NCBI RefSeq assembly: GCF_000172155.1
Contig: NZ_ABIZ01000001.1
Span: 4,063,105 to 4,127,104, forward strand
Source of the DNA: Verrucomicrobium spinosum DSM 4136 = JCM 18804
GTDB taxonomy: Bacteria; Verrucomicrobiota; Verrucomicrobiia; Verrucomicrobiales; Verrucomicrobiaceae
DNA length: 64,000 nt
Direction of reading: 5' to 3'
Position numbers and translations under genes: made by a program. This document shows, piece after piece, positions 1 through 64,000 of the stretch. Positions within the stretch are counted from its first letter, which is position 1. Every line of letters starts with the position of its first letter. The notes under the pieces are model-generated. The model did no database searches. It saw nothing but the letters and a program-made list of their open reading frames with translations, and was not told where the DNA came from.

Positions 1-154
1 TGTCACACTCCTGCCAGAGCAGCACATCTGAGGTCTCAAAACTCGTCCGCCCATCCGCAGAATAGAAGGTAAGCTCACCCCGGGTGTTTGTACCCTTGCG
101 ACCCTTGAATATCACAGGACCCTTCGAATTGGTGACAACCAGTATGACCTTCAT
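1..154 (-). CDS. Small beta-rich protein, family member 1 (3' end outside window)
   Basis: The reading frame opens at an ATG at 154 on the minus strand and runs out of the window, giving 51 residues. It begins MKVILVVTNSKG and contains GELTFYSADGR followed by F and DVLLW. The same spacing of a hydrophobic VV start, GEL-x-FY, DGR, F and DVL occurs in the 65-residue proteins at 2571-2768 and 4980-5177, so these appear homologous. No strong Shine-Dalgarno is visible. I do not recognise the family or its function. The pattern suggests short alternating beta strands and no signal peptide. It is too short at the window edge to judge full length. Confidence 0.55.
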   Translation of the reverse strand, partial: MKVILVVTNSKGPVIFKGRKGTNTRGELTFYSADGRTSFETSDVLLWQECD

Positions 155-293
155 GACAGGTGGAGCCCGTAGCATAAATCATAATTGGTTGCACGTGAAA
201 ATTAAATACAACCGAATTACCGCCCTTCAAGTCTGCCACGAGGCCGCATGGGCGGAGTCGGTACGAATGCCAATCTCCGCTACGGAGGCCTGT

Positions 294-536
294 TCACTCT
301 GGGGGCTTTGGCTCTGCATAACCGGGGAGGGGCCGCAGCTTGCTCCAAGTCGGGCCCATTCCACCCAAGGGGGGTTTGGTCAGATCCGTGTCCCAGCACA
401 ACACCTCCGTCTTGGCGAAGCTCTTCAGGATCGTGTCATTCTCCTTGAACAGGAGTTCCGGCCCGTGGGGATCCACGGTCTCAGCCGTAAATTCGTGATA
501 TCCACCGTCGAATGCCACCACCACAAAACGAGCCAT
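294..536 (-). CDS. Small beta-rich protein, divergent family member 2 (80 aa)
   Basis: An 80-residue frame begins MARFVVVAFDGG and ends in a proline-rich tail (EPKPPE). Its layout, VVV start, then PELLFKENDT, a Phe, and EVLCW, resembles the shorter proteins at 1-154 and 2571-2768, though with little identity. It is oriented like its neighbour at 1-154 and lies 139 bases upstream of it, so the two may be one transcript. No membrane segment or signal peptide is visible. The function is unknown. The plus-strand frame of 164 codons over the same region has no recognisable features and is taken to be a shadow. Confidence 0.5.
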   Translation of the reverse strand: MARFVVVAFDGGYHEFTAETVDPHGPELLFKENDTILKSFAKTEVLCWDTDLTKPPLGGMGPTWSKLRPLPGYAEPKPPE

Positions 537-662
537 GCTGGTAATTATTACTTATGGGGGATAATGGACAAGCTATGATGGAACACCTTAGGAATCAATA
601 AAGTTTGTGCTTAGCGATACCCACTCAACAAAGAGTAGTACTTAAGTGCTTCTTCAAGTTCG

Positions 663-1526
663 TCAACCGAGTTCGAAGGTAGTGACACCAAATATGCCCC
701 CAAGATCCACCAAAGGTGGATCTCCAGTGTACATCCGGGCCGTTTCGAAGGTCACCTGCATGCCTGCTTCCTCCGCCAGGGCGACGGCGGCCGGGTTCAC
801 CTCAGGCACATCCAGCATGACGGGCCCGGTTGAATTCCGCTGGCTGGCCAAACTCAGCAGGAGCAGTTTCGCGATCTCCCCACTGTCAGCGAAGAGGGGT
901 CCCACCTTGTGCCCCTCACGACATCGCCGAAGCACCCCCAAGCCGCGTAGGCCTTCGCGTCCCAGCGCTGTCAGCGCCACTGCGTCTGGTTGTCGAATCC
1001 ATGCGCGCAGGAACGCCTGACGCTCTGACGGGAAGAACCGGCGATCATAGGCCACCAGATCTGCGAAGGGCACGTCAGCCGCCGGCATCAGCCGGATGTC
1101 GTCGGGCAAGGTGCCCGGAGAGGGGAGGTCGGAGGCCGTATAGCGGACGTTTCGATAGGCCAGCTTGAATCCCGACTTGGCGTACGTATCCTGCATCGCC
1201 ACCACCCCATCCAGCCCGATGTTGGTTCCGCGCAATCGCTGCATGGCCTTTCGCCATAAGGCTCGGCCGATGCCGCAGCCGCGGTACTCCCGCTCCACAA
1301 TGTACAGGCCGATGAAACCGAAACCACCCGGGTAGGAGACAGCGGAGATGCACCCCACCGGCTCGCCTTCCAGCTCCGCCATGAGAAAGCCCTCGGGATC
1401 GGCAGCCAGGAAGGTTGCCGCATCCTGCAGACCAGGATTCCAGCCCTCGGCGGCGGCCAGTTGGATCGCGTACGGCACCTGAGACGGGCTCATGGTCACG
1501 ATGGCGACAGACTTGGTGTGCGACAT
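663..1526 (-). CDS. GNAT family N-acetyltransferase with YitH-type C-terminal domain
   Basis: The predicted protein is 287 residues, an acetyl-CoA-dependent acyltransferase of unknown substrate, probably cytosolic. The N-terminal half has GNAT features: EGEPVGCIS, GFGFIGLYIV and the acetyl-CoA loop REYRGCGIGRALW. The C-terminal half (about residues 130-287) matches the second domain seen in YitH/PA4866-like GNATs and ends in the typical FGVTTFELG. I chose the ATG at 1526 (MSHTKSV) because the longer frame to 1643 adds a low-complexity 39-residue lead without homology features. The next gene, at 1683, is divergent, so the region between 1527 and 1682 should hold both promoters. Confidence 0.85.
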   Translation of the reverse strand: MSHTKSVAIVTMSPSQVPYAIQLAAAEGWNPGLQDAATFLAADPEGFLMAELEGEPVGCISAVSYPGGFGFIGLYIVEREYRGCGIGRALWRKAMQRLRGTNIGLDGVVAMQDTYAKSGFKLAYRNVRYTASDLPSPGTLPDDIRLMPAADVPFADLVAYDRRFFPSERQAFLRAWIRQPDAVALTALGREGLRGLGVLRRCREGHKVGPLFADSGEIAKLLLLSLASQRNSTGPVMLDVPEVNPAAVALAEEAGMQVTFETARMYTGDPPLVDLGGIFGVTTFELG

Positions 1527-1682
1527 GGGGGAACGACAATGTTGGGCGTTCGCGGGAGGTTTCGCCGTACTGTATCCCAATGCTGCCCGTATCGCGAGCG
1601 GGAAAATGCCCAGCGTCTGCATCAGCACCGTCGCATCTGTCACACCATTTGACCATCACCGACTCCACTCCAGAGTGGCGGG

Positions 1683-2368
1683 GTGAGGAAACTCTTCTCG
1701 TGGATCGGCCTGATCATCTTCGGCCCCTTGTTGGTCATGCTGCTGTTCATGATGCCCCTGGACTTCGTCGTCTCCAGCTGGCATCTCTACCGGGCGCGCG
1801 AGGGCCTCACCCACGGGAAGGTGGTCTCATCTGAGAAGGTCAGCCATCACGGCAACTCCCGCTCGGACATTCGCTACCGCTATGAGGTGCAGGGCCGCGT
1901 CTATGAATCGGATCGCGTCCGGGCCGGATGGTTCAGCCGTCACGGCTATGAATCAGGGGCAGGGGAGCTGGGCGGCGCGCTTCGTCCGGGGGATACGATC
2001 CCGATCTACTATGACTCGCACCATCCCGAGTTCGCCCTGGTGGAATACGGCTGGCCCAAGTGGAGCATCGCCTTCTCCCTGTGCGTCTGGGGCGTGCTCT
2101 GGAGGAACTACGTCCGGCCAGACTCACCTCAGCGCGTTCAAGGGAAGCTACAGTCCAGGGCTTGGGGAGACAACTTCTCGGCTATGGGGTTGGCACCGGA
2201 ATGACTGTCTTGGGATTCTGCCTGTTCGCCATTCGTCCTTCCACCGTGGAGTTACAGGATGTCCCCTGGCTGGTGATCTCGGGGTGCGCCATCAGTCTCT
2301 TCGCCATGGCATATGGCTGGTTTCGCTACCTGAGGCGTCAGAGCGTCATAGTCCGCCAAGCCCCGTAG
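1683..2368 (+). pseudogene. DUF3592-like membrane protein, copy A, frameshifted
   Basis: The first frame (1683-2204) starts with a hydrophobic segment (residues 5-33), then a beta-rich soluble part containing RYRYEVQGRVYESDRV and IPIYYDSHHPEFALVEYGW, typical of DUF3592 proteins, then a second hydrophobic stretch. At 2164-2167 copy A has four G where copy B (4572-4576) has five. The loss moves the frame, so the last 66 or so residues, with two further hydrophobic segments, lie in the +2 frame up to a stop at 2366-2368. Copy B is contiguous across this point, which supports a true 1-bp deletion or a sequencing error here. The natural protein would be about 228 residues with 3-4 membrane segments. 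Confidence 0.8.
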
Positions 2369-2570
2369 TATATTGAGGTGAAGTTCCAGGGCGGGACCAT
2401 CAAGCTGACCTTAAGCGTCAGGCATGTCGAAGAGCCGTCTGACCCTGCTCGCGGGTACATCGGGGGCCTTCAGGATGAACGAATCCAACTCTCCATTCGA
2501 TTCACGGCAGAAGTGCCCCCTTCGCAAGAGAGTTTGAAGTTCCCGATGCCGGGCACCCGCTGGTTTAGCG

Positions 2571-2768
2571 TCATCCACCCAGCGCCTCAGCCTGCTCGAT
2601 GGCTTCTTCTTCTGTCTCAAAGCCTTCGTACACCAATACATCACGCACGGGAAACGCTTTCCGCCCATCTTCGCAGTAGAACACAAGCTCCCCGATTGTT
2701 TGGACAAACTTGAGCGCCTTCAGAACCTCAACACCGCGTGTGTTACTTGCAACCACAAAAAATTTCAT
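2571..2768 (-). CDS. Small beta-rich protein, family member 3, copy A (65 aa)
   Basis: A 65-residue frame begins MKFFVVASNTRG and carries GELVFYCEDGR, F and DVLVYEGF, then an acidic helix rich in E and A (TEEEAIEQAEALGG). It matches the fragment at 1-154 at GEL-FY-DGR-F-DVL. It is identical to the copy at 4980-5177. It starts 242 bases from the RAYT gene at 3011 and is transcribed away from it, with the REP-like hairpin between them. No signal peptide or membrane segment is seen. The function is unknown. The purely synonymous sharing with copy B reflects recent duplication, so it does not by itself prove coding, but the cross-family match to 1-154 does support it. Confidence 0.6.
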   Translation of the reverse strand: MKFFVVASNTRGVEVLKALKFVQTIGELVFYCEDGRKAFPVRDVLVYEGFETEEEAIEQAEALGG

Positions 2769-2883
2769 CTATGAGACCATGTACACCGGGAGTGGGTATT
2801 CAAGGTCCGACTTTTCATAAATTGCTCCAGAGAGCCACCGTTGTCAGCGGGCACTCAAAACCGGCCACTCTGAGGTTGAGTTA

Positions 2884-2916
2884 GCGCACCGGGCGGCGGC
2901 AGCCGCACAGGTGCGC
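2884..2916 (+). repeat. REP-like hairpin upstream of RAYT copy A
   Basis: GCGCACC (2884-2890) pairs with GGTGCGC (2910-2916), and inside it GCGGC pairs with GCCGC across a GGCA loop, giving a long GC-rich stem. In unit B (5293-5325) the same hairpin is further flanked by GTTGAGTT and AACTCAAC arms. In unit A the right outer arm is missing and an 18-bp tandem repeat containing GATCACGACAAG (2920-2955) follows directly. Such hairpins next to RAYT genes are the usual substrates of these enzymes. Confidence 0.75.
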
Positions 2917-3010
2917 GATGCCGATCACGACAAGACTGCCGATCACGACAAGACAGGCTATTACAAGAAAAGACAGTTGACTGCCCACTATTTTAGGTCG
3001 ATGGGCCGCC

Positions 3011-4066
3011 ATGGCCTCGCCTCGATACTTTGCCGATCCGCTGGTTCCGGTTGCCTACTACCACTGCATCTCGAGAGTGGTGGAGAGGCGCTTGGCGTTT
3101 GGGCCGGAGGAGAAGGAGCAGTTTGTGCGGCTCATGCGCTCGTATGAAGGCTTTTGCCAGGTGCGGGTGCTCTCTTACTGCGTGATGTCCAACCACTTCC
3201 ACATCATGGTGGAAGTCAGGAAGCGGCCTGAAGGGGAGGTGTATTCGGACGCTTGGCTGCTCAAGCAGGCGGCGTTGATCTACTCCAAGCCAGCAGTGCG
3301 AATGCTCAAGGAAGCGCTGGAAACCTTTCGCAGCCAGGGGCATGACGCGGCGGCCGAGGAACTCAAAGAGAAATACCTGGGCCGGATGTGGGATGTGAGC
3401 CAGTTCATGAAGGAACTCAAGCAACGCTTCAGTTTGTGGTTCAACAAGAGGGAGAACCGCAAGGGGACTCTCTGGGAGGAGCGGTTCACCAGTGTGTTGC
3501 TGGAAGGTGAGTTGGCGACACTCTCGGTGATGAGTGCCTACATCGATCTTAATCCGGTGAGGGCGGGGCTGGTGGAGGATCCCAAAGACTACCGCTGGTG
3601 CAGCTATGCGGAGGCGGTGGCGGGTGGACGCAAGGCGTTGTCAGCCGTGTACACGATCACGAACGAGCATCGAGCGCATGAGCGGAACCAGCAGGGGGGC
3701 TCGCAGCGGATTCCCGGTGCGGCCAAGATCCTTTCCGGCTACCGGGTATGGCTCTTTGGCCAGGGGGAGGAGGTTCGAGACGGTCACGGTTCGGATAGCC
3801 AGGTGCTGCGCAAGGGAATGAAACGCGAGACGGTAGAGCAGGTGCGCGCCGAAGATGGCAAGCTAACGCTGGTGGAGACGCTACGGCACCGGGTGACTTA
3901 TTTCACGATGGGTGTGGCCTTGGGAAGCCGGGGTTTTGTAGATGCGTTCTTTGAGGCGCGGAGGGAACAGTTTGATGCCCGCCGCAAACGAGGTGCCCGG
4001 CCCATGAGGGGCGGAAGTTTCGCGGGGATGTTCGCCTTTCGAGCGCCGAGAGTCGGCGTGGTCTGA
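3011..4066 (+). CDS. REP-associated tyrosine transposase (RAYT), copy A
   Basis: This 351-residue protein belongs to the IS200-like Y1 transposase superfamily, REP-associated branch, which nicks single-stranded DNA at REP hairpins. The HUH metal site is H62-F-H64 in CVMSNHFHIMVEV. Y177 in SAYIDLNPVRAG aligns with the catalytic Tyr of the E. coli RAYT (Y115, in its DYIYINP segment). Conserved FMKELKQRF and GTLWEERF segments are present, and a basic C-terminal extension follows residue 200. It looks intact. It lies downstream of a REP-like hairpin, and its twin at 5526-6581 differs at only three residues (E/G, V/L, I/V). No second open reading frame or cargo gene is evident. Confidence 0.9.
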   Translation: MASPRYFADPLVPVAYYHCISRVVERRLAFGPEEKEQFVRLMRSYEGFCQVRVLSYCVMSNHFHIMVEVRKRPEGEVYSDAWLLKQAALIYSKPAVRMLKEALETFRSQGHDAAAEELKEKYLGRMWDVSQFMKELKQRFSLWFNKRENRKGTLWEERFTSVLLEGELATLSVMSAYIDLNPVRAGLVEDPKDYRWCSYAEAVAGGRKALSAVYTITNEHRAHERNQQGGSQRIPGAAKILSGYRVWLFGQGEEVRDGHGSDSQVLRKGMKRETVEQVRAEDGKLTLVETLRHRVTYFTMGVALGSRGFVDAFFEARREQFDARRKRGARPMRGGSFAGMFAFRAPRVGVV

Positions 4067-4309
4067 GGACGACAGGGGCTACCGAAAGGGAAGGGAGTAA
4101 GCTTTCATAAAAATGGGACCCTGGGGGGTATTGGGCTCCAGGTGGCCTGTGGGTAGTGTCCGAAGACGAATCCTGGTTTGCTCTCCGGAACCCGGTGTGT
4201 AGGTCCGCTGACGGGCTGTGCATTGCGGAGAAGATCCCAGTCGCGCCTCAAATGATGGCATGAATTGCAATTTTCTTTCCTGGCCTTTGTATAGCCTGTC
4301 TCTTCGCAC
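4067..4309. other. Non-coding 3' flank of RAYT copy A
   Basis: This stretch is conserved after both RAYT copies (6582-6824 for copy B). It contains the short sequence GGGACCCTGGGGGG and ends in TGTCTCTTCGCACT at the duplication junction. No gene or convincing terminator is seen. Frames here on the minus strand are low-complexity shadows. Confidence 0.5.
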
Positions 4310-4777
4310 TATGAATCGGATCGCGTACGGGCCGGATGGTTCAGCCATCACGGCTATGAATCAGGGGCAGGGGAGCTGGGCGGCGCGCTTCGTCCGGGGG
4401 ATACGATCCCGATCTACTATGACTCGCACCATCCCGAGTTCGCCCTGGTGGAATACGGCTGGCCCAAGTGGAGCATCGCCTTCTCCCTGTGCGTCTGGGG
4501 CGTGCTCTGGAGGAACTACGTCCGGCCAGATTCACCTCAGCGCGTTCGAGGGAAGCTACAGTCCAGGGCTTGGGGGAGACAACTTCTCGGCTATGGGGTT
4601 GGCACCGGAATGACTGTCTTGGGATTCTGCCTGTTCGCCATTCGTCCTTCCACCGTGGAGTTACAGGATGTCCCCTGGCTGGTGATCTCGGGGTGCGCCA
4701 TCAGTCTCTTCGCCATGGCATATGGCTGGTTTCGCTACCTGAGGCGTCAGAGCGTCATAGTCCGCCAAGCCCCGTAG
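4310..4777 (+). pseudogene. DUF3592-like membrane protein, copy B, 5' truncated
   Basis: The duplication boundary at 4310 removes the first 73 codons, including the N-terminal membrane segment. The remaining frame is open from about 4295 (just after a TAG) through YESDRVRAGWFS and IPIYYDSHHP to the stop at 4775-4777, and it keeps the C-terminal membrane segments in one frame. A GTG at 4448 could start a 109-residue remnant, but there is no ATG at the natural position. It shows what the unframeshifted end of the DUF3592 protein looks like and thereby exposes the frameshift in copy A. Confidence 0.75.
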
Positions 4778-4979
4778 TATATTGAGGTGAAGTTCCAGTG
4801 CGGGACCATCAAGCTGACCTTAAGCGTCAGGCATGTCGAAGAGCCGTCTGACCCTGCTCGCGGGTACATCGGGGGCCTTCAGGATGAACGAATCCAACTC
4901 TCCATTCGATTCACGGCAGAAGTGCCCCCTTCGCAAGAGAGTTTGAAGTTCCCGATGCCGGGCACCCGCTGGTTTAGCG

Positions 4980-5177
4980 TCATCCACCCAGCGCCTCAGC
5001 CTGCTCGATGGCTTCTTCTTCTGTCTCAAAGCCTTCGTACACCAATACATCACGCACGGGAAACGCTTTCCGCCCATCTTCGCAGTAGAACACAAGCTCC
5101 CCGATTGTTTGGACAAACTTGAGCGCCTTCAGAACCTCAACACCGCGTGTGTTACTTGCAACCACAAAAAATTTCAT
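4980..5177 (-). CDS. Small beta-rich protein, family member 3, copy B (65 aa)
   Basis: The product is identical to that of 2571-2768: MKFFVVASNTRG start, GELVFYCEDGR core and a short acidic C-terminal helix. It is divergent from the RAYT gene at 5526, with the REP-like element and the 86-bp tandem duplication between them. That arrangement is the same in both units, so small gene, hairpin and RAYT move or duplicate together. Function unknown. Confidence 0.6.
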   Translation of the reverse strand: MKFFVVASNTRGVEVLKALKFVQTIGELVFYCEDGRKAFPVRDVLVYEGFETEEEAIEQAEALGG

Positions 5178-5283
5178 CTATGAGACCATGTACACCGGGA
5201 GTGGGTATTCAAGGTCCGACTTTTCATAAATTGCTCCAGAGAGCCACCGTTGTCAGCGGGCACTTAAAACCGGCCACTCTGAG

Positions 5284-5341
5284 GTTGAGTTAGCGCACCG
5301 GGCGGCGGCAGCCGCACAGGTGCGCGATGAACCAACTCAAC
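5284..5341 (+). repeat. REP-like element with two nested stems, copy B
   Basis: GTTGAGTT (5284-5291) pairs with AACTCAAC (5334-5341), GCGCACC (5293-5299) with GGTGCGC (5319-5325), and GCGGC with GCCGC at the tip. The right arm carries an unpaired GATGAACC bulge. This is the most complete version of the element; unit A lost the right outer arm. Its position directly upstream of the RAYT gene fits a cognate REP. Confidence 0.7.
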
Positions 5342-5368
5342 GTGAGCCTGCCGATCACGACAAGATGC

Positions 5369-5540
5369 CGATCACGACAAGACAGGCTATTACAAGAAAA
5401 GACAGTTGACTGCCCGCTATTTTAGGTCGATGGGCCGCCATGGCCTCGCCTCGACGATCACGACAAGACAGGCTATTACAAGAAAAGACAGTTGACTGCC
5501 CACTATTTTAGGTCGATGGGCCGCCATGGCCTCGCCTCGA
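5369..5540 (+). repeat. 86-bp tandem duplication over the RAYT start codon region
   Basis: Bases 5369-5454 and 5455-5540 are near-identical (one base differs, GCCCGC against GCCCAC). The unit starts CGATCACGACAAGACAGG and ends in the first five RAYT codons (ATGGCCTCGCCTCGA). A second potential RAYT start with its leader is thus placed upstream, but its frame runs into the repeat. It is absent from unit A, so it arose after the large duplication or was lost from A. Confidence 0.85.
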
Positions 5541-6581
5541 TACTTTGCCGATCCGCTGGTTCCGGTTGCCTACTACCACTGCATCTCGAGAGTGGTGGAG
5601 AGGCGCTTGGCGTTTGGGCCGGAGGAGAAGGAGCAGTTTGTGCGGCTCATGCGCTCGTATGAAGGCTTTTGCCAGGTGCGGGTGCTCTCTTACTGCGTGA
5701 TGTCCAACCACTTCCACATCATGGTGGAAGTCAGGAAGCGGCCTGAAGGGGAGGTGTATTCGGACGCTTGGCTGCTCAAGCAGGCGGCGTTGATCTACTC
5801 CAAGCCAGCAGTGCGAATGCTCAAGGAAGCGCTGGAAACCTTTCGCAGCCAGGGGCATGACGCGGCGGCCGAGGAACTCAAAGAGAAATACCTGGGCCGG
5901 ATGTGGGATGTGAGCCAGTTCATGAAGGAGCTCAAGCAACGCTTCAGTTTGTGGTTTAACAAGAGGGAGAACCGCAAGGGGACTCTCTGGGAGGAGCGGT
6001 TCACCAGTGTGCTGCTGGAAGGTGAGTTGGCGACACTCTCGGTGATGAGTGCCTACATCGATCTTAATCCGGTGAGGGCGGGGCTGGTGGAGGATCCCAA
6101 AGACTACCGCTGGTGCAGCTATGCGGGGGCGGTGGCGGGTGGACGCAAGGCGTTGTCAGCCCTGTACACGATCACGAACGAGCATCGAGCGCATGAGCGG
6201 AACCAGCAGGGGGGCTCGCAGCGGATTCCCGGTGCGGCCAAGGTCCTTTCCGGCTACCGGGTATGGCTCTTTGGCCAGGGTGAAGAGGTTCGTGACGGTC
6301 ACGGTTCGGACAGCCAGGTGCTGCGCAAGGGAATGAAACGCGAGACGGTAGAGCAGGTGCGCGCCGAAGATGGCAAGCTAACGCTGGTGGAGACGCTACG
6401 GCACCGGGTGACTTATTTCACGATGGGTGTGGCCTTGGGAAGCCGGGGTTTTGTAGATGCGTTCTTTGAGGCGCGGAGGGAACAGTTTGATGCCCGCCGC
6501 AAACGAGGTGCCCGGCCCATGAGGGGCGGAAGTTTCGCGGGGATGTTCGCCTTTCGAGCGCCGAGAGTCGGCGTGGTCTGA
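5526..6581 (+). CDS. REP-associated tyrosine transposase (RAYT), copy B
   Basis: This 351-residue protein has the same architecture as the copy at 3011-4066: H62-F-H64 metal site, Y177 in SAYIDLNPVRAG, and a basic C-terminal third. It differs from copy A at three residues near positions 205-245, all conservative or in the variable part. Both catalytic elements are intact, so both copies could be active. It is preceded by the fuller REP-like element and the 86-bp duplication. There is no IS-type terminal inverted repeat around the gene itself. Confidence 0.9.
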   Translation: MASPRYFADPLVPVAYYHCISRVVERRLAFGPEEKEQFVRLMRSYEGFCQVRVLSYCVMSNHFHIMVEVRKRPEGEVYSDAWLLKQAALIYSKPAVRMLKEALETFRSQGHDAAAEELKEKYLGRMWDVSQFMKELKQRFSLWFNKRENRKGTLWEERFTSVLLEGELATLSVMSAYIDLNPVRAGLVEDPKDYRWCSYAGAVAGGRKALSALYTITNEHRAHERNQQGGSQRIPGAAKVLSGYRVWLFGQGEEVRDGHGSDSQVLRKGMKRETVEQVRAEDGKLTLVETLRHRVTYFTMGVALGSRGFVDAFFEARREQFDARRKRGARPMRGGSFAGMFAFRAPRVGVV

Positions 6582-6904
6582 GGACGACAGGGGCTACCGA
6601 AAGGGAAGGGAGTAAGCTTTCATAAAAATGGGACCCTGGGGGGTATTGGGCTCCAGGTGGCCTGTGGGCGTGACCCAAGACGAATCCTGATTTGCTCTCC
6701 GGAACCCGGTGTGTAGGTCCGCTGACGGGCTGTGCATTGCGGAGAAGATCCCAGGCGCGCCTCAAATGATGGCATGAATTGCAATTTCTTTCCTAGCTTT
6801 TTTGTATAGCCTGTCTCTTCGCACTTTGTCTCTTCGCACTTTGCGCTAACAGCACCGCAAGATTTGGGTAAACTCACTACAATTTCAATATTTTTACTAA
6901 GAAT
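6582..6904. other. Non-coding stretch after RAYT copy B
   Basis: About 240 bases repeat the flank found after RAYT copy A. The end holds a perfect 15-bp tandem, TGTCTCTTCGCACTT, at 6812-6826 and 6827-6841, which marks the right boundary of the duplication. From about 6850 the base composition becomes more AT-rich towards the next gene. No gene is seen. Confidence 0.5.
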
Positions 6905-7798
6905 TTAATAAGCGTATTGAACACTCTGGATGAGGCACTCGGATGAGTCGGGTCCACGGTCTGAGACCGGCACCGTCAACGTAACAACTCCGGAGACAGC
7001 TGGCTTCTTGATTGCCGACAGAATGCCGACCAATGACTGGTCCCATAATGTAAGTTCACTCACGAGAGCAACCATCGCCTCATGGATAGCCTTGTCTGGC
7101 ACGAAATTTTGATTTGTTTGAGTGTACGGTGTCCCAAAGGCTCCTACCGAGTCCATGAAGCCAAATCCTTGCTTCGACTCGAAAGCGACCAGCTTACCGC
7201 GATGGACGATTTTGGAGCGCGCGTCCATGAGCGTTTTGTACCAAGGCTTACCGCTAAGTTCAATACACTGCTGAAGCAGTTGGAGAACTTCAGCTTGTGA
7301 GCTATTGCCTAGGTAGAACTCTTTTGAACCCTTGCTCTTCAGCGCTGCCAAGTCAGCGTGATGACTCATCGAATTCACCGGCACTTTATTAAGCGCAATG
7401 GCAGCGAGAATGCAGGCCAGGACATCAATTGCTGCCACGGCAGCTGCGAAACAAGAAAATCCAAGACTCGGCATCGTACGGGGGGTGTGCGATCCGGGAA
7501 TCACCATTCGCTCGTAAGCACTGGCGCTGACACTCAGAAGTGTCGCAAAGGAAGCGCACTGGTGGGTGATGAAATCAGCCTGCTTACGGTCTGTAAACAC
7601 ACTCCCACTGTCGAGTCCGAAAGCGAGCAGGGATGACGCGTAATAAAATGATGGCTGAGTCTCGATGGGAACCGTCCACTCCACACCATTTTCCACAACT
7701 TTTGCTCGTTCCCCAGAATCCAAAATCCTCATCCAGATATCGGGAGCCAAAAGCCGAAGTGAATGTGGGGAATAGGGATAAGGGAACTTTGTATTCAT
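6905..7798 (-). CDS. Hypothetical protein with HEPN-like Rx4H motif (297 aa)
   Basis: I do not recognise the family with certainty. Near residue 194 the sequence MDARSKIVHRGKL contains R-x4-H followed by R-G, which fits the RX4-6H signature of HEPN domains, found in RNA-cleaving or RNA-binding toxins and defence proteins. The preceding helices (QAEVLQLLQQCIELS and KPWYKTL) fit the helical bundle. A hydrophobic segment near residues 112-138 could be a buried helix or a membrane segment. Base composition is less GC-rich than that of its neighbours, which suggests transfer. No obvious MNT antitoxin lies next to it. A terminator-like hairpin with seven Ts sits about 20 bases upstream of the start. 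Confidence 0.6.
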   Translation of the reverse strand: MNTKFPYPYSPHSLRLLAPDIWMRILDSGERAKVVENGVEWTVPIETQPSFYYASSLLAFGLDSGSVFTDRKQADFITHQCASFATLLSVSASAYERMVIPGSHTPRTMPSLGFSCFAAAVAAIDVLACILAAIALNKVPVNSMSHHADLAALKSKGSKEFYLGNSSQAEVLQLLQQCIELSGKPWYKTLMDARSKIVHRGKLVAFESKQGFGFMDSVGAFGTPYTQTNQNFVPDKAIHEAMVALVSELTLWDQSLVGILSAIKKPAVSGVVTLTVPVSDRGPDSSECLIQSVQYAY

Positions 7799-7818
7799 GG
7801 GCCAAGTTCATCCACAAT

Positions 7819-7852
7819 AAAAAAACCCCAGGGTGTTAGCGCACCACCGGGG
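7819..7852 (-). terminator. Terminator-like hairpin in the leader of the HEPN-like gene
   Basis: Read on the minus strand, CCCC and GGTG pair with CACC and GGGG with small internal loops, followed at once by seven Ts. The HEPN-like gene starts only 20 bases further on. It is either the end of an upstream minus-strand transcript or an attenuator controlling read-through into the gene. Confidence 0.55.
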
Positions 7853-8058
7853 CGACAATGAAGTCTGGCTGACCACAATCAGCGTTGAATCAAAAGTATA
7901 GGCTAGGGCCACGCATGCAAGCCACAAAGTTTCAACATCTTCATTTTCCCCAGTAGATTTTATATTACGTACATTGTATATAGTTATAAGCATTCCCCAG
8001 CGACAGCCTCAAATCACCCTTAAACACACCCATTCCGCCCTCAGTTCTGACAGATTCT

Positions 8059-8078
8059 GGCTATAGTCGGCTATAGCC
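8059..8078. promoter_or_regulatory. GGCTATA palindrome, possible operator
   Basis: GGCTATAG (8059-8066) is inverted as CTATAGCC (8071-8078), and GGCTATA is also repeated directly at 8059 and 8069. The combination of direct and inverted copies within 20 bases suggests a protein-binding site rather than a terminator, as no T-run follows. No target gene can be assigned. Confidence 0.3.
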
Positions 8079-8132
8079 GATCACCGGCCAATTCGCAGGC
8101 GTGAGCCGCATTTTGATCACTTTGTGAGGCAG

Positions 8133-8148
8133 TGTTCCACGTGCAACA
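8133..8148. promoter_or_regulatory. parS-like centromere site
   Basis: The 16-mer TGTTCCACGTGCAACA matches the bacterial chromosomal parS consensus TGTTNCACGTGAAACA at all but one defined position. It lies in an intergenic region 3.6 kb from a parA-type gene (11723). A weaker match (GTTGCACGTGAAA) occurs at 188-200. parS sites usually cluster near the replication origin, so this may be an origin-proximal region; no dnaA or gyrB is present to support that. Confidence 0.5.
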
Positions 8149-8374
8149 ATCGGCATAAGCGCCTGATTTTGAGGCTTCGGGATTTCGGGATTTTGACGCC
8201 GTCCAGCGCTGGGCTCACAAAGCTTTGAGCCGCTTTGGACTGCCTTGCGTGACGCCCGTTCTCAGAATCGCGCCAGCGACTCGTGCCAATCGGCACAGGC
8301 CGAGGCCGCGCCCCGCAGTCCTGACGAAACTGCGAGACGCAACACTGAGACAATCCATCACGATGCGGTCGGCA

Positions 8375-11300
8375 TCAGGCTCCCATGAGCATCTCTTCCA
8401 GCTCCGAATCCGATACCCCGGCCATGACGGTCGGATCGTCCTCCAAAGTCATGTCCATGATGGAACGCTTCTTCTCCTGAAGCTTGAGGATCTTCTCCTC
8501 CACCGTCCCTCTCGTCGCCAGACGGTACGCCGTCACCGGCCTGCCCTGACCGATACGGTGCGCCCGGTCGATGGCCTGGGCCTCGACGGCCGGGTTCCAC
8601 CAGGGATCCACCAGGAGCACGTGATCGGCCGCCGTCAGGTTGAGGCCGTAGCCGCCGGCTTTGAGGCTGATGAGGAAAAGCTTCCGCTCGGGGTCTGATT
8701 GGAACGCTGACACTTGGCCACCACGGTCCTGAGTGCCGCCGTCCAGGTAGCTGTGAGCGATCTCCAAGCTCTGAACTTTATCACGCACAAGGCGTAACAT
8801 TCCAACGAACTGACTGAATATCAATGCTTTGCCGCCTCCGTCAATGATTTCTTGCAGCAATTCTTCCAACATCGGCCATTTCCCGCCGGGTTGCCCCTTG
8901 AAATGATCTCCCAATTTGAGGAGCCGGAGGTCGTTGCAAACCTGACGCAGACGCAGGAGCACGGTGAACATGGTCATGCGCGCCGAGCCCTGCCCAGTCC
9001 GCTTGCGGGCCGAGCGGATCTCCTCACGCCCTTCCTCCAGCAGGCGCTGGTACACCTCATTCTGCTCCCGGGTGAGTTCACACCAGACTACTTTCTCGAT
9101 CTTCTCTGGCAGATCCTTGGCCACCTCCCGCTTGGTACGCCGGAACAAGTACGGCCGGATGAGCCGACGCAGGCGCTCCATGATCGCGCGCGACTGGGCG
9201 GATTTCCCTTCCGCCTGGCTGAGCGGTTTCACAAAGCGGGACTGGAAGTCCTCCAGCACCGGCAGGTATCGCGGCAGCATGAAGGCGAAGATGGACCAGA
9301 GATCCTTGATGGAGTTCTCCACCGGGGTGCCCGTGAGGGCAAATCTGGCCTCTGCCTTGAGCTGGCACAGCGCCTTGGCGGCAGCCGTATCGGGGTTTCG
9401 GATATAGCTGGCCTCATCCAACACGATGACGCAAAACTTAAGATTTGCGTAATACTCTAAATCTCTGATAATCAGAGCATAGGATGTGAATACCACGTCA
9501 AAATCGGCAAGGCTCCCCAGCTTCTCTTTACGGCCCGCGTCATGAGAAACATGGGTCTTGAGCTCGGGGGTGAAACGGGCCGCTTCCTCGGACCAGTTCG
9601 ACAAAAGCGAGGTGGGACAAATCACCAAGGCGGGCCCAACCGGCTCGCCCCCCTGCCCTTTTCCTCCGGCTGCGTTGACTCGGCCCCGGATGATCCGGAG
9701 TAGCGCCAGGGTCTGCACGGTCTTGCCCAATCCCATCTCATCTGCCAAGAGGCCGGCGGCTCCTGATCGAGTATGTTGCTCAAGCCATTGAACCCCTTCA
9801 AGCTGATAAGGTCGCAAGGTGTTTCCAAGTTCTGAAAGTAGCGTCTTGATCTCAGAAAGTTCCAGCGCTGCCGCTTTCTGTGGCACCGCGGATTTGCCCG
9901 TGGGGAGGAAATCACTGAGCACCCCAAGCTGACGCGACCTGACGGCGATCGTCTGGCCGCCCTGGCCAAAACGCGACTCCACATCCTGCAGGGTTTCTTC
10001 CAACTCCTCACAGCCTTCAATGTCCAGGAGGTACCGACGCCCATCCTGAGCGCGGACATCCCGCTTACCGCTGCGAATGAGGCGCAGGACCTCCTGCCGG
10101 GCAATGCGGAAACCGTCGGCAGCCTCATAGGCCACCTCCAGGCTGAGCCAGTCCATGCCCGTGCCCTGACGAGAATCACCCGCCGACGAGTCCCGGGGAT
10201 CCTCCTTGGTGCGCATCTGGGGACGGATGGTCGCCAGACCGCGCGTGGCATTGCGCCAGCCATCGCCGTCCTGGATCTCGAAAAGTGATTTCAGGCGCGG
10301 CAACTCGGTGGCCACGAAACGAAGCACCTCCGACTCGCCATTGATCGCCAACACGCCTTGATGGTCCATGCGGAAGCCTGCCGACTCCAGCCGCTGCCAG
10401 GCACCCTGCTCCCGCAGCAGATTCCGATGTCGGAACCGCAGTGGATCACCTGAGGGGTCCGGGAGTGGGTAGAGGTCTGTCTCGCGCCACTCGCGACCAA
10501 AGTCCACCCCGAGGGTGATCGGATGAGAGGCGTGAGGGACAGGATGCACGGTCAAGGATGCCTCGACGCGCCGCAGAGAGCCATCAAGCCGGAGGCCAAA
10601 GACAGGGTCCGCCGGCACGACCCGCACCTTTGCCAGAGGAGCCGCAGGGCTCTCGACGTCCATGATTTCCCCCAAGGCTCCAAGGTTCGCCGCCACCCAG
10701 CGCGGGGTTCGCTCCACTTTGCGCCGCGTAAAAAGCTCGTCCAGAAATGGCCGCAAGTTATTCACATGCGGGCCATCGAGAAGCATAATCCTACCAGTGG
10801 TTGCATCGACCACTGACGAAACATTTCCCACATTATGAACGTTTAAAGCGCTGCTTAATACATGTAATGCAACGCTTTGTGATATATTAACACGTGCAAT
10901 TTCATCAGTGATGTGCAAGTCATTGATAACCAGCTGTTTTAGCGATGTTCGCACGCCACCTGAAGGTTTGGCGCTCAAGGCGGGCAGGCCATTGTGGACG
11001 CGGGGATGACCCTTCAACGTTGTGAACAACTCACCAAGATCGGCCGCAGGAAGTCGAAGCGGCATGGACTGGCATTTCAGTCCTCGCGTGAAAAGCCACT
11101 GGGCGATTTCTGCCTCTTTGGTCTCGCCACCGGCCTGGAAATCGAGGAACACGGGAACGGTTCCCTTGGGCAACTGAGAGAGATGCGAGAGGGGGATGTA
11201 AATGGTGAATTTTCCCGCCGGGACCGTGTTAAGATCCAGCACGGCTTTCGGAGTCGCACTGGTGCTTTTCACGTCTGAAGCATGAGAAGGCGCGCCTCTG

Positions 11301-11662
11301 GAAGATGAAGATCCGACCGGAGTGGCATACCGCGATGTGCCAATGCTGGGGCGCGCCTCAGTCGCTCCGGGTCCCGAACTGGCCGATGGTCCCCCGCTGA
11401 TCGCTTGAAGTGCGACAGCCAGTCCGTGAGAACAGATAAGGCCCCTCTGGGCGTCACTGCAGGCACAACGGCAGTCCACCGTCCGCGCGTCCTTCACGGT
11501 CAGGGTGGCCTTGTACCGCCGTCCCCCCTGCCCTACCAGGCCCTGATAGACCTGGCCTTGATGGGAGGCTTCCGCCACGCCACCTGTCCGCACGTATTCC
11601 CTGGCCGACTTCATTGCCTGCCAGCCACCGATTTCACCGAGCCACTTTTCCGTCACCTGCAT
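8375..11662 (-). CDS. SNF2-family ATPase/helicase with N-terminal SWIM zinc finger
   Basis: This 1095-residue protein is a DNA-translocating Swi2/Snf2 ATPase (COG0553 type). A SWIM zinc finger is at the N-terminus: C64-x-C66 and C77-x-H79. A long middle region (about 150-600) of unknown fold follows. The first RecA-like lobe has Walker A DEMGLGKT near residue 640 and the DExx box LDEAS near 750. The second lobe begins near 940 with KALIFSQF and ends with motif VI DRAHRIGQ near 1034. The substrate is unknown; bacterial members act on transcription complexes or in phage defence. It is divergent from parA, with a 60-bp promoter region between. It could also be a component of a defence island, but no companion nuclease is seen. 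Confidence 0.9.
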   Translation of the reverse strand: MQVTEKWLGEIGGWQAMKSAREYVRTGGVAEASHQGQVYQGLVGQGGRRYKATLTVKDARTVDCRCACSDAQRGLICSHGLAVALQAISGGPSASSGPGATEARPSIGTSRYATPVGSSSSRGAPSHASDVKSTSATPKAVLDLNTVPAGKFTIYIPLSHLSQLPKGTVPVFLDFQAGGETKEAEIAQWLFTRGLKCQSMPLRLPAADLGELFTTLKGHPRVHNGLPALSAKPSGGVRTSLKQLVINDLHITDEIARVNISQSVALHVLSSALNVHNVGNVSSVVDATTGRIMLLDGPHVNNLRPFLDELFTRRKVERTPRWVAANLGALGEIMDVESPAAPLAKVRVVPADPVFGLRLDGSLRRVEASLTVHPVPHASHPITLGVDFGREWRETDLYPLPDPSGDPLRFRHRNLLREQGAWQRLESAGFRMDHQGVLAINGESEVLRFVATELPRLKSLFEIQDGDGWRNATRGLATIRPQMRTKEDPRDSSAGDSRQGTGMDWLSLEVAYEAADGFRIARQEVLRLIRSGKRDVRAQDGRRYLLDIEGCEELEETLQDVESRFGQGGQTIAVRSRQLGVLSDFLPTGKSAVPQKAAALELSEIKTLLSELGNTLRPYQLEGVQWLEQHTRSGAAGLLADEMGLGKTVQTLALLRIIRGRVNAAGGKGQGGEPVGPALVICPTSLLSNWSEEAARFTPELKTHVSHDAGRKEKLGSLADFDVVFTSYALIIRDLEYYANLKFCVIVLDEASYIRNPDTAAAKALCQLKAEARFALTGTPVENSIKDLWSIFAFMLPRYLPVLEDFQSRFVKPLSQAEGKSAQSRAIMERLRRLIRPYLFRRTKREVAKDLPEKIEKVVWCELTREQNEVYQRLLEEGREEIRSARKRTGQGSARMTMFTVLLRLRQVCNDLRLLKLGDHFKGQPGGKWPMLEELLQEIIDGGGKALIFSQFVGMLRLVRDKVQSLEIAHSYLDGGTQDRGGQVSAFQSDPERKLFLISLKAGGYGLNLTAADHVLLVDPWWNPAVEAQAIDRAHRIGQGRPVTAYRLATRGTVEEKILKLQEKKRSIMDMTLEDDPTVMAGVSDSELEEMLMGA

Positions 11663-11722
11663 GGGGATTTATCTTGCTGTCATGCAGGTTTGTGATGATG
11701 GAATGCGCCCGTCAAGCTGCGT

Positions 11723-12499
11723 ATGAGGATAGTTGCGATCGCGAACCAAAAGGGAGGTGTGGGAAAGACCACCACATCTCTAAATTTGTCTGCCTGTTTG
11801 GCAGCAAGAGGGCTGCGCGTGCTGCTCATTGACCTTGACCCCCAGGCCAATACGACCAGCGGTCTGGGGATCGCTCAAGAGGAAGGGGGCAGCTTGTACC
11901 CCTGTCTGGTGAGCGACGTGAATCCCACCCAGGTGATCCGGAGCACCCGCCTGCCGAACCTTTCCATCATCCGCTCCCACCAGGAACTGGCGGGGTGCGA
12001 AGTCGAGCTGGCCCAGACGGGCCATCATCTCACGCGTCTGCGGGATGTGATGAAGCCGCTGCGCTACAGCGGCCACTTTGACTACGCCATCATGGACTGC
12101 CCTCCCTCCCTGGGCGTGCTCATGACCGGCGCTCTCGCCGCGGCCGATGAACTGCTGGTGCCGATCCAGTGCGAGTACTTCGGCCTGGAAGGTCTGTCCA
12201 AGATCGTGCAGATCGTCCAGCAGATCCGCGAAAGCGGGGCGAATCCCGCCCTGGCGCTGGAGGGCATCGTGATGACGATGTTCGACTCCCGGATGAACCT
12301 CTCCCAGCAGGTGGTCTCCGACGTGCGCAACTACTTCTCCCAGGTGGTGTACGACACCATCATCCCGCGCACGATCCGTCTGGGCGAAGCCCCGAGCTTT
12401 GGCAAGTCGATCATCGAGTACGAGCCGAATGGTCGCGGTGCCCAGGCCTACTTGTCCCTGGCCGAGGAGTTCCTGCGCCGACACGGGGATTCTCGGTAG
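11723..12499 (+). CDS. parA: ParA/Soj-family partitioning ATPase
   Basis: This 258-residue ATPase has the deviant Walker A motif KGGVGKTT (residues 10-17), the second conserved lysine region DLDPQANTTSG, Walker A' MDCPPSLG, and NxVMTMFDSR-like segments typical of chromosomal ParA/Soj. It would position or segregate DNA on the nucleoid with ParB. No parB follows; the next gene is an ECF sigma factor 150 bases downstream. A parS-like site occurs at 8133. The start ATG at 11723 gives the canonical MRIVAIANQKGG N-terminus. An orphan ParA for another cargo remains possible. Confidence 0.92.
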   Translation: MRIVAIANQKGGVGKTTTSLNLSACLAARGLRVLLIDLDPQANTTSGLGIAQEEGGSLYPCLVSDVNPTQVIRSTRLPNLSIIRSHQELAGCEVELAQTGHHLTRLRDVMKPLRYSGHFDYAIMDCPPSLGVLMTGALAAADELLVPIQCEYFGLEGLSKIVQIVQQIRESGANPALALEGIVMTMFDSRMNLSQQVVSDVRNYFSQVVYDTIIPRTIRLGEAPSFGKSIIEYEPNGRGAQAYLSLAEEFLRRHGDSR

Positions 12500-12652
12500 G
12501 TCGGTGAGTGGTTAGCGGTAAGAGGTAAGTGGTGGTTGCGCGGCTGGAAATCGTCCGTCAGCGTTTACTGCTTACCTGTCACCTTTTACCATTGACCTGA
12601 GGCTTCAGCACCTTTTGCGTCCAAATCGTGCCACTCGGTGCTATCCATCCTC
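12500..12652. other. Intergenic stretch with imperfect GTAAG repeats
   Basis: Short related words (GGTAAGAGGTAAG on the left, CTTACC and CTTTTACC on the right) form an imperfect foldback around 12513-12595. It may terminate parA or be a worn REP-like sequence. It should also contain the promoter of the sigma factor gene, which I cannot pinpoint. Confidence 0.3.
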
Positions 12653-13186
12653 ATGGACCCAGCCTCAGATCCCCACCGCGCTCTGGTGCCGCTGCTAATG
12701 CGGCATGAGCGGCAGATCTTTGCGTATATTTACACGCTGGTGCCGCACCGTCACGATGCGGAGGACATCCTGCAGGAGACCTGCCTGACCATCTACGACA
12801 AATTCCAGGAGTTCACGCCGGGCACGGATTTCCTGGCTTGGGCGATGCGGATCGCCTGGTGGAAGGTGCGGCAGGCCCGGCAGAAGTACGCGAGGTCGAA
12901 GGTGGTCTTTAATGACGAGGTGCTGGAGGCGGTGGCCCACACGGCGGAGACCATGCAGGAGGAAACCTCCACCATGCAGATCTGCCTGGCCCAGTGCCTG
13001 CAAAAGCTGAATGAACGGGACCGACGCATGATCCTGACCCGCTATGAACGCGGCAGCGGCGTGGAGCGGGCCGCGATGGTAAGCGGTCGGTCGCTTCAGG
13101 CGGCCTACAAGGCGCTCATGCGAATCAAACAAGTGCTGCACGATTGTGTGACGAATTCCATGTCCAAAGAGGAGGCTTTGTCATGA
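12653..13186 (+). CDS. ECF-type sigma-70 factor, Rhodopirellula/Verrucomicrobium family (1)
   Basis: The protein is about 177 residues. Region 2 is visible as HDAEDILQETCLTIYDKF and DFLAWAMRIAWWKVR, and region 4 as LNERDRRMILTRY with the helix-turn-helix SGRSLQAAYKALMRIK. There is no sigma 1.1 or region 3. I prefer the ATG at 12653 (MDPASDP) over 12638. The stop overlaps the ATG of the FecR/LamG gene by four bases (ATGA at 13183-13186), so the two are translationally coupled, which is the usual layout of this sigma family. It would direct RNA polymerase to an unknown regulon on a surface signal. Confidence 0.92.
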   Translation: MDPASDPHRALVPLLMRHERQIFAYIYTLVPHRHDAEDILQETCLTIYDKFQEFTPGTDFLAWAMRIAWWKVRQARQKYARSKVVFNDEVLEAVAHTAETMQEETSTMQICLAQCLQKLNERDRRMILTRYERGSGVERAAMVSGRSLQAAYKALMRIKQVLHDCVTNSMSKEEALS

Positions 13187-14868
13187 GCCAGGAGGAACGA
13201 GATCTGGGCCGCCTCTCCGATGAGGACACGGTGAAACTGAACTCCTGGCTCCACGATCTGGAGGAGCACCAACTCGCCGAGCCGGATCGGAAGGCGCTGG
13301 AGACGATGCTGCTGGGCAGTGAACCCGCCCGCCGCTATCTGGTGCAACGGCTGGGCATGGGGGCGGCGCTCTGCCGACTGGCGGACGAATCCCAGGAATC
13401 CGGCGATCAGGAGGGCGACTCTCCACAGGGATTGCGGGCGCATGGGACCTCCGTCCATCTGGAAGGATCGCATCGACCGGGATCTCTGAAGCGGGCGTGG
13501 CCCGCCTCCGCCAAGCTGGCTCTCGCGGCCTCGCTGGTGCTGTGTGCTTGCACTTTGGGTCTGCTCTTTCTAAGACCTGGGCTCCACCGGAATGACGGCC
13601 CCATGGTCCAGGCGGAAGTAACGGATGAAGGCTGCGCGGTGCTCGTGGATGTGGTGGGTGCACAGTGGGCCAGCGACGGCGGCGACTGGCAGGTGGGCAT
13701 GTCTGTGCCAGCCGGGAAGGTCAAGTTGCAGAGTGGCCTGGCGAGGTTGGAATTCTACAGCGGCGCTTCGGTGACGCTGGAAGGTAACAGCGAGCTGGAG
13801 ATTGTGTCTGTGAACGAGGCCAAGTGCCGGTTCGGCCAGATGCGGGTGCATGTGCCGCCTCATGCGCGCGGGTTCAAGCTGATGACACCCGATGCGAAGG
13901 TGGTGGACCTGGGGACTGAGTTCGGCCTGAAGGTGAGCGACTCCGGCAAATCGGATGTGCATGTCTTTGACGGTGAGGTGGAGGTGTACCCGGGCACCGG
14001 CGACGACAAGCTGAACCTCAAGACCGGAGCCCGCTGGAACGCGGAGGATGGTGCGGGGACCACAGGAGCAGACACCCAGGCCTTTGCCGACATCGCCTCA
14101 CTGCATGCGCAGTCCCAGGATGCGGACGAACGCCGGACGCTGGAATGGCGGGTGGGGCTGCAAAAGTTTCTCGATGATCCCCGCTTGCTCGTGGGCTACA
14201 CCTTTGAGCCGCTCAATGCGTGGGATCGAACCCTGCGAAATCAGCAGCCCGATGCACCTGAGTTCACCAACGGCTCCGTCGTAGGAGCGCAGTGGGCGCA
14301 GGGACGTTGGCGGGGCAAGCAGGCGCTGGCCTTCAAGTCCCCCGGTGACCGGGTGCGCCTGGCGGTGGCGGGGGAGTATGACGCCATCACGCTGGCGGCC
14401 TGGGTGCAGGTGGGCGGGGTGGACCGGAATTACAACAGTCTGTTCCTCACGGATACATGGACTCATGGCAACCCGCACTGGCAGATCATCCGGTCCGGGG
14501 CGGTGGCCCTGGGAGTGCACAACGGTAAAGGTTCCGGCCAGCATGTGCTCAACACCCCTGTTCTATTTGGCCCGGAGAATCTGGGCCTCTGGTTCCATGT
14601 GGCATCCACCTTCGATGTGCGCACAGGGATGCTGCGGCATTTCGTGAATGGTCGGCAAGTCGATGAAAAGAAAGAAGCCAAAGTGGATCCCTCTTCACGT
14701 ATCCGCATCGGCAGTGGCGAGCTGGGCAACTGGGGTCTCCCCGAAGGCAAAACACCCCGCACCGAGGTGCGCAGTTTCAACGGCCGGATGGATGAGTTTT
14801 TGATGTTCAAGGAAGCTCTGAGCGCGAAGGAGATCGAACGGATCTTCGAGATCGGGAAGCCAAACTGA
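13183..14868 (+). CDS. FecR/LamG membrane anti-sigma-like protein (1)
   Basis: The predicted protein is 561 residues. It has a cytoplasmic N-terminal part (1-105), one membrane segment (about 108-131), a FecR domain (about 145-290; GASVTLEGNSELE and VVDLGTEFGLKV) and a C-terminal LamG/concanavalin-like jelly roll (about 330-561; RVRLAVAGEYDAITLAAWV, FNGRMDEFLMFKEALS). The start at 13183 is supported by AAGAGGAGG nine bases upstream and by the ATGA overlap with the sigma gene. The likely role is membrane-bound control of that sigma factor, with the LamG part sensing a glycan outside. The second pair at 18157-20412 has the same design. Confidence 0.88.
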   Translation: MSQEERDLGRLSDEDTVKLNSWLHDLEEHQLAEPDRKALETMLLGSEPARRYLVQRLGMGAALCRLADESQESGDQEGDSPQGLRAHGTSVHLEGSHRPGSLKRAWPASAKLALAASLVLCACTLGLLFLRPGLHRNDGPMVQAEVTDEGCAVLVDVVGAQWASDGGDWQVGMSVPAGKVKLQSGLARLEFYSGASVTLEGNSELEIVSVNEAKCRFGQMRVHVPPHARGFKLMTPDAKVVDLGTEFGLKVSDSGKSDVHVFDGEVEVYPGTGDDKLNLKTGARWNAEDGAGTTGADTQAFADIASLHAQSQDADERRTLEWRVGLQKFLDDPRLLVGYTFEPLNAWDRTLRNQQPDAPEFTNGSVVGAQWAQGRWRGKQALAFKSPGDRVRLAVAGEYDAITLAAWVQVGGVDRNYNSLFLTDTWTHGNPHWQIIRSGAVALGVHNGKGSGQHVLNTPVLFGPENLGLWFHVASTFDVRTGMLRHFVNGRQVDEKKEAKVDPSSRIRIGSGELGNWGLPEGKTPRTEVRSFNGRMDEFLMFKEALSAKEIERIFEIGKPN

Positions 14869-15061
14869 AGACCAAAGACTGGAAGACAGAAGACGAAAGA
14901 CTTGAGGCTCGGGAGCGCAGATTGGCAATCTGCCGTGCCGTCGATTGTTAATCGGCAGCGTTCGTGGGCGACGGGGCGCGGAGTGCGTTTTCTCACACAA
15001 AGGTATGAAGAATAACACCACAGGACCAGGGCCGTGCGTGTCCCGACTCTTGGAGCAGGTC

Positions 15062-15574
15062 CGCAGCAGGGTTGGAGTACCGCTTTTAAGCGGAATCACT
15101 TCTCGCGCGTCCCATGTCGAGATTCCCATCCCCAGCGCTGCCAAGCGAACGCCAAGGGGTCAGTCGCTTCGCACCGGGAGCGCGATCAAGGGCCACTTGT
15201 AACCTGACTCCGCTTAAAAGCCAATGCCATCAGGGAAAAGCTGGTGAGGTCGATGATTCGCCTTTGGCGAACGAGCTGAGGGCTGAAAGCCCGGCATGAT
15301 AGCAGCCTTGGGCAACGCCCAAGGTTGGCGTTCGTTTTAGAGGTTGAGGGCTGTAGGCCCGGGGTCATTCAGGGATGCTCGTCGTGGGCAGGATGGATGA
15401 GGCCGGGCCTTCAGCCCTCCGATTCCCTTTCAACCCCTAACCTGGGGCGCTGCCCCAGGCTGGTATGACACCGGACTGTTGGTCCTCAGTTTCATCATGC
15501 AACGGCGTTGATCGCTCTGCCCAACCTTTTCCCTGATGGCATTGGCTTAAAAACGGTACTCCAACCCTGCTGCG
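15062..15574. repeat. 513-bp foldback (MITE-like) element
   Basis: The ends are a perfect 21-bp inverted repeat (15062-15082 against 15554-15574, CGCAGCAGGGTTGGAGTACC...). Just inside is a perfect 23-bp inverted pair at 15218-15240 and 15526-15548 (AAGCCAATGCCATCAGGG...). The middle holds strong hairpins: CCTTGGGC/GCCCAAGG (15306-15324) and CCTGGGGC/GCCCCAGG (15441-15459), plus inverted GGGCTGAAAGCCCGG and CCGGGCCTTCAGCCC blocks. It contains no transposase, so it is non-autonomous. On the right arm the two repeats are only five bases apart, while on the left they are split by a further insertion (15083-15220). Confidence 0.85.
15083..15220. repeat. 138-bp insertion with its own 11-bp terminal inverted repeats
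   Basis: CTTTTAAGCGG (15083-15093) is exactly inverted as CCGCTTAAAAG (15210-15220). The right arm of the enclosing foldback lacks this sequence and shows only AAAAA at the corresponding place, which indicates a secondary insertion into the left arm. No open reading frame fits within it. It is too small to code for a transposase. Confidence 0.75.
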
Positions 15575-15746
15575 AAACAGTGGTTGGGACTTGGTGCCCC
15601 AGTCAAGGAGGAGTCCAAGGGGCCGGCAGGAGTGTGGCGATCGCGTCGCGCAGATTGGGCCATCTCAGTTACTTTGGCACCGGCCACTGCCCACTGAATC
15701 TGAATTCCCCTTGCTCCCTGCCCCGGGTCCGCGTAGGAACGGGCCG

Positions 15747-16388
15747 ATGTCCGCGACTGCCTCCTCCCCCGCTCCAACGCCCGCCACTGTCGAACACGTC
15801 CTCGTGATCCCCCGCGCGCTGTTTGATGAACTGGGCGCATTTCAGGGCTTTCAGCCGGAGGTGGACCGTTACCTTGAGGCCATCCTGGCACCGGGCGCGA
15901 ACTTCTTCCTTCCCCGGCCTGGCGCGGAGATGGACCCCACTCACAAGCAGATCATCCCGTACGCGATCTTCCACCATCAGGGCAAGTACCTCGTCTATAC
16001 CCGGGGTGGCAAGTCGGGTGAAAAACGCCTCGTGGCAAAGCGCAGCATCGGCATCGGTGGTCACATCAACCCGCACGATGAACGGGAGGACTCCCTGGCC
16101 AAGACGACCTACCTCAACGGCGTCGAGCGCGAGATCGAAGAAGAACTGGTGCTCACGGGTAGTCATACTCAACAGGTCATCGGCCTGATCAATGACGACT
16201 CTAATGAGGTCGGCCAGGTCCACCTCGGCGTGGTGCACCTCTTTGACCTGGAGAGCGATCAAGTGACTTCCAATGAAGACGCCATCCAAGACCTGCAGTT
16301 CCTCAGTCTGGACGAGCTGGTTGCGGGGATTGAGAATCTCGAGACTTGGTCGGCGATTTGCGTGCGGCATCTGGTGACACTGCTGTGA
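15747..16388 (+). CDS. Nudix hydrolase family protein
   Basis: This 213-residue protein has a Nudix box beginning GIGGHINP (about residue 102) and continuing to REIEEEL (128-134), with a longer-than-usual spacer between the glycine and the REUxEE helix. Nudix enzymes cleave diphosphates linked to a nucleoside or other group; the substrate here is unknown. The start ATG at 15747 (MSATASS) is preferred to 15591, which would translate the edge of the foldback element. The protein is cytosolic with no signal peptide. It is a single gene followed by a non-coding gap of about 200 bases. Confidence 0.85.
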   Translation: MSATASSPAPTPATVEHVLVIPRALFDELGAFQGFQPEVDRYLEAILAPGANFFLPRPGAEMDPTHKQIIPYAIFHHQGKYLVYTRGGKSGEKRLVAKRSIGIGGHINPHDEREDSLAKTTYLNGVEREIEEELVLTGSHTQQVIGLINDDSNEVGQVHLGVVHLFDLESDQVTSNEDAIQDLQFLSLDELVAGIENLETWSAICVRHLVTLL

Positions 16389-16585
16389 GTTTCAGGAGTT
16401 TGTTGCATTCGCTGTCGCCAAGAGTCCACAAGTGCAGCTCGAAACGGTAGCATGGGGTGAAATATACAACCTTTGGAAGACTGGCATTGATGTCATTTTG
16501 GTGAACAACCTGCCTCCGTTGCCCGTCATTTTCTCGATAGACCGTTGAGCGAAAGGCGATACTGAGCTATCCAAGACGCAACTGA

Positions 16586-17917
16586 ATGGGCAATACAAGT
16601 TCGGCAGCATTGCAGGAGGCACGGAGGCGCATCAGCGTTTCCAAGACAACGGGACAGCCCCATCTCTTTTTGGGAGACTTGGGGCTGGATGAAGTCCCAT
16701 TGGAAGTCGCGGAGCTGTCTCATCTCCGCCAACTGAGTCTCGGATGGAACTATTCCCCTTCGGCCAAAAAGTGGAATCCGGATCGGTCATTCTTTAACCC
16801 GGGTGCGATGTCCAACCTCTCAGAGTTGGCGCACCTCCCGCTTGAGTGGTTGGATCTGAGGGCCACCGGATTTAACAACTGTGCCGCTTTGGAAGGGTTC
16901 TCTGCATTGAGGAGCCTGAATCTCAGCCACTCCTACGTCAGAAATATTGAACCCCTTTCGGCCCTCAGCCAGTTGCAGTGTCTGGAGCTCTGTCAAACTC
17001 AAGTCACGGACTTCAAACCATTGCAACGACTCGGGGCCTTGCAGCAGCTAGACCTCTACTCGACTTCCGTAAGCGATCTCGAACCGCTGGCGGCACTCCA
17101 CGCTTTGCAGCAACTAAACATTTGTAGCACCAAAGTCACTGATCTTGAACCGTTGGCGGGACTCAGCAGCCTACGGCAGTTCAATTTCAGTTTTACCGGA
17201 GTCACCGAACTGGATCCATTGGCGAAGATCACCACCTTACAGCAACTGGAGTTCAGGCTGGCCCCTATCTTCGATCTGGATGCGTTGGCAGGTCTTCGCG
17301 AACTGCAAAAGCTTGATCTCAGCACGACAGAAGTTCGTGATCTTGAACCATTGTCAGGGCTCGGCGCATTGCAAAAGCTCTATTTTAACCACACTGCAGT
17401 CAGCGACCTTGGACCGTTGGCGGGGCTCAGCGCACTGCGTAAGCTGGACCTTAGATGTGCTCGTCGGGTCACCGACATTGGGCCCTTGGCGGGGCTGCAT
17501 GCGTTGCAGCGTTTGATCCTCGCTTCAACCCAGGTAACCGACCTCACGCCACTGACGGAACTTCGAAATTTGCAGCATTTGGACCTTTCGAGGACCAAAG
17601 TGAGTGACCTCAGTCCGTTGACTTCACTCACAGCTTTGCGGAGTTTGGGCCTTACTTCGACACAAGTCAGCGACCTGGCCCCATTAGCCGCCTATAGAGA
17701 CTTGCAGCGGCTCTTTCTCGATTCCACACAAGTAAGTGATCTTGGACCAGTGGCGGGAATGAACAGCTTGCAGGAATTGTACGTCAGTCACACGTCGGTC
17801 ACCGACCTTGGGCCGCTGGCGGGTCTAACGGAACTTAAGCGGTTGAGTGTTGACGAGTGTGCTGTCAATTCAATGCCTCCGACGATCTCCCCCAATGAGA
17901 GCTGGGCAAAGCAATGA
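16586..17917 (+). CDS. Leucine-rich repeat protein, internalin-like (443 aa)
   Basis: After about 80 N-terminal residues there are 16 tandem leucine-rich repeats, mostly 22 residues with one of 23, with the consensus L-x-x-L-x-x-L-x-L-x-x-T-x-V-x-D-L-x-P-L-x-x. This matches the internalin/bacterial SD22-type repeat and predicts a curved solenoid for protein binding. There is no signal peptide, membrane segment or sorting signal, so it is probably cytosolic. The 66-bp DNA repeats have diverged, so it is an old array. It lies between the Nudix gene and the second sigma/FecR pair, all on the plus strand but with clear gaps. Partner unknown. Confidence 0.88.
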   Translation: MGNTSSAALQEARRRISVSKTTGQPHLFLGDLGLDEVPLEVAELSHLRQLSLGWNYSPSAKKWNPDRSFFNPGAMSNLSELAHLPLEWLDLRATGFNNCAALEGFSALRSLNLSHSYVRNIEPLSALSQLQCLELCQTQVTDFKPLQRLGALQQLDLYSTSVSDLEPLAALHALQQLNICSTKVTDLEPLAGLSSLRQFNFSFTGVTELDPLAKITTLQQLEFRLAPIFDLDALAGLRELQKLDLSTTEVRDLEPLSGLGALQKLYFNHTAVSDLGPLAGLSALRKLDLRCARRVTDIGPLAGLHALQRLILASTQVTDLTPLTELRNLQHLDLSRTKVSDLSPLTSLTALRSLGLTSTQVSDLAPLAAYRDLQRLFLDSTQVSDLGPVAGMNSLQELYVSHTSVTDLGPLAGLTELKRLSVDECAVNSMPPTISPNESWAKQ

Positions 17918-18156
17918 CACTTATGAAAGTGGCTAAAGTGACAATCTGCCAGAATTACGATCTCAACGAGCCTCCAAAAACGGACTCGGACTGGCCGCGG
18001 CGGTGACGCACTGAATGGTGCGCAATCCATCCATCCTTGAAGTTCCACGCGGTTTGCTTGATCCTTATATTAGCCGCCATCCTCGTTTCCCGTCCAAAAT
18101 TCCAATATCTGGCGGTTACTTTTCGGCGTCCTGTTCTGTGCCCAATCGCTCGTTCC

Positions 18157-18702
18157 ATGTCCACCCCTCCCGCCCCTGCCCCACCCGAACACTACGAGAC
18201 GTTCGTTCGCCTTTTTGTGCACCACGAAGGGCGGCTCCGGGGCTTCCTGAGGACCTTGGTACGCGATTGGGATGACGTGGATGAGGTGATGCAGGAGACC
18301 AGTCTGGTGGCTTGGCGGAAGTTCTCGCAGTTCGATCCGGACACGAATTTCATGGCTTGGGCGGCAGCGATTGCCCGATTCGAGGCACTGAAGCACCTGC
18401 GGAAGCAATCCCGGGACCGTCTGGTCTTCAACGACGAAATCCTGGACCTGCTGGCTGAGGAGAGTCTGGAAGAAGTGGACTCCCTGGAGCGCCACCGTTC
18501 CGCTCTGGGCAAGTGCCTGGAGAAGCTCGACTCCCGCCAGAAGGAGCTCCTCCAGCTGGCTTACCAGCCGGGTGTGAAGTTCCACGAGGTGGCCGCACAG
18601 GCGGGCAAGAGCGCGCAGGCCTTCTACAAAACCATCCAGCGTATGCGGGCAGCCCTGCTGCAGTGCGCGGAGAAACAGATGCAGGCGGAGGCTGCGACCT
18701 GA
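18157..18702 (+). CDS. ECF-type sigma-70 factor, Rhodopirellula/Verrucomicrobium family (2)
   Basis: The protein is about 181 residues. Region 2 contains DDVDEVMQETSLVAWRKFSQF and NFMAWAAAIARFEALKH; region 4 contains LDSRQKELLQLAY and the helix-turn-helix AGKSAQAFYKTIQRMR. It has the same length and family as the factor at 12653. The ATG at 18157 (MSTPPAPAPPEHYE) is chosen because the upstream extension to 18037 reads as a low-quality hydrophobic lead. It is six bases upstream of its partner FecR/LamG gene. It probably drives a regulon that may include the PSD1 gene at 20464. Confidence 0.92.
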   Translation: MSTPPAPAPPEHYETFVRLFVHHEGRLRGFLRTLVRDWDDVDEVMQETSLVAWRKFSQFDPDTNFMAWAAAIARFEALKHLRKQSRDRLVFNDEILDLLAEESLEEVDSLERHRSALGKCLEKLDSRQKELLQLAYQPGVKFHEVAAQAGKSAQAFYKTIQRMRAALLQCAEKQMQAEAAT

Positions 18703-18708
18703 TTCACC

Positions 18709-20412
18709 ATGTCAACTTCTGGAAACGGTAACACAGGTAACGGTGGGGGGTGCAATCCGGGGCAACTTCCCGAGGCGAGCCGCCTCATCGGTGAGTGGCT
18801 CAGCGGTGGCATCACGCCGGCTGACTTTGACCTCTTGCAGACGATGCTGCGCGATTGCAGCGAGGTACGGCGGATGCTGCGCGAGGAGGTAAACCTGGAG
18901 CAGGTGCTGCGCGAGAACGCCAGCGTCACGGCCGACCTGAAGGCCTGGAATCCGGAAGGTCTGCCTGACCACGAGGGCGAGGGAGAGGCGGCGGTCATGC
19001 CCTTTCCGGGGCAGAGTACGAAGACCCGGGCCAAGAAGTACTGGATTTCTTGGGCCGCGGCTGCATCACTGGCAGTACTGCTCTCCGCAGGCACCTTCCT
19101 CTGGGGGGGCCGCCATGCGCTGAGCAAGGATCTGGTGCGGGAAGAAACGAATCGCGGCTGCGCCATCCTCACCCATGTGGTGAATGCTGAGTGGCTGGAT
19201 GACGACAACAGCCGGCGCACCGGGGACACGGTGAACTCCGGGATGCTGAAACTGGCCTGCGGCTTTGCCCAAGTCGAGTTTTTCAGCGGGGCCACGCTCC
19301 TCATGGAGGGAGACGCTGAGCTGGAGATTATTTCCCCGTGGGAAGCTATCTGCCACTCTGGAAAAGTGCGCGTGCGCGTGCCCCCGCCTGCTCGCGGCTT
19401 CCTGCTCCATGCCCCGGGCATGAAACTGGTGGATCTGGGCACGGAGTTCGGTGTGCAAGTGAACCCGGAAGACCTGAGCTCCGAGGTGCACGTCTTCGAA
19501 GGAGAGGTGGAAGCCCACCCGAACAATCAAGAACTCATCAGCCTGAAAGAGGGCATGGGCCTCTATAAGGAAGGCAACAAAGTCGCCCCGCTACCCGGCG
19601 TGCGCCCTGATGACTTCATGGGCATGGAGCGTCTGGACGCGATCACCGCCACCCGGGCCAAAGCCCGGTATGATGCCTGGGCTACATGGAAAAAGGACAT
19701 CAGCAGCGACGAGCGGCTCGTGGTCTATTTCCCGTTCGAGCGCCAGGGTAAATGGCAGCGCATGATCGGCAACGGCTGCAATCCGTGCAATCCTGACCGC
19801 AACGGCGGCGTGGTAGGGGCCCGGTGGACCCAGGGCCGCTGGCCCATGAAGGATGCCCTGGAATTCAAGCGTCCTGGGGATCGGGTACGTCTCCGCATCG
19901 ACGGCGAGTACGAGGCACTCACTCTCACCTGCTGGGTGAAGGTGGACGGGCTGGACCGCAAGTTCAATGCCCTGCTCCTGACCGATGGCTATGATGCCGG
20001 TGAGCCCCACTGGCAGATCACCCAGGATGGGAGGCTCATGTTCTCCATCGCCTATCCGGATGAGGAGCACCCCGATGTGAAGCGCAATCAGGTGCACTAC
20101 TCGCCAGTCGTGTTCAACCGCTCCAACATCGGCCGCTGGCACCAGCTCGCGGTCACCTATGACAACTGCAGCGGTGAAGCGATCCAGTTTGTGGACGGCA
20201 AGGAAGTGAGCCGGGAGGTCTCGCCGCTCTACCAGCCGGGGCGCAAGATCGTCTATGGTGCCTGTGAGCTGGGCAACTGGGGCCTCCCCCTCCAGGACCA
20301 CCAGTTCCCCGTGCGGAACCTCAATGGATGCATGGACGAGTTTGCCATCTATCAGATCGCACTCGCTGGCGATGAGCTGAAGAAGATCTACGAAGCCTCC
20401 AAGCCGGAGTAG
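18709..20412 (+). CDS. FecR/LamG membrane anti-sigma-like protein (2)
   Basis: This 567-residue protein has a cytoplasmic N-terminus rich in G and N then acidic (1-105), a membrane segment (about 111-133), a FecR domain (about 145-290; SGATLLMEGDAELE, MKLVDLGTEFGVQV) and a LamG jelly roll (about 340-567; RVRLRIDGEYEALTLTCWVKV, NLNGCMDEFAIYQIAL). It parallels the protein at 13183-14868 domain by domain. Coupling to the sigma gene six bases upstream suggests it controls that factor. The PSD1/cytochrome gene follows 51 bases downstream, so all three may be co-transcribed. Confidence 0.88.
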   Translation: MSTSGNGNTGNGGGCNPGQLPEASRLIGEWLSGGITPADFDLLQTMLRDCSEVRRMLREEVNLEQVLRENASVTADLKAWNPEGLPDHEGEGEAAVMPFPGQSTKTRAKKYWISWAAAASLAVLLSAGTFLWGGRHALSKDLVREETNRGCAILTHVVNAEWLDDDNSRRTGDTVNSGMLKLACGFAQVEFFSGATLLMEGDAELEIISPWEAICHSGKVRVRVPPPARGFLLHAPGMKLVDLGTEFGVQVNPEDLSSEVHVFEGEVEAHPNNQELISLKEGMGLYKEGNKVAPLPGVRPDDFMGMERLDAITATRAKARYDAWATWKKDISSDERLVVYFPFERQGKWQRMIGNGCNPCNPDRNGGVVGARWTQGRWPMKDALEFKRPGDRVRLRIDGEYEALTLTCWVKVDGLDRKFNALLLTDGYDAGEPHWQITQDGRLMFSIAYPDEEHPDVKRNQVHYSPVVFNRSNIGRWHQLAVTYDNCSGEAIQFVDGKEVSREVSPLYQPGRKIVYGACELGNWGLPLQDHQFPVRNLNGCMDEFAIYQIALAGDELKKIYEASKPE

Positions 20413-20463
20413 GCGGATCATTTTGGATTTTGGAAGCGAGATTTTGGATTAATTGTTTCCTCG

Positions 20464-23349
20464 ATGCGATCTCACAAGCACTTCTGGGCGCTGATGACGG
20501 CGGCAGTCTCCACGGGAGGTGGATTGATGGCGGCAGAGCCGGAGGCAGAGAAGCATTTCGTGTTAAAAGTGCTGCCGCTCTTCAAGGAGAAGTGCCTCGC
20601 CTGCCACGGGGACGACCCGAAGAAATTCAAGGGCGGGTTCGACATGCGGACGCCGGAGAGGTTCTTCTCCGGCGGTGACAGTGAGAAGAATCCCGTTGTG
20701 CCGGGCAAGCCGGAGGAGAGCGTGCTCTACATCTCTGTGACCCGCACCGACTCCAGCCTGGCCATGCCGCCGAAGGAGAATGACAAGCTCTCTGAGGCGC
20801 AGGTGGAGATCATCAAACACTGGATCCTGGACGGCGGAATCTGGCCGGATGCCGGGAGGATCGCTGAAATCACGGAGGAACAGGCCCGCGCCCCCAAAGC
20901 TGCCGCCACCGGAGAGACGGGTGTCAAAGTGACCACCAGCGGCGGACTGTCGGACGACTGGACGAACCGACCCTACAAGCCGGAGGATCTGTGGGCGTAT
21001 GCGCCGATTCGTGGCGTGCTCAAAGACGAAGGACCAGAAAGCGGACGTTCCATTGATCGCCTCATCGGCGCCAAGATGAAGGAACTCGGGGTGGAAGCGG
21101 GACCTCTGGCGGACCGGAGAACGCTGATCCGCAGGGCGACGTTTGACCTCACCGGACTGCCACCGACTCCGCAGGAGGTGGCGCAATTCCTTGCAGACCC
21201 TGTCTCCGAGGAGGAGGCATTTGCAAGACTCGTGGATCGGCTCCTGGCCAGTCCCCACTATGGAGAGCACTGGGCGCGTCACTGGCTGGATGTGGTGCGC
21301 TATGCAGACTCCTCCGGCTTTGCCAACGACTACGAGCGCGGCAACACCTGGCGGTACCGCGACTACGTCATCCGGGCATTCAATGAGGACAAACCGTATG
21401 ACCAGTTCATCCGGGAGCAGATCGCGGGAGATGAACTCCCGTCAGACCGGACCAAGACACCTGAATCGGAAAGGCTGATCGCCACGGGATTCCTGCGCAT
21501 GGGCCCCTGGGAGCTGACCGGCATGGAGGTGCCGAAGGTGGCGCGTCAACGCTTCCTGGATGACGTGACGGACATCGTGGGACAGGCATTCCTGGGGCAC
21601 ACCCTGCAATGCGCGAGGTGCCATGACCACAAGTTCGATCCCATACCGACGCAGGACTACTACGCCATGCAGGCCTGCTTCGCCACCACGCAGCTCTCCG
21701 AGCGGGAGGCGCCCTTCCTTCCGGCAGAGAACACCCGTGGGTTTGAGGAAATCAAGTATCTGGAGATGCGCCGGGCAGAACACCTGGCCAGTCTGCGCCG
21801 CCTCGATGGAGTCTCGCTCAAGGCGGCCGGAGCCTGGTTCAAGGAAAAGAGCCTGGACCGCAGTGCTTGGGATGCCGCCCTGGCGAAGATCCGGACCCGC
21901 CAACCGGACACCCGGGCGAATGCACGCAGGGAGTTTTTCGGCCTCTTTGACGCCGCGCGCAATGCCCTGCTGAAACAGGGCGTGCCGGAGGCTGAGTATC
22001 CGCCAAAAAACCTCGGGTTCAACGTGGAGGACTACGGTCATGAACGCATCGCACGGAAGGGACTGGAGCGCCTGCGCTGGGAGATGGAGCGGTATGAGCC
22101 CTATGCCTTCGCCGTCTATGCGGGGCGAACGCCAGCGCTTAAGTCCGTGAACGCCCCGCTGCGGGTGCCTGCGGCAAGGCTGGAGGATGGGGAACTGGAA
22201 ATCACCGCGATCTTGGCGGGCGGGGATCCCTTTTCGCCCAAAACGCCAGTGAAACCCGGTACGCTGAGTGCCCTGGGAGGACGCAGCGCGGTCATCCCGG
22301 AGGGCATCGAAGGGCGGCGTCTGGCGTTGGCGGACTGGATCGCCTCCGCGGACAATCCCCTCACGACCCGCAGCATTGTGAACCGCCTCTGGCAGTGGCA
22401 CTTTGGGCGACCTATCGCAGGCAATCCCAACAACTTTGGTGCCACAGGGAAGAAACCGACGCATCCCGAACTGTTGGACTGGCTGGCGAATCGTCTCGTC
22501 AAAGAAGGATGGTCGATCAAAGCGATGCATCGCGTGATCATGATGAGTGAGGCGTATCGGCGCAGCGCCAGGCACCCCCACCCGGAACGGCTCAAGCAGC
22601 AGGATCCTCATGGCGTGAGCTACGCCGCCTTTCAACCCAGGCGGCTCGCCGCGGAGGAGATTCGCGACGCCATGCTCCTCGTCTCGGGAGAGTTGAATCC
22701 CACGATCGGCGGCATTCCTGCCCGGCCTGAGATCAATATGGAGGCCGCGCTACAGCCGCGGCAGGTGATGGGCACCTTCGCCCCGGCCTGGCAGCTGAAT
22801 CCCCTGCCCGCGCAGCGGCATCGTCGCTCCATCTATGTGCTGAAGCTGCATGGTCTGCGGGACCCTTTCATGGAGGTGTTTAACGAGCCCATACCGGAGT
22901 TTTCGTGTGAAGCCAGGGATGCGTCCAACGTCACGCCTCAGGTGTTCAGCCTCTTTAACAGTGCCGCCACGTTCGACCGCGGCCTGCAACTGGCACGCCG
23001 TATTCTTCGGGATGGGATTGCGGATGCCCAGGTCATCTCCGCGCTCTTTCTGCATACCTGTGGTCGCCCTCCCACCGAGCAGGAACAGCAGAAGTGTCTG
23101 GTGCACTGGGGGAACATGACCCGACGACATGAGGGGCTGACTCTGCCGCGGCAGGTGCTTCCCACCGAGGTGGTTCGAGAGGCCGTGGAGGAGAATACAG
23201 GAGAGAAGTTCACCTTCACGGAGCGGTTGCATGTCTCTGCGGACTATCAGCCGGACCTTGTCCCGGGCGAGATGGATGCAAAACTGCGCGGGCTTGCAGA
23301 AGTGGCCTTGGTGCTCTTTAATTCCAACGAGTTTGCGTTCGTGTACTGA
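20464..23349 (+). CDS. Planctomycete-type cytochrome c plus DUF1549/DUF1553 (PSD1) protein
   Basis: This 961-residue exported protein has a signal-like N-terminus, then a PSCyt1 haem domain with C44-L-A-C47-H48 and a possible distal Met in AMPPKEND. DUF1549 follows (about 175-390), with LTGLPPTPQEV, HYGEHWARHWLDVVRYADSSG and CARCHDHKFDPI, a second CxxCH site. DUF1553/PSD1 is C-terminal (about 610-900; RSIVNRLWQWHFGRPI, HPELLDWLANRLV). These proteins are abundant in Planctomycetes and Verrucomicrobia and are usually paired with a DUF1501 protein; the biochemical role is unproven, with polysaccharide breakdown proposed from context. The usual partner is 2.7 kb away (26098) rather than adjacent. 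Confidence 0.93.
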   Translation: MRSHKHFWALMTAAVSTGGGLMAAEPEAEKHFVLKVLPLFKEKCLACHGDDPKKFKGGFDMRTPERFFSGGDSEKNPVVPGKPEESVLYISVTRTDSSLAMPPKENDKLSEAQVEIIKHWILDGGIWPDAGRIAEITEEQARAPKAAATGETGVKVTTSGGLSDDWTNRPYKPEDLWAYAPIRGVLKDEGPESGRSIDRLIGAKMKELGVEAGPLADRRTLIRRATFDLTGLPPTPQEVAQFLADPVSEEEAFARLVDRLLASPHYGEHWARHWLDVVRYADSSGFANDYERGNTWRYRDYVIRAFNEDKPYDQFIREQIAGDELPSDRTKTPESERLIATGFLRMGPWELTGMEVPKVARQRFLDDVTDIVGQAFLGHTLQCARCHDHKFDPIPTQDYYAMQACFATTQLSEREAPFLPAENTRGFEEIKYLEMRRAEHLASLRRLDGVSLKAAGAWFKEKSLDRSAWDAALAKIRTRQPDTRANARREFFGLFDAARNALLKQGVPEAEYPPKNLGFNVEDYGHERIARKGLERLRWEMERYEPYAFAVYAGRTPALKSVNAPLRVPAARLEDGELEITAILAGGDPFSPKTPVKPGTLSALGGRSAVIPEGIEGRRLALADWIASADNPLTTRSIVNRLWQWHFGRPIAGNPNNFGATGKKPTHPELLDWLANRLVKEGWSIKAMHRVIMMSEAYRRSARHPHPERLKQQDPHGVSYAAFQPRRLAAEEIRDAMLLVSGELNPTIGGIPARPEINMEAALQPRQVMGTFAPAWQLNPLPAQRHRRSIYVLKLHGLRDPFMEVFNEPIPEFSCEARDASNVTPQVFSLFNSAATFDRGLQLARRILRDGIADAQVISALFLHTCGRPPTEQEQQKCLVHWGNMTRRHEGLTLPRQVLPTEVVREAVEENTGEKFTFTERLHVSADYQPDLVPGEMDAKLRGLAEVALVLFNSNEFAFVY

Positions 23350-23405
23350 GAGGGCTTTGAGGAGGTGGGTGCAGGACGGAACGCCGGTTCCCCTTTCCCC
23401 CTGCC

Positions 23406-24182
23406 ATGAAAACCCCGCACGACTTCTTCAGGGCCATCACTGGCATCGCCATGGAGAACGGGCTCCGGTATCTCCTCTTCGCCGGCTTCGCGTGGCTGTT
23501 GGCGTATGTGCTGTTCCGGCGTCGCTGGTTTCACCGCAAGATCATTGCCCGCCTGCCCACTTCGGCAGATGTGCGCCGTGAGATGGGTTACTCAGTGCTC
23601 ACGGTGGTGATCTACGGCATCGTGGGCACCCTCACGATCTGGATGGCCAAGCAGGGGTGGACGCACATGTATGGCCGCATCCCCAAGTTTGGGTGGGGCT
23701 GGTTTGTGGCCAGCATTTTCTGCATCATTGTGCTACACGATGCCTACTTCTACTGGACCCACCGGCTCATGCATCATCCGCGGCTCTACCGCTGGTTTCA
23801 CCGGGTGCATCACCAGTCCAACAATCCCTCGCCCTGGGCCGCATACTCCTTTGGCCCGCTGGAGGCTGCCATCCAGGTGGGCATCTTCCCGCTCTCGGTG
23901 CTGGTGATGCCCGTGCATCCCCTCGCGTTCTTCATCTTTCTGGTATGGCAGATTGCTTTCAACGTGGCTGGTCACACCGGGTTCGAGTTCTATCCCCGCT
24001 GGTGGCTGGATACGTGGTTTGGCCGGTTCATGAACACTCCGACGAATCATGTCATGCACCATGAGTACTACCGCGGGAACTATGGTCTGTATTTCAACGT
24101 CTGGGACCGCCTCATGGGGACGAACCATGAGAAGTACGAGGAGCGGTTCAAGGAAGTGACAGGCAGGAGCCGGGCAGCCTGA
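23406..24182 (+). CDS. Fatty acid hydroxylase/sterol desaturase family membrane enzyme
   Basis: This 258-residue integral membrane protein has about four hydrophobic segments and the di-iron histidine motifs of the family: HDAYFYWTHRLMHH (111-124), FHRVHH (131-136) and NHVMHHEYY near residue 218. It would use O2 and a di-iron centre to hydroxylate or desaturate a lipid, possibly a sterol, carotenoid or fatty acid. It follows the PSD1 gene by 56 bases on the same strand, so it could be read through from it, but no functional link is known. The 3' side runs directly into the 136-bp tandem array. Confidence 0.9.
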   Translation: MKTPHDFFRAITGIAMENGLRYLLFAGFAWLLAYVLFRRRWFHRKIIARLPTSADVRREMGYSVLTVVIYGIVGTLTIWMAKQGWTHMYGRIPKFGWGWFVASIFCIIVLHDAYFYWTHRLMHHPRLYRWFHRVHHQSNNPSPWAAYSFGPLEAAIQVGIFPLSVLVMPVHPLAFFIFLVWQIAFNVAGHTGFEFYPRWWLDTWFGRFMNTPTNHVMHHEYYRGNYGLYFNVWDRLMGTNHEKYEERFKEVTGRSRAA

Positions 24183-24204
24183 GGGAGGGGGCAAAAAGTC
24201 ACTT

Positions 24205-24874
24205 GTGGCTGGGTTCGTAAGAACTTGGTCAGGCCGCTTGTGGCCCATGACGTGCTGTTCACCCCGCAGGGCCGCGCCACCTTCCCCACTTTCACAAGTG
24301 CAGCTACGAGCTTCGAATTGCCCTGCAATGATCCTCAGTCGTGGCTGGGTTCGTAAGAACCTGGTCAGGCCGCTTGTCGCCCATGACGTGCTGCTCACCC
24401 CGCAGGGCCGCGCCACCCTCCGCACTTTCACAAGTGCAGCTACGAACTTCGAATTGCCCTGCAATGATCCTCAGTCGTGGCTGGGTTCGTAAGAACCTGG
24501 TCAGGCCGCTTGTCGCCCATGACGTGCTGCTCACCCCGCAGGGCCGCGCCACCCTCCGCACTTTCACAAGTGCAGCTACGAACTTCGAATTGCCCTGCAA
24601 TGATCCTCAGTTGTGGCTGGGTTCGTAAGAACCTGGTCAGTCCGCTTGTTGCCCATGACGTGCCGCTCACCCCGCAGGGCCGCGCCACCCTCCGCAGTTT
24701 CACAAGTGCAGCTACGAACTTCGAATTGCCCTGCAATGATCCTCAGTTGTCGCTGGGTTCGTAAGAATCTGGTCAGGCTGCTTGGGGCTCATGACGTGCT
24801 GCCCACCCCGCAGGGCCGCGCCACCTTTCCGCACGTTCACAAGTGCAGCCACGAGCTTCGAATTGCCTTGTAGG
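24205..24874. repeat. Five tandem copies of a 136-bp structured repeat
   Basis: Units start at 24205, 24341, 24477, 24613 and 24749; the last is cut near 24874. Units 2 and 3 differ at only their last base, so expansion is recent. Each unit can form a GGTTC-gtaa-GAACC hairpin, a GCACTT-tcac-AAGTGC hairpin (units 2 and 3) and a TTGC-cct-GCAA hairpin. Because 136 is not a multiple of three, the overlapping frames of about 95 codons on both strands shift from unit to unit and are not genes. It occupies almost the whole gap between the hydroxylase and the glycosidase genes. Origin and role are unknown. Confidence 0.92.
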
Positions 24875-24932
24875 TTCCTGCATTTCCCTTCGACAATTCC
24901 CGGGCCGTTTGTATTCGTCCCTCCACCAGCCC

Positions 24933-25991
24933 ATGGCCACGCCGTCACCCACCCGTCGCGACTTTCTTGCCCTGTCAGGAACTTCCCTTCTGGGATTGGC
25001 TGGTTGCGATGGCCCGGCCTCCCCAGCCATCATCCCAAAGACCACCTTGGGCATCACGGGGCCACAGTTCACGTTGAATGGGAAGCCCACCTTCCTGCTC
25101 GGTTGCAGCTACTACGCGGCATTGGGAGCTCAGGACGGCACCTGGAAATCGGACTTGGACGAACTGCAGCGCCTCGGCTTCAATTGGATCCGGATGTGGG
25201 CCACTTGGGCATCCTTTGACAACGATATCTCCGCCGTGCATCCCAAGACGGGCAAGGCCCGGCAGCCGTATCTGGATCGGCTGAAAGCGCTTCTGACCGA
25301 CTGCGATGCCCGCGGCATGGTCGTGGACGTAAGCCTCTCCCGGGGCAACAGCGTGACTGGACCCGCCAAGCTGCAGAAACACGAGGCGCATGCGGAAGCG
25401 GTACGTACGCTGGTGAGTGAACTCAAGAGCTGGAAGAACTGGTACCTGGACCTCAGCAACGAACGAAACCTGACCGACAAGCGCTTCTGTAGTTATGATG
25501 AGCTGGTGGCGTTAGCAGGCATCTCACGATCCATCGATCCAGGTCGTCTGCTCACTGCCTCGTTTGCCGGCGACTTTTCCGCAGACGATCTCCAGGCCTA
25601 CTCCCAACAGGTGAAGGTGGACTTCCTCAGCCCGCATCGTCCTCGCGAAAGCAACTCCCCGGCCGAAACCGAGTCCCGGACCAAGGAATGGCGGGCTGCG
25701 ACGCTCAAACTCGGGAAAGAGCTGCCGGTGATGCATCAGGAGCCGTTCCGGCGGGGCTACGGATTCTCCCCCGAGGTGAAGGACTTCCTCATCGATCTGG
25801 AAGGGGCGGTGCGGGCAGGCGCAGGCGGATGGTGCTTCCACCAGGGCGACGCCCGCAAGGCCCCGGATGGCCGCCCGCGACGGTCCTTCGATCTGCGGGA
25901 TGGGCCGCTCTTCAGTCAACTGGACGACGTGGAGGAACAAGCCATCACCCAAATGGCGGCCTCGGTCAAAACCGCCCAAGGCACGCCTTAG
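24933..25991 (+). CDS. Exported glycosidase-like (clan GH-A type) lipoprotein
   Basis: This 352-residue protein has a twin-arginine start (TRRDFLALSG) and a lipobox LAGC near residue 29, so it is probably exported by Tat and lipid-anchored. The body looks like a TIM-barrel glycoside hydrolase: NGKPTFLLGCSYY, LGFNWIRMWATW, DLSNERN (candidate acid/base E after N) and MHQEPFRRG (candidate nucleophile E). It resembles cellulase-like families such as GH5, but the exact family is not clear. The start at 24933 avoids translating the end of the tandem array. It lies 107 bases upstream of the DUF1501 gene on the same strand. Confidence 0.72.
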   Translation: MATPSPTRRDFLALSGTSLLGLAGCDGPASPAIIPKTTLGITGPQFTLNGKPTFLLGCSYYAALGAQDGTWKSDLDELQRLGFNWIRMWATWASFDNDISAVHPKTGKARQPYLDRLKALLTDCDARGMVVDVSLSRGNSVTGPAKLQKHEAHAEAVRTLVSELKSWKNWYLDLSNERNLTDKRFCSYDELVALAGISRSIDPGRLLTASFAGDFSADDLQAYSQQVKVDFLSPHRPRESNSPAETESRTKEWRAATLKLGKELPVMHQEPFRRGYGFSPEVKDFLIDLEGAVRAGAGGWCFHQGDARKAPDGRPRRSFDLRDGPLFSQLDDVEEQAITQMAASVKTAQGTP

Positions 25992-26097
25992 GCGCTCATG
26001 CAGGGGGTGGAAGTCCGCGGCTTTCTTCATTTCCTGTCCAGATTGGCTCTGCGGCGTCGTTTCCCTTGTGTCCTGACGCCGACCCGCTTCATCAGCC

Positions 26098-27534
26098 ATG
26101 TCCACCCCGCCCACTCCCTTCTCCTGTGCCGGTCACCGGGCAGTGTGGGCGCCGACTCGGCGGGAGTTTGTCTATAGCCTCGGGGCGAGCATTGGCAGCG
26201 TGGCTCTGACGCAGGCGCTTGCGGCAGAGAGCTCCTCTGCTCCGCCGCTCGCGCCCAAGGCAGCGCACCTGCCCGCACGGGCACGACGCTGCATCTTTCT
26301 GATGATGGAGGGCGGTCCGTCCCACATCGACACCTTTGATCCCAAGCCCGAGCTCAAGCGGCTGCATCTGAAGGAATTCGTGCGCAACGATGTGCAACAG
26401 TCGGCCATGTCCGGCGGGAAGAGGTACTACGTGCAGAGCCCGTTCGGCTTCGCCAGATACGGTGAGAGCGGTGCCGACATGTGCGACCAGTGGGAGCATC
26501 TGCGGCATCACGCGGATGACCTCTGCTTCTACCGCGGCTGTCAGGTTGACTCCGTGAACCACCCGACGGCCATGTACCAGATGAACACGGGAAACCGCTT
26601 TGGCGGAGATCCCGGCATCGGCGGTTGGGTGACGTATGGGCTGGGCTCGGTGAACCAGGACCTGCCCGGGTTCATTGTGCTGCCGGAGGTTTCCTATCCA
26701 CAGGGCGGCGCTGCGAACTGGAGCAACGGCTATTTGCCAGCCAACTTTCAAGGCACGCCCCTGCGCGCCCGCGGCTCCCCCATTCTGGATCTCCAGCCCG
26801 CACCGGGCATCACGGCAGAGCATCAACGCGCCAATCTGGATCTGCTGGAGGCCTTGAACCAGCGGCATCAAGCGGAACACCCCTGGCACGATGAGCTGGC
26901 CGCCCGCATGGAGAACTACGAGCTGGCATTTCGCATGCAGATACAGGTACCAGGCGTGCTGGACATCAGCAAGGAGAATGCCCAGACGCAGGAGATGTAC
27001 GGAATCGGCAGCGTTCCCACAGACGCCTTTGGCCGCAAGTGCCTCCTTGCCCGCAAGCTGGTGGAGCAAGGGGTGCGCTTTGTGCAGGTGTATGCCGGCA
27101 CCTGGGATTCACACGACTACATCGAGCGCGCCCATGGCAATCTGATCCGGGCGGTGGACCGTCCCATCGCGGGACTGCTGGCAGACCTGAAACAACGGGG
27201 CCTGCTGGAAGACACGCTGGTGGTGTGGTGCGGCGAGTTTGGCCGCAGTCCGGACAACGGCGTGCGCGGCGGCACTTCGTATGGGCGCGATCACAACCCC
27301 AAGGCCATGACCGTCTGGATGGCGGGCGGCGGGGTGCGAGCTGGACACACCATCGGAGCCACGGACGAAACCGGTGCCCAGGCTGTCGATTGCGTCCACC
27401 ATGTGCGCGACCTCCACGTGACGCTGCTACGGCTCCTGGGGCTGGATGACAACAAGCTCACCTACTTCCACGCGGGACGGTTCAAGCAACTCTCGCAGTT
27501 CGGAGGCAGCGTCATCAAGGAACTCATCGCCTAG
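26098..27534 (+). CDS. DUF1501 family exported protein
   Basis: This 478-residue protein has a twin-arginine signal (TRREFVYSLGASIGSVALTQALA). The body carries the DUF1501 landmarks: RCIFLMMEGGPSHIDTFDPKPEL, HHADDLCFYRG, MYQMNTGN, ENYELAFRMQ, FVQVYAGTWDSHDYIE, VVWCGEFGRSPDNG and GRDHNPKAMTVWMAGGGVRAG. The family belongs to the alkaline phosphatase/sulfatase-like fold and commonly pairs with PSD1 proteins. Here the partner PSD1 (20464) is separated by a hydroxylase, the 136-bp array and the glycosidase gene, all on the plus strand. The enzymatic activity is not established for the family. Confidence 0.93.
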   Translation: MSTPPTPFSCAGHRAVWAPTRREFVYSLGASIGSVALTQALAAESSSAPPLAPKAAHLPARARRCIFLMMEGGPSHIDTFDPKPELKRLHLKEFVRNDVQQSAMSGGKRYYVQSPFGFARYGESGADMCDQWEHLRHHADDLCFYRGCQVDSVNHPTAMYQMNTGNRFGGDPGIGGWVTYGLGSVNQDLPGFIVLPEVSYPQGGAANWSNGYLPANFQGTPLRARGSPILDLQPAPGITAEHQRANLDLLEALNQRHQAEHPWHDELAARMENYELAFRMQIQVPGVLDISKENAQTQEMYGIGSVPTDAFGRKCLLARKLVEQGVRFVQVYAGTWDSHDYIERAHGNLIRAVDRPIAGLLADLKQRGLLEDTLVVWCGEFGRSPDNGVRGGTSYGRDHNPKAMTVWMAGGGVRAGHTIGATDETGAQAVDCVHHVRDLHVTLLRLLGLDDNKLTYFHAGRFKQLSQFGGSVIKELIA

Positions 27535-27566
27535 ACGCCCCTCCCCATTTAAGGTATGCTGGGTTC

Positions 27567-27812
27567 GTGGAAGCACCCCGCATCTGTGACACCAAGCACC
27601 GCACCGTCGAGCTGGAGCCCGGCGTGCATTGGTGGTGCTCCTGCGGCCTTTCCGGTCACCAACCCTTCTGCGATGGCAGCCACAAGGGGACCGGCCTGCC
27701 ACCCCAAAAGATCGTCGTGGACAAGCCCACGGTGGTATGCCTGTGCAACTGCAAGCACACCAAAACCCCGCCTTACTGCGATGGATCGCATGCGGAGCTG
27801 GCGGGCGGGTAG
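27567..27812 (+). CDS. CDGSH iron-sulfur domain protein
   Basis: This 81-residue protein has two CDGSH motifs, each able to bind a 2Fe-2S cluster by three Cys and one His: C24, C26, C35, H39 and C60, C62, C71, H75. It matches small bacterial CDGSH proteins related to mitoNEET. The role is electron transfer or cluster delivery in the cytosol. The start is a GTG at 27567, as no ATG exists in this frame upstream; an ATG at 27556 is in another frame. It follows DUF1501 by 32 bases and faces the AlkX-like gene, with their ends 12 bases apart. Confidence 0.88.
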   Translation: MEAPRICDTKHRTVELEPGVHWWCSCGLSGHQPFCDGSHKGTGLPPQKIVVDKPTVVCLCNCKHTKTPPYCDGSHAELAGG

Positions 27813-27824
27813 CAGCTCACCTGC

Positions 27825-28937
27825 CTACGAGGTTTTCAGTCCGAGAAACTTCGCCAGCTCTTTGACGGCTCCAGAAGCTTTGTGGCCGCGGCGGACAGTG
27901 CGATTCATCACTTCCAACCGGCGCTCCTGCCGGTTCGCCTTCGGGTCCACATGCCCGGCGATCTCCAGATTGGAGAGCAGCGGCAGGGCGTAATACCCTC
28001 GTACCCGCTTCACAGCGGGCGTGTAAACTTCCCAGGTGTAGTCGAAGTCCCAGAGCTGCCGGGTCACCTTCCGGTCATAGATCAGGGGATCCAGTGGAGC
28101 CAGCAGGGTGGGAAGGCGGTCCCCTTCGTCCAGGCTTTCGAGCAGGGGCAAATCCTCCCGCAGGCAATACCAGAGCGGGCCATCCGCCACCTTGATGGGT
28201 TGCACCAGATCTTCCACGACTGGCACTTCCTGCCTGGTGAGCGGCACAAGCCGCCGTTGCCGGAGCTTCTGCAGGACAGACCAGCGCCTGATCGCCACCG
28301 CATCCGGCTCGGACTGGCTCAGGACTGACGACGGGATGACCCGTTCTGTAAGGTCATAGAGGCGACGGATGCCCTCGCGCCGGGCGATCATGACGCGACC
28401 ATGGAAGAAGAGCTTCTGCAGAGTGGCCTTGGCCAGCGTGGCCTGGCTGCCCCAGCCGTGGTGGGAGCGTTGATCATCGTCCACATCATCGGAAGCCAGG
28501 GGGCCCCGCTCAGCCATCTCGGCGAGGATCCTCCCGGCCAGCTTGGATTCACGATCATCCAGTTTCCCAGACCAGGTGCTGTCCGTCCCCGTGCGATGGC
28601 GCATGGTCGCCAGCAGATACGGCCATGCCTCCAGCGGCAGAGCCACGAGGATGTGAGTGTGAGGAAGATGATGCTCGAACGCCTGCCTTTCCTCCGTCGG
28701 CAGCCGGGCTTTTTCAGAACCGTGAAGGAAGCGAAAGAGATCCCCCTCCCGGTAGCCCTGCACGCGGTTGCGCAGGATGAGATCTTGCATGCGGCCACAG
28801 ACATTGATGGGGTCAATCTGGATGTAACCGTGGTGGCGCAGCGCGGCTGCCACGTCGGGAACCCTGGCACTGAGTAGCACAGCCTTGCAATGGAAACGGC
28901 GGGCTTCTGGGAGGGAGAGCGTGAGGGGCGCGGTCAC
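27825..28937 (-). CDS. AlkX/YcaQ-like DNA glycosylase (HTH_42 superfamily)
   Basis: This 370-residue protein of tandem winged helices belongs to the family that removes alkylated bases or unhooks DNA crosslinks. The catalytic position GYIQIDPINV shows Q40-x-D42, the Q-x-D pattern of the AlkX/YcaQ branch rather than the Q-x-Q of AlkZ. The C-terminal signature LAPLDPLIYDRKVTRQLWDFDYTWEV is split here only to stress LDPLIYDR and DYTWEVY, which are diagnostic. The start ATG is at 28937. The divergent gene at 29014 leaves a 76-bp promoter gap. It is presumably a DNA repair enzyme acting alone. Confidence 0.85.
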   Translation of the reverse strand: MTAPLTLSLPEARRFHCKAVLLSARVPDVAAALRHHGYIQIDPINVCGRMQDLILRNRVQGYREGDLFRFLHGSEKARLPTEERQAFEHHLPHTHILVALPLEAWPYLLATMRHRTGTDSTWSGKLDDRESKLAGRILAEMAERGPLASDDVDDDQRSHHGWGSQATLAKATLQKLFFHGRVMIARREGIRRLYDLTERVIPSSVLSQSEPDAVAIRRWSVLQKLRQRRLVPLTRQEVPVVEDLVQPIKVADGPLWYCLREDLPLLESLDEGDRLPTLLAPLDPLIYDRKVTRQLWDFDYTWEVYTPAVKRVRGYYALPLLSNLEIAGHVDPKANRQERRLEVMNRTVRRGHKASGAVKELAKFLGLKTS

Positions 28938-29013
28938 AATATAGAGGGAGTGTTCATTATGCCACCTACGCCCACCCTTGCAAGGCGGACCAAGCCGATG
29001 AAACTTTCTGCGA

Positions 29014-29334
29014 ATGACCGAGGCTCAGCTCATCCAGAACTATGTGCGCGTTCGCGTAACTCCCGCTCGCATCATGATCGAGGTCAGGGTGGAGGAACCT
29101 GCGGATGAGGATGGCGAAGTCCCCTTCTCGCGCTGGTCGCTGGCTGCAGCCCTGCCCAAGCTCTCCCTGGCCACAGCCGTGGAGCGGGCCCGAATGATGG
29201 CGGTAGCAGACCGGCGCTACTTCCGAACCTGTGACGATTGCGGAGACCGATTGCCCGTGGCCCAGATCATCAGCCGTGAAGACGGCACGGAGCATTGCCA
29301 AGATTGTGCCGAGGAAGGTGGCAGGGACGACTAG
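29014..29334 (+). CDS. Small protein with DksA/TraR-like C4 zinc finger (106 aa)
   Basis: Residues 1-70 have no recognised family. The C-terminal part FRTCDDCGDRLPVAQIIS ... HCQDCAEE has the CxxCG-x(n)-CxxC spacing of the DksA/TraR zinc finger. The long coiled coil with acidic tip found in true DksA is absent, so a direct role on RNA polymerase is not implied. It is divergent from the AlkX-like gene and convergent with the cupin gene, with 29 bases between stops. It is a hypothetical protein with a probable zinc site. Confidence 0.65.
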   Translation: MTEAQLIQNYVRVRVTPARIMIEVRVEEPADEDGEVPFSRWSLAAALPKLSLATAVERARMMAVADRRYFRTCDDCGDRLPVAQIISREDGTEHCQDCAEEGGRDD

Positions 29335-29363
29335 CGTCAGCCGCCTGCCTACCGCAGTGGTCC

Positions 29364-29855
29364 CTACTGCACATAGTGAATGCCGTGCCGTGCTGAGACG
29401 GCCACGACTTGCTCCATGTCCGGAGCTTCGGCACCGGCGCAGACGTCTGCCAGCTCAGCAAAGAAGTCCTCAAACCCGGCGGGTGCGGTGTGCACCAGCA
29501 TCCGTGAAGGAGCGTCTCCCAAATTCTTAAAGGTGTGGGCGACGCCGCGAGGCAGGTAGGCGGATCCGCCGGGGCCGACTTCTGTCCAAGCCCCGCCGCT
29601 GAAGAAGCCTACCTTGCCTTCGATCACATGGAACCACTCGTCTTCGTTGTCGTGGACATGGGTAGGCGGCCCGCCACCGGGTGCGGTGATGACGGTGAAC
29701 ATGGAGTACTGACCGTCCGTATCGGCCCCTGTCAGATGGAGCTGCACCTCATCTCCCAACGCACACAGCGTGCGGGGGGAACGGGTACGGATGACGGCGG
29801 ATGTCGCGGGTGGTGGGGGGCTCAGATGCATGGTGGAGTCGCTGTTGGATGTCAT
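29364..29855 (-). CDS. Cupin domain protein
   Basis: This 163-residue protein carries one cupin barrel: motif 1 is visible as PPTHVHDNEDEWFHVIEGKVGF (two His, Glu and later His of the metal site), motif 2 as GSAYLPRGVAHTFKNLG. This resembles quercetin-dioxygenase-like cupins, which bind Fe or Mn, but the substrate is unknown. The N-terminal 20 residues are rich in S, T and P without signal character. It stands alone on the minus strand. Confidence 0.85.
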   Translation of the reverse strand: MTSNSDSTMHLSPPPPATSAVIRTRSPRTLCALGDEVQLHLTGADTDGQYSMFTVITAPGGGPPTHVHDNEDEWFHVIEGKVGFFSGGAWTEVGPGGSAYLPRGVAHTFKNLGDAPSRMLVHTAPAGFEDFFAELADVCAGAEAPDMEQVVAVSARHGIHYVQ

Positions 29856-30216
29856 GACGAATTCAGTTGTGACACCTCCATTATCTGGGCGGACCTCGAT
29901 TGCCGTGGCGAAAGCTGAAAGTAGTCCAGCACTTTAGTGCGTCAGTTGCGCGACTCCCATCGTCGAATACCGAGCTAAAGCTCTGACTACTTTATGCGCT
30001 GCCGCAGGGCTCCTTATCCGGCTGCCCACTAGTAAGTCCGAGCAACTCCCAATGAGGCCAGCGAGGCTCTGTTCGTAGGACAAACTTTAGTTTGCTCAGG
30101 CAATCAGAGATCACGCATACTGAGCAAACTAAAGTTTGTCCTACGAACAGCTTCCTCCTGCGATGGCCACGCCAGACATGGATGCATCAGGCGCGGCCGC
30201 AAGCATTCGATTCCAC
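29856..30216. other. 361-bp intergenic region of CTTTAG-core palindromes
   Basis: No gene is seen. The stretch holds a series of inverted repeats described separately (29931-30150). The promoter of the cupin gene should lie near its left end; the 3' end of the sulfatase transcript probably falls at its right end. Confidence 0.55.
29931..30150. repeat. Cluster of palindromes with a common CTTTAG/CTAAAG core
   Basis: The main element is a perfect 31-bp inverted repeat, 30069-30099 against 30120-30150, with a 20-base loop; its arm contains AAACTTTAGTTT, itself a palindrome. Two small hairpins upstream share the design: GCACT-tt-AGTGC (29931-29942) and GAGCT-aa-AGCTC (29972-29983). All carry CTTTAG or CTAAAG at the centre. 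The large one could act as a bidirectional terminator for the sulfatase (minus strand), but the shared core suggests a REP-like family. Confidence 0.85.
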
Positions 30217-31842
30217 CTACTTCGCAGGAGCAGCAGGCTCTGCTGCCTGCGGTAGTTTCCTTTTCTCCTGTCCTTGTCCCTGCCCCTGCCCTCGCGGTCC
30301 CTGGCCAGGCTTCCGACCGCCGTAGAACCAGGGCTCCTCTTTCTCTGGCACCTTCAGTTCCGTGCGCAGGCGGCTCAGCTCCCCTTTCAGTTCCTCCGTG
30401 ATCTTCGTGTAGTCCGGGTTCCCGTAGAAGCTTCTCATCTCCTGAGGGTCCGCCTTGCGGTCAAACAGCTCCCAGTAGTCCACATCCGGCGCATAAAAGT
30501 GCACCAGCTTGTACTGGTCAGTCACCACACCATAGTGAGGGCGCACACGGTGAGGCTGGGGAAACTCGTAGTAGTGGTAGTAGAAGCTCTTCCGCCAGTC
30601 GCTGGGTGTCTCCCCCTTGAGCAGAGGCACCAGGCTTTTGCCCTGCATGTCTGCGGGAACGGACACCCCGGCGGCTTCCAGGAAGGTCTCGGCAAAGTCC
30701 AGGTTGGACACGATGTTCTCATTCTCCACCCCTGCCTTGGCGACTCCTGGCCAGCGCACCATGAGAGGCGCCCTTAAGGACTCTTCAAAGATCCAGCGCT
30801 TGTCGAACCAGCCATGTTCACCCAGGTAGAAGCCCTGGTCTGCGGAATAGACGACGATCGTGTCCTCCGCGAGCCCCTCGTCATCCAGATACTTCAGCAA
30901 CCTGGCAACGCCTTCATCCACGGCTTTCACGCAGCCCAGATAGTCGTGCATGTAGCGCTGGTACCGCCAGCGCACGAGGTCTTTACCCGTGGGTTTTGAC
31001 TTCTCGAACTCTGCATTCCGGGGGCCGTAGTAGGCGTCCCATTTCGCCTTTTGTTCCGGCGTCATGCTGGCTGGGGCTACCAATTTTGCATCCTTCGGCG
31101 TGAAGGTCTTCTCCAGCGTCATGTCCTGGTCACGCTCTGCCACGCCGCGGTTCTCATAGTCATCGAACAGGGTCTCGGGCTCCGGGTATTTCCTATCCCC
31201 GTCATGGCCCAGATGGCGCAGCGCGGGGTCCCACTCGCGATGCGGTGCTTTGTGCTGGCACATCATCAGGAAAGGCTTGTTCTTGTCGCGATTCTTGAGC
31301 CAGTCCAGAGTAAGGTCCGTGATGATGTCTGTCACATAGCCCTCGTGTTTCACGGGCTTGCCGTTGTCGATCATCGGTGGGTTGTAGTAGATGCCCTGCC
31401 CGGGAAGGATCTGCCAGTAGTCAAAACCGGTGGGGTCAGACATGAGGTGCCACTTGCCCACAATCGCAGTCTGATACCCTGCTCCCTGAAGCAGCTTGGG
31501 AAAGGTCTGCTGACTGCCGTCAAAGACGGAGTTGCTGTTGTTGAGGAACCCGTTGAGGTGATTGTATTTGCCCGTCAGCACCACCGCCCGGCTCGGGCCA
31601 CAGATGGAGTTGGGCACCACACAGCGCTGGAAGAGCATGCCCTCCTTGGCGATGCGATCGAGGCCCGGGGTCTCGATGAGCTTGCGGCTGTCCTTGTAGG
31701 CACTGATGGCCTGATAGGCATGGTCGTCAGAGAAGATGAAAAGGATGTTGGGCTGCTTGGAGGCGGCAGCGGCCGGGGAGGCCGTTGCCAGCGCACCGAG
31801 CACCAGCAACCCCAGGATTGGGAGGAACTTTCGTGCGGTCAT
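30217..31842 (-). CDS. Sulfatase (formylglycine-dependent), secreted
   Basis: This 541-residue protein has a Sec signal peptide (about 1-27, ending SPAAAA). The sulfatase signature C81-G-P-S-R85 is canonical, so C81 is expected to become formylglycine. Metal-site residues are seen in [10 protein letters not shown] and [14 protein letters not shown]. The C-terminus has a QG-rich low-complexity tail (GQGQGQGQ). It probably removes sulfate from a polysaccharide in the periplasm. I use the ATG at 31842 (MTARKFL) because the upstream 41 codons overlap the promoter region and the neighbouring mscL. It has no adjacent sulfatase-maturating enzyme. Confidence 0.92.
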
Positions 31843-31894
31843 GAGCGCATGATAACGAATCAACCCGCCAAAGCTATCTACGAAAAACTCCCAC

Positions 31895-32323
31895 TCAGAC
31901 TCCCTCCGTCCCAGCGGGGATCTTCGCTGGGATCGGCTCACCTCTTTGCGACTTGAGCAGGTCACGGATCTCCATGAGCAGCTTCACATCCTCAGGCATG
32001 GGTGGGGGCACTGCACTGGTCTCCGCCTTTTTCATGGTGATATCCCGAAGCTTGTTCATCGGCTTTACAAAGATGAAGAACAGGATGGCAGCGGTAATGA
32101 GGAAGCCCATCAGGGCGGAGAGAACCAGCCCGACATTCAACACCCAGATCTGCAGACCGATCTGGGGGGTGCCGCCGAAGGCACCTAGCAAGGGGTTGAT
32201 GATGCCTTCAGTGAACTTTTTCACCACCTCACCAAAGGCGGTGCCGATCAAGACGCCCACGGCGAGGTCAATCACATTGCCCTTCATGACGAAGGACTTG
32301 AATTCTTCCAGTAGAGCTTTCAT
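31895..32323 (-). CDS. mscL: Large-conductance mechanosensitive channel MscL
   Basis: This 142-residue protein starts [27 protein letters not shown], the classic MscL amphipathic N-helix and TM1 (shown only as landmarks [14 protein letters not shown]). TM2 is about residues 70-92 ([12 protein letters not shown]) and the C-terminal helix contains [13 protein letters not shown]. It forms a pentameric inner-membrane channel that releases solutes on hypo-osmotic shock. The ATG at 32323 is the family start; the longer frame to 32389 is not used. It is a single gene. Confidence 0.96.
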
Positions 32324-32385
32324 GGCAGGAATGGAATGATATGGGGACCCTGTGCCCCATTTTCCTGCGGGTTCGGGCAGCGTGA

Positions 32386-33243
32386 TCACTCTGGACGTAG
32401 GATTTGCAGCTCCTCGCCAACTTCCATGCTCAAAAGGGCGGGATTTGTCTCCAGCGTGCGGGCGCGCATTTTCTCGAGCAACCGTTTGTCGAGATGAACC
32501 CGGAGTTGCTCAAAGCCCTCATGAAACACAGGCGTGCAGTGCTCCCGGTCTAGATTGGCAAACGGGAGTTGAGCGGGAGCGAACCAGCCCAGACGCCCCA
32601 TATTATCGTCCACCAGTTCAGAGACCGTCTTGCCCACCAGGTGGGCAATGCCCACATAACAGCCCAACTCCACCGCCCGGGCAGAAGCGCAGCGCCCGAT
32701 GCGGTCCACCCCCATGAGGCTTTCCGTAGCGCTGGGCACGAGTATCGCGTCCACCCCTTTGCCACGGAGAGCGGCAGAGAGTTCCGGAATCTCAATATCC
32801 AGACAGATGACTACGGCTAGCGTAAAGCCCCGCAACGTGAACAGCCGGACCTCCCGCCCGCCGGTGAACCCAGTCTCCCAAGGTGTGAGGAAGACCTTGT
32901 CCTGATAAGTCGGCGTCCCTTCACAGAGAATGGGAGCCCGGTTGCGCATGGATCCATCCTCAGCGATCCAGGGAGCAGTACCGAACACCACCGCTTTTCC
33001 TGGAGCCGACAGCCGCTGCTGAAGCTCAGGCCAAAGCGTCTTCCAAAAGAGCGCCGCCACCCCTGCCAGCTTGTCCGCGTCGGGAACAAATCTCTCCAGG
33101 CACATCCAGGAGTATTCCGGAAACAGGACCACATCTGCCCCATTTGCCCAACTGGATTGAACCATCTCCACCATGTGCTGCACACAACCCTTCGGCGAGC
33201 TGACGACGGCTCCCACATCCCAGGTCCGGAGGTCGATGTTCAT
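32386..33243 (-). CDS. Carbon-nitrogen hydrolase (nitrilase superfamily)
   Basis: This 285-residue protein has the catalytic triad E43 (LFPEYSW), K116 (TYQDKVFLTPWE) and C147 (VVICLDIEIPE). It would hydrolyse an amide or nitrile; the substrate is unknown. The ATG at 33243 overlaps the stop of the upstream acetyltransferase (ATGA, four bases), so the two are translationally coupled. In other bacteria GNAT and nitrilase domains occur fused in one protein, which supports joint action here. No signal peptide, so cytosolic. Confidence 0.92.
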   Translation of the reverse strand: MNIDLRTWDVGAVVSSPKGCVQHMVEMVQSSWANGADVVLFPEYSWMCLERFVPDADKLAGVAALFWKTLWPELQQRLSAPGKAVVFGTAPWIAEDGSMRNRAPILCEGTPTYQDKVFLTPWETGFTGGREVRLFTLRGFTLAVVICLDIEIPELSAALRGKGVDAILVPSATESLMGVDRIGRCASARAVELGCYVGIAHLVGKTVSELVDDNMGRLGWFAPAQLPFANLDREHCTPVFHEGFEQLRVHLDKRLLEKMRARTLETNPALLSMEVGEELQILRPE

Positions 33244-33839
33244 GAGAGATCTTTGAGCCAGAAAGTGAGCGTTTTGGGAGACTCGGATTCTTCGCCGATC
33301 TCCTTCCACACAAAGGTGGCCTGCAGTTCCGGGTGCTTCTGATAGCCCTGTGACACCCAGAAATCGTCCAGAACACGGTAGCCGGGTGGACGCGAAGGAT
33401 GCTCTGCCATGCGGTCCACCGCGCAGAAGGCGGACCACTTGCACCCGAGTTTTTGAGCATGGGCCACGCGCCGCTTGAAAAACTCCTTCCCGAGCCCTTG
33501 GCCGCGCCATTGCGGCAGCAGAATGCTCTCCCCAAAGTAACAGACGGAGTTCACTTCATAGCCCGCCGAGAGAAACGGAGCCTGGAACTCCGGCCCCTCG
33601 TCCCTCAGCGGAAGACAGGTGGTCGCACCCACGACCTGCTTTGCAGCGTCCACCACCAGCACCACCAGACTGTCTGGGGTATTCACATAGGTCCTCAGGT
33701 ACTCCCGCTCATACTCCAGCGTGCCATCGTACAGGTAGGGATACTCGCGAAAGACGCTGATGCGGAGTTCCCCCAGGCCATCCAGCCAGGGTTCCACGTC
33801 AGCACCGTGAAGATCGAGAAGAGAGAATGCGGCATCCAT
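33240..33839 (-). CDS. GNAT family N-acetyltransferase coupled to nitrilase
   Basis: This 199-residue protein has the GNAT core: VVLVVDAAKQVVGATTCLPL, then the acetyl-CoA loop QWRGQGLGKEFFKRR near residue 120. The start at 33839 (MDAAFSL) is favoured over 33863 because GGGAG lies a few bases upstream of it. The gene ends in a four-base overlap with the carbon-nitrogen hydrolase. A two-enzyme unit that acylates and hydrolyses the same class of amide is a reasonable inference; the substrate is unknown. Confidence 0.88.
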   Translation of the reverse strand: MDAAFSLLDLHGADVEPWLDGLGELRISVFREYPYLYDGTLEYEREYLRTYVNTPDSLVVLVVDAAKQVVGATTCLPLRDEGPEFQAPFLSAGYEVNSVCYFGESILLPQWRGQGLGKEFFKRRVAHAQKLGCKWSAFCAVDRMAEHPSRPPGYRVLDDFWVSQGYQKHPELQATFVWKEIGEESESPKTLTFWLKDLS

Positions 33840-33912
33840 GAGACTCCCGTTTAAAAACGGCAATCGTGCCAGACGTCAAGCAAGGATGGCTCGGATTCCT
33901 CGAAGGTAGGGA

Positions 33913-35235
33913 TCAAGGCTTGCTCGGATCCCACCAGGCATCGAGCTTCTTGGTCAGAGCCTCCACCACCGCCGCTTCCGCAGAAGCCAGATTCGTCTGC
34001 TCGTTGGGGTCGGTTTCGATGAGGTACAGCTCCGGCTTTTCGGTCGGCTCATTGCGGGAATCCGGCACGATTAGCTTGTAGCCTCCATCGATGATCCACC
34101 GCCAGCGCAGACTGGCTGATGGCTTCTCCAGATCCACCGAGTTGTGGGTGAAGATCTCACCTGTGATCGATTTCCTCGCCGCGAGGGCAGCATCATCCAG
34201 CAGGTTGAGTCCAGTCATCTCCAACGGGGGTGTCATTCCCACTGCCTTGAGCACCGTCGGGGCGATGTCCACTGAGCTGGCCAGTGTTGTCTCTTTGCCA
34301 GGCTTCACTTTCCCCGGCCAGCGCACCATGATTGGCGTACGCAGCCCACCATCATACTGGCTCTGTTTGGAGCGCGGGGCATACTTGGGCGCCTCTGGAT
34401 TCTGAATCCAGCCATTGTCTGCCACATAGATGACGATGGTGTTTTCTGTGAGCCCCTTTTCCTTTAGGAAGCCCATGAGCTCACCACAAGTTTCATCAAA
34501 CCACTCTACCATGGCCCAGTAGCGGGCCACATGGATGGAAGGCGTCTTGTCCTTGTACTTGGCCAGCAGACGATCCGGGGGCGTGTGGGGATCGTGAGGC
34601 AGGAGCGGGGCGTACCATGCCAGGAAGGGCTTCTTGTCCGCCACGGCCTGATTGACGAAGTCATAGATCGGCTGGAGCCCTTCGCGCCCGATCTTGAGGC
34701 CGTCATCACCATGGCGATCCCCGCGGGTCATGCCGTGGGTGAATCCTCCACGGGCAAAACTCCCCTGCCACCATTTGCCTGTTTGAAAACTCACGTACCC
34801 CTTCTGTTGCAGCAGGCGGGGCAACGTGGCGAGCTGATCCATGTGCTGATTGAACCGCTCCCTGCCTGCCACAAAGGCTGGATCCTTGATGCCAGCCCGT
34901 TTCCTGCCCTCCGCCAAGGGTGGATCGTTGCTGGTGATGAAGTTCTGGTGCGGATACTGGCCGGAGATGATGGTGGCCAGGCTCGGGCAGCAAAGACTGG
35001 AGGGCACATAACCTCGCGCGAAGACACGGCTCTCCGCCGCAAGCCGGTCCAAGTGGGGCGTCTGGACCACTTGGTGCCCCATGAACCCGTAGTCACCCCA
35101 GTGGTGGTCATCGGACACAATCAACACCACATTCGGCGGGGCCGGCTTGGGAGTGGCAGCAGATTGGCCGTAAGTCACGCCAGCCAGGAAGGGCAGGCAG
35201 ACAACGAGGATCGTGAGAAGGCGGGAACCGGTCAT
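33913..35235 (-). CDS. Sulfatase-like protein with C-x-P-S-L active site
   Basis: This 440-residue protein has a signal peptide (about 1-24, VTYGQS). Family marks are NVVLIVSDDHHWGDYG, HLDRLAAES and VIYVADNGW. The active-site segment is SSLCCPSLATIISGQYPH, so it reads C82-C-P-S-L86 with Leu in place of the usual Arg of CxPSR. Formylglycine formation normally depends on that Arg, so maturation or activity may differ; I believe some subfamilies naturally use Leu here. It is on the minus strand between the GNAT gene and hpf, with promoter sequence likely in 35236-35311. Confidence 0.88.
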   Translation of the reverse strand: MTGSRLLTILVVCLPFLAGVTYGQSAATPKPAPPNVVLIVSDDHHWGDYGFMGHQVVQTPHLDRLAAESRVFARGYVPSSLCCPSLATIISGQYPHQNFITSNDPPLAEGRKRAGIKDPAFVAGRERFNQHMDQLATLPRLLQQKGYVSFQTGKWWQGSFARGGFTHGMTRGDRHGDDGLKIGREGLQPIYDFVNQAVADKKPFLAWYAPLLPHDPHTPPDRLLAKYKDKTPSIHVARYWAMVEWFDETCGELMGFLKEKGLTENTIVIYVADNGWIQNPEAPKYAPRSKQSQYDGGLRTPIMVRWPGKVKPGKETTLASSVDIAPTVLKAVGMTPPLEMTGLNLLDDAALAARKSITGEIFTHNSVDLEKPSASLRWRWIIDGGYKLIVPDSRNEPTEKPELYLIETDPNEQTNLASAEAAVVEALTKKLDAWWDPSKP

Positions 35236-35311
35236 GGACGAGTTAAACGCCCACAACCGATGAAAATGTCAAAAAATGCCGGACCCTACGTCAGGAATCC
35301 AGCATCAATGC

Positions 35312-35659
35312 TTATCCCTGCTTTTTGGCCCTCTCCTTGGTTTTCTGGGTGGTTTGGCGGCGCTTGTCCACCAGGGCCGTCTTGCGTTTGCGCAGTTGCC
35401 TGGCCAGCACACTGGAGGCCTTGTCCAGCGCGGCATAGAGATCGGCGTCTGCCACGTCGGCATGAATGTCCGGCCCTGCCACGGCGAGGTGGGCTTTCAC
35501 CCGGAAGCGCTCCTTGGGCTTGGTGGTCTCATCATGAATGAGGACCACATGGGTCGCGATGATCTCGCCGAGATTTTCAATGGCCTCGATCCTCTCCGCT
35601 GTGTACTGGTGAATGGCGGCAGTAAGCTTCAGATTGCGCGGGCTGATGTGGATTTGCAT
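35312..35659 (-). CDS. hpf: Ribosome hibernation-promoting factor, short form
   Basis: This 115-residue protein starts MQIHISPRNLKLTAAIHQY and carries the beta-alpha-beta HPF/RaiA fold, with DADLYAALDKASSVLARQLRKRK as the second basic helix (landmark LDKASSVLARQLRK). The C-terminal tail is lysine-rich. It binds the 30S decoding region in stationary phase and inactivates ribosomes. It lacks the C-terminal dimerisation domain of long HPF. It lies 36 bases downstream of nhaR on the same strand, so they may be co-transcribed. Confidence 0.88.
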   Translation of the reverse strand: MQIHISPRNLKLTAAIHQYTAERIEAIENLGEIIATHVVLIHDETTKPKERFRVKAHLAVAGPDIHADVADADLYAALDKASSVLARQLRKRKTALVDKRRQTTQKTKERAKKQG

Positions 35660-35695
35660 GGTGTATGAGGAAGGGGTTGGCTGAATGGTGATCCA

Positions 35696-36598
35696 TCAGG
35701 ATCTGACGAAAAGGCGCAGCTGCGCATTTTGCGTCACGGCCATGGTAGCAGGATGTCGCAGCTTTCGCTCACCAGTAATTGCGAAAAACTCGCTCTGGAT
35801 GGCGTCCAGTTCAGCGATGACCTGGAAGCCATAGCGTTTCACCGCCGATTCCACGGCCACGGAGGGCAACGGGAAGAAGCCCTGGGCCTCCAGTGCGAAC
35901 ACCTGCATGAAGGCGGGGTCGTCGAACTCAGCGATGATTTTGGGCTGCAGGATGCGTTCCTCGAACCACTTGTCCACCTGACGGCGCATGGCGGAGTGCT
36001 CCGTGGGCAGCAAGGCGGGGGCCCCATGCAGGGACTTGGGAAAGCCCTGCCGCAGCTTTGCGGCGATCTTTGCCGGGGCGCACAACGTTATCCCACATGA
36101 TCCCAGAGAATGATTGTGAGCTTTGATCTTTGCGCTGCTGGGGGCAGGCTCATCGGCCAGGATGATGTCCAGCTTGTGCGCAGCAAGACGCTGTAGCAGA
36201 TCTCCCAAATTCCCCTCATGGCAGATGATGCGTGATGGCTCAGGCAGGAAGAAGACAGGTTTCAAAATCTCACTCGCTGCGGATTTGGGCACCGTATCGG
36301 TCAGCCCCACATGGAACGGGGCCAGCTTGGCATCGCGATGCTGCACTGCTCCCAGCAAATCGCGACCCAGGGAAAAAATCTCCTCGGCATAGTCAAACAC
36401 CACCTTGCCGGTTTCGGTCAGCACCTGTCCCCTCCCACTTTTACGAAATAGGGCGGTCCCCAGAGCTTCCTCAAGCTGATGGATTTGGGCACTGATGGAC
36501 GGCTGGGAAACCCCCAACTCCTCTGCTGCCTTGCGCAGGCTGCCTTCGCGGGCCGTACACCAGAAATAGCGCAAGTGATGAAAGTTGAGCCAGTCCAT
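35696..36598 (-). CDS. nhaR: LysR-family regulator, NhaR type
   Basis: This 300-residue protein has an N-terminal winged helix-turn-helix, MDWLNFHHLRYFWCTAREGS then LRKAAEELGVSQPSISAQI. The YFW-AREGS start is characteristic of NhaR rather than other LysR proteins. The effector domain follows from about residue 90. NhaR controls Na+/H+ antiporter and stress genes in E. coli; the target here is unknown. It is divergent from the zinc peptidase and TerC genes across 210 bases that hold a pair of 13-bp direct repeats (36631-36661), a plausible binding site for itself. Confidence 0.88.
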   Translation of the reverse strand: MDWLNFHHLRYFWCTAREGSLRKAAEELGVSQPSISAQIHQLEEALGTALFRKSGRGQVLTETGKVVFDYAEEIFSLGRDLLGAVQHRDAKLAPFHVGLTDTVPKSAASEILKPVFFLPEPSRIICHEGNLGDLLQRLAAHKLDIILADEPAPSSAKIKAHNHSLGSCGITLCAPAKIAAKLRQGFPKSLHGAPALLPTEHSAMRRQVDKWFEERILQPKIIAEFDDPAFMQVFALEAQGFFPLPSVAVESAVKRYGFQVIAELDAIQSEFFAITGERKLRHPATMAVTQNAQLRLFVRS

Positions 36599-36630
36599 GG
36601 GAATTGCGACGGAGGAGTATTGTTAACTTT

Positions 36631-36661
36631 AAACTAAGTATCATATAGAAACTAAGTATCA
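36631..36661. promoter_or_regulatory. Two 13-bp direct repeats between nhaR and the peptidase gene
   Basis: AAACTAAGTATCA occurs at 36631-36643 and again at 36649-36661, 18 bases apart, in an AT-rich stretch 33-63 bases upstream of the nhaR start. The spacing is near two helical turns. It is a candidate operator for NhaR autoregulation or for the divergent metalloprotease/TerC genes. Confidence 0.55.
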
Positions 36662-36690
36662 AACAAAGTTTCACCTCTATGCTCTAATCC

Positions 36691-36722
36691 TGCATGCCTC
36701 CTTCCTCAAGGTCAGGCATGCA
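36691..36722. other. Stable hairpin in the leader of the peptidase gene
   Basis: TGCATGCCT (36691-36699) pairs with AGGCATGCA (36714-36722), and CCTT-cctc-AAGG pairs inside. No T-run follows on either strand, so it is probably an mRNA leader structure for the gene at 36809, not a terminator. I see no yybP-ykoY riboswitch features, although TerC genes often carry one. Confidence 0.5.
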
Positions 36723-36808
36723 ACCCCCAAGAACTCAAAAGAACCCCACTCTAAAAAGCCCCCACCCCTTTCCTTAATTCAACCCGATAACCCTAGAAAC
36801 TCACTATT

Positions 36809-37504
36809 ATGCTAGCTGCCATTCTACTTTTTGTCGGCACTCTGCTGCTGTCCCTGTGGGCGCAGTGGCGGGTGAAGAGCGTTTACAACCGCTACCTCCA
36901 GGTGCCAGCCCGCTCCGGGGTGACCGGGGCCCAGGCTGCCGCACGGATCTTGCATGAGTCCGGCATCCACGATGTGGAGATCGTGCCCCACGATGAGATG
37001 CTGGGGGACCATTACGATCCCACGAACAAGCGTCTCGTTCTTTCCAACGCCAACTACTATGGCAATTCCCTGTCTTCACTGGGCGTAGCCGCTCATGAAG
37101 CGGGGCATGCCATCCAGCACAAGGTGGCGTACGCACCCCTGCACTGGCGTATGGCCGCGGTGGGCGTGACGAACTTTGCCAGCCAGATCGTGATGTGGCT
37201 GCCGCTGATCGGTATGTTTACCGGTATCTTGAGCGCCTACACTGGCGCGATGATCATGGGCCTCGCGTGGGGTGTGATCATGCTGTTCAACCTCGTCACA
37301 CTGCCGGTGGAGTTTGATGCCTCCCGTCGTGCCAAACTGGTGCTGGCAGACATGGGCATGGTGGAAGGTTCCGATGAAGGCAAGGGCGTGAGCCGCGTGC
37401 TGAGAGCCGCAGCGTGGACCTATGTGGCCGCCTTTATCACCTCTCTCGCCTACCTGCTGTGGCACATCGCTCCCCTGCTGTTTGGCCGGAACAACGACGA
37501 ATAA
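36809..37504 (+). CDS. Neutral zinc metallopeptidase, YugP type
   Basis: This 231-residue membrane protein has HEAGH at residues 96-100 (LGVAAHEAGHAIQH), the zinc-binding and catalytic motif, on the side of an N-terminal membrane helix (1-18). Further hydrophobic segments are at about 118-160 and 203-222. Its length and ANYYGNSLSSLGVAAHE pattern match the YugP/Zn_peptidase_2 family. The substrate is unknown; a role in membrane protein quality control is a guess. It is 53 bases upstream of the TerC gene on the same strand and divergent from nhaR. Confidence 0.92.
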   Translation: MLAAILLFVGTLLLSLWAQWRVKSVYNRYLQVPARSGVTGAQAAARILHESGIHDVEIVPHDEMLGDHYDPTNKRLVLSNANYYGNSLSSLGVAAHEAGHAIQHKVAYAPLHWRMAAVGVTNFASQIVMWLPLIGMFTGILSAYTGAMIMGLAWGVIMLFNLVTLPVEFDASRRAKLVLADMGMVEGSDEGKGVSRVLRAAAWTYVAAFITSLAYLLWHIAPLLFGRNNDE

Positions 37505-37557
37505 ACAAATCACCCTCAAACTAACCAACCTGCCCTAGCGTTCCCTCCCTACTCCTT

Positions 37558-38529
37558 ATGACTCCCATTTGGTGGTTCATCTTCTCCGTATTTGTTCTCG
37601 GCATGCTCGCCTTGGACCTCGGTGTCTTCCACCGGAAGGCGCACGTGGTCAAGGTCCGCGAGGCCTTAACCTGGACGGCCATCTGGGTGGCCCTCGCACT
37701 GCTCTTCAGTCTGGGTATTGCGATGGGCTATGTAGGTGCCTACCCTGAAGGTCTGCAGCAGCAGGCCTCGTTGGAGTTCCTCTCTGGCTATGTGCTTGAG
37801 AAGTCTCTAAGCGTGGACAACGTCTTTGTCTTTGCCCTGCTCTTCGCCTACTTCAAGGTCCCCCAGCTTTATCAGCACCGCGTGCTGTTCTGGGGCATTC
37901 TTGGTGCTCTGGTCATGCGGGCCGTGTTTATCTTTGCCGGAGTCGCTTTGATCGAGCGCTTCCACTGGATTCTCTATATCTTCGGCGTGATCCTGATCGT
38001 GAGCGGTGTAAAAATGTGGATGTCCAAGGACGTGGAGATCGATCCCGCCACCAATCCCGTACTGCGCCTGACGAGACGCCTTTTGCCGGTGAGTGAAACC
38101 ATGCATGGCCAGGACTTTTTTGTCCGCCAGGGTGGCAAGCTCATGGTGACGCCTCTCTTTGTCGTCTTGATCTTCGTGGAGTGGAGTGACCTGGTCTTTG
38201 CCGTGGATTCCATCCCGGCGGTGCTGGCTGTCTCTCGCGATCCGTTCATTGTCTTTACCTCGAACGTCTTCGCCATTCTCGGCCTGCGCTCCCTGTACTT
38301 CGCCCTTTCAGGGGTGATGGACCGGTTCCACATGCTGCACTACGGCCTCTCGGCCATCCTCGCCTTCGTGGGGGTGAAAATGCTCATCGTGGACTTCTAC
38401 AAGGTGCCGATCGGCATCTCCCTGGCAATCATCACTGCCATCCTCACAGTCTCGGTAGTCACCTCCTTCTACATCCCGCCGAAGAAGTCGGAAGCGGCTC
38501 CTGAGCCGGACAGTGGTGGCGCAGCGTGA
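37558..38529 (+). CDS. TerC/Alx-family membrane protein
   Basis: This 323-residue protein has eight or nine membrane segments. Family motifs are ALDLGVFHRK at the start, LEKSLSVDNVFVFALLF (about 80-96) and FVEWSDLVFAVDSIPAVLAV (about 204-223), each with the conserved acidic residues in the membrane. Alx/TerC proteins are linked to manganese export and to metalation of exported proteins. It follows the zinc peptidase and is closed by a strong terminator at 38573. The NhaR gene across the shared upstream region may regulate both. Confidence 0.94.
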   Translation: MTPIWWFIFSVFVLGMLALDLGVFHRKAHVVKVREALTWTAIWVALALLFSLGIAMGYVGAYPEGLQQQASLEFLSGYVLEKSLSVDNVFVFALLFAYFKVPQLYQHRVLFWGILGALVMRAVFIFAGVALIERFHWILYIFGVILIVSGVKMWMSKDVEIDPATNPVLRLTRRLLPVSETMHGQDFFVRQGGKLMVTPLFVVLIFVEWSDLVFAVDSIPAVLAVSRDPFIVFTSNVFAILGLRSLYFALSGVMDRFHMLHYGLSAILAFVGVKMLIVDFYKVPIGISLAIITAILTVSVVTSFYIPPKKSEAAPEPDSGGAA

Positions 38530-38572
38530 TCTGCGGACGATTAACCACCCCTTCCTCCAAGTAACAGAAGTT

Positions 38573-38603
38573 AAGGCCGCCCGAATCCCGGGCGGCCTTT
38601 TTT
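38573..38603 (+). terminator. Rho-independent terminator of the TerC gene
   Basis: AAGGCCGCCCG (38573-38583) pairs with CGGGCGGCCTT (38589-38599), loop AATCC, followed by a T-run to 38603. It lies 44 bases after the TerC stop codon. Confidence 0.93.
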
Positions 38604-38662
38604 ATGGGGGCACTCAGGTCGTTTCCTTGTACACTCCCAGCCAATCTTTTGCCCTCTGTGGT

Positions 38663-40678
38663 TTATGGGTTTCTTGGTGCCACCTTCCAGCTGGCGTCGA
38701 AGAATCCTGCATCCACCACGTTCCCTGCCCTCTCCGCATCCGGCGGAGTGGTGATGTCGATCACTGCCCAGTCAGGGAGCTTGGGGTTTTGCAGAGAGTT
38801 CGTGCGATCATGTGCTTCGCGGAAGGTGAGGCCGGAGTTGATCACCACCATGCCCTGGCCGGGGGCGGAGGGCACCTCGGGATAAATAAGAACAGGCACA
38901 TGGCTGCCAGAACTGAACCGATTCCCGCCCACCGTGACATCGCCACCAGACCACTTCACGGGGAGGCCGGAGAGACGCTGGGCGATGCAGGAGTTGGACA
39001 GGTCATCCCCCCAGAGGATGAGATTTTCACGAGTGGCAAGGCTCTGGCCTACGTCGGAGGCCTTGGCCACCAGAGGGTCGCCACGCATGAGTTCCTTCCA
39101 CCGACGGATGAAGTGTTCGCTCTCTGCCTTGACCCAGGCATCCACTTCAGGGCTGCGCCCCGGCTTGTCAGGCAGCACGATGACGAAGCGGTTAAGAAGG
39201 GCGTCCTCGATACAGGTGCCTCCACTTTTGACCATGGCACGATCTGCACGGCTTTTTCCCGAAAGATTCCACGAACCATCCGGCTGCTTGGTGAGAAGAT
39301 AGTATTGAGTCTGCCCGCGGCCAGCTTGAAAGGCACGCGTCTCTGCAAAGGTGCTGGATGCGCCATCAATCACGACTGTCCGGGTGGGGCCTGAAGTCTT
39401 CCAGGGCACGAGCATCTCGAAGGACTCCACGTTCTTGGTGGTGACCGTGATCGTGTGGCCCACCTCGTCGAGCCTCGCTTCCACCCGGGTGTCCAGCATG
39501 GGCTCCTTTACCTGTACCACCTGGAGCCAGTGCATGCGGGCGTAGCGGGCGGAGCGAAACTGCAAAATCACTTGATCGGGCTGGAGATTCCGGCCAGCGG
39601 CCACGGCTTTTTCAACGATGGCAGCCACTTGGTCACGCACAGCAGGGTCGTACTTGTGTCCCATGCCTGGACCGATCAGATGCTGCAACTGGAAGCCCTG
39701 ACCCGCGAGCACCTCCGCCATGTACTCCGCCGTATCCCGCTGGGCGTCGTTCTCCCCGCTGTAGGCGACGAGCGGGACGTTGAAGAAGTTGCGCGCATAG
39801 TCCGGAACATCATAGACTCCCCACAGAGTCTGCTCATACCACGGCGCGGAGAAGCCAGCGGGCTTCTTCCCGGGCACGCGGTTCAAGTACCGCTGCACAT
39901 CGGCAAACCCAGCACCAGCGTGCACACAAGCCCATTGATCCGCATAGTGCGCCCCCATGTGCCATGCTCCAGCTCCACCCATGCTGAAACCCATCAGCGC
40001 CACCCGGAGGGGATCGCCGTTGAATCGCTTCAAGGCATCGCTCCGGCATTCAAAGACATCCGTCTCCCCTGCCGATTTGTAGCCGTTGCAGAAGCGTCCA
40101 AAAGGGTGCACGACAATGGCGTTCTTGGGCCGGAATTCGCCGCCTTTGGAGCGCATGCGACCGGCGATGAAATGCAGGTCTGTGGCCGTATCTCCCCGCC
40201 CATGCAGCCATATCCACAGTGGCACTGCCTTTTTGCCCCGACCCCACTCCAGGCCCTCCGGGATATCCACGCCATACGGTTGGGGTGAGTCATCAATGTT
40301 GGAGTAGAATCCCAGCACTTTGGAGCCAGCTCCCTCCAGCCAGGGAGTCGTGTCGTTTTTGAGGCCTTCAATGCGACGACGTGCTTCGGCGAGCTGATCC
40401 TGCGCCTTTTTCACCCCGTCCTCCGGCTTCTTGTCATACCATTCACCGAATTCCAGCGCATATCGCACGGCCTTGAGAAAAATGTCCGCATCAGCGGCCC
40501 GGTTGTGTCCACGAACTGATTCAAACTCCCTGCTCACTGCCGCGAGTTCTTGCTGCAGCGACGCCTGCAGGTCTGAGGGAATCTCCTTGGCAGGAGGGGG
40601 CAGCACACGGTCAAACGCCGCAGCCGGCAGGGCGAGACCACCGGTCAATGCCAGTAAATAGAAAGCCAGGTGTTTCAT
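38663..40678 (-). CDS. Secreted alpha/beta hydrolase (prolyl oligopeptidase-like)
   Basis: This 671-residue protein has a Sec signal peptide (1-21, ending PAAA). An N-terminal helical region (30-110) comes before an alpha/beta hydrolase fold: LWIWLHGRGDTATD oxyanion strand, nucleophile S232 in MGFSMGGAGAW, and catalytic His in GPGMGHKYD. The C-terminal third (about 380-671) is beta-rich, of unknown function. It resembles secreted esterases or S9-type hydrolases of Verrucomicrobia. The terminator after the TerC gene lies 60 bases from its end, so the two convergent units are separated. Confidence 0.82.
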   Translation of the reverse strand: MKHLAFYLLALTGGLALPAAAFDRVLPPPAKEIPSDLQASLQQELAAVSREFESVRGHNRAADADIFLKAVRYALEFGEWYDKKPEDGVKKAQDQLAEARRRIEGLKNDTTPWLEGAGSKVLGFYSNIDDSPQPYGVDIPEGLEWGRGKKAVPLWIWLHGRGDTATDLHFIAGRMRSKGGEFRPKNAIVVHPFGRFCNGYKSAGETDVFECRSDALKRFNGDPLRVALMGFSMGGAGAWHMGAHYADQWACVHAGAGFADVQRYLNRVPGKKPAGFSAPWYEQTLWGVYDVPDYARNFFNVPLVAYSGENDAQRDTAEYMAEVLAGQGFQLQHLIGPGMGHKYDPAVRDQVAAIVEKAVAAGRNLQPDQVILQFRSARYARMHWLQVVQVKEPMLDTRVEARLDEVGHTITVTTKNVESFEMLVPWKTSGPTRTVVIDGASSTFAETRAFQAGRGQTQYYLLTKQPDGSWNLSGKSRADRAMVKSGGTCIEDALLNRFVIVLPDKPGRSPEVDAWVKAESEHFIRRWKELMRGDPLVAKASDVGQSLATRENLILWGDDLSNSCIAQRLSGLPVKWSGGDVTVGGNRFSSGSHVPVLIYPEVPSAPGQGMVVINSGLTFREAHDRTNSLQNPKLPDWAVIDITTPPDAERAGNVVDAGFFDASWKVAPRNP

Positions 40679-40696
40679 GATGGGATGAGGTCTGCG

Positions 40697-40734
40697 AAAA
40701 AAATGGGGCGGACGTTAATCATAACGTCCGCCCC
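40697..40734 (-). terminator. Rho-independent terminator of the beta-propeller gene
   Basis: A perfect 13-bp stem, GGGGCGGACGTTA (40705-40717) with TAACGTCCGCCCC (40722-40734), loop ATCA. Read on the minus strand it is followed after one A by seven Ts. It lies 51 bases beyond the stop of the gene at 40786. Confidence 0.95.
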
Positions 40735-40785
40735 CAAAGGCACACAAGACAAGAGAAGGAAAAGCGCAGTGCCAGATTTGCCCTG

Positions 40786-42120
40786 TTATTTGCCAACGCA
40801 ATAGAGGCGGTCCTGAGCGCGAATGTAGAGATTGCCGTTCGCGACCACCACGCACGCCCGGCAGATTTTGTCATTATTGGTGGCCGTGGCACCTTCCTGC
40901 CCAAAGGTGGCCTGGTGCACGATCTCGAAACCGGCGGTTCCGGCCTTCACGACGAACACATTGCCCATGAAGTCGATGGCATAGATTTTGCCGTCAGCGC
41001 CTGTCGGAGAGGCCTCGATTTTGACTCGCGTGGGGAACTCCCCCCGCCAGAGCACCTTGCCAGTCTTGGGCTCGACGCAGGCCAGCGCCTTCCGGTCACT
41101 GTCCAGCACGTAGAAGTTCCCCTGGTAGAAAAGCGGCGTGCTCACGTCGCTGCTGACCTCTTTGCTCTCCGAAGTCCAGGCAGGCTCCACGGTGCCCGTG
41201 GCATCCAGCTTCAAGCCGTACACCGGTTCCTTTTTCGGGGCGCAGAGGAGGGCGATCCCGTCCCCCGCCACAGGCGAGGGCACATGCCGCCAGTGTCCAA
41301 TCCGGGACGGATTGTAGGAAACCATGCGCCAGAGCTCCTTGCCGGAGGCAGCGTCATGACAGGTCAGGGTGTCTCCACCAGAGATCAACATGAGCCGACG
41401 GCCGTTGTGCGTGTGAAACACCGGGGTGCTGAAGGCTTCCAGCGACTCTGCCTGGGCCTCGCTGGGGCGCACTTGCCGCCAGATTTCCTTCCCCGTCTTG
41501 GGCTCAAGGGCAAGAATGTAGCTCTCGTTCTTTCCATTGGGATCCCCTTTCTGAAGTCCGTGGAATTCAAAGGCCTGATTGCGTTGCAGCACCTGGATGT
41601 ACAGGCGCTCGTTGTCTAAAACCGGGCTGCTGGAGTAAGTCCACTGGGTGCCGAAATTGCCGTAATCCTTGCCAAGGTCTCGTTTCCAGACCTCCTTGCC
41701 GGTGAAGTCATAGGCGACAAGCACGCTGGTCCCGTAGAAGAAATAGACCAGATTCCCGTCTGTGCAGGGCGAGGGGGAGGCCAGGTTGCTGCGGTCATCG
41801 TGCTGGTAGCCATCGGTCACTTCGTGGCTCCAGCGGACCTTGCCCGTCTTGCCATCCAGGCACATGGCCATGAGCTTTTGGGTGGCCGGGTTTGAGGAGC
41901 TCACAAACACATGATCTCCCCACACTGCTGGCACGGAGGCAGCGGGACCGGGCATGTCCGTCGCCCACTTGATGCCATCGGTCTTGCTGAACTTTTCCGG
42001 CAGGCCGGTTTCCGGGCTCGAACCATCTTGATTGGGGCCGCGGAACCCAGGCCAGTTTGCGGCTGAAAGCGTGGCACAGGTGGCAAAGAGCCACACCGGA
42101 ATGAATCGGGAGTATTTCAT
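40786..42120 (-). CDS. Exported PQQ-like beta-propeller protein
   Basis: This 444-residue protein has a signal peptide (about 1-22, ATLSAA) followed by the WPGFRGPNQDG motif common to these proteins in Planctomycetes and Verrucomicrobia. Repeated blades carry GK-x-GK/W motifs: LDGKTGKVRWSHE, DFTGKEVWKRD, LEPKTGKEIWRQ, DAASGKELWRM, VEPKTGKVLWRG. These suggest a seven- or eight-bladed propeller. No dehydrogenase active-site features are clear, so it may be a structural or binding propeller. The start at 42120 (MKYSRF) is the only one giving a good signal peptide. The gene ends in a very strong terminator. Confidence 0.9.
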   Translation of the reverse strand: MKYSRFIPVWLFATCATLSAANWPGFRGPNQDGSSPETGLPEKFSKTDGIKWATDMPGPAASVPAVWGDHVFVSSSNPATQKLMAMCLDGKTGKVRWSHEVTDGYQHDDRSNLASPSPCTDGNLVYFFYGTSVLVAYDFTGKEVWKRDLGKDYGNFGTQWTYSSSPVLDNERLYIQVLQRNQAFEFHGLQKGDPNGKNESYILALEPKTGKEIWRQVRPSEAQAESLEAFSTPVFHTHNGRRLMLISGGDTLTCHDAASGKELWRMVSYNPSRIGHWRHVPSPVAGDGIALLCAPKKEPVYGLKLDATGTVEPAWTSESKEVSSDVSTPLFYQGNFYVLDSDRKALACVEPKTGKVLWRGEFPTRVKIEASPTGADGKIYAIDFMGNVFVVKAGTAGFEIVHQATFGQEGATATNNDKICRACVVVANGNLYIRAQDRLYCVGK

Positions 42121-42496
42121 AGGCATAGGTAAAAGGGATGAGCGGAAACCGGCCAGACCAGACGAAACCAGACCAGTGCAAGGAAGCAAACAAGCAAATC
42201 TACTAACGGGCCGAAGGACAAGGATTTTAGCACCAGGTTGGACAGAAATGGGCACTGAAAATCTTACAGACGAAGGGGAGAGCCTAAGGTGTCCTGATAC
42301 TTAGGTTTAGTTAGGCACATTCCTTATGTCTCTACTTGCCCCAGAATTTTCCAAATCTATAGTCCCAATGAACTGTCGGATCTTCATAATAATTATTTTT
42401 AGAAGCTGAATCGGTCAATTCGCTTGTAATTATGGTAATTATAGTTAATGATCCGGAGAAATCGACCCCTAAGAAAAATTTTCAGCCGCCAACAAA
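42121..42496. other. 376-bp AT-rich intergenic region
   Basis: No gene is seen. From about 42300 to 42480 the sequence is clearly AT-richer than its surroundings, with repeated TAATTAT words (about 42425-42445). It should hold the promoters of the beta-propeller gene (minus) and of the hypothetical gene at 42497 (plus). Composition change suggests an acquired segment continuing into the next gene. Confidence 0.45.
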
Positions 42497-43000
42497 ATGA
42501 GAGTGTGCTCTTTCGAACTCGCCACGGAGAACTACTCGTCCTTCCTTACCAAGGGGTTCGGTACGGTTCGAGTCGGTCGCCGCACGAACACTTTCGGATT
42601 CCAGATCGCCACCACCAACCCAGCTCCCCACCCCACCCTTTTGTTCGCCCTGCGGAGTGATGGCGGCGAGTTTCCTGTGGAGTTTGGCATCCGCATCAAT
42701 TTAGCCACCGGTGAAATCACCGACACCGCCAACAACTCCGGACTGATTGGGTGGCTTGACCCCTCCCTTTGGCCATCGAGCATCGCTCCGTATCCATTGG
42801 TGCTCCGCTGGGAGGTGGAAAATACCGGCTTGGCGCTCATCCCCCGATTGATCATTGGGGATGAAGAATGGCTCTACCCTTCGGTCCACTCCCCGGGAGA
42901 AGCCTGGTTCACAGCCACAGCAGGGCACGACCTGGAAAACGCAGAGATTGGAGCCGTTTTCTCACCTGCCTATGTCTGGTGTGAAGACCGGATGAATTGA
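42497..43000 (+). CDS. Hypothetical protein (167 aa)
   Basis: I do not recognise this protein. It starts MRVCSFELATENYSSF and has alternating hydrophobic residues suggesting a beta-sandwich (TLLFALRSDGGEFPVEFGIRIN in the middle, split here as TLLFALRSDGG and FPVEFGIRIN). There is no signal peptide, membrane segment or metal motif. Upstream DNA is AT-rich. A weak hairpin (GGGCATCTC with GAGGTGCCC, 43035-43067) after the stop might be its terminator. It stands alone ahead of uxaC. Confidence 0.6.
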   Translation: MRVCSFELATENYSSFLTKGFGTVRVGRRTNTFGFQIATTNPAPHPTLLFALRSDGGEFPVEFGIRINLATGEITDTANNSGLIGWLDPSLWPSSIAPYPLVLRWEVENTGLALIPRLIIGDEEWLYPSVHSPGEAWFTATAGHDLENAEIGAVFSPAYVWCEDRMN

Positions 43001-43090
43001 CCCGCTCCGGCAGGCCCTTGCAGGCGCGGAGCCTGGGCATCTCATGCACTTCCTGCTTGAGGTGCCCCTTCTGACGCGTTAGGTCGGGAC

Positions 43091-44503
43091 ATGGCATTCA
43101 TCCATGACGACTTCCTCCTGACGACCAAGGCAGCGCGCCGACTGTATCATGAGTTTGCTGAGAACGAGCCGATCTACGACTACCATACCCATCTGCCGGT
43201 GGACGAGATCGCGCGTGACCAGCGCTTCGAGAGTCTCGCTCACATCTGGCTGGGAGGTGACCACTATAAATGGCGGGCTATGCGCGCCAACGGAGTGCCT
43301 GAAACCCACGTCACGGGCCAGGCTCCTTGGAAAGAGAAGTTCCTCGCATTTGCCAAAACGGTTCCCAACACGCTCCGGAATCCCCTTTATCACTGGACCG
43401 CCCTGGAGCTCAAGCGGTTCTTCGGCGTGGACGAACTCCTGAGCGAGGCCACCGCAGAGTCCATCTGGAACCGTTGCAATGAGCAACTGGCGACGCCCGA
43501 GTTCTCGTGCCGGAACCTCCTCACCCGCTCGAATGTACGCGTGGTGTGCTCCACCGATGATCCGACGGACTCTCTGGAACATCACTTGGAAGTGGCCAAA
43601 CTCTCGAGTTTCCCTGTAAAGGCTTATCCAACCTTCCGCCCCGACGCTGGCATGCGGTTGGAAGATTTGAACGCCTGGAATACGTGGACCAACAAGCTCG
43701 CTGAAGTGAGCGGCGAGGCCTGTGATACGCTTGACTCCTTCCTGACCGGCCTCCGCAAACGACACGACTTCTTCCACTCCGTAGGTGGTCGTCTCAGCGA
43801 TCACGGACTCACGGCGATGGACACAGAGACGGCGACGGACGCCGAAGCCAAGGCTATCTTCGACAAGGCCCGCGCCAATCAGGCTCTCACCGCCAGCGAT
43901 GTCATCCGCTTCCGTTCCTATCTGATGCTCTACTTCGGCCAGCTCGATGCGGAAAAAGGCTGGACCAAGCAGCTCCACCTCGGGGCTCTGCGCAACACGA
44001 ACACGCGCCTTTTCAACCAGCTTGGGCGCGACATCGGTTGCGATTCCATCGACGACCCAGTGCACGCTGCCGGGCTCAAGTTTTACCTCGATACCCTGGA
44101 ACAGCGCGGCCACCTGCCCAAGGTCGTGTTGTACAACCTGAACCCGAAGGACAACTACGTCTTCGCCACGATCGTCGGCAACTACCAAGGCAACGACCAG
44201 GGGATCGCCGGAAGGATGCAGTTTGGCTCCGGCTGGTGGTTCCTGGACACGATGGAAGGCATGGAATGGCAGATCAACTCCCTCAGTTCCACCGGCCTCC
44301 TCAGCCGCTCCGTGGGCATGCTGACCGACTCCCGCAGCTTCCTCTCCCCACCCCGCCACGAGTACTTCCGCCGAATTCTGTGCAACCTCGTCGGCCGCGA
44401 CGTCGAAAACGGCCTCGTCCCCGACGACTACGACCTCGTCGGCACCATGATCAAGCGCATCTGCTATGCGAATGCGCATGAGTACTTTGGCATGGACGTT
44501 TGA
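43091..44503 (+). CDS. uxaC: Uronate isomerase
   Basis: This 470-residue protein of the amidohydrolase superfamily converts glucuronate to fructuronate and galacturonate to tagaturonate. The metal motif H32-x-H34 lies in IYDYHTHLPVDEI. Other family landmarks are HIWLGGDHYKWRAMR, VVCSTDDPTDSLEHH and FGSGWWFLDTMEGME. Length matches the family. It supports breakdown of uronic-acid polymers, in line with the sulfatases in this window. An S23-type cassette begins ten bases after its stop. A 466-codon frame on the opposite strand is a shadow caused by GC-rich codon use. Confidence 0.97.
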   Translation: MAFIHDDFLLTTKAARRLYHEFAENEPIYDYHTHLPVDEIARDQRFESLAHIWLGGDHYKWRAMRANGVPETHVTGQAPWKEKFLAFAKTVPNTLRNPLYHWTALELKRFFGVDELLSEATAESIWNRCNEQLATPEFSCRNLLTRSNVRVVCSTDDPTDSLEHHLEVAKLSSFPVKAYPTFRPDAGMRLEDLNAWNTWTNKLAEVSGEACDTLDSFLTGLRKRHDFFHSVGGRLSDHGLTAMDTETATDAEAKAIFDKARANQALTASDVIRFRSYLMLYFGQLDAEKGWTKQLHLGALRNTNTRLFNQLGRDIGCDSIDDPVHAAGLKFYLDTLEQRGHLPKVVLYNLNPKDNYVFATIVGNYQGNDQGIAGRMQFGSGWWFLDTMEGMEWQINSLSSTGLLSRSVGMLTDSRSFLSPPRHEYFRRILCNLVGRDVENGLVPDDYDLVGTMIKRICYANAHEYFGMDV

Positions 44504-44512
44504 GGTAGTTTA

Positions 44513-45056
44513 GACGCTGCGCTGGTTGAGACGGTGCCGCCGGAGGCGGCACCTGTTGAGACACGTCGTTGGTTGAGACGCTTCGCTGGATCATGAATGA
44601 GAACGTTCATCGCAAACAGTTCCCTTTTGAAAAGCTTGGCGTCTGGCAGGACTCACGAAGCTTGATCACAGAGATCTATAGACTAACTCGAACCTTCCCG
44701 AAGACCGAGGCATTCGGTCTGGTTTCGCAACTGAATCGAGCGAGCGTTTCCGTAGCATGCAACCTGGCTGAAGGAACCGCCCGCACCAGTGCCAAAGACC
44801 AAGCGCATTTTTCTCAACTTGCGTACAGTTCCCTCATGGAAGTGGGTTGCCTTGTTGCAGTCAGCGCTGATCTCGGCTTGATCAGCGAAGAAGATCAGGC
44901 ACGTATTCGCAGCGCTACCTTTATGTTGTCAGCTCGCATTCACAATCTCCGCAAGTCCCAACTCTCCCGCTCTGACAAACCAGCGTAGCGTCTCAACCAA
45001 CAACGTGTCTCAACAGGTGCCGCCTCCGGCGGCACCGTCTCAACCAGCGCAGCGTC
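44513..45056 (+). mobile_element. S23/IVP cassette bounded by 77-bp inverted repeats (544 bp)
   Basis: The left arm 44513-44589 and right arm 44980-45056 are inverted copies matching at 75 of 77 bases. Each arm holds a hairpin GTGCCGCC-gga-GGCGGCAC and the word GGTTGAGAC twice. The four-helix-bundle gene begins three bases after the left arm and its stop codon lies inside the right arm. Intervening sequences in 23S rRNA have the same plan, an S23 gene between pairing arms, but this one is in an intergenic site between uxaC and hldD. No target-site duplication was identified. Confidence 0.9.
44593..44988 (+). CDS. Four-helix bundle protein (23S rRNA-intervening sequence protein family)
   Basis: This 131-residue protein carries the S23/IVP signature: FEKLGVWQDSRSLITEIY, FPKTEAFGLVSQLNRASVSVACNLAEG (landmarks LVSQLNRASVSV and NLAEGTAR), FSQLAYSSLMEV. 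The fold is an antiparallel four-helix bundle forming a pentamer in solved relatives; the function is unknown. I chose the ATG at 44593 because upstream codons lie in the inverted repeat. The last three codons and the stop lie within the right arm, so gene and repeat have co-evolved as one unit. Confidence 0.93.
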   Translation: MNENVHRKQFPFEKLGVWQDSRSLITEIYRLTRTFPKTEAFGLVSQLNRASVSVACNLAEGTARTSAKDQAHFSQLAYSSLMEVGCLVAVSADLGLISEEDQARIRSATFMLSARIHNLRKSQLSRSDKPA

Positions 45057-45078
45057 TCCTCTTTCCTCCTCCCCTTCC

Positions 45079-46086
45079 ATGCCATCCTCCCGTATTCTCG
45101 TCACCGGCGGTGCCGGCTTCATCGGTTCCGCACTTGTCTGGGCTCTTAACCAGAGGGGGGAGGAGAACATTGTTGTCACAGATTCACTGGGCACGGATGA
45201 AAAATGGAAAAACCTGGTGGCTCTAAAATATGCTGACTATCTGGATGCAGCGGACCTGCTGGAGGCGGTCGCGAACCGCCCAGAGTCGCTGGGCAAGTTC
45301 GATGTGATCTATCATCTGGGGGCGAACTCTGCCACGACGGAGCGGGACGCGAACCACCTGATGAAGAACAACTTCGAGTACACCAAGGTGCTGGCCCACT
45401 GGGCCATCGCGACCGGGGCGAAGTTTGTGTACGCCTCCTCTGCGGCCACCTACGGGGACGGTGCTCACGGCATGGATGACAAAATGCAGGACATCTCTGT
45501 GCTTCGCCCGCTTAACATGTACGGGTACTCGAAACACCTCTTCGACCTCTACGCTCAGCGTGCGGGCATCGCCAAGCGGGTCGTGGGTCTGAAGTATTTC
45601 AACGTGTACGGCCCCAATGAAAACCACAAAGGCGACATGCGCTCCGTGGTGAACAAGGCGTTCGACCAGATCCTCACCAACGGCAAGGTGCAGCTCTTCA
45701 AGAGTCACCGCCCCGACTTTAAGGATGGTGAACAAATGCGGGACTTCCTCTACGTGAAGGACGCCGTGGCCATGACCCTTTTCCTCGGCAACCATCCCCT
45801 TTCCGGCGGACTTTATAACCTGGGCTCTGGCTTGGCGCACACTTGGCTACAGCTCGTCACCGGCATCTTCCGCGCCCTGGAACTCCCACCACACATTGAG
45901 TTCATCGACCTTCCCGCCCACCTGCGGGAGAAGTACCAGTACTACACCTGTGCCGACATCAGCAAGCTACGCCAGCTCGGCTACAAAGACGCCATCACCC
46001 CGCTGAACGATGCCGTAGCCGACTATGTCCGCTCCTACATGGTCCCTGGCAAACTCCTGGGGGACGGTGAAGCGAGGATCGGGTGA
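45079..46086 (+). CDS. hldD: ADP-L-glycero-D-manno-heptose 6-epimerase
   Basis: This 335-residue short-chain dehydrogenase/epimerase has the NAD(P)-binding GGAGFIG at residues 10-16 and catalytic Y148-x3-K152 in NMYGYSKHLFD. DSLGTDEKWKNL and KYFNVYGPNE match HldD closely. It makes ADP-L-glycero-D-manno-heptose for the lipopolysaccharide inner core, so the organism has a Gram-negative envelope. No other hld gene is adjacent. It starts 22 bases after the S23 cassette, which may have altered its promoter. Confidence 0.95.
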   Translation: MPSSRILVTGGAGFIGSALVWALNQRGEENIVVTDSLGTDEKWKNLVALKYADYLDAADLLEAVANRPESLGKFDVIYHLGANSATTERDANHLMKNNFEYTKVLAHWAIATGAKFVYASSAATYGDGAHGMDDKMQDISVLRPLNMYGYSKHLFDLYAQRAGIAKRVVGLKYFNVYGPNENHKGDMRSVVNKAFDQILTNGKVQLFKSHRPDFKDGEQMRDFLYVKDAVAMTLFLGNHPLSGGLYNLGSGLAHTWLQLVTGIFRALELPPHIEFIDLPAHLREKYQYYTCADISKLRQLGYKDAITPLNDAVADYVRSYMVPGKLLGDGEARIG

Positions 46087-46110
46087 AACCACGCAAGACG
46101 ATGACGATGG

Positions 46111-46145
46111 GGAAGGTGGGGGACACCTTCCTCAGACTCATTTTT
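46111..46145 (+). terminator. Probable terminator of hldD
   Basis: GGAAGGTG (46111-46118) pairs with CACCTTCC (46124-46131), with a five-base loop; a run of five Ts comes ten bases later (46141-46145). The gap between stem and T-run makes it weaker than the other terminators here. Confidence 0.5.
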
Positions 46146-47808
46146 GCTTCTCCTGATCGCGCCCGGCAAAGCGGATGAGCACCATGCGCTCGCCCCGCTT
46201 GCCTTGATCACCCCACGTGCGCTCAAACTCCGCGACGGTCTCTGCCGGGCCGAAGCGACGTTCAAACCAGGGACGGAAACCTTCGTCCGTCTTGGTGCCG
46301 GTGAGCATCCAGCGGAAAGGCTGATCTTGAGGAACCTGTTCCAAAGTATCCAGCTCCAGCGAGGTTTCAGGCAGATAGAATGGGTAAGGCATCTGGCCCA
46401 GGTGAAAGATCAGAAGGCGTCCTTCGGAGGTGTCCCCCATCGCTTTCCGAATCGCGAGCGCCGTAGAGCGCACATCCTCCCGTTGGGACATGATGTGGTG
46501 GCCGATCCGGACGAATGCACCCATGAGCATGGCAGCGGCCAGCGCTGTGACGAGTGTCAAGGACACCACCGCGAGCGTCCCCTCTTGTTTCACCTGGCGC
46601 AGCAGCACCTGCGTAAGGACAGTGATGCCAGCCGCCCACGCGGCCACAGCAATGAGTGAAGACGGCCAATAGAGAATGGCGGCGACGCCGATGGCCACCA
46701 TCGCCAGGACAAAAAAACCGCGATTGATCCAGTGCCAAACCGTGCGCTGCCGTTGGGTAGCCTCGGCACCTCCCTCAACGAGCACCCAGGCGATCATCAA
46801 GAGCACCGGTGCCAGCAGCGGCGCCACATAGCGCGCGCTCGAGCTGGGAATAAGAATCATGAAAGCGAAGCCCGCGACCACGCCCCATTTCAGGCCGTCA
46901 AAGGTCTTGCGTGATTCGAGATCCCCAAAGGCGCGTTCCAAAGCAGCCTTGCGCCACCAGAGCGGCACCAGCAGGATCCATGGCAGGAACATCACCAGTG
47001 CCTTGGGCCCACGGATCAGCCAGTCAGAGGCACTGGTCTTTTCCTCACCCGTCACGCGGCTGGAGACCTCATTTCCCCAGGTGCTCAGCACATCCATCTT
47101 CTGGATGCCCATAAGCTGGGCGTACGAGGATATGAAGGGGAGCGCCCAGGCGAGAGTGATCGCAAAGAACAGCAGCAGACCTGCGAGATGCGGGAGGCTG
47201 AACAATTGTTTCCAGCGGCTGCTGGCCCAACAGGCACCGACGACCGGCAGGTAAAAGAAGAGCAGATGCATGGGCCCCTTGGCCAGCATGGCCAGCCCCA
47301 GGAAAAGCCCCACCCACAACCATGCCGCCCACAGATTGAGTTTGCCCTTGAACCCCGCCATCCACGCTGTGAAGGCCAGCCCTGTGAAGGCAATGTAGTA
47401 AACTTCGATCTCCGCGATCCGGCCTTTCTCAATGACCCCTACGCTTGCCAGAAAGAACAATCCGCCCACCAGCGCTGCCTTGTTCCCCATCCAGCGGCGG
47501 GAGAACCCAAACATGCCCAGGCTCGCCACCAGAATCGTCAGCACACTCGGGAGTCTTGCCGTCCATTCGTTCACCACTCCAGTGGTCTTGAAGCTCACCG
47601 CACTGATCCAGTTGATGAGCGGTGGCTTGCGGACATAGGGAAGCCCTCCTGAACGGGGCACCAGCCAGTCGCCATTCTGCAGCATGTTCCGACCTGGGAT
47701 CGTGCGGCGCCACTCCTCCCCTTTGATCTCCAGGTCTCCTAATCCGGGCAAATAGATGAGAGCCCAGAAGACGAGAAGGATGAGACGTGCGGTCCAGGTG
47801 GAATTCAT
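46138..47808 (-). CDS. ArnT-like glycosyltransferase (GT39/PMT superfamily)
   Basis: This 556-residue integral membrane protein has about 11-12 hydrophobic segments. Near the N-terminus, GDLEIKGEEWRRTIPGRNML contains the acidic residues of the first periplasmic loop, then DWLVPRSGGLPYVRKPPLINW, the motif shared by ArnT and other lipid-linked sugar transferases. It would move a sugar from an undecaprenyl carrier to lipid A or a protein. I use the ATG at 47808 (MNSTWTARL) because the 39 codons before it are not membrane-like. It is convergent with hldD, and a role in envelope modification is consistent. Confidence 0.85.
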   Translation of the reverse strand: MNSTWTARLILLVFWALIYLPGLGDLEIKGEEWRRTIPGRNMLQNGDWLVPRSGGLPYVRKPPLINWISAVSFKTTGVVNEWTARLPSVLTILVASLGMFGFSRRWMGNKAALVGGLFFLASVGVIEKGRIAEIEVYYIAFTGLAFTAWMAGFKGKLNLWAAWLWVGLFLGLAMLAKGPMHLLFFYLPVVGACWASSRWKQLFSLPHLAGLLLFFAITLAWALPFISSYAQLMGIQKMDVLSTWGNEVSSRVTGEEKTSASDWLIRGPKALVMFLPWILLVPLWWRKAALERAFGDLESRKTFDGLKWGVVAGFAFMILIPSSSARYVAPLLAPVLLMIAWVLVEGGAEATQRQRTVWHWINRGFFVLAMVAIGVAAILYWPSSLIAVAAWAAGITVLTQVLLRQVKQEGTLAVVSLTLVTALAAAMLMGAFVRIGHHIMSQREDVRSTALAIRKAMGDTSEGRLLIFHLGQMPYPFYLPETSLELDTLEQVPQDQPFRWMLTGTKTDEGFRPWFERRFGPAETVAEFERTWGDQGKRGERMVLIRFAGRDQEKQK

Positions 47809-47915
47809 GCGAGGGATGGAACGGGACAGTGGTGGCGAGAATGCGCTGCATTTCAAGCAGTTGCAGCGCTGCGTGGCACATGGTGATCGGAACTGGCGTT
47901 GAGCTCCATGGGCCG

Positions 47916-47962
47916 TAAAAACCAAGAAGCCCCAAGTCCCCGCCAGGGAGGACTTGAGGCTT
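47916..47962 (-). terminator. Rho-independent terminator of pnp
   Basis: On the minus strand AAGCCTCAAGTCC pairs with GGACTTGGGGCTT (arms 47950-47962 and 47926-47938), followed by TCTTGG and five Ts. It lies 25 bases after the pnp stop codon. Confidence 0.85.
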
Positions 47963-47986
47963 AAATGACTGTCAGGGGTCCGGGGC

Positions 47987-50110
47987 TTAGCCCACGGCGG
48001 CGGTGTCTTTTTCCTTGAGCACGGCCTTGCGGCTGAGCTTCACGCGGCCCTTGTCATCCACACCGATGCACTTGGCGGTGACCACGTCACCCACCTTGAC
48101 CACATCTTCCACCACGTTGACCCGGAAGTCAGCGAGTTCGGAGATGTGAATCAGGCCGTCCTTCTTGCCGCCGAGCGACATGAAGGCACCAAAGTTGGTC
48201 GTGCTGACCACGCGGCCCGTGTAGTTCTTGCCGACTTCGACTTCACCCACGGTGTTGTTGACGAGCTCAAGCGCACGCTCAAGGGCTTCCTTGGAGCTGG
48301 CATAGATGAGGACGGTGCCGTCGTCATTGATGCTGATGTCCGCACCGGACTCGGCCTGGATGGCCTTGATGTTCTTGCCGCCAGGCCCAATGAGTTCGCC
48401 GATTTTGTCGGGGTTGATCTTGGTCTTCTCAATGCGGGGAGCGAACTCGCTAAGGGACTTGGGAGCAGCGATCGCGCTCTTCATCACTTCGAGAATGTTT
48501 GTGCGGCCGGTTACCGCCTTGGCAATGGCTTCGTTGAGGATGCTCAACGGGATGCCTGGCAGCTTGAGGTCAAGCTGGAAGCCGGTGACACCCAGCTCGG
48601 TACCGCAAAGCTTGAAGTCCATGTCGCCAAAGTGATCTTCGCTGCCGATGATGTCGAGCATCGTCAGGTAGCGGCTCATCTGGTTGTTGGCGTCGTACTC
48701 GCTGACGAGGCCCACGGAAATCCCGGCCACGGGGCGCTTGAGAGGCACCCCTGCGTCGAGGAGGGCCATCACACCAGAGCAAACGCTGGCCATGGAGGTG
48801 GAACCGTTGGATTCCATCACTTCGCTGGACACGCGCATGGCGTACGGGAAGTCTTCGGAGGAAGGGACCACCGGCTCCACGGAGCGCTCGGCGAGTGCGC
48901 CGTGACCGATTTCGCGACGATTCTGCCCGCCGAAACGGCCGGTTTCACCCACGCTAAAGGGAGGGAAGTTGTAGTGAAGGATGAAGCGCTTGGTGGTTTC
49001 GCCACCGGCGTAGTTGTCCATTTCCTGGGCTTCGTCGAGCGGGGCCAGAGTGGCCAGCGCGAGCGCCTGGGTTTCGCCACGGGCGAAGAGGGCCGAGCCA
49101 TGGGACCGGGGAATGAGGCCGGTCTCGCCGCTGAGGGGGCGGAGCTGGTCGATCCCACGACCGTCGGCGCGGGTCTGCTTGTCCAGGATGGCCACGCGGA
49201 AAGCCTTCTTCTGAAGGTAGTCGAACGCCTGGCTGATTTCAAAATTGCCGGACTCGGGATAGCGGGCCTTGATGGCGGCTTCCACTTCATCACGCAAGGC
49301 TCCCACGGCTTTGCTGCGCTCGACCTTGCTGGGGCGATAGATGGCACCCTCGATACGGCTGCCTGCGACTTCGTAGGCGATCTCAAGGAGTTCGTCCTTC
49401 ACCAGCATGAGAGGCACTTCGCGCTTCACCTTGCCAGCCTTGGCGCGGAGCTCTTCCTGCACAGCCACGAGCACCTGCACGTGTTCCTGGGCGAAAGCGA
49501 GTGCCTTGATGAACTCGGCTTCGGGCAACTCATTGGCGGCACCTTCAATCATGATGACCTCGCTCTTGTTCCCCACGTACACAAGGTCAAGATCGCTCTT
49601 GGCGCGCTGGCTGTGAGTGGGGTTCAACACGAACTGGCCGTTCACACGACCCACCCGCACGGCACCCACGGGGCCTGCGAAAGGAATGTCGGACACGCAA
49701 AGGGCGGCGGAAGCGCCGTTGATGCTGATGATGTCAGCATCATTCTCGCCGTCTGCGCTCAGCAGGAGGGCGACGATCTGGGTGTCGTAGTAGTAGCCCT
49801 TCGGGAAAAGCGGACGCAGTGGGCGGTCCGTCATGCGGCAGGTGAGGATTTCCTTCTCGGTAGGACGGCCTTCACGCTTGAAGTAGCCACCGGGGAATTT
49901 GCCGGCTGCTGCTGCCTTTTCCTTGTATTCGACGGAAAGCGGGAAGAAGTCCTGGCCTTCCTTGACCTTGGTAGCGGACACAGCGGTCACGATGACGATG
50001 GTGTCACCCTGACGGACGGTTACGGCACCGTCAGCGAGTTTCGCCAGTTTGCCGGTTTCGAACGTGATGTCGCCGTTGGGAAGCGCGGCTGTGATAGTGT
50101 GAATAGACAT
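47987..50110 (-). CDS. pnp: Polynucleotide phosphorylase
   Basis: This 707-residue protein has two RNase PH domains (about 1-220 and 310-545), an alpha-helical linker, a KH domain (IGELIGPGGKNIKAIQ, near 565) and an S1 domain (YTGRVVSTTNFGAFMSL, near 635). FARGETQALA and the GxKxKEGQDFFPLSVEY start are typical. It degrades RNA 3' to 5' using phosphate and is a degradosome component. It is downstream of rpsO on the same strand with a hairpin between, the arrangement known from E. coli. A 664-codon frame on the plus strand is a shadow. Confidence 0.98.
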   Translation of the reverse strand: MSIHTITAALPNGDITFETGKLAKLADGAVTVRQGDTIVIVTAVSATKVKEGQDFFPLSVEYKEKAAAAGKFPGGYFKREGRPTEKEILTCRMTDRPLRPLFPKGYYYDTQIVALLLSADGENDADIISINGASAALCVSDIPFAGPVGAVRVGRVNGQFVLNPTHSQRAKSDLDLVYVGNKSEVIMIEGAANELPEAEFIKALAFAQEHVQVLVAVQEELRAKAGKVKREVPLMLVKDELLEIAYEVAGSRIEGAIYRPSKVERSKAVGALRDEVEAAIKARYPESGNFEISQAFDYLQKKAFRVAILDKQTRADGRGIDQLRPLSGETGLIPRSHGSALFARGETQALALATLAPLDEAQEMDNYAGGETTKRFILHYNFPPFSVGETGRFGGQNRREIGHGALAERSVEPVVPSSEDFPYAMRVSSEVMESNGSTSMASVCSGVMALLDAGVPLKRPVAGISVGLVSEYDANNQMSRYLTMLDIIGSEDHFGDMDFKLCGTELGVTGFQLDLKLPGIPLSILNEAIAKAVTGRTNILEVMKSAIAAPKSLSEFAPRIEKTKINPDKIGELIGPGGKNIKAIQAESGADISINDDGTVLIYASSKEALERALELVNNTVGEVEVGKNYTGRVVSTTNFGAFMSLGGKKDGLIHISELADFRVNVVEDVVKVGDVVTAKCIGVDDKGRVKLSRKAVLKEKDTAAVG

Positions 50111-50361
50111 GGTCTAAAATCTTTAAGATTAACGTTTTAGGTCGGATTGCGCCCGGGCGATGGTTCAATCTGCTCCGGTTGACGGAGACATGAGTGACGC
50201 CTGCCTGAATTGATGGGGAGGCAAGTGCCCGGTAACGCGGGCGGGTTGGCATCCGTCCAACCCGTTTGGATGCGAATGCTGATGCTAAAAACAGGAAAAG
50301 GGCCGCTCGGGAAACAGCTCCCGGTGCCCGTACAGACGTAGGGTCTGCGATCCTGAAAGCA

Positions 50362-50392
50362 GAAAGGCGAGACCTTTGGAGCCCCGCCTTTC
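50362..50392 (-). terminator. Hairpin between rpsO and pnp
   Basis: GAAAGGCG (50362-50369) pairs with CGCCTTTC (50385-50392). Only a short T-rich tail follows on the minus strand, so it may be a partial terminator or an RNA processing site in the rpsO-pnp transcript, as in E. coli where RNase III cuts in this gap. The rest of the 291-bp gap shows no gene. Confidence 0.6.
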
Positions 50393-50402
50393 GGCAAAAA
50401 CT

Positions 50403-50663
50403 TTAGCGGCGCAATTTGAGCGCCTTCAGCAGACTGGCGTAGCGCCCCTCTTCAGTGACCTTGAGATAGTCAAGAAGCTTGCGGCGGCGGGCAACCATCT
50501 GGAGCAGGCCGCGACGGGACGAGTGGTCCTTGGAGTTCGTGGCGAGGTGCTGCGTCAGGTGGTTGATGCGGTCAGTAAGACGAGCGATCTGCACGTCTGC
50601 GCTGCCGGTGTCCTTCTCGTGAAGCTGGAAGGACTTGATTTCGTTGGTTGCGGTTTGGCTCAT
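50403..50663 (-). CDS. rpsO: 30S ribosomal protein S15
   Basis: This 86-residue protein carries the S15 signature: [22 protein letters not shown] (landmarks [13 protein letters not shown]) and [28 protein letters not shown] (landmark [12 protein letters not shown]). It binds 16S rRNA helices in the platform. It is followed by pnp on the same strand. The 247-bp region to the divergent gene at 50911 should hold its promoter. Confidence 0.98.
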
Positions 50664-50910
50664 GGTTGAAACTGTCTCCGCCTACTTGGCGGCGGTGGTT
50701 CACGGCAATGTGTGGAGCCTGAAAACAAGCATGAAATCCGAAGTGTGCAAGAGGAATTTTGTTTGAGTCAGTTAAGTTTTTCCGATCTGATCCGACCTTT
50801 TCCGGGAGCACAAAACCTTGCCCCCATCTGCCACTATCACATGACGCCTTGCAAAAACCGGATTGACTTCTGCACCGCCCTTGGGAACTGGAACATATCC
50901 CCCCCTTTCT

Positions 50911-51669
50911 ATGGCCACCCCCTCTGACTCCGCGACTGACTCCCGCTTTCGAGGCGAGGCCCCCGAAAACGCCATCGAGACAGCTCACGCGCTCTATCGC
51001 TCCGAACTGAGCAACACCTCGTTCTCCGAGGTTCTACTCTCGTGGACCTCCCATTTTGTTTTTGCCCTTGTTCCCGAAGATGTCGGCATGGAGGAAGCCT
51101 TGACGACTGAGGGGCCCGATGGCCACACCTTCATCGCGGTCTTCACCTCGCTCTCCCGAGCAGCAGCAACTGTCGCATCCGCAGGTCTCCCCCACCGCCC
51201 GCTGGCGGTCTCGATCTTTGAGGTGATCTTTCTTGCTGAGCCAAATTTTGGACTGGTGATCAACCCCACCATACCCGTGTGGGAATGGACATTCCTGTCC
51301 GGGGAGTTGGAAAGACTCCGGACTCTGCTCCTGACTCCCCTGCCCTTGTTCGAGCGTGGCTCGATCTGCGCAATAAGGGGCGCAGAATATTATCAAGCTG
51401 CCAAGATTCTCATGGTGGATGACCATGGGGTGCACATCCGCCTCTATTCTAATTGTTGGCCCAGCCCACCAGAGAGGATTGACGTTTCCACCTTGATCCT
51501 GGACTCGGAGGGCCCCGGGCAGGCCTTGGGGATAGGGCACCTCCCTTTCACGACCAAAGCTTTTCTGGCGCAGGGCCCCGTGGCCTTCCAGCAGTCCACC
51601 GTCACCGAGGAAGAGCTCGATGGCTATCAGATCTGGCAGCAGGACCAGGGTGGCTATTTTGCCTCGTAG
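50911..51669 (+). CDS. SseB-like N-terminal domain protein
   Basis: This 252-residue protein has a segment near residues 50-130 (FALVPEDVGMEEAL, HTFIAVFTSLSRAAA, ALAVSIFEVIFLA, FGLVINPT) that fits the SseB N-terminal fold, a small alpha/beta domain widespread in bacteria with unclear function. The second half has no recognised domain. I start at the ATG at 50911 (MATPSDS) rather than 50863, which lies in the divergent promoter region. No signal peptide. It is a single gene. Confidence 0.65.
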   Translation: MATPSDSATDSRFRGEAPENAIETAHALYRSELSNTSFSEVLLSWTSHFVFALVPEDVGMEEALTTEGPDGHTFIAVFTSLSRAAATVASAGLPHRPLAVSIFEVIFLAEPNFGLVINPTIPVWEWTFLSGELERLRTLLLTPLPLFERGSICAIRGAEYYQAAKILMVDDHGVHIRLYSNCWPSPPERIDVSTLILDSEGPGQALGIGHLPFTTKAFLAQGPVAFQQSTVTEEELDGYQIWQQDQGGYFAS

Positions 51670-51863
51670 CTTGTCGAGCCGCCTTCATTGAGCGCAGCAG
51701 AGACGGTTTTGTAGAAAACTTTAGCGGATTTGTCCTGTGGACGACCGCCCGTTCGTCGTGGCCTGGAAGGAAGGGACCATGACAAGCGTGACGCGACTCC
51801 ATTTCAAAACCCCTCACCCCAGAACCGAAAAACCAAACTACAGACCACCCAACCCATACTACC

Positions 51864-52394
51864 ATGAGCCAAAACGCCACCCTCGAAGCCGAAGCACCCA
51901 CCCAAGCCTGTGGAGACATGAACCCACCTTCCAGACAACACCAGTGGCTGGACCGCCTGGTGGGCACATGGTCCTCCAAAGGAGAAGCCAACTGCATGCC
52001 TGGCCAGCCCGCCATGCAACTCAGCGGTATTGAAACCGTCCGCTCCATCGGCGGCTTCTGGGCCCACACCGTAATTGAAAGTGACAACCCAGAGATGCCT
52101 TACACCCAGCTTGTCACCGTCGGCTACGACCAGGAGAAGGAAAAGTACATCGCCACCGTGGTGGACTCCATGAGCGGCTATCGCTGGCTTGCCGAGGGCA
52201 CGGTGGACGATACTGGCAACAAGCTCACCATGGAGACGGAAGGCCCCTTCCCATTCCGCGACGCTCCCCTCTCCCGATTTCAGGACGTGACCGAGTTCAA
52301 ATCCGCCGATCACAAGATCTTCACCTCGTCGATCCAGGAGGAAGACGGCTCCTGGACGACTCTCATGAAGTTCGAGGCAAAACGTCTCCAGTAG
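51864..52394 (+). CDS. DUF1579 family protein, cytosolic form
   Basis: This 176-residue protein has family marks HQWLDRLVGTWSSKGE, ETVRSIGGFWAHTVIE and YDQEKEKYIATVVDSMSGY (shown as parts). DUF1579 forms a lipocalin-like barrel of unknown role. It lacks a signal peptide, in contrast to the homologue at 53765. Its leader ends CAGACCACCCAACCC...ATGAGCCAA, strongly like that of the DUF1428 gene at 53356. It heads a same-strand run of four small genes (51864-54322). Confidence 0.88.
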   Translation: MSQNATLEAEAPTQACGDMNPPSRQHQWLDRLVGTWSSKGEANCMPGQPAMQLSGIETVRSIGGFWAHTVIESDNPEMPYTQLVTVGYDQEKEKYIATVVDSMSGYRWLAEGTVDDTGNKLTMETEGPFPFRDAPLSRFQDVTEFKSADHKIFTSSIQEEDGSWTTLMKFEAKRLQ

Positions 52395-52587
52395 GATGGC
52401 GCTTTCGACCGTAGCCAAAGTGGCGAAAACATTTTGGCTACGGTTGCGTCCTCCCAAAAAACATTCTCTCCCCACACACACCCAAATAGTGGGTGACAGC
52501 CGATCACTTCAAGTCCTGTAATCCTCCCGGGAACATCAGCCCATCGGTCGCACTCTCGCTCACAACGCGCTGCTCAAACATCCGCCC

Positions 52588-53136
52588 ATGTTTACCAAAA
52601 TCATCCTCGCTCTCGTTCTCATCGTCGGCATCTTTTTCGTTGCGGCTGCGTTTCAGCCCAAGGACTTCAGCATCACTCGTGCCACGACCATTGAGGCACC
52701 CTCCACCACTGTGTTTGACCAGGTAAACGACTTCCACAAATGGGAGGCTTGGTCGCCTTGGGCCAAACTGGATCCCCAGATGAAGCATACCTTCGAAGGA
52801 CCTGCTTCTGGCACCGGATCCAGCTACGCCTGGGTGGGCAACAATCAGGTGGGTGAAGGCCGTATGACCATCCTGGAAAGCCGCCCGGGAGAACTGGTAA
52901 AGATCAAACTGGAGTTCATCAAGCCCTTCGCCGCCACCAATACGGCAGAGTTCACATTTAAGTCCGAGGGAAGCAAGACCGCCGTGGACTGGACCATGCT
53001 CGGTGAGAAGAACCTCATGTCCAAAGCCTTTGGTCTGGTGATGAACATGGACAAAATGATCGGAGGCGACTTTGAAAAAGGCCTGGCCGACCTAAAGCGG
53101 GTGTCAGAAGCTGCCGCAAAAGCGCCGCAACCTTGA
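52588..53136 (+). CDS. SRPBCC family (polyketide cyclase-like) membrane-anchored protein
   Basis: This 182-residue protein has an N-terminal membrane anchor (about 3-22, TKIILALVLIVGIFFVAAAF), then a START/SRPBCC helix-grip fold: TIEAPSTTVFDQVNDFHKWEAWSPWAKLD (landmark VNDFHKWEAWSPWA), GSSYAWVGNNQVGEGRM and TAVDWTMLGEKN. Such domains bind hydrophobic ligands. It lies between the DUF1579 and DUF1428 genes on the same strand, a neighbourhood shared by small proteins of the AHSA1/DUF1579/YCII types that often cluster together. Confidence 0.9.
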   Translation: MFTKIILALVLIVGIFFVAAAFQPKDFSITRATTIEAPSTTVFDQVNDFHKWEAWSPWAKLDPQMKHTFEGPASGTGSSYAWVGNNQVGEGRMTILESRPGELVKIKLEFIKPFAATNTAEFTFKSEGSKTAVDWTMLGEKNLMSKAFGLVMNMDKMIGGDFEKGLADLKRVSEAAAKAPQP

Positions 53137-53355
53137 TTTTTCACTTCCTCATCCGTCACGCCTGGCCGCTTCGGTTGGGATTGGGGGTCTGGGCACCTCG
53201 GAGTACATCGACCCCAAAGAAACCAGGGGATGATGGATTCGCCCGAGCCTCCCGCCATCTTCTCTGACTTCTGGACCAGCACTCACCAGGCACTCAGCGA
53301 CTGATCAGAATCTTACCCACAGACAAGAAACAAAACTCAGACCACCCACCCAACC

Positions 53356-53718
53356 ATGAGCCAATACACAGACGGATTTCTGCTACCTCTCCCCAAGGAC
53401 AAAGTGGAAGAGTACCGCGCCATCTCCTCAAAAGCGGGGCAGATCTGGAAAGACTGCGGTGCCCTGGAATATCGGGAATGGATCGGCGACGACCTGCAGG
53501 TCGAAGGTCAGATGCCGTTCCCTAAAGCCGTGAGTGCCAGTGAAAACGAAACCGTGGTCTTCGCCTGGATCACCTATGAATCCCGTGAGCATCGGGACGC
53601 TGTGAATGTCAAGGTCATGGCAGATCCCCGCATGGCCGAGATGATGGCCCCGTCAACCTGTCCTTTTGACTACACCCGCATGTACTACGGCGGGTTCAGC
53701 AATCTGGTCACTGCATGA
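53356..53718 (+). CDS. DUF1428 family protein
   Basis: This 120-residue protein contains the family pattern YTDGFLLPLPKDKVEEYRAIS, WKDCGALEYREWIGDD, VFAWITYESREHRDAVN and CPFDYTRMYYGGF. DUF1428 belongs to the dimeric ferredoxin-like (ABM/YCII) fold, of unknown function. The leader upstream (CAGACCACCC at 53338-53347) nearly repeats that of the DUF1579 gene. It lies 46 bases ahead of the exported DUF1579 gene. Confidence 0.92.
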   Translation: MSQYTDGFLLPLPKDKVEEYRAISSKAGQIWKDCGALEYREWIGDDLQVEGQMPFPKAVSASENETVVFAWITYESREHRDAVNVKVMADPRMAEMMAPSTCPFDYTRMYYGGFSNLVTA

Positions 53719-53764
53719 TCCGGAAGCACACGCCTCCATAGCCTCCTCCAACTACCAACCTTCC

Positions 53765-54322
53765 ATGAAAAGCTTCACTCGCTCCACGCTGGCGGCCGTC
53801 CTTCTCGCCGCGCTTTCCCTTCACCTTCCGGCTCAAGAGACACCTCAGATGCCCAAGCCCACCAGGGAGCACGAATGGCTTCAAAGGTTTGTCGGCAACT
53901 GGACTACAGAAACCTCCATCCACATGGAACCTGGCAAACCGCCGTTGAAGGCACAGGGTACGGAAACGGTGAAGTCGCTCGGAGGCTTTTGGATCGTCAG
54001 CGAGGGTAAGAGCGAAATGATGGGGCAACCCTTCCTTTTCAATCTCACGCTGGGTTACGATGCCGATGCCAAGAAATATTCTGGAACTTGGGTGGACTCC
54101 ATGAATGGCTACCTCTGGAGGTACAGCGGCTCCGTTGACGCCTCTGGCAACAAGCTCACCCTTGAATCGGAAGGCCCCTGCCCCATGGAGCCGGGCAAAC
54201 TGTTCAAGTTCCAGGAAGTTACCGAATTCAAAAGCGACAGCGAACGCACCTTCACGTCCAGCATGCAGGGAGCGGACGGCAAGTGGACCACCCTGGTCAC
54301 GGGAGTGTCCAAGAAGAAATAG
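53765..54322 (+). CDS. DUF1579 family protein, exported form
   Basis: This 185-residue protein starts with a Sec signal peptide (MKSFTRSTLAAVLLAALS, cleavage after LPAQ) and then matches the protein at 51864: HEWLQRFVGNWTTET, GTETVKSLGGFWIVSE, YSGTWVDSMNGYLWRYSG, FQEVTEFKSDSERTFTSSM. The two are paralogues, one kept inside and one exported. I use the ATG at 53765; the longer frame to 53666 overlaps the DUF1428 gene. A strong bidirectional terminator follows. Confidence 0.9.
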   Translation: MKSFTRSTLAAVLLAALSLHLPAQETPQMPKPTREHEWLQRFVGNWTTETSIHMEPGKPPLKAQGTETVKSLGGFWIVSEGKSEMMGQPFLFNLTLGYDADAKKYSGTWVDSMNGYLWRYSGSVDASGNKLTLESEGPCPMEPGKLFKFQEVTEFKSDSERTFTSSMQGADGKWTTLVTGVSKKK

Positions 54323-54348
54323 GAACGCGCGTTCCAGCCTCAAAATGC

Positions 54349-54381
54349 AAAAAGCCGGCAGACGCTCTCTGCCGGCTTTTT
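54349..54381. terminator. Bidirectional terminator between DUF1579 and LprI-like genes
   Basis: AAAAAGCCGGCAG (54349-54361) pairs with CTGCCGGCTTTTT (54369-54381), seven-base loop. T-runs follow on both strands, so it ends the plus-strand gene at 54322 and the minus-strand gene at 54406. Confidence 0.95.
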
Positions 54382-54405
54382 CATTTCATCGAGCGATGGT
54401 TCGAA

Positions 54406-55173
54406 TCAGTCCGGCACGGCTTGGGACTTGCCGGACTGACCGGCCTTCAAGACGAGCGACTGCGTCTCCGGATCCAGTGAAGCCACTTTGAAATAACGCC
54501 CGTCCAGATAGGCTCTCCGGCCGTGGTAGTGCTCAGCGTTGGCCGAAATGACTTCCAGATAGAGGTCTTTGTAGATGAAGGCCAGATTGGACTCGTCCTT
54601 CTTTTCCGGGTCCCGCCCCTTGTCACTGAACCAGCCCAGAGGTGCATTCCACGAGGCCGTGCCCGCGATCACCCCCAAGTCAAATCCTGGGCCTCTTACG
54701 GTGTTGAGATCAAAAAAGAGCTGGCCGTTCTTCTCCACGACTTCAAGCGTACCGCCCTGTCCGTCAATCCAGACTCCGGTCACCGGCTCCCTTTCATTCT
54801 TGATGACTCTTTGCAACCACGCTGCGCGATCTGAGCTGAGGAAAGCCGCTTTCTCATACCAAGCGGAGGACCTTGTCTTGCCGCCAGCCTTCTCCTGGGC
54901 CGCATCTGCCTGGATATCCCGATAGACCACCCACTGCCGCTGCACTGTCGAGACATGTTTCATCCGCTCCTCGCCGAGCTGGGCCTTTGCCGTCACCCAG
55001 GCCGCATTCAGGTCTTGATCGGCCTTGTCAAATCGCCCCTTGGCCGCAACAACATCTGGAGAAGCTGCCGTGAGACCAGCTGGAAACGGGAGACTGAAAG
55101 ACGCGAACAAGAAGGTGGCGAACCATCGCGCTCCGTATAGCCGATGAAACTTTGTCTGAAATTTTGGGGACAT
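54406..55173 (-). CDS. Exported protein with LprI-like (DUF1311-type) domain
   Basis: This 255-residue protein has a signal peptide (about 1-35, LPFPAGLTAA). Residues about 40-120 resemble the helical lysozyme-inhibitor LprI/DUF1311 domain: DKADQDLNAAWVTAKAQL and QRQWVVYRDIQADAAQE (landmarks LNAAWV, QRQWVVYRD). The second half is beta-rich and not recognised (GVWIDGQGG, ELFFDLNTV-like). The usual DUF1311 cysteines are missing, so the assignment is tentative. I start at the ATG at 55173 (MSPKFQ); an earlier start at 55224 is possible. Confidence 0.68.
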   Translation of the reverse strand: MSPKFQTKFHRLYGARWFATFLFASFSLPFPAGLTAASPDVVAAKGRFDKADQDLNAAWVTAKAQLGEERMKHVSTVQRQWVVYRDIQADAAQEKAGGKTRSSAWYEKAAFLSSDRAAWLQRVIKNEREPVTGVWIDGQGGTLEVVEKNGQLFFDLNTVRGPGFDLGVIAGTASWNAPLGWFSDKGRDPEKKDESNLAFIYKDLYLEVISANAEHYHGRRAYLDGRYFKVASLDPETQSLVLKAGQSGKSQAVPD

Positions 55174-55340
55174 GAGAAAACCCTGCGTTCGCCTGGCGGA
55201 TCTTGCAATGGGATTGTTCGCCACGAGCTCAGCGGCATCAGCCAGCGTGGCTTCTTGTCTTCATGCTGAAAAATGTCAGCATGGACGTCGAAAGCTGGCT
55301 GCCACAATCGACCAAGGGGTGAATTCAAACCACATACACC

Positions 55341-55706
55341 ATGCAATACACCTGCCTGATCTACCTCGATGAAAAGAAGTTCTACGCCCTGTCCAAGGAT
55401 GAACAGAATCAAATCCACAAAGAATGTGGCCAATGGCACGAAGAACTGGTCAAGGCCGGCAAGAGCCCTCGTGGCTCCGCTTTACAGCCCGGCTCGACCG
55501 CCCGCACCTTTCGCATGCAGGATGGGAAAGTCATCATGACGGATGGCCCCTTTGCCGAGACGAAAGAAGTGCTCGGTGGATTTGATACACTGGAGTGCGA
55601 AAGCCTTGATGAGGTGCTGGAGATTGCCGCAAAATTTCCAGGCCTCAAGGCGGGAGGTGCGATGGAGGTGCGCCCCCACATCGACGGCAGTTGCGAGGCG
55701 GTGTGA
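55341..55706 (+). CDS. YCII-related (DGPF motif) protein
   Basis: This 121-residue protein carries MQYTCLIYLDEKKF and the diagnostic VIMTDGPFAETKEVLGGF, then AAKFPG and MEVRPH. This is the YciI-like ferredoxin-fold family often encoded beside ECF sigma factors of the ECF41/SigJ kind; no such factor is adjacent here. The function is unknown. The leader AACCACATACACC before the ATG is C-rich like those at 51864 and 53356 and has no Shine-Dalgarno. Confidence 0.93.
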   Translation: MQYTCLIYLDEKKFYALSKDEQNQIHKECGQWHEELVKAGKSPRGSALQPGSTARTFRMQDGKVIMTDGPFAETKEVLGGFDTLECESLDEVLEIAAKFPGLKAGGAMEVRPHIDGSCEAV

Positions 55707-55795
55707 ATGATGCCCTGGATGCCATGAACTGCCACCCCGGGCATAGGCCATGCTCGGGGTCAATCTTCACTCCTCACCGCACCACGCTGGTCTGC

Positions 55796-56677
55796 TCAGG
55801 CGGGGCTGAGCTCGTTCTCCTCCACCTGGGCGGACCTCGAGCCCGGAGGCGGTGGCAGCGGTTGGTCCTCTGGAAGATCGTTCACCACCTCTTCCGCAAG
55901 GCCGAACTCCTCCACGAGTATTTGATTCCTGTGGTGGGCATCCCGGATTGCCTGCTCGGACACGCTGCCGTCCGCGTGCAGCGTAACCTTGTTGCCGAAG
56001 GCCAGACCGATGACCTCCTCCCCCCGATTCTTGCGGATGTAAACGCTGTAGTTGAAGGGGCTCCAGCGCCGAGTGCCATCGTACCGTTCTCGAAACTCCC
56101 CCTCTGTCGCCCCCCAGGATTCCAATCGGCACACCAGACCCTGAGGTTGATGCACAGGCCGCCAATGAATGTGCCAGCGCCCGTCGTCCCACACTGACCG
56201 GCAACCCCACGCAGGATGCTCCACTTGGGCAGCGCCTTCTGCCCTCAGTGGTAAAGGTTGCACGTGCAGCAGGGCGGAATCCAGCAGAAAACGGGTACCC
56301 TCCACGATCACGATCACTGTGCCATGATTGGGGGGCAACTCAGGTGCAGCCATCATGGTCGCCACCCCGCGGATGGCATCGAAACCCAATGCTTGCAGAA
56401 GCGATTGCAGTGCCCCAGCGCTGGACCAGCAGGTGCCGCCAGTCCCATAGCGTAGCCAGGCCTCCCAGAATTTTTTGGCCTCGCTCCCGGGCAGAGCGGA
56501 GAGATCACCGGCCCGGACATGCCGCAGCTTCAGGACATTGTCGAACGGTACCTTTTTGCACCAAGCGCCGTACACCGTCGTCAGCGCCTCCAAAGTGGGC
56601 GCTGCGGGCGTGGTCACATCGAACCGATTTAGAATGGTCTCAAGGGTGTTTTGATCCAGTGGGTCGCCTTTTATCAT
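55796..56677 (-). CDS. Arylamine N-acetyltransferase
   Basis: This 293-residue protein has the NAT catalytic triad in order: C83 (YGTGGTCWSSAGAL), H118 (PPNHGTVIV) and D133 (FLLDSAL). VPFDNVLKLR near residue 45 is the conserved N-terminal helix. It transfers acetyl from acetyl-CoA to arylamines or hydrazines; the natural substrate is unknown. The C-terminus has an acidic, proline-rich tail. The upstream gap to tRNA-Gly shows no gene. Confidence 0.9.
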   Translation of the reverse strand: MIKGDPLDQNTLETILNRFDVTTPAAPTLEALTTVYGAWCKKVPFDNVLKLRHVRAGDLSALPGSEAKKFWEAWLRYGTGGTCWSSAGALQSLLQALGFDAIRGVATMMAAPELPPNHGTVIVIVEGTRFLLDSALLHVQPLPLRAEGAAQVEHPAWGCRSVWDDGRWHIHWRPVHQPQGLVCRLESWGATEGEFRERYDGTRRWSPFNYSVYIRKNRGEEVIGLAFGNKVTLHADGSVSEQAIRDAHHRNQILVEEFGLAEEVVNDLPEDQPLPPPPGSRSAQVEENELSPA

Positions 56678-56830
56678 GGGCAGAAGTGGACAAACCCGTG
56701 CGACGAATGTTGGAACTATTTTTGCCCCGTCGGCGTTGCAGGGCTGCTTATTCGCAAGAGCCTACATGCTGTAGTTGGGCCTTCAAGAGCACCTCAGAAA
56801 AACCATGAGCAGCAGTCAATGATCTGCGCA

Positions 56831-56905
56831 TGGAGCGGGTGACGCGATTCGAACGCGCGACATCTTCCTTGGCAAGGAAGTGCTCTACCACTGAGCTACA
56901 CCCGC
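56831..56905 (-). tRNA. tRNA-Gly (anticodon GCC)
   Basis: Read on the minus strand: acceptor GCGGGTG pairs with CACCCGC, D stem GCTC/GAGC, anticodon arm CTTCC-TTGCCAA-GGAAG with anticodon GCC, variable ATGTC, T arm GCGCG-TTCGAAT-CGCGT, discriminator T and encoded CCA. All stems pair (one G-T). A tRNA gene is a common integration site, but no integrase is near. Confidence 0.98.
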
Positions 56906-57110
56906 AATTGCGTTGCGGACTGTTAGTGTGGCGAGAACCAGAATCGTTTCAAGCTGAAAGTGCTAAAAATGTTTTGGTTTTGTAGATCATTGTCGCGGAG
57001 GGCGAAGGAGTGCGTTTGATTGATGGATCACCGTGACTCTCCTGCTTGCAAGTCCCCCTCAGGCAGGGCAGGTTGACTGTCCCCCCTCTTCATACAGAGG
57101 TCCCCTTTTC

Positions 57111-57905
57111 ATGAACAAGCTCGACGAGATCATTGCCACCAAGCACAAGGAAGTGGAACGCCTGCTGCCCCGGGCCGAAAAGCTGCGCCACGCCGCCGCG
57201 GGTCGCGATGATTTCCGGTCCCTTTACGACGCGCTTCGAGCCGACCCTACCCGCCTGGGATTGATCGCCGAGGTCAAGAAGGCCAGCCCCTCTGCGGGAG
57301 TCATTCAGCCCAACTTCGACTACCTGACGATTGCCCGCACCTATGAAAAGGGTGGTGCCAACGCCCTCTCCGTCCTGACTGACGAAAAGTACTTCCAAGG
57401 CCGCCTGGAGTACATGACCACCATCCGTCAGGAAGTAAGCATTCCGGTCCTGCGGAAGGATTTCATCATTCACGAGGTGCAGATTCACGAGGCCGTCGTT
57501 GCGGGGGCTGACGCCATCCTCCTCATCGTCGCAGCCCTGGATCAGCCCACGCTGGAGCACCTTCTGGAGGTTGCCCACGGCTGCCAGCTGGACGTTTTGA
57601 TGGAAGTGCATGATCTCCCGGAATTGGAACGGGCTCTGGCAACCGATGTGCGGATCCTCGGGATCAACAACCGGAACTTGAAGAGCTTTACGGTGGACCT
57701 CGCCACGACAGAAGCGCTTGCTGAAGAAGTGCCGGACGACGTCATTCTGGTGAGCGAGAGCGGGATCAAGACCGTGGACGATGCGGCCCGTCTGGCCATC
57801 GCTGGTGCCAATGCCCTCCTGGTAGGTGAGACGCTCATGAGGGCGGCGAACCCGCTGGATATGGTGCGCTCCCTACGCGTGGAGATGGCCTTGGACGAAG
57901 AGTAG
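57111..57905 (+). CDS. trpC: Indole-3-glycerol-phosphate synthase
   Basis: This 264-residue TIM barrel converts CdRP to indoleglycerol phosphate in tryptophan synthesis. Landmarks are LIAEVKKASPSAG (catalytic Glu and Lys), SVLTDEKYFQG, PVLRKDFIIHE, ILGINNRNLKSF and VSESGI (phosphate site). The ATG at 57111 (MNKLDEIIATKH) is the family start; an upstream extension to 57033 is not plausible. No other trp gene is adjacent; the next gene, 11 bases on, is a pseudopilin-like protein. Confidence 0.97.
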   Translation: MNKLDEIIATKHKEVERLLPRAEKLRHAAAGRDDFRSLYDALRADPTRLGLIAEVKKASPSAGVIQPNFDYLTIARTYEKGGANALSVLTDEKYFQGRLEYMTTIRQEVSIPVLRKDFIIHEVQIHEAVVAGADAILLIVAALDQPTLEHLLEVAHGCQLDVLMEVHDLPELERALATDVRILGINNRNLKSFTVDLATTEALAEEVPDDVILVSESGIKTVDDAARLAIAGANALLVGETLMRAANPLDMVRSLRVEMALDEE

Positions 57906-57916
57906 TCACAGGAAGA

Positions 57917-58516
57917 ATGTCCCGCACTCCCAGACGCAGCATCCCCAGTCGCCGTCCTCAAGGCACCCGGCGGGCCTCGCTGGGCACCATGAAGTGGCTG
58001 CTGCTCATCACCATCGTCGTCGTTTTGGCAAAGGTGGTGGTTCCCCCCGTCTCCCGAACGATGCTGGCGAAGCAGTTGGAGGCCCCGATCGACCGGTCCT
58101 CCATGAAAGCCCTGGACCTGGCAGTCAATGCCTATCGGCTGGAGCAGTTCCAGTTGCCGGTGGAACCCACCTGGAAGGACGAGACCGAGGCTCACCCTAC
58201 GCAGGGAATGTGGCTGGGGGCACTGACAGGGCAGACCGGTGACCTGAACCCCCGTGGCACCGCGTATCTGACCCTTCCATCAGCGCCGACGCAGCGCGGA
58301 GGACTCTACACTGACTCCCAAGGGCAGGTCAGGCTCACCGATCAGTACGGACGCCCGTTTCAGGTGCTGTTTGATCTGGACGGCGACGGCAAGATCCCGA
58401 ATCCGGACCCCTCTGCTCCGGCTGACAAGAAGCTTCTGCCTGCCTCGATTCTTATCTACAGCTTGGGGGCGGATGGGAATGCCAAGACCTGGAAGGACAA
58501 CCTGGCCAATTGGTAA
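57917..58516 (+). CDS. Pseudopilin-like (GspG C-terminal type) protein 1
   Basis: This 199-residue protein has an arginine-rich cytoplasmic start (1-23), a membrane segment (about 25-44, MKWLLLITIVVVLAKVVV) and a globular part like the type II secretion pseudopilin GspG: LDLAVNAYRLEQFQLP, QYGRPFQVLFDLDGDGKIPNPDP and ILIYSLGADG. The FTLIE-type prepilin cleavage motif is missing, so it is anchored rather than processed. It starts 11 bases after trpC and is followed by a second such protein. Role unknown. Confidence 0.68.
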   Translation: MSRTPRRSIPSRRPQGTRRASLGTMKWLLLITIVVVLAKVVVPPVSRTMLAKQLEAPIDRSSMKALDLAVNAYRLEQFQLPVEPTWKDETEAHPTQGMWLGALTGQTGDLNPRGTAYLTLPSAPTQRGGLYTDSQGQVRLTDQYGRPFQVLFDLDGDGKIPNPDPSAPADKKLLPASILIYSLGADGNAKTWKDNLANW

Positions 58517-58573
58517 GCGTGCGTGCTCTGGAACGCATTGACGGCAGGCGCATTTCGTGGTGCAATTTTCGAA

Positions 58574-59173
58574 ATGGATCTATCCGATACCTTTAGGGAC
58601 GAGGCACTGAAGCCTGATCGCCCGCCCAAGAGCAGCCGATTGCGCATTGTGCGGCCGCTCTTGTGGGTGGCTGCTGGCAGCGTTCTGATCATCCTCGTCC
58701 TCGCCATTGTGGCCGCCACCTTCCTCGCCAGCGGCTCTGCCATCCGAGAACAGGCTGCGATGAAATCCCTCGCCACGGGGATGGAGAACTATTTCAAGGA
58801 GTACGGACATTTCCCCATCTCTGATCCCGGTGCCTTCACGGAAACGGTCTCGGTCCCTGCCGAGGGAGAAATGGTCGTCGCAATCCTGGGTGCCGAAAGC
58901 CCGCTCAACCCACGCAAGATCCCCTTTTACAATCCACCCAATGCCAGAACTGGCAAGGCAGGCCTCGACCAGAGCAATGCAGCGACGATAAGGACCGTGG
59001 ACTCCAATGGCACTACTTTCTTTCTGGTCATGGACCTTGATGGGGATGGGACGACTCCCAATCCAGATCCCCGCGACGGTCAGTTGAAACAGATTCGTGC
59101 ACGCGTTCTGGTTTACTCCGCGGGGCCCGACCAAGACCCTGCCACCTGGGCAGACAATTTGGTGAGCTGGTGA
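58574..59173 (+). CDS. Pseudopilin-like protein 2
   Basis: This 199-residue protein has a membrane segment (about 27-52, PLLWVAAGSVLIILVLAIV) followed by AAMKSLATGMENYFKEYGHFP, DLDGDGTTPNPDP and VLVYSAGPDQD. It ends in WADNLVSW, matching WKDNLANW at the end of the preceding protein, so the two are paralogues. The start at 58574 (MDLSDTF) is preferred to 58523. A calcium-binding DxDGDG loop is shared with GspG. No FTLIE motif; no other secretion genes nearby. Confidence 0.68.
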   Translation: MDLSDTFRDEALKPDRPPKSSRLRIVRPLLWVAAGSVLIILVLAIVAATFLASGSAIREQAAMKSLATGMENYFKEYGHFPISDPGAFTETVSVPAEGEMVVAILGAESPLNPRKIPFYNPPNARTGKAGLDQSNAATIRTVDSNGTTFFLVMDLDGDGTTPNPDPRDGQLKQIRARVLVYSAGPDQDPATWADNLVSW

Positions 59174-59423
59174 GTCCCGGCCCATAGCCTACGATGGGTT
59201 GCTGTGATCAATGCTCCTCCGTCAGCAATCCAGACTCAGCCAGGAACACTGACCAATGGCGTCACAAGACGGTGCCCCTGCCACTTGGAAAGACCATCTT
59301 GGCCAGAGCTGGCAATGATCGCGCCTGTCCAGGTGACGTCGCCGTTTCGTGCTGCCATTTGAAGTGTCGGCCGCAGGGGTTAACTTGTGGTTTGCCACCG
59401 ACTACCCGCCCAGCAAATAGCCA

Positions 59424-60668
59424 ATGTCCGCCCGACGTGTTCTGATCTTCCTCCTGGCCGCCACGGCGCTCGTTGCGCTGGGAATCTATGCCTGGGGATT
59501 GCTGCCCAAACCTGAGAACAAACGCATCGTGATTGTGGTGGGGCTTGACGGATTTCGATCCGACTACCTGCAGAAATTCCAACCGCCCCTGCTCAACAAG
59601 CTGGCTGGCGAGGGCGTGACCACACCCCGGATGATACCCAGCTTTCCCTCCCTTACTTTCCCCAATCTCTACACCTTGGTCACGGGGCTCCGTCCTGCCC
59701 GGCACGGCATCGTGGGCAATAGCATGTATGACCCGGAGTTCGACGCCAAATTCTCCTTGGGCAGCCCGGCGGTCAAGGAGGGACGGTGGTGGGGAGGCGA
59801 GCCCGTCTGGATCACCGCGGAGCGGCAGGGCGTCCGTTCCGCCTGTATGTTCTGGCCTGGCTCTGAAGCTGAAATCCTGGGCCGCCGTCCTCACGACTGG
59901 CGCGACTATGACGGCAGCGTCACCGCAGAAAAGCGAGTCGCGACCGTGCTGGACTGGCTGGGACGTCCAGATGCCGAGCGTCCCCGCCTGGTGACCCTTT
60001 ATTTCCACGAAGCCGACTCAGCAGGCCACAAATACGGCCCGAATGCACCGGAGACGGCGGAAGCTGTGAAGATGGTGGACCAGGCTTTGGGGAAATTGCT
60101 GACAGGCATCCACCAATTGGGCCTTGAGGATAAGGTGCATCTCATCTGCGTGGCCGATCACGGAATGACGGAAGTCAGTCCGGACCGCGTCATCAACCTT
60201 GCGGCTCTCATCGATATCAAGACGGTCGAAGTGGACTCCACCGGCGCAGTGTCGGGTCTGCGTCCCAGGGAAGGGACTCCGGAGGAGCTCGTCGCAAAGT
60301 TGAACCACCCGGAGGCCCGATTCAAAGCCTACCTGGCCAGTGATATGCCTGCGCGCTGGCACTTCACGGGCCATCGAAGAATTCCGCCCGTGGTCCTGGT
60401 GGCGGATGAGGGCTGGAGCATCGTTCGGAAACCAGTCCGAACCGAGGAAGAAAGGCGCACCTTCCTAAAAGCGACGCATGGCTTTCCACCAGAGTTGCCC
60501 TCTATGGGAGCCACCTTTATCGCTTGGGGGCCATCCTATCGCCGCGGCGTCTCTGTACCGGAATTTGCCAATACGGAGGTGTACTCTCTGATCTGCGCCA
60601 CACTCGGCATTGTTCCCGCAGCAAACGACGGGGTCGGGGTGCTTTCAACAGGGGTGCTGGCCCCATGA
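59424..60668 (+). CDS. NPP-type nucleotide pyrophosphatase/phosphodiesterase
   Basis: This 414-residue protein has an N-terminal membrane anchor or signal (about 5-25). Active-site features match the ectonucleotide pyrophosphatase/phosphodiesterase (NPP) family: VGLDGFRSDY (metal Asp 42), nucleophile T78 in PSLTFPNLYTLVTGLRP, HGIVGNSMYDP, YFHEADSAGHKYGP and VADHGMTEV. It would hydrolyse phosphodiester or pyrophosphate bonds outside the cytoplasm using two zinc ions. It follows the pseudopilin-like pair across a 250-bp gap without genes. Confidence 0.92.
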   Translation: MSARRVLIFLLAATALVALGIYAWGLLPKPENKRIVIVVGLDGFRSDYLQKFQPPLLNKLAGEGVTTPRMIPSFPSLTFPNLYTLVTGLRPARHGIVGNSMYDPEFDAKFSLGSPAVKEGRWWGGEPVWITAERQGVRSACMFWPGSEAEILGRRPHDWRDYDGSVTAEKRVATVLDWLGRPDAERPRLVTLYFHEADSAGHKYGPNAPETAEAVKMVDQALGKLLTGIHQLGLEDKVHLICVADHGMTEVSPDRVINLAALIDIKTVEVDSTGAVSGLRPREGTPEELVAKLNHPEARFKAYLASDMPARWHFTGHRRIPPVVLVADEGWSIVRKPVRTEEERRTFLKATHGFPPELPSMGATFIAWGPSYRRGVSVPEFANTEVYSLICATLGIVPAANDGVGVLSTGVLAP

Positions 60669-60849
60669 TGGATGGCCCATCGGGCTCGATCCCTGTTTAT
60701 TCTAGAGAAAAACTCCCTCAAGCCATTTCCCTCAAGGTTCGATAAAAAAGCGACTTGCCATTAGGGGGCTGGCGCGGGTATGCATGGTGCAGCACCGAGG
60801 TCAGATGGTTGACCCTTTGTGCTGATCCATTCCCCCACCTCTTCTTCTC

Positions 60850-62052
60850 ATGATCTTCTTCAGTGGTCACGGCATCCTCATACCCGTCTTTGCAGTCATT
60901 GGCTTTTTCGTTGGTTTTATTGCTACATCGGCCGCGGTAGCCATGATGAATCTGTCACTGGCTTGGGTGCCGGTCGGCGGTGCTTGGGCCTCGGCCCTGT
61001 GTGTCATGCTCTACGCCAAGACCATCGGAAAGACTGTCGATAACCCATACATTGATCCAGCCACAGGTCGCCCGGCGGTGTACCGCAAGCGACACACGTT
61101 CTTTTTCATCCCGGCATTCCCCTGGGCGGTGCTCGGGATGATCGGGGCAGCGTTTATCTCGGTGGGTGCTCTGTTCGCTCCGAAAGATGGATTTGATTCT
61201 GCCGACTCGTCGAACAGCGCGGAGGAAGCCCGCTTCGAATCCGCCAATCGAAAGATCACGACGAACAACGACGGAGTGGCCCACGGCAACTCGCCGGAGG
61301 CAGAGAAGCTGGCTGCGGAGTTCTCTGCCAAACTCAAGTCACTGCGTGACGTTGGCATCGAACCCTCCAAAAAACGCTCCGTGTCTCTGTCGGGCGGAGA
61401 GTTCATCACCTTCTGTCACCTTGCAGGAGACACCTGTGTCTTTCTCGTCCACGTACCAGAGTTGCGGAAGTACACGGACGAAGCCAAGGAATTCATGGGA
61501 GAAGCGGCTTGGGGGGTAGCACAGCATTGTCTGGCAACGCTCCCTGACAAGCCCGAAGAAGTGGCCGTGGGTGTCCGGGGAATCGCTCTCTATGACCGCG
61601 TCCTTACTGGTACTGGAGCAGCCGATGAAACCACCGCGCCACAGGTTCACAAAGGTGCAAGCTCCAAGGATGTCCTGTTCCGTTACTTTGAAGTCAAAGA
61701 ACCCAAGTCTGCCGGAGCATCAAACCAGCGCCCGACTGCTTCCGCCGCAGTTGAAAAGACTCCAGAACCCACCGCACCCGCCAGCACTCCTCCTGTCGCC
61801 ACGGCGGAGATGACTCCGGCAGAGACCCCCTCCCCTGCCCCCGTCTCAACGGCGGCCGCATTGCCAACTGCTGTGAAGGACTGGAAAAGCGCGGATGGCC
61901 GGGTGCTGAGCGCCAGCCTGGAAGGCTTTGCCAGTGCGACCATCGCCCGATTCAAGCGTGCTGCAGACGGCGTCATTTTCGAGGTGCCCGTCGAGAAATT
62001 TGACGCTGCGACCCAGGCAGAAATCAACGCCCTGTATCCAAAAGGGCAATAG
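60850..62052 (+). CDS. Membrane protein with C-terminal SHD1-like domain
   Basis: This 400-residue protein has two or three N-terminal membrane segments (about 8-35, 38-57 and 85-110), a soluble middle domain of unknown type (about 150-280), a P/A/T-rich linker (290-345) and a C-terminal segment DGRVLSASLEGFASATIARF then GVIFEVPVEKFDAATQAEI. The latter fits SHD1, a domain common in Verrucomicrobia and Planctomycetes secreted or membrane proteins. Function unknown. It is convergent with the sigma54 regulator gene, stops two bases apart. Confidence 0.75.
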   Translation: MIFFSGHGILIPVFAVIGFFVGFIATSAAVAMMNLSLAWVPVGGAWASALCVMLYAKTIGKTVDNPYIDPATGRPAVYRKRHTFFFIPAFPWAVLGMIGAAFISVGALFAPKDGFDSADSSNSAEEARFESANRKITTNNDGVAHGNSPEAEKLAAEFSAKLKSLRDVGIEPSKKRSVSLSGGEFITFCHLAGDTCVFLVHVPELRKYTDEAKEFMGEAAWGVAQHCLATLPDKPEEVAVGVRGIALYDRVLTGTGAADETTAPQVHKGASSKDVLFRYFEVKEPKSAGASNQRPTASAAVEKTPEPTAPASTPPVATAEMTPAETPSPAPVSTAAALPTAVKDWKSADGRVLSASLEGFASATIARFKRAADGVIFEVPVEKFDAATQAEINALYPKGQ

Positions 62053-62054
62053 TC

Positions 62055-63521
62055 CTACCCTTTGGCCAGATGCGGGAAGCGGCGGTAGATACGGCTGCGG
62101 TTTACGTCCAGCAACCGTGCCGCTTCGGCAACATTGCCGCCTGTCTGCTCCAGGGCTCGTTGAATCAGGACCTGTTCGGCCTCTTCGAGGTTGAACGGGA
62201 TCCCTTCCGAGGTCGAGATGTTGACGGCCGGGCGGTGGGGTGCGGGCCGGTCACCAGACGGTTCCAGCAGCTGCAGATGCTCCTTCCTGATCGTCTCTCC
62301 ACCGCTGAGGATAAGAGCCCGCTCGATGACGTTTTTCAACTCGCGCACGTTTCCGGGGAAGGCGTAATTTCCCAATACCGCAAGCGCCTCCCGGCTGAGA
62401 GAGGGCGCCGTCATGCCCATCTCCCCAGCGAACAGGCTCAGGAAGTGGGACGACAGCAATGACAAATCCTCAGAGCGCTCCCGGAGGGGTGGCGTATGCA
62501 CCGAGTAGCGGGCCAACCGGAAGTACAAGTCCTGACGGAAGTCGCCGGAGGCTATCTTGTCCTGCAGGTTCGCGTTGGTGGCACTCACCACCCGTACGTC
62601 CACTTTGCGCGGCTTGGTGCCGCCCACTGGGGTCACCTGCCCGTCCTCCAGTACGCGCAAGAGCTTGGCCTGGAGCGTGGCTGGCATGTCACCTATTTCA
62701 TCAAGGAACAACGTCCCTCCATCAGCCAGCTCGAAGTACCCTTTGCGATCGTTAGTGGCTCCTGTGAAACTGCCCTTCAGGTGGCCAAAGAAGAGTGACT
62801 CCGCCAGTTCTCCCGGCACAGCCACACAGTTCACGGCAACGAAGGGCCCATCTGCACGGGGGCTGTGATGGTGCACAGCCCGGGCCACAAGCTCCTTGCC
62901 CGTCCCACTCTCTCCAGTGATCAGCACGCTGGTTTTTCCGAACTGTTGGAGGCGATTGATGTCTTCCAAAATACGCCTCAGGTGCGGGCTCTCGCCCACG
63001 AAGCCGCCAAGTCCCCAACGCTGGGCTTCACGTGTCGCCAGACTGGAAAGGCGCTGTGCAGCCTTGTCCCGCGCCTGCTCCGCCTCGCGACGTTTCAGGA
63101 TTTCCTGCTCCAGCTCGTCATTGCGCTGCTGGAGCTCACGGGTGAGCAGGCTGAGCTTCAGATGCGTCGCCACGCGGGTGACCACCTCCTGCGCCTGAAA
63201 TGGCTTGTAAATATAGTCCACCGCCCCCACTTGAAAGCCGCGGACCACACTTTCGATCTCATTGCGGCTGGTGACAAAAATCACGGGAATGTTGCGCGTC
63301 TCGTCCGCCGCCTTGAGCTCGCGACATACCATGAACCCATCCTGACCTGGCATCATCACATCCAGCAGAATGAGATCCGGCTTGGCCTTGGGAGCAAGCT
63401 GTAGCGCATCCCTCCCATTGGAGACCGCGAGAATCTCGTACCCCCTGGGTTCGAGGACATTGCTGATGAGACTGAGGCTCGCCGGGGTGTCGTCGGCGAT
63501 GAGAATACGTTGACGGATCAT
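62055..63521 (-). CDS. Sigma54-dependent response regulator (NtrC family)
   Basis: This 488-residue protein has an N-terminal receiver domain (phospho-acceptor D54 in ILLDVMMPG, K107), a coiled-coil linker (about 122-165), an AAA+ domain (Walker A GESGTGKE 203-210; LFLDEIGDMP) and a C-terminal Fis-type helix-turn-helix (NVAEAARLLDVNRSRIYRRF). The sigma54-contact loop reads GSFTGA (250-255) instead of the usual GAFTGA, a change seen in some active members. The kinase gene lies 14 bases upstream on the same strand, forming a two-component unit. Confidence 0.95.
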   Translation of the reverse strand: MIRQRILIADDTPASLSLISNVLEPRGYEILAVSNGRDALQLAPKAKPDLILLDVMMPGQDGFMVCRELKAADETRNIPVIFVTSRNEIESVVRGFQVGAVDYIYKPFQAQEVVTRVATHLKLSLLTRELQQRNDELEQEILKRREAEQARDKAAQRLSSLATREAQRWGLGGFVGESPHLRRILEDINRLQQFGKTSVLITGESGTGKELVARAVHHHSPRADGPFVAVNCVAVPGELAESLFFGHLKGSFTGATNDRKGYFELADGGTLFLDEIGDMPATLQAKLLRVLEDGQVTPVGGTKPRKVDVRVVSATNANLQDKIASGDFRQDLYFRLARYSVHTPPLRERSEDLSLLSSHFLSLFAGEMGMTAPSLSREALAVLGNYAFPGNVRELKNVIERALILSGGETIRKEHLQLLEPSGDRPAPHRPAVNISTSEGIPFNLEEAEQVLIQRALEQTGGNVAEAARLLDVNRSRIYRRFPHLAKG

Positions 63522-63535
63522 GCAGGTGAGTTCGA

Positions 63536-64000
63536 TCAGGTGACGGGGATTTGCGCCACAATGCGTTGGATGGTCTTCATGTCATAGCTGGCCAGGAACC
63601 CCCGAAGGTGCTGTGCCAGCCGTTCTCCGGCAGGGCCCAGTTGTTCCAGTTCGACGAGGCATCCCTTGAGCACGGTGGCGCTGTGCAGCTCTGCGGCCAT
63701 GGTGAGACGGGTGGCGAGCTCTTCGGGCAGGGATACTTGTCGAAGATCCACCGACTCCTCCCCGCTGGCGGGCCCCTCTGGCAAAGGCTCGTACTCGAAC
63801 TTCACATCCAGCAGTGTCTCGATGCACCCGTAGATGCGCTCAGCGCGAAACGGCTTGGCCACGAAGTCATCGCACCCCGTTTTGAGATAAGCCTCCCGCT
63901 CATGAGCCAGGGCGGAGGCGGATGTCGCCACGATCTTGAGCCCCATGCTGCCAAACTCCTCGACCAGTCGTCGGGTGGCTTCGATGCCGTCCAGCTCGGG
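63536..64000 (-). CDS. Hybrid histidine kinase, C-terminal receiver part (5' end outside window)
   Basis: The frame is open to the window edge. Visible are PELDGIEATRRLVEEFG, KIVATSASAL, GCDDFVAKPFRAERIY, the C-terminal half of a receiver domain with the conserved Lys in AKPF, followed by a helical tail of about 75 residues (SLPEELATRLTMAAELH) often seen at the end of hybrid kinases. The HATPase part is beyond the window. It is presumably the cognate partner of the sigma54 activator. Signal unknown. Confidence 0.85.
   Translation of the reverse strand, partial: PELDGIEATRRLVEEFGSMGLKIVATSASALAHEREAYLKTGCDDFVAKPFRAERIYGCIETLLDVKFEYEPLPEGPASGEESVDLRQVSLPEELATRLTMAAELHSATVLKGCLVELEQLGPAGERLAQHLRGFLASYDMKTIQRIVAQIPVT

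Follow-up and report, generated by a model that had tools for sequence, protein, structure and literature searches.

Stem-bounded S23/IVP gene cassettes between protein-coding genes of Verrucomicrobium spinosum and other bacteria

Introduction

The S23/IVP protein family is named after inserts in rRNA, and to our knowledge no function is known for it. In Verrucomicrobium spinosum DSM 4136, a gene of this family lies between uxaC and hldD, enclosed by two inverted repeats. What kind of unit is this, and how did it come to sit between two protein-coding genes?

Several known systems offer points of comparison. In Coxiella burnetii, the intervening sequence (IVS) of the 23S rRNA comprises 428 nt, is closed by a 28-bp terminal stem, is excised by RNase III and carries a decaying S23 open reading frame (PMC4990558). 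Inserts in the rRNA of CPR bacteria also carry an S23 domain (PMC11270868), and Avd, a protein of diversity-generating retroelements, resembles the S23/IVP family (PMC10053308). Inverted pairs of the heptamer GGGAATC, which are STRR-like, have been described in Xanthomonas (PMC4692102). Furthermore, the legend of a figure on CRISPR association lists S23/IVP (PMC10910872).

The cassette between uxaC and hldD

We analysed a stretch of 64,000 nucleotides of the V. spinosum genome, referred to as the window. The upstream gene uxaC (ORF 43091-44503, plus strand) ends with a stop codon at 44501-44503, and the left arm begins 8 nt further on (44512-44589, plus strand). The S23/IVP gene follows on the same strand at 44593-44988 and encodes a four-helix-bundle protein of 131 amino acids. 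It begins with an ATG (44593) three bases past the left arm and stops with a TAG (44986-44988) within the right arm. The latter (44980-45057, minus strand) was detected by an inverted-repeat search as an inverted copy of the left arm and is separated by 21 nt from the start codon of hldD (45079-45081, plus strand; ORF 45079-46086). Hence, the cassette fills the gap between the uxaC stop and the hldD start, and all three genes are codirectional. The arms measure 78 nt each, are 97% complementary and are spaced 390 nt apart. Both contain a GGTGCCGCC/GGCGGCACC hairpin (44533-44553 on the left, 45016-45036 on the right), which was found in none of 100 shuffles. Compared with 464 kb sampled from the same genome, the cassette is the top inverted repeat, and the predicted RNA fold of 44501-45081 reaches -288.8 kcal/mol (z -15.7), a stability attained by none of 100 shuffled sequences.

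Family searches identified the flanks as UxaC (PF02614, 632 bits) and the ADP-heptose epimerase HldD (TIGR02197, 378 bits). The S23/IVP protein matches PF05635 (99 bits) and TIGR02436 (97.5 bits), well over the cut-off, and has a solved relative in 2gsc (E 6e-23). The latter is XCC0516, a protein of Xanthomonas campestris, in whose genome inverted GGGAATC heptamers are well known. A defence or phage family was rejected, since neither PADLOC nor PHROGs returned a match for it. No recombinase or transposase is encoded inside the cassette. Searches for rRNA were negative both in the 64-kb window and at 40 additional S23 loci from two phyla, and a location in rRNA was consequently rejected for all of these sites.

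These results bear out the sequence-only reading, which had described near-identical inverted arms around an S23/IVP gene that starts three bases past the left arm and ends inside the right one, a hairpin in each arm, and a location outside rRNA between uxaC and hldD. It had also likened the layout to that of an IVS; the S23/IVP protein and the stem-forming ends are indeed both present, the rRNA location is not.

S23/IVP cassettes in the genome and across phyla

The V. spinosum genome, a single contig of 8,220,857 bases, contains eight PF05635 matches, seven of which exceed the cut-off, and each of these seven genes is flanked by inverted arms. The arm sequence differs for every cassette (e.g. 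CAGTGGGCAGTGGGCAGTG, GGTAAGTGGTGAGAGG, AATTATAAATTGAGAATT and TGGAGTATTGGAGTGATGG), and arms of different cassettes in one genome are unrelated. The other junctions are ilvB/ilvN, metK/ahcY, an ABC transporter pair, pilB/pilC, acrA/acrB and DUF1592/DUF1552, with flanks assigned by eye; uxaC and hldD alone were named via family search. In relatives, a genome can contain as many as eleven S23 genes. With these counts, the idea of one mobile copy confined to the window was rejected.

To quantify the layout, the 220 nt before each gene were aligned locally against the 220 nt after it. An arm score of at least 16 was reached at 87% of 111 loci, compared to 3.8% of placements with the same spacing elsewhere within the same loci. 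With slightly wider flanks, 82 of 87 S23 loci in the family of V. spinosum showed inverted arms. Because one set of 80 loci had been chosen by similarity to one subfamily, evenly drawn samples of Bacteroidota and Pseudomonadota were added, in which mainly the top-scoring loci were inspected individually. Arms were present at 74% of 53 loci in Bacteroidota (background 1.1%) and at 80% of 30 loci in Pseudomonadota (background 3.1%). The gene itself was found in 57 of 59 genomes of the V. spinosum family, 45 of 61 Bacteroidota and 44 of 249 Pseudomonadota. Stem-bounded S23/IVP cassettes therefore occur in at least three bacterial phyla, and the one in the window belongs to a widespread class. The usual home of S23/IVP in the sampled lineages is an arm-bounded cassette between operon genes.

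Position and architecture of the arms

With neighbouring genes called by codon scoring, both neighbours lay on the S23 strand at 71 of 84 loci, both on the opposite strand at seven, and on mixed strands at six. The distance from the upstream stop to the left arm had a median of 1 nt (25 nt or less in 68 of 78 cases), and that from the right arm to the next in-frame ATG a median of 10 nt (25 nt or less in 52 of 72). As read from these predicted genes, the data show that the cassette fills the space between the stop codon of one gene and the start codon of the next, mostly where both point the same way.

The left arm, on the 5' side of the gene, contained more G than C in 93 of 97 and 58 of 63 loci. 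Arms were identical to themselves at a lag of 7 nt in a proportion of 0.49-0.60 versus about 0.28, with echoes at lag 14 and, where tested, 21. A shared heptad consensus of approximately RGTYGAG exceeded a column-permuted null, although many of the loci involved are related. The window is different in this respect: its arms are composed of units of about 17 nt, such as GGTTGAGACGCTTCGCT in the left one, and not of heptads. Pairing between arms amounted to 0.84 in register versus 0.61 when shifted by 7, and successive heptads matched at 0.58. The two arms are thus inverted copies of one sequence, and two independent tandem arrays were rejected as their source. Taken from the aligned arms, these values show inverted copies, usually of a degenerate 7-nt repeat, with fixed G-rich/C-rich polarity. 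It may be speculated that such heptad arms, misread as repeat arrays, might account for the listing of S23/IVP in a CRISPR-association context.

The Xanthomonas heptamers resemble the arms in their 7-nt units, their intergenic location, their inverted pairs and a length that varies between relatives while the site is kept. However, their description makes no link to S23/IVP and reports no gene enclosed by inverted copies that match in register (PMC4692102). In the literature covered, which included few subscription papers and preprints, we found no paper linking S23/IVP genes to heptad arms outside rRNA, and the novelty of this association is provisional.

Occupied and vacant junctions

Two congeners have the same uxaC-cassette-hldD arrangement as V. 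spinosum, at 86% and 84% identity across 3 kb. A third relative lacks the S23 gene at this site; its uxaC-hldD gap of about 163 nt holds a weak inverted pair of the arm type. Other junctions are empty in some relatives, with gaps of 19-57 nt, while stems without an S23 gene occupy junctions L075 and L076 and a single arm remains as a scar at L079 and L081. Relatives thus yielded both empty sites and further full copies, as well as arm-only junctions, so that one and the same junction can be filled, arm-only or empty, depending on the genome.

In having an inverted-repeat-bounded unit, empty sites and gene-less versions, the cassettes are similar to transposons and MITEs. Unlike these, their ends differ between lineages, the unit contains no transposase, and the position is tied to stop/start junctions. 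No target-site duplication was evident by eye between empty and filled junctions, in pairs that did not include a precise recent insertion.

Replacement and movement of the unit

We compared V. spinosum with two congeners cassette by cassette at 4-fold degenerate sites. Some cassettes have descended vertically like their flanks, with 4-fold divergences of 0.13-0.24 and arms 94-100% alike. Other cassettes, including that of the window, are saturated (4-fold divergence 0.55-0.82, DNA identity of the gene 63-78%) and differ in both arms, whereas their upstream genes show divergences of only 0.13-0.36. For the window cassette and the congener G001, the flanks are 95% and 94% identical and the upstream 4-fold divergence is 0.15, compared to 66% identity and a divergence of 0.55 for the gene. 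Identity in 40-nt bins between the window cassette and a congener drops at the arms and recovers immediately outside. A saturated cassette amid little-changed flanks cannot be explained by descent at the rate of the flanks, but can be explained by discrete replacement of the whole unit; local hypermutation may be an alternative source of such divergence. Among the vertical pairs, S23 proteins are 96-99% identical at 4-fold divergences of 0.13-0.14, which indicates that the protein is kept by selection, unlike the decaying open reading frame of Coxiella. Some cassettes are decaying nevertheless, as the S23 reading frame is shortened or interrupted by an in-frame stop at L069/L241 and L230.

On an S23 tree of 85 rows, built on few alignment columns, the junction labels required 11 changes for 12 groups. 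This is the minimum possible, compared to a mean of 37.3 for shuffled labels, none of which scored as low in 200 trials. S23 lineages therefore mostly stay at one junction over long times. The clade of the window gene (support 99) is nested in a supported set (100) together with cassettes of a different junction, which suggests that S23 lineages do move. In line with this, arm similarity between cassettes with unrelated flanks increased with S23 identity (Spearman 0.296, null maximum 0.081), also within one family (0.215, null maximum 0.101), while it was at baseline between different cassettes of one genome. Arms and gene therefore move jointly. Joint replacement and an arm motif that follows the S23 lineage and not the genome make gene plus arms one slowly mobile unit. 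Sequence comparison thus shows that gene and arms have been lost, replaced and moved to other junctions jointly over evolutionary time, while the flanks stayed; the movement itself we infer from comparing genomes.

Alternatively, the S23 gene could be an ordinary, vertically inherited gene in repeat-rich intergenic DNA. Its arms would then have arisen via local slippage and inverted duplication, and its divergence from fast evolution. Junction-bound lineages and arm-type repeats at many gene-less sites fit this explanation, as do the Xanthomonas heptamer repeats, which vary in length and sequence (PMC4692102). We nevertheless regard it as unlikely: in one and the same pair of genomes, 4-fold sites are saturated at some junctions and unsaturated at others, the arm motif tracks the S23 lineage at unrelated junctions, and S23 genes are near-universally paired with arms.

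The sequence-only reading had proposed a self-contained unit in intergenic DNA, and joint replacement, lineage-linked arms and the filled, arm-only and empty junctions support this well. It had counted two observations against mobility, namely a locus shared by relatives without a second copy, and arms without the gene. Both apply in part. Two congeners do share the locus. A search with the window arm hit 54 stretches, spread over 31 places of the V. spinosum genome, among which only its own two arms lie near an S23 gene; the repeat thus recurs at about 30 gene-less places. Movement is therefore slow, and the arm repeat also exists outside the cassette.

Two further observations concern single junctions. 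At the DUF1592/DUF1552 junction, the S23 family present in one set of genera (L211 and L235) is unrelated to that in others (L259 and L298), as if the site had been filled twice independently. In addition, L243, from a genome of the V. spinosum family, and L164, from a Deltaproteobacteria MAG, carry S23 genes that are 53% identical and AGGCACAAAGG-type arms at unrelated junctions, which hints at transfer between phyla.

DNA or RNA stem

The cassette might also be an mRNA version of the 23S rRNA IVS, in which the arms would form a stem in the operon transcript, RNase III would excise the insert and selection would act on the RNA. The terminal inverted repeats around an S23 ORF and the RNase III excision of the Coxiella IVS (PMC4990558) provide the precedent, and the very stable predicted RNA stem and the strong bias to the operon sense strand (71 versus 7) are consistent with it. 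Selection on RNA pairing should favour G·U over A·C mismatches, but over 150 loci the arms contained 243 G·U and 301 A·C mismatches. Since G·U is not above A·C, a DNA-level cause accounts more readily for the complementarity. Moreover, some cassettes are antisense to both neighbours. We consider this alternative improbable; RNA-level selection on the stem found no support, and neither did the suggestion of the sequence-only reading that the unit is retained as an RNA stem. Cutting by RNase III may be a by-product of the stem.

The sequence-only reading had placed the mobilising enzyme in trans, and such an enzyme may exist. That it is a Y1 (REP-type) transposase or reverse transcriptase resident in the genome, moving a non-autonomous element with S23 as an Avd-like accessory, is very improbable. 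The genome does contain many Y1_Tnp (PF01797) matches, of which two lie in the window (at about 3053-3547 and 5568-6062), and five reverse transcriptase matches, three of them equal in score, and S23 is similar to Avd, with which retroelement reverse transcriptases are partnered (PMC10053308). However, nothing links either enzyme to the cassette: none of the matches reported is near any S23 cassette of the genome, and the arms have no common end sequence that one enzyme could read. Avd belongs to a related four-helix-bundle family, yet no reverse transcriptase adjoins the S23 genes of V. spinosum, all five matches being far away.

Discussion

The best explanation overall, and in our judgement a reasonably probable one, is a stem-bounded mobile S23/IVP cassette with hairpin arms, in whose upkeep and spread the protein assists. 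The paired arms would serve as a DNA hairpin or as an intermediate of this kind and would be recognised via their periodicity, probably by an oligomeric S23/IVP protein together with a host enzyme. In this way, the S23 gene could help to maintain and spread its own cassette, and placement after a stop and before a start codon would spare the operon from harm. Arm-only stems may be gene-less relatives or remnants.

The cassettes share with the 23S IVS the protein family, a similar size, complementary inverted ends around one ORF and a patchy, apparently horizontal distribution. Unlike the 23S IVS, they sit between protein-coding genes, occur several per genome and have arms that consist mostly of heptad repeats with a lineage-specific motif. 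The cassette works like an intervening sequence, but is neither a 23S IVS nor an ordinary transposon.

A broader generalisation is possible and offered tentatively. S23/IVP cassettes would then be bacteria-wide mobile elements, in which a ring of the S23/IVP protein reads its own hairpin arms of 7-nt repeats and steers insertion between stop and start codons. The rRNA IVS would be members that landed in rRNA, and many intergenic heptamers gene-less relatives. The data suggest a type of slow mobile element that has been overlooked. They connect an orphan gene family with an unexplained class of repeats, both of them common, and the spread of intervening sequences becomes a directly testable question.

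Gene-less repeats in the V. spinosum genome

In the 464 kb sampled, about five heptad-type stems lacked an S23 gene, some with other elements nested inside; such stems may be derivatives of the cassette or hosts to it. A long inverted repeat at L203:3835-4600 has window-type arms and no S23 gene, and its loop contains a duplicated block. An element of about 370 nt with CCAATGCCATCAGGGAAAA at its borders recurs at L186:8481-8851, L187:18257-18627 and L200 (about 11600-12000); in L187 and L200 it is nested within heptad-type stems. Finally, a family of REP-like palindromes (TCCGCAGCAGGGTTGGAGTACCGCTTTTAAGCGGAATCA) is present at 15062-15574 of the window and in L186, L189 and L202, frequently in inverted pairs with a spacing of about 85 nt.
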